A stretch of DNA of 7,124 nucleotides, from contig JAPPMR010000582.1 in the NCBI GenBank assembly GCA_028818995.1, forward strand, positions 1 to 7,124. The letters run 5' to 3'. The position numbers and the translations under genes are program-made. Source of the DNA: Candidatus Poribacteria bacterium (lineage in GTDB: Bacteria > Poribacteria > WGA-4E > WGA-3G). The stretch's first letter is position 1. Each line of letters begins with the position of its first letter. The notes under the pieces were generated by a model. The model was not told the DNA's origin. It searched no databases and was given only the letters and a program-made list of their open reading frames with translations. This document shows, one piece after another, positions 1 through 7,124 of this stretch.

Positions 1-1
1 T

Positions 2-640
2 GTATGTATAGGTGCAATCTTAGTCTTGGCCCTGATTTACATAATTTCTCTAATAATGGAATCATCAACTGAGATCCGAGAATATGCGCGAAAATCCACT
101 GGATGGGGAATGTATATAGTACTTGGAGTTAGCTTTTTGGGAATATTAATTTGGCCGTCTCAAACAAAAACGGATCTATACAGAATGCCCTTTGCTCTGG
201 CTTTGTGTATTGGAATGCAATATTATCCACTTGTGTTTTACCGGTTTACCAGCTTGAATGATGCGACTGAAAGTCAGTCAATTGAAAGAACTGTTGAAGG
301 ACACAAAGCAGCTATAATCAACTTAGTTATTGAATCGTGGCGTTTTGCCAAAAACTATGAACGCATGCTTAATCGACTCAATACTAATCAGACAAAACGG
401 TATACAAGCCAGTTACAGCAATTTGTAAAAAAGGCAGAAGAATCCCTTGCGGATGTAGGTTTGCGTGTGGTGAATGTTGAAGGGTATCCTTATGATCCCG
501 GTATGGCTGCCACACCGCTTAACATTGAAGATTTTGACCCAGACGATGAATTAGTCGTTGATCAAATGCTGGAACCGATTATAATGGAAGGAACGGTTTT
601 AGCAAAAACAGGAACGGTACTTTTAAGGAGAAAAGATTAA
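2..640 (+). CDS. Membrane protein with putative GrpE-like C-terminal domain (5' end missing)
   Basis: The reading frame is open to the first bases of the window. The codons before the TTG at 26 encode hydrophobic residues that continue a membrane helix (VCIGAILVLALIYIISLIM, 2-58), so the gene almost certainly starts upstream and 26 is not its real start. Counting from 26, a second hydrophobic segment lies near residues 27-43 (MYIVLGVSFLGILIW) and a possible third near 54-74. A soluble charged, mostly helical region follows from about 85 to 145. The last ~60 residues contain a YDPG motif, an acidic stretch (FDPDDE), then LEPIIMEGT and a short beta-like end TGTVLLRRKD. That order (Asp-Pro motif, acidic segment, terminal strands) recalls the beta-wing of GrpE nucleotide-exchange factors, and a gene next to an Hsp70 would suit that role. 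The resemblance is weak and by eye. The stop overlaps the Hsp70 start by one base (TAATG), implying translational coupling. The gene is secure; the function is a guess. Confidence 0.85.
   Translation, partial: VCIGAILVLALIYIISLIMESSTEIREYARKSTGWGMYIVLGVSFLGILIWPSQTKTDLYRMPFALALCIGMQYYPLVFYRFTSLNDATESQSIERTVEGHKAAIINLVIESWRFAKNYERMLNRLNTNQTKRYTSQLQQFVKKAEESLADVGLRVVNVEGYPYDPGMAATPLNIEDFDPDDELVVDQMLEPIIMEGTVLAKTGTVLLRRKD
625..630 (+). promoter_or_regulatory. Ribosome-binding site for the first Hsp70 gene
   Basis: AAGGAG lies nine bases before the ATG at 640, inside the last codons of the membrane-protein gene. It is a near-perfect Shine-Dalgarno sequence and supports both the choice of start and coupled translation across the one-base overlap. 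Confidence 0.8.
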
Positions 641-1755
641 TGGAAAATTATATCGGTATTGATTTAGGAACAACAAACAGTGCTATTTGTACCTTTGATA
701 AGGATAAAGAAACACAACAGACTCGTGTTTGGAAAAGTCCAGAACAAAACGATGTAACCCCGTCTGCTATCTATATTGACAGACGTGGAAATGAATATGT
801 AGGTCAAAGAGCATACAATGCTGCCCTACGCAGTCCAGATAATTGTGCAACATTATTCAAGCGTTTCATGGGAACAAGCACACCCATTGAACTGTCAGCG
901 GTTAATCACACTTTTACTCCAGAGGAATGTTCTGCCAAGATATTGAGAACATTGTTTGGATACCTTCCTGAAGAAATTAGAAATTCACCAGAAACAGGCA
1001 CTGTGATTACTGTTCCTGCTGCGTTCGATCTGGGACAAAAAAATGCGACAATGGCAGCTGCAGAATTAGCAGGGATTGGTAAAGTTGAACTTGTTCAGGA
1101 ACCGGTTGCAGCAGTGATGAGTTATATGAAAGCAACTGGCGGCAATAATGGTATATTTTTAATTTACGATCTTGGTGGTGGAACTCTGGATATCGCAATA
1201 GTTGAAAGTATCAAGAAGAGGGTTGCTATACTTGCACATGGTGGAATTCAGATGTGTGGAGGACGCGATTTTGATCGTAAACTTGTTGACAATATTGTCA
1301 AGCCTTGGCTCCATGAGAATTTTGACTTGCCTGACGACATGGCTAATAAAAAGTTTAAATCTCTATTACCTCTTGCAACTTGGGCAATTGAAAAGGCAAA
1401 GATAGAACTCTCAGCAAAAGATGAGGCGATGATTAGCCTTTCTGAAGTTGAGATCCGCACTAACGATCTGAATGGTGACGAGATTTATCTTGAGATTCCC
1501 TTGCATCGACACACTTATGACGAATTGATTTCGGATCAAATCAATGAAACGATAGATGCAGCAAGGGAAACACTATCAAAAACTGGATATGCTCCTAACG
1601 ATGTGCAAAGTATTGTCTGGGTTGGAGGTCCCACACATTACAAACCACTAAGAGATAAAGTTGCATTTGAACTTGGAATTAAGGGAGATAAATTAGATGT
1701 AAACCCTATGACCGCAGTCGCTGAAGGTGCAAGTATCTTTGCTGAGTCCATTACG
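640..1755 (+). repeat. Duplicated Hsp70 ATPase-domain segment, copy 1
   Basis: This stretch is homologous at DNA level to 3254-4366. Similarity begins at the two start codons and ends just after the shared GASIFAESI coding segment. Copy 1 is longer by six bases near 700 and shorter by three near 1340. It is a domain-sized tandem duplication, not a mobile element: no terminal repeats or transposase flank it. Confidence 0.9.
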
Positions 1756-3237
1756 GAATGGATCAACAAAGATGATATGAGAGCAAAAGATAACGATGAT
1801 ACAAAGGTGTCTACAGAAGAACTTGCATTCACTTTTGTGACACCGAATCAAGGAAGAACTCCAGATGATACTTCCAAGATTATCGCACGTGTAGATGGAC
1901 AAATTCCAACTGACTATGTGTTCCAAGTCGACGGTCTTGAAGATGGATCGACTTCAGGAAGACTTCCACTCAAACATGGACAAACCGTTGACGTAAATTT
2001 GACGAAGCCAGGAGAAAATACATTTGAAATTGTAGTTTATGATGCTACAGGAAATACGATTAAACAGGACAAGATTGTTATCACAAAAACAGTTGCCAAC
2101 ATAGATGAGATTCCTTCCTCACATCCAATTTTCGTGGAGGTCGTGAGAAAAATTGGAGGTAGTTCTGTTCCAGGATATCTTGTTAGGGAAGGGGATAAGC
2201 TGCCTAAGAATGGGGAATTAATTCTTAAGGCTGGTGAATTACTTGAGGCTGGTTCAAGAAATTCGCTGAATTTTAAAATATGGGAAGGTGAAATTGATGA
2301 TTATATTTCTGATAACCGTCCTCTCGGATTATTCCAAATAATAGGTACAGATCTTACTGAAGGGGCAATTCCTGCTAACACTGACCTAAAATTTTCTTAT
2401 GAGATACGTAGTGGAGGATACATTAAATTTGAAGTTGAAGTTGGAAGTCAGGTAATTCCCAAAAAATTCGACGGTTCCTACAATTATAAAGAGGAATCAA
2501 CTCCATCAGACGCTGCTCAAATTGCTGATGAAGGAATCCAAATACGCAAACGCATTGACTACATTCTTAAATCAGTTAAAGAGCAAAAACTTGATCTTGA
2601 TGAAGAAAGTAAGAAGAAACTGAATAAAGCATGTGAGAAACTGGAATCTGCAATAATGCTGAATCCTGAAGAATCTAACACTGAAATGATACAAGAAGCA
2701 TATCAAGGAATCTTGCAGGTTAAACAACATTTCTACCAAGTAAGAAAAGATAATCGCAAAGAAATTCAACAGAGTGAACTTAACGATGCAGTCAAGTTTT
2801 TCGATTTGTATAGTAGACGGTTTGCCCGTTCATCGGAAGCGACAGAATTTGACAAACTTGCTGAAACAGCACAACGTTCCATTGACAATAATGTTGATGA
2901 TTTCAACGAACATCTGAATGAACTTTGGCTTAGATATTACCAGATTCTATGGCGTCAGAGCTGGTTTGTTGTTGAACAGTTCAAGTATTACGCAGATTCT
3001 CCTCATCTATTTGCAGATCAAGACCGTTTTGAAGAACTTGTCCATATTGGAAATAAACTCATGGAGCATCCAGATATTAAACACATAACAGATGGAATAA
3101 GGGAAGCAACAATTAAAAGCGAGGTGGTTGACCAACTTCGTCAGATTGTTTTTCAGATTATGGATATTCCGCGCATTAGTGGAGTTGCATCTCATGACGA
3201 GATGCGTAGTCTAATTACTAATATTCTTGCAGGATAA
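640..3237 (+). CDS. Hsp70-family chaperone with intact ATPase and extended C-terminus
   Basis: This is an ATP-driven Hsp70 (DnaK/HSPA superfamily), expected to bind and release client proteins in the cytoplasm. The nucleotide-binding domain spans about residues 1-370. Phosphate-1 motif IGIDLGTTNSAI is at 5-16; the probable catalytic lysine is K74 (ATLFKRFMG); E154 is in VQEPVAA; phosphate-2 motif YDLGGGTLD is at 176-184, with the conserved D177 and T182; GGRDFDR is at 207-213; the adenosine motif VGGPTH is at 328-333. All key ATPase positions known in DnaK are present. An acidic linker and a beta-rich, possibly Ig-like segment (about 405-482) follow, then a region resembling the Hsp70 substrate-binding beta domain (about 495-605). 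A helical C-terminus of ~245 residues (620-865) completes the protein. At 865 residues it is far longer than the ~640 of DnaK, and the usual DnaK hydrophobic linker (VLLLDV) is absent. It is therefore a specialised paralogue, not housekeeping dnaK, and I give no symbol. Its ATPase domain is duplicated in the next gene. Confidence 0.96.
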   Translation: MENYIGIDLGTTNSAICTFDKDKETQQTRVWKSPEQNDVTPSAIYIDRRGNEYVGQRAYNAALRSPDNCATLFKRFMGTSTPIELSAVNHTFTPEECSAKILRTLFGYLPEEIRNSPETGTVITVPAAFDLGQKNATMAAAELAGIGKVELVQEPVAAVMSYMKATGGNNGIFLIYDLGGGTLDIAIVESIKKRVAILAHGGIQMCGGRDFDRKLVDNIVKPWLHENFDLPDDMANKKFKSLLPLATWAIEKAKIELSAKDEAMISLSEVEIRTNDLNGDEIYLEIPLHRHTYDELISDQINETIDAARETLSKTGYAPNDVQSIVWVGGPTHYKPLRDKVAFELGIKGDKLDVNPMTAVAEGASIFAESITEWINKDDMRAKDNDDTKVSTEELAFTFVTPNQGRTPDDTSKIIARVDGQIPTDYVFQVDGLEDGSTSGRLPLKHGQTVDVNLTKPGENTFEIVVYDATGNTIKQDKIVITKTVANIDEIPSSHPIFVEVVRKIGGSSVPGYLVREGDKLPKNGELILKAGELLEAGSRNSLNFKIWEGEIDDYISDNRPLGLFQIIGTDLTEGAIPANTDLKFSYEIRSGGYIKFEVEVGSQVIPKKFDGSYNYKEESTPSDAAQIADEGIQIRKRIDYILKSVKEQKLDLDEESKKKLNKACEKLESAIMLNPEESNTEMIQEAYQGILQVKQHFYQVRKDNRKEIQQSELNDAVKFFDLYSRRFARSSEATEFDKLAETAQRSIDNNVDDFNEHLNELWLRYYQILWRQSWFVVEQFKYYADSPHLFADQDRFEELVHIGNKLMEHPDIKHITDGIREATIKSEVVDQLRQIVFQIMDIPRISGVASHDEMRSLITNILAG

Positions 3238-3253
3238 TTTTGTAAAAGTAACA

Positions 3254-4366
3254 ATGGAATATTATGTCGGCATTGATTTAGGAACAACAAACAGTGCTAT
3301 TTGTACCTACGATAAGGAAACACAACAGACTCGTGTTTGGAAAAGTCCAGAACAAAACGATGTAACCCCGTCTGCTATCTATATTGACAGACAGGCAAAT
3401 GAATATGTAGGTCAAAGAGCATTAAATGCAGCCCAGCGTAGTCCTGATAATTGTGCAACGTTATTCAAACGTCTTATGGGAACAAGCACGCCAATTGAAT
3501 TGTCAGCGGTTAATCGCACACTTACACCAGAGGAATGTTCTGCAAAGGTTTTGAAAACATTGCTTGGTTACCTTCCAGAAGAGATTAGATATTCCCCTTA
3601 TACAGGTACTGTGATTACTGTTCCTGCTGCGTTCGATCTGGGACAAAAAAATGCGACAATAGCAGCTGCAGAGATGGCAGGAATTGATAAAGTTGAACTT
3701 GTGCAGGAACCGGTTGCCGCGTTGATGAGTTATATGAAAGTCCGTGGCGGCACTGATGGAATCTTTTTAATTTACAATCTTGGTGATAGCACACTGGATA
3801 TTGCTATTGCCGAAAGCATCAGAGAGCAGGTAGCAATCCTTGCACACGGTGGAATACAAATGTGTGGTGGACGAGATTTTGACAGAGCAATTGTTGACAA
3901 TATTGTCCGACCTTGGCTACATGAAAATTTTGCATTGCCTGACGACTTATCCGTAAATCCAAAATACAAACACGCCCTACGTCTTGCCACGTGGGCAACT
4001 GAACTAGCAAAGACAGAACTCTCTGCAAAAGATAAGGCGACGATCAGTCTTTCTGAAGTCGAGATGTGTACAAATGATCTCAAAGGTGATGAAATATATC
4101 TCGAGATTCCTTTGCATCGACACACTTATGACAAATTAATTGAAGATCAGATCAACGAAACAATAGACGCTGCATGGGAAACACTTTCAAAAACAGGATA
4201 TGCCCCTAACGATGTACAATGTATCGTCTGGCTTGGTAAAGTTACTCAATATAAACCTTTAAGGGACAAAGTTTCTTTTGAACTCGGTATTAAGGGAAAC
4301 ACATTAGATGTAAACCCTATAACTGCTTGTGCTGAAGGGGCAAGTATCTTTGCTGAATCCATTGAT
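3254..4366 (+). repeat. Duplicated Hsp70 ATPase-domain segment, copy 2
   Basis: This is the partner of 640-1755. Two exact runs stand out: 76 bases (709-784 equals 3317-3392) and 53 bases (1000-1052 equals 3608-3660). Intervening DNA differs at many third-codon positions. Beyond 4366 the two genes have unrelated sequence. Confidence 0.9.
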
Positions 4367-5692
4367 TGGGGGACTGAAAGTTGGTCAAAACAAGAGACCA
4401 TAGAAAAAGATATATTTTATCGTCGAGAACAGATATTTGAAAGTCATCCGGATATAGATATTTTAAATAATCCATTTTTTATTTTGAAAGCGACACAGCA
4501 AATTGATAAGCAAAGAATTATAGAGCAAGCAGAAGAACAGAGTCTATTTTTAGACCAAGAAAAATGTCGCAATGTGCAGAATATGCTGATATTTCCCCGC
4601 AAACGTATATCTGCTGAGATAGCATGGCTGCCCGGAGTGCCGCCTGAACGCATTTATGATATATTGGTGCTGTTAACATCATCCGCTGGAAATTGCCTTG
4701 GCAGTAGAATGCCCACGTCTATAACCCCAGCTGATTCACTTGCCGCTGTGTTATCACGTATGCCTTATGCAGATACATACAACATCGCTGACGAAGTTTT
4801 AGATCTATTGAAAATATCTGAGGACAGTTTTATTGAAGGACATCCGATTGAAATAGATAACTTTGTGGAAGTTAGCAAGTTTCTCGGATTTGATAAACTG
4901 AGTCCTATTGCACGTGCTAATCTGATCGCTGCAAGAATGCTTCGTTTACCTGAATATTTATCTGACGTTGTCCCTGAGTGGATACTGGCATTAGCACAAA
5001 CTTATGATAAAATTAATCCATCAGAAGTACGCAAAATTCTCAACGTTGAACGCCAAGAGTCAGGATTTCCAGAAATAACGGGTCTTTCAGATATAGAATC
5101 AGCAATTCTGAATATTAGGCATTATTATAAACAAGTTATCAAGTTTGTTCTGGAAAGTATATATTTTCCGAAAGAACGCGTTCAAGCTGTTATGATGGTA
5201 GTTGAATCCGTAAACGATAATGATTCATCCAATTTACCAATTCTAATTGAATACGCAATTGATTCTTATGAAGATGGTGCAGAGATGTTTCTTGAAAAAG
5301 AGGAAAAAAAGATTGAGGAATATGACAAAAAACTGCGAATTGCTGCGGAGTATGAGGAAGATGAATTGACTTTTTCCCGGATGGTAGACGATTTAAATGA
5401 TACTGTCAAAGATTGGGGTATCATAGCACAACCTATCCAAGAAAATAAAAGAAGGCAAGGTTTACGATATACCGCAAGTCACGATGTGTCAGAACGTGTC
5501 CGTATATTAGCTATTGTCTTAGCTAATGAATATGACAAACTTAATTCCTCACAACAAATTTTAAAAACGTTAAAAGAAGTGTTCGCGGATTTCCCTGAGA
5601 TTACTGAACGTATCACTGCTGATCTTGAAACACTAAATAAAATTACGCAACAACGTGAAGACAATTCTCAAATATCACTCTTGGATAATTGA
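3254..5692 (+). CDS. Hsp70 ATPase domain with degenerate motifs fused to J-like module and helical tail
   Basis: The start is taken at ATG 3254 because MEYYVGIDLG aligns exactly with MENYIGIDLG of the preceding gene. The frame is open back to a TTG at 3227 overlapping that gene, but those nine residues have no counterpart. The protein is 812 residues. Residues 1-370 are an Hsp70 nucleotide-binding domain with phosphate-1 (IDLGTTNS), K72 and E152 kept. Phosphate-2 reads YNLGDSTLD (174-182) instead of YDLGGGTLD, and the adenosine motif reads LGKVTQ (327-332) instead of VGGPTH, so ATP binding or hydrolysis is probably weak or lost. No substrate-binding domain follows. A short linker leads to a J-like module (about 401-461; NNPFFIL, QAEEQSLFLD, RISAEIAWLPG) without an HPD tripeptide. 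Then comes a helical region (550-640) and one copy (about 682-797) of the WGIIAQPIQ-type repeat found in the next gene. Only 16 bases separate it from the first Hsp70 gene. It may be a pseudo-chaperone or an adaptor for the active Hsp70. Confidence 0.93.
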   Translation: MEYYVGIDLGTTNSAICTYDKETQQTRVWKSPEQNDVTPSAIYIDRQANEYVGQRALNAAQRSPDNCATLFKRLMGTSTPIELSAVNRTLTPEECSAKVLKTLLGYLPEEIRYSPYTGTVITVPAAFDLGQKNATIAAAEMAGIDKVELVQEPVAALMSYMKVRGGTDGIFLIYNLGDSTLDIAIAESIREQVAILAHGGIQMCGGRDFDRAIVDNIVRPWLHENFALPDDLSVNPKYKHALRLATWATELAKTELSAKDKATISLSEVEMCTNDLKGDEIYLEIPLHRHTYDKLIEDQINETIDAAWETLSKTGYAPNDVQCIVWLGKVTQYKPLRDKVSFELGIKGNTLDVNPITACAEGASIFAESIDWGTESWSKQETIEKDIFYRREQIFESHPDIDILNNPFFILKATQQIDKQRIIEQAEEQSLFLDQEKCRNVQNMLIFPRKRISAEIAWLPGVPPERIYDILVLLTSSAGNCLGSRMPTSITPADSLAAVLSRMPYADTYNIADEVLDLLKISEDSFIEGHPIEIDNFVEVSKFLGFDKLSPIARANLIAARMLRLPEYLSDVVPEWILALAQTYDKINPSEVRKILNVERQESGFPEITGLSDIESAILNIRHYYKQVIKFVLESIYFPKERVQAVMMVVESVNDNDSSNLPILIEYAIDSYEDGAEMFLEKEEKKIEEYDKKLRIAAEYEEDELTFSRMVDDLNDTVKDWGIIAQPIQENKRRQGLRYTASHDVSERVRILAIVLANEYDKLNSSQQILKTLKEVFADFPEITERITADLETLNKITQQREDNSQISLLDN
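4463..5650 (+). repeat. J-like/helical-tail module, copy 1
   Basis: This part of the second Hsp70-type gene encodes residues ~404-800, which are homologous at protein level to the start of the next gene (5717-6718). Shared strings include RISAEIAWLPG, ARAN, EWILA, SGFP.IT, AQPIQ and KEVFA. Compared with the next gene it carries about 62 extra residues between WLPG (461) and ARAN (553). Confidence 0.85.
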
Positions 5693-5698
5693 CGACAT

Positions 5699-5705
5699 AA
5701 GGGAG
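5699..5705 (+). promoter_or_regulatory. Ribosome-binding site for the downstream TTG start
   Basis: AAGGGAG sits five bases before TTG 5711 and just after the TGA stop of the previous gene (5690-5692). It decides the start of the last gene. The first in-frame ATG (5825) would remove the first 38 residues, including the conserved NPF..L motif at residues 6-11. Confidence 0.7.
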
Positions 5706-5710
5706 TAGGT

Positions 5711-7124
5711 TTGGACCTATTAAAAAATCCTTTTCATATTCTGCGTGCTACAACGCGAGACGATAAGATTAAAATAATAGATCTTGCAGAAGAGCGGACT
5801 CTGTTATCAGAGGACGACGAGTGTATGGAGGCACAGTCTACATTGGCACGTCCACAAAATCGGATCTCCGCTGAAATTGCTTGGTTGCCCGGAGTTAATC
5901 CAGAACACGTTGATTCATTGTTAAAACAGTTAGATTCTCCGTACCAAAACTTACTGAACATTACCGATCTTCCACCACTTGCACGTGCTAACGCCCTAAC
6001 TGCTGGATTGTCACGCCTCTCAAATATGGCATCTATTAACCTTGTGGAGTGGATTCTCGCAATTTCTCACACTTATGAAAGAATTGATCCTGAAGAAGTT
6101 AGGGAAACACTTAACGAAGAACGCAATATATCGGGCTTTCCTCAAATTACAGATATATCCGTGATAACTGCCGAAATTCAAAACCAAAGACGTTACTATA
6201 GTCAAACACTTTCCTCTGTAATCAACAATCTATCCGTAACTGAGCGTGCAAGAATATTAACTTTAACACTTGAGACAGTAATAGGTAATAGTAACAACCG
6301 ATGTCCTATATTGATTGATGACCTAATTCAGTCGTATGAAGTCGAGGTCGGGGATGATTTAGAAAAGAAACAGAAAATTATTGAAGCACAAGACGAAAAA
6401 CTCCGAGTGATGGCGGATGCAAAAAATCCAGATACTGAACTCAAACCAATTGTGAATCAACTCATTCAAACCGTTAAAGAGTGGGACACCATTGCACAAC
6501 CGATTCAACTGAGTAAAAGAAGTAGAGGGGAACGACACACCGCCAGTTTTAAAATTGCAGAACTTCTTAGAATATTGGCTGCTGATCTTTTAGGTGAATA
6601 CAGAAAGTTTGATTTCTCTCTGAAAATCCTAAATATGCTCAAGGAAGTATTCGCTGAAGTGCCTGAACTTGCTGAACCTATAACTGCAGACTTAAAGTTT
6701 TTAGAGGAAAAAATACCAATTGCAAGAGGCGTGGAAAAATTTGAAGAAATTAAGGAACAGGTTGAGAAACTTAAGGAAGCAGCGGATGCAAAAAAACCTG
6801 ATTATACTTTAACACCGATGGTAAATCAACTGGTACAAACCGTCAAAACATGGGATGCTTCTGCACAACCTTTTGAAGCAAACGACAGTGTAGCACTTCT
6901 TGTTAGAAGTATAGCACTTCATCTCTGGAATGAACATCAAAAACTTGATTTCGCAATACAGATTACAAACATCCTCCTTGAAGTATTTGCGAGGGTTCCT
7001 GAAGTAACTAATCGACTTGCCGAGGACAGAAAGACATTACAGAAGCAAGCAATCATTGCTAAAGAATTAGAAAAATTTGAAGAAATTAAGGAACAGGTTG
7101 AGAAACTTAAGGAAGCAGCGGATG
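5711..7124 (+). CDS. J-like module protein with tandem helical repeats (3' end missing)
   Basis: The open frame runs from TTG 5711 to the last base, giving 471 codons without a stop. Translation begins MDLLKNPFHILRAT, aligning with DILNNPFFILKAT at residue 402 of the preceding protein. The J-like module spans about 1-61 and ends in the identical string RISAEIAWLPG (51-61). No HPD is present, so it is not a classical DnaJ. A second shared helical region (about 91-170) includes ARAN, VEWILAISHTY, EVRETLNEER and SGFPQIT. Repeats follow: unit 1 at about 219-341, unit 2 at 342-453, and unit 3 starting at 454 and cut by the window end. Each begins with a charged heptad-like segment (F344, I347, V351, L354, A358), followed by VNQL..TVK.WD..AQP and an amphipathic VFA.VPE segment. 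No signal peptide or membrane helix is seen, so it is probably cytoplasmic. The gene lies 18 bases after the previous stop, in the same frame. A co-chaperone or scaffold for the neighbouring Hsp70s is the likeliest role, by inference; no catalytic motif is visible. Confidence 0.88.
   Translation, partial: MDLLKNPFHILRATTRDDKIKIIDLAEERTLLSEDDECMEAQSTLARPQNRISAEIAWLPGVNPEHVDSLLKQLDSPYQNLLNITDLPPLARANALTAGLSRLSNMASINLVEWILAISHTYERIDPEEVRETLNEERNISGFPQITDISVITAEIQNQRRYYSQTLSSVINNLSVTERARILTLTLETVIGNSNNRCPILIDDLIQSYEVEVGDDLEKKQKIIEAQDEKLRVMADAKNPDTELKPIVNQLIQTVKEWDTIAQPIQLSKRSRGERHTASFKIAELLRILAADLLGEYRKFDFSLKILNMLKEVFAEVPELAEPITADLKFLEEKIPIARGVEKFEEIKEQVEKLKEAADAKKPDYTLTPMVNQLVQTVKTWDASAQPFEANDSVALLVRSIALHLWNEHQKLDFAIQITNILLEVFARVPEVTNRLAEDRKTLQKQAIIAKELEKFEEIKEQVEKLKEAAD
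5717..6718 (+). repeat. J-like/helical-tail module, copy 2
   Basis: This is the protein-level duplicate of 4463-5650. The interval between WLPG (61) and ARAN (91) is only 29 residues. DNA similarity is clearly lower than between the two ATPase domains, so this duplication is probably older or less homogenised. Confidence 0.83.
6365..6733 (+). repeat. Protein repeat unit 1 (about 123 residues)
   Basis: This is the first unit of the repeat in the last gene: EKLRVMADAKNPD, then VNQLIQTVKEWDTIAQPIQ, then KILNMLKEVFAEVPE. It is about ten residues longer than unit 2 because of an extra SKRSRGERHTAS-like stretch, which is also present in the homologous region of the preceding gene (KRRQGLRYTAS). 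Units with the insert are probably the ancestral form. Confidence 0.75.
6734..7069 (+). repeat. Protein repeat unit 2 (112 residues)
   Basis: This is the second unit: EKFEEIKEQVEKLKEAAD, then VNQLVQTVKTWDASAQPF, then ITNILLEVFARVPE. Its first 55 bases (6734-6788) recur exactly at 7070-7124, setting a period of 336 bases (112 codons). Confidence 0.8.
7070..7124 (+). repeat. Start of repeat unit 3, exact 55-base copy of 6734-6788
   Basis: This is identical to the first 55 bases of unit 2 and ends at the final base of the window. The gene therefore continues into at least a third unit of unknown length. Confidence 0.9.

What the first reader, a model, noticed from the sequence alone, without database searches (positions are those of the whole stretch)
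3254..5692. Pseudo-Hsp70: ATPase domain with broken phosphate-2 and adenosine motifs fused to a J-like module
The sequence shows YDLGGGT changed to YNLGDST and VGGPTH changed to LGKVTQ relative to the neighbouring copy, while the rest of the fold stays closely similar. In DnaK the aspartate and glycines of phosphate-2 and the GG of the adenosine motif contact nucleotide. The whole substrate-binding half is missing and replaced by a J-like module and helical tail. An Hsp70 ATPase domain joined in cis to a J-like module is not an arrangement I know as common. I infer a regulatory partner of the active Hsp70, for example a heterodimer or ATP-insensitive anchor.
Basis: partly seen in the sequence, partly recalled or inferred. 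Interest (0 to 1): 0.82.

Follow-up and report, generated by a model that had tools for sequence, protein, structure and literature searches.

The report
Pseudo-Hsp70 fused to helper-like module
A chaperone gene has been copied next door, its ATP pocket repeatedly damaged while most of the rest is kept, and the copy joined to a helper-like module, suggesting that an ATP-less dummy chaperone works as a docking partner for the real one.

Summary
Gene 3254-5692 is an Hsp70 ATPase domain, 82% identical to its neighbour's (640-3237), with YNLGDST and LGKVTQ, no substrate-binding half, and a helical module behind. It is not a strain oddity: 70 further proteins share the order (two are named, both Candidatus Poribacteria). 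The exact letters vary, but 64 of 68 scorable fusion copies have lost a phosphate-2 glycine or the second adenosine-motif glycine (usually to Asp or Glu), against 2 of 43 neighbour-type copies. Glu171, Thr199 and Asp201 equivalents are nearly always kept. Trees point to gene conversion between the two domains, yet pocket differences stay on the fusion side. dN/dS between the window's copies is 0.16. So this looks like a maintained pseudo-ATPase. The module is only weakly J-like: no HPD in 125 modules examined, and 43 of 43 neighbour Hsp70s lack DnaK Arg167. Nine loci read outside this group carry GrpE-like gene, one Hsp70 and module gene, without a pseudo-copy. Best reading: a one-chain analogue of yeast Ssz1-Zuo1 that docks the active Hsp70. 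That step is inferred. The main rival is a slowly decaying duplicate. New variant of a known kind.

The parts
2..640 (+). 5'-cut ORF: hydrophobic, membrane-like N-terminal part (judged by eye), then a GrpE-like C-terminal part (about 290-637)
   Evidence: translation; NCBIfam GrpE E 0.003 and Pfam GrpE E 0.095, both far below cut-off; hhalign with GrpE E 0.00038 as a single comparison, probability 36%; 48-52% identical to the small gene before Hsp70 in L001, L003, L005, L006 and 21-23% in L007, L008
640..3237 (+). Hsp70 with intact ATPase motifs and its own C-terminal half (active-type neighbour)
3254..5692 (+). The fusion: pseudo-ATPase domain plus helical J-like module, 812 aa
3254..4369 (+). 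Hsp70 ATPase-domain copy, residues 1-372
   Evidence: 82% identical to the neighbour; dN 0.099, dS 0.631 by NG86
3773..3793 (+). Altered phosphate-2 motif YNLGDST
4232..4249 (+). Altered adenosine motif LGKVTQ
4319..4321 (+). Ile356 in place of Met (DnaK D368 position), the conserved column most often changed in fusion copies
4427..5689 (+). C-terminal all-helical module, residues 392-812
   Evidence: AlphaFold2 pLDDT 87.9; no PDB match at E <= 0.001
4454..4636 (+). J-like N-terminal piece of the module (NPFFILKATQ...PRKRISAEIAWLPG), no HPD
5711..7123 (+). Second, unfused copy of the module (TTG start, runs off the window)
   Evidence: 39% identical to 401-794 of the fusion

Best explanation
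The fusion is a maintained pseudo-Hsp70 co-chaperone. Shown by sequence: its ATPase domain is a close copy of the neighbour's, and across relatives it repeatedly lacks pocket residues while most other conserved positions stay. Supported by trees: gene conversion with the neighbour. Inferred: the pocket no longer cycles ATP; the Asp or Glu that replaces the second adenosine-motif glycine may stand in for nucleotide charge and hold the lobes in one fixed state; this dummy domain docks on the active Hsp70 (as Ssz1 docks on Ssb, or DnaK on DnaK in the ATP form) and/or on the GrpE-like exchange factor, and so presents the attached J-like module to the active Hsp70. It would act as a one-chain analogue of Ssz1 plus Zuo1, using a contact that needs neither HPD nor the Arg167 site.
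For: Fusion order in 71 rows, the window's included. Pocket lost in 64 of 68 scorable fusion copies against 2 of 43 neighbours. Loss is focused: contacts 20% mean loss against 4.5% for other conserved columns, and 98 of 122 columns invariant in neighbours stay at 95% or more. Fusion ATPase domains are not one clade (AU p 8.6e-6; 5.6e-4 without pocket columns), as conversion would give; over 9 independent contrasts the acidic 329 falls on the fusion side in 6.5 on average and on the other side in 0. Window dN/dS 0.16 by NG86, 0.12 by YN00. The neighbour Hsp70 lacks DnaK Arg167 in 43 of 43, as do 6 of 6 copies aligned from other loci, matching the missing HPD. P0013 joins the same module to an Hsp70 with intact motifs, placing module and Hsp70 in one unit. 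Ssz1's ATPase domain binds Ssb(ATP) near Zuo1's J-domain (PMC8476630, passages).
Against: No interaction or nucleotide data. The J-like label rests on weak similarity. Module genes without the ATPase domain are scattered among fusions (12 label changes on 90 of 120 rows), so the pseudo-domain is dispensable in some lineages. Main catalytic residues are kept in most copies, so some may still bind nucleotide; P0043 is nearly canonical. In the most alike pair, P0037/P0107, 9 of 11 differences lie in 323-359, and in P0044/P0114 all 16 lie in 3-28 or 318-359: conversion tracts that happen to stop short of the pocket explain these pairs without selection on it. Phosphate-2 contrasts alone fall short of significance.
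Confidence: 0.5

Rival explanations
1. Decaying duplicate: an ATPase-domain duplication landed in front of the module gene; the module is what matters, and the domain erodes slowly while gene conversion keeps it looking like its neighbour.
For: Unfused modules interleave with fusions; P0174 keeps only the tail of the ATPase domain and P0185 only the linker; fusion copies vary more than neighbours; in the two most alike pairs the differences sit in blocks, as tract ends would leave them.
Against: Window dN/dS 0.16 (one pair, averaged over both copies); E171 equivalent kept in 66 of 66; loss is focused on the pocket and repeats the same letters (D or E at 329 in 50 of 71), though Gly to Asp or Glu needs only one base; 64 of 71 fusion rows reach the start of the domain.
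Confidence: 0.22
2. Hsp110-like exchange factor: the fusion's ATPase domain clasps the neighbour's and opens it; the module is a lid-like arm and not a J analogue.
For: By analogy only: Sse forms transient heterodimers with the ATPase domain of canonical Hsp70 through its own ATPase domain and lid (PMC8476630, passage); the long helical module could play the lid's part. No call here singles out this reading.
Against: Sse binds ATP (PMC8476630, passage), whereas this pocket is altered; the operon already carries a GrpE-like gene; the module also exists as a separate gene beside Hsp70 in the nine other loci.
Confidence: 0.13
3. Still an ATPase or ATP binder with changed kinetics or another ligand.
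For: D8, K70, E171, T199 and D201 equivalents mostly kept; CnuD Hsp70 homologues with degenerate motifs are predicted by their authors to bind but hardly hydrolyse (PMC11090510, passages).
Against: Charged or bulky residues in the glycine motifs of most copies; P0014 and P0016 carry D8Y and other phosphate-1 changes.
Confidence: 0.15

Closest known systems
Ribosome-associated complex Ssz1-Zuo1 with Ssb (yeast)
   Same: An atypical Hsp70 that does not cycle is bound to a J protein and docks the canonical Hsp70 (PMC8476630, passages)
   Different: Here the parts are one chain, the J piece has no HPD, the substrate-binding half is gone, and the pocket is altered where Ssz1 stays ATP-bound; no ribosome link is known; homology of the arrangement is not claimed
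Second Hsp70 'sans its peptide-binding domain' in GAP1-N2 GTPase conflict systems (Kaur et al. 2020, PMC7159879; one section read, passages)
   Same: Bacterial loci with HSP70, GrpE and, in a subset, a second Hsp70 lacking its peptide-binding half; a DnaJ domain in the same loci
   Different: There the DnaJ domain is on an FNIII protein and a GTPase is central; I saw no GTPase in the 7.1-kb window; that section mentions neither pocket loss nor such a fusion
Sse/Hsp110
   Same: Divergent Hsp70 that pairs with an active Hsp70
   Different: Keeps ATP and a substrate-binding half; not fused to a J-like module
Pam16 (Tim16), J-like protein without HPD
   Same: Degenerate J-like module thought to regulate (recalled; search listing only)
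   Different: Pairs with the J protein Pam18; not fused to an Hsp70 domain
CnuD Hsp70 homologues of CoCoNuT systems (PMC11090510, passages)
   Same: Degenerate Hsp70 motifs in a bacterial system
   Different: They keep a substrate-binding unit and sit with McrB/McrC proteins

Membership tests
Hsp70 (PF00012) | Hsp70 ATPase domain | tested here: met
   E 1.5e-45, residues 5-368
Hsp70 (PF00012) | Substrate-binding half behind the ATPase domain | tested here: not met
   Pfam match stops at profile position 373 of 599; the rest is the module. The neighbour's match also stops at 386 of 599, though it has its own C-terminal half
Hsp70 (PF00012) | Canonical nucleotide-contact glycines | tested here: not met
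Hsp70 (PF00012) | ATP binding and hydrolysis | not testable with these tools
   Needs purified protein
J-domain proteins | HPD tripeptide | tested here: not met
   0 of the 125 modules caught by a pattern among 187 fetched proteins
J-domain proteins | J-domain profile match | tested here: not met
   No Pfam DnaJ hit for the window proteins (E up to 1) or 10 relatives (E up to 0.5); hhalign with six J-domains E 0.013, probability 3.3%
J-domain proteins | Four-helix J fold | tested here: inconclusive
   Helices at module 16-19, 28-38, 44-55, 57-66 with a short loop at the HPD place; whole-module fold search gave no clear match
Ssz1-Zuo1 (RAC) | Non-cycling Hsp70 stably joined to a J protein | tested here: inconclusive
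   Joined in cis; altered pocket; J identity weak
Ssz1-Zuo1 (RAC) | Binds canonical partner Hsp70 at the ribosome | not testable with these tools
   Needs pull-down or cross-linking
Hsp110/Sse | ATP-bound, extended substrate half, exchange activity | tested here: inconclusive
   Hsp70-type substrate half absent; activity not testable here
GrpE (for ORF 2-640) | GrpE profile above cut-off | tested here: not met
   17.1 bits against cut-off 194; Pfam 12.8 against 25.8; relative in L001 14.4 bits; no NCBIfam hit at E 0.1 for the L001 and L004 relatives
GrpE (for ORF 2-640) | Remote profile similarity | tested here: inconclusive
   hhalign E 0.00038, probability 36%, 96 columns; cross-controls E 0.12 and 0.7; no solved-structure sequence match to GrpE
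GAP1-N2 GTPase conflict systems | GAP1-N2 GTPase gene in the neighbourhood | tested here: inconclusive
   None among the four window proteins scanned; the window is only 7.1 kb

The most novel reading that the evidence does not exclude
A bacterial phylum has built, independently of eukaryotes, a pseudo-Hsp70 plus J-like co-chaperone in one chain. The pseudo-domain carries its own ligand mimic (Asp/Glu at the second adenosine-motif glycine) and is kept in one permanent nucleotide-like state to template a heterodimer with the active Hsp70. Gene conversion keeps the docking surfaces matched while selection keeps the pocket broken. The unit belongs to a mobile GrpE-like/Hsp70/J-like machine that may serve in anti-phage or stress defence.
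Probability: 0.25. Interest if true: 0.82.

Novelty: new variant of a known kind. Interest (0 to 1): 0.62.

Why it matters
The best-studied pseudo-Hsp70 partners (Ssz1, Hsp110) are eukaryotic. Here a bacterial lineage offers dozens of natural fusion copies, and at least 23 pairs of fusion and neighbour domain, alike except where it counts in the ATP pocket. That lets one ask directly which Hsp70 functions need nucleotide cycling and which need only the domain's surface. The HPD-less module beside an Arg167-less Hsp70 also points to a J-type contact that does not use the textbook HPD-Arg pair.

Tried and rejected
Whole genome of the window: none held. Rfam: nothing at gathering score. Promoter and terminator scans no better than shuffles. 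Tandem repeats in 5700-7124: none at score 30. PADLOC: the window Hsp70 has only a 38-residue match to a candidate model (E 1.1e-4); no PADLOC hit at E 0.01 for the L004 GrpE-like, Hsp70, peptidoglycan-binding or module proteins. Solved-structure sequence search with the GrpE-like and module alignments: no meaningful match. Phage records: 36 with a match, all under 60% identity and none covering 80% (10 rows listed). Viral contigs with the fusion alignment: no relative. Fold search of the module model: no match at E <= 0.001; VIA rows are generic helical assemblies, and the absence of a J-domain row shows nothing. A Mann-Whitney test on paired differences over all columns was not significant (p 0.108); only conserved columns show the focus. 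The neighbour's C-terminal half could not be shown to be a DnaK-type substrate domain (hhalign E 0.24). Literature: 12 papers hold both Poribacteria and Hsp70, none about this gene by title and abstract start; no natural Hsp70-J fusion in the rows listed (20 of 3,045; 12 of 27); nor in the rows. These are listings, in open-licence PMC only.
Full report
What is there. The window reads, on the + strand: a 5'-cut ORF with a hydrophobic N-terminal part (by eye) and a GrpE-like tail (2-640); an Hsp70 with intact motifs (640-3237); the fusion (3254-5692); and a second, unfused copy of the fusion's module (5711 onward). Neighbouring genes overlap by one base or lie under 20 bases apart, as in an operon. 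The fusion's first 372 residues are 82% identical to the neighbour's ATPase domain. Its last 420 residues are 39% identical to the following ORF over 401-794. Pfam finds HSP70 in the first part only. The window's contig is 7,258 bases long, so little lies beyond it.

The finding is a family, not a strain quirk. Protein searches gave 71 rows, the window's included, with a piece of this ATPase domain followed by a piece of the module, plus P0013, which is counted apart. Sixty-four of the 71 reach the start of the domain. Only two bear a name, both Candidatus Poribacteria, so the window's origin there is inferred. One search listed the best 120 of 7,805 hits, so the family may be larger. Neighbour-type Hsp70s of 820 residues or more numbered 43 in that list; 6 shorter ones were left out of the counts. 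One of those partners (P0076) is only 500 aa.

The pocket is lost family-wide. Of 68 fusion rows that cover both motifs, 25 keep GGG in phosphate-2, 15 keep GG in the adenosine motif and 4 keep both; of 43 neighbours the numbers are 42, 42 and 41. Of the four fusion rows with both motifs, P0014 has D8Y, T12R, N13Y and T180I, P0032 has T11V, P0066 has Tyr at 356, and only P0043 is close to canonical. At position 329 (DnaK G342) fusion rows carry E 26, D 24, G 15, K 3, N 2, R 1; neighbours G 42, D 1. The window's own N175, S179 and K329 are rare (4, 5 and 3 of 71).

The loss is focused. I listed 23 nucleotide-contact positions from memory of Hsc70 structures and checked their DnaK equivalents by alignment. 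Among 210 columns conserved at 95% or more in neighbours, contacts are lost in 20% of fusion rows on average and other columns in 4.5%; 7 of the 11 columns with at least 25% loss are contacts (p 1.9e-5). The test treats columns as independent. A test on paired differences over all columns was not significant (p 0.108). The equivalents of E171, T199 and D201 are almost never lost, and K70 changes only to Arg (10 of 64).

Gene conversion. On a tree of the 46 ATPase domains of the 23 pairs, fusion copies do not form one clade: 12 label changes, 8 forced by well-supported branches, AU p 8.6e-6. Without the pocket columns it is 13 changes, 9 forced, AU p 5.6e-4. In the window itself, DNA identity between the copies runs from 0.98 (codons 21-40) to 0.68 (codons 221-240 and 321-340), as patchy exchange would leave it. 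In 9 independent fusion-neighbour contrasts on supported branches the acidic 329 lies on the fusion side in 6.5 on average over 200 pairings and on the neighbour side in none (median p 0.03); Met356 loss 7.4 and none; Pro330 loss 6.6 and none; phosphate-2 loss 4.6 and none, short of significance. Either conversion tracts spare the pocket or it is re-broken afterwards. Against selection as the only cause: in P0037/P0107 (97% identical) 9 of the 11 differences lie in 323-359, and in P0044/P0114 all 16 lie in 3-28 or 318-359, as tract ends alone could leave them. Other pairs, such as P0023/P0104, differ throughout. Between the window's two copies dN is 0.099 and dS 0.631 (NG86; 0.094 and 0.772 by YN00). 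If one copy drifted freely I would expect a ratio near one half or more (inference). This is one pair, and the ratio averages both copies.

How the fusion arose. In a quick, midpoint-rooted module tree (90 of 120 rows; 30 were dropped because a start pattern failed or the piece was short, the window's own among them) unfused modules branch near the base and also among the fusions; the fused label needs 12 changes, 11 forced. P0174 keeps the tail of an ATPase domain and P0185 the linker. P0013 carries the module behind an Hsp70 with intact motifs and its own C-terminal part. The likeliest course is that the module gene is older, the ATPase copy was placed in front of it, and it has been lost again in places. 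Some 'unfused' rows may be gene-calling or frameshift effects; I had no DNA for them.

The module. AlphaFold2 on 63 sequences gives an all-helical model with pLDDT 87.9. It resembles nothing in the PDB at E <= 0.001. Its first 60 residues echo a J-domain in pattern (NPFxILxAT...I...LAEE...L.NPRKRISAEIAWLPG), but a profile comparison with six J-domains gives only E 0.013 and probability 3.3%, against cross-controls of 0.12 and 0.7. HPD is absent in the 125 modules that a pattern caught among 187 fetched proteins. On the other side, the position of DnaK Arg167, which pairs with HPD (recalled), is not Arg in any of 43 neighbours or of 66 fusion rows with a letter there, and is Ala or Ser in six Hsp70s from other loci. 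Both halves of the textbook contact are missing together.

Wider context. One viral-collection contig found through the module (L001), two more found through the GrpE-like gene (L022, L023) and six plasmid loci (L003-L008) carry GrpE-like gene, Hsp70 ATPase domain and module gene: 9 of 9 with in-frame queries (first run), and each whole record has one Hsp70 match. The six plasmid loci were picked from the 13 records that had both Hsp70 and module hits, so only L001, L022 and L023 test the linkage. All 13 plasmid records with a module hit are among the 15 best Hsp70 records listed. L002 and L021 are further cuts of the L001 contig. In L003 the Hsp70 frame is interrupted (577 aa open). Seven of the nine also have an AAA+ ATPase gene between Hsp70 and module; the two alphaproteobacterial loci do not. 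Surroundings include Tn7-like transposition genes (L003, L004), Zorya genes (L005) and a DrmC-like protein (L006). A defence role is possible but rests on company alone. None of these records has a second Hsp70 match, so the pseudo-copy is so far seen only in the family.

How it most likely works. Shown by sequence: pocket loss, conservation of most of the rest, fused module, linked GrpE-like gene. Supported by trees: conversion. Inferred: no ATP cycle; docking on the active Hsp70 or on the GrpE-like protein; presentation of the module. The nearest tested parallel is Ssz1, whose ATPase domain binds Ssb in its ATP form near Zuo1's J-domain (PMC8476630, passages). A bacterial second Hsp70 without its peptide-binding half, in loci with GrpE and DnaJ, was reported in GAP1-N2 systems (PMC7159879, one section read); that precedent lowers novelty. 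I rate maintained pseudo-ATPase as likely (about 0.8) and the docking mechanism as open (about 0.5).

Limits. No genome of the window's organism was held, no DNA of a relative's fusion locus was read, and the genome scan was lost to machine faults.

Noticed in passing
window 2-640: Hydrophobic stretches (by eye) precede the GrpE-like part, suggesting a membrane-anchored exchange factor; the relatives in L001 and L003-L008 are about 120 aa and lack them.
   Followed up: partly
window 5711-7123: The unfused module ORF repeats a stretch (EKFEEIKEQVEKLKEAAD) near the window's end; one search shows a second alignment block, the tandem-repeat search found none.
   Followed up: partly
L001, L022, L023: Contigs of the viral collection carry this chaperone cluster; L001 also has a WYL-domain gene, a weak TerB match and a helicase-like ORF by eye; they may be bacterial or mobile-element DNA and not virus.
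   Followed up: no
L003 11995-14492: In the Aeromonas plasmid the Hsp70 is annotated in pieces, next to Tn7-like and mercury-resistance genes; described only.
   Followed up: no
L004 14491-15927: The AAA+ ATPase between Hsp70 and module is distantly similar to IetA anti-phage ATPase models and to PAN/FtsH types.
   Followed up: no
P0084, P0107: Two neighbour-type Hsp70s carry fusion-like pocket changes, as if converted in the reverse direction.
   Followed up: no
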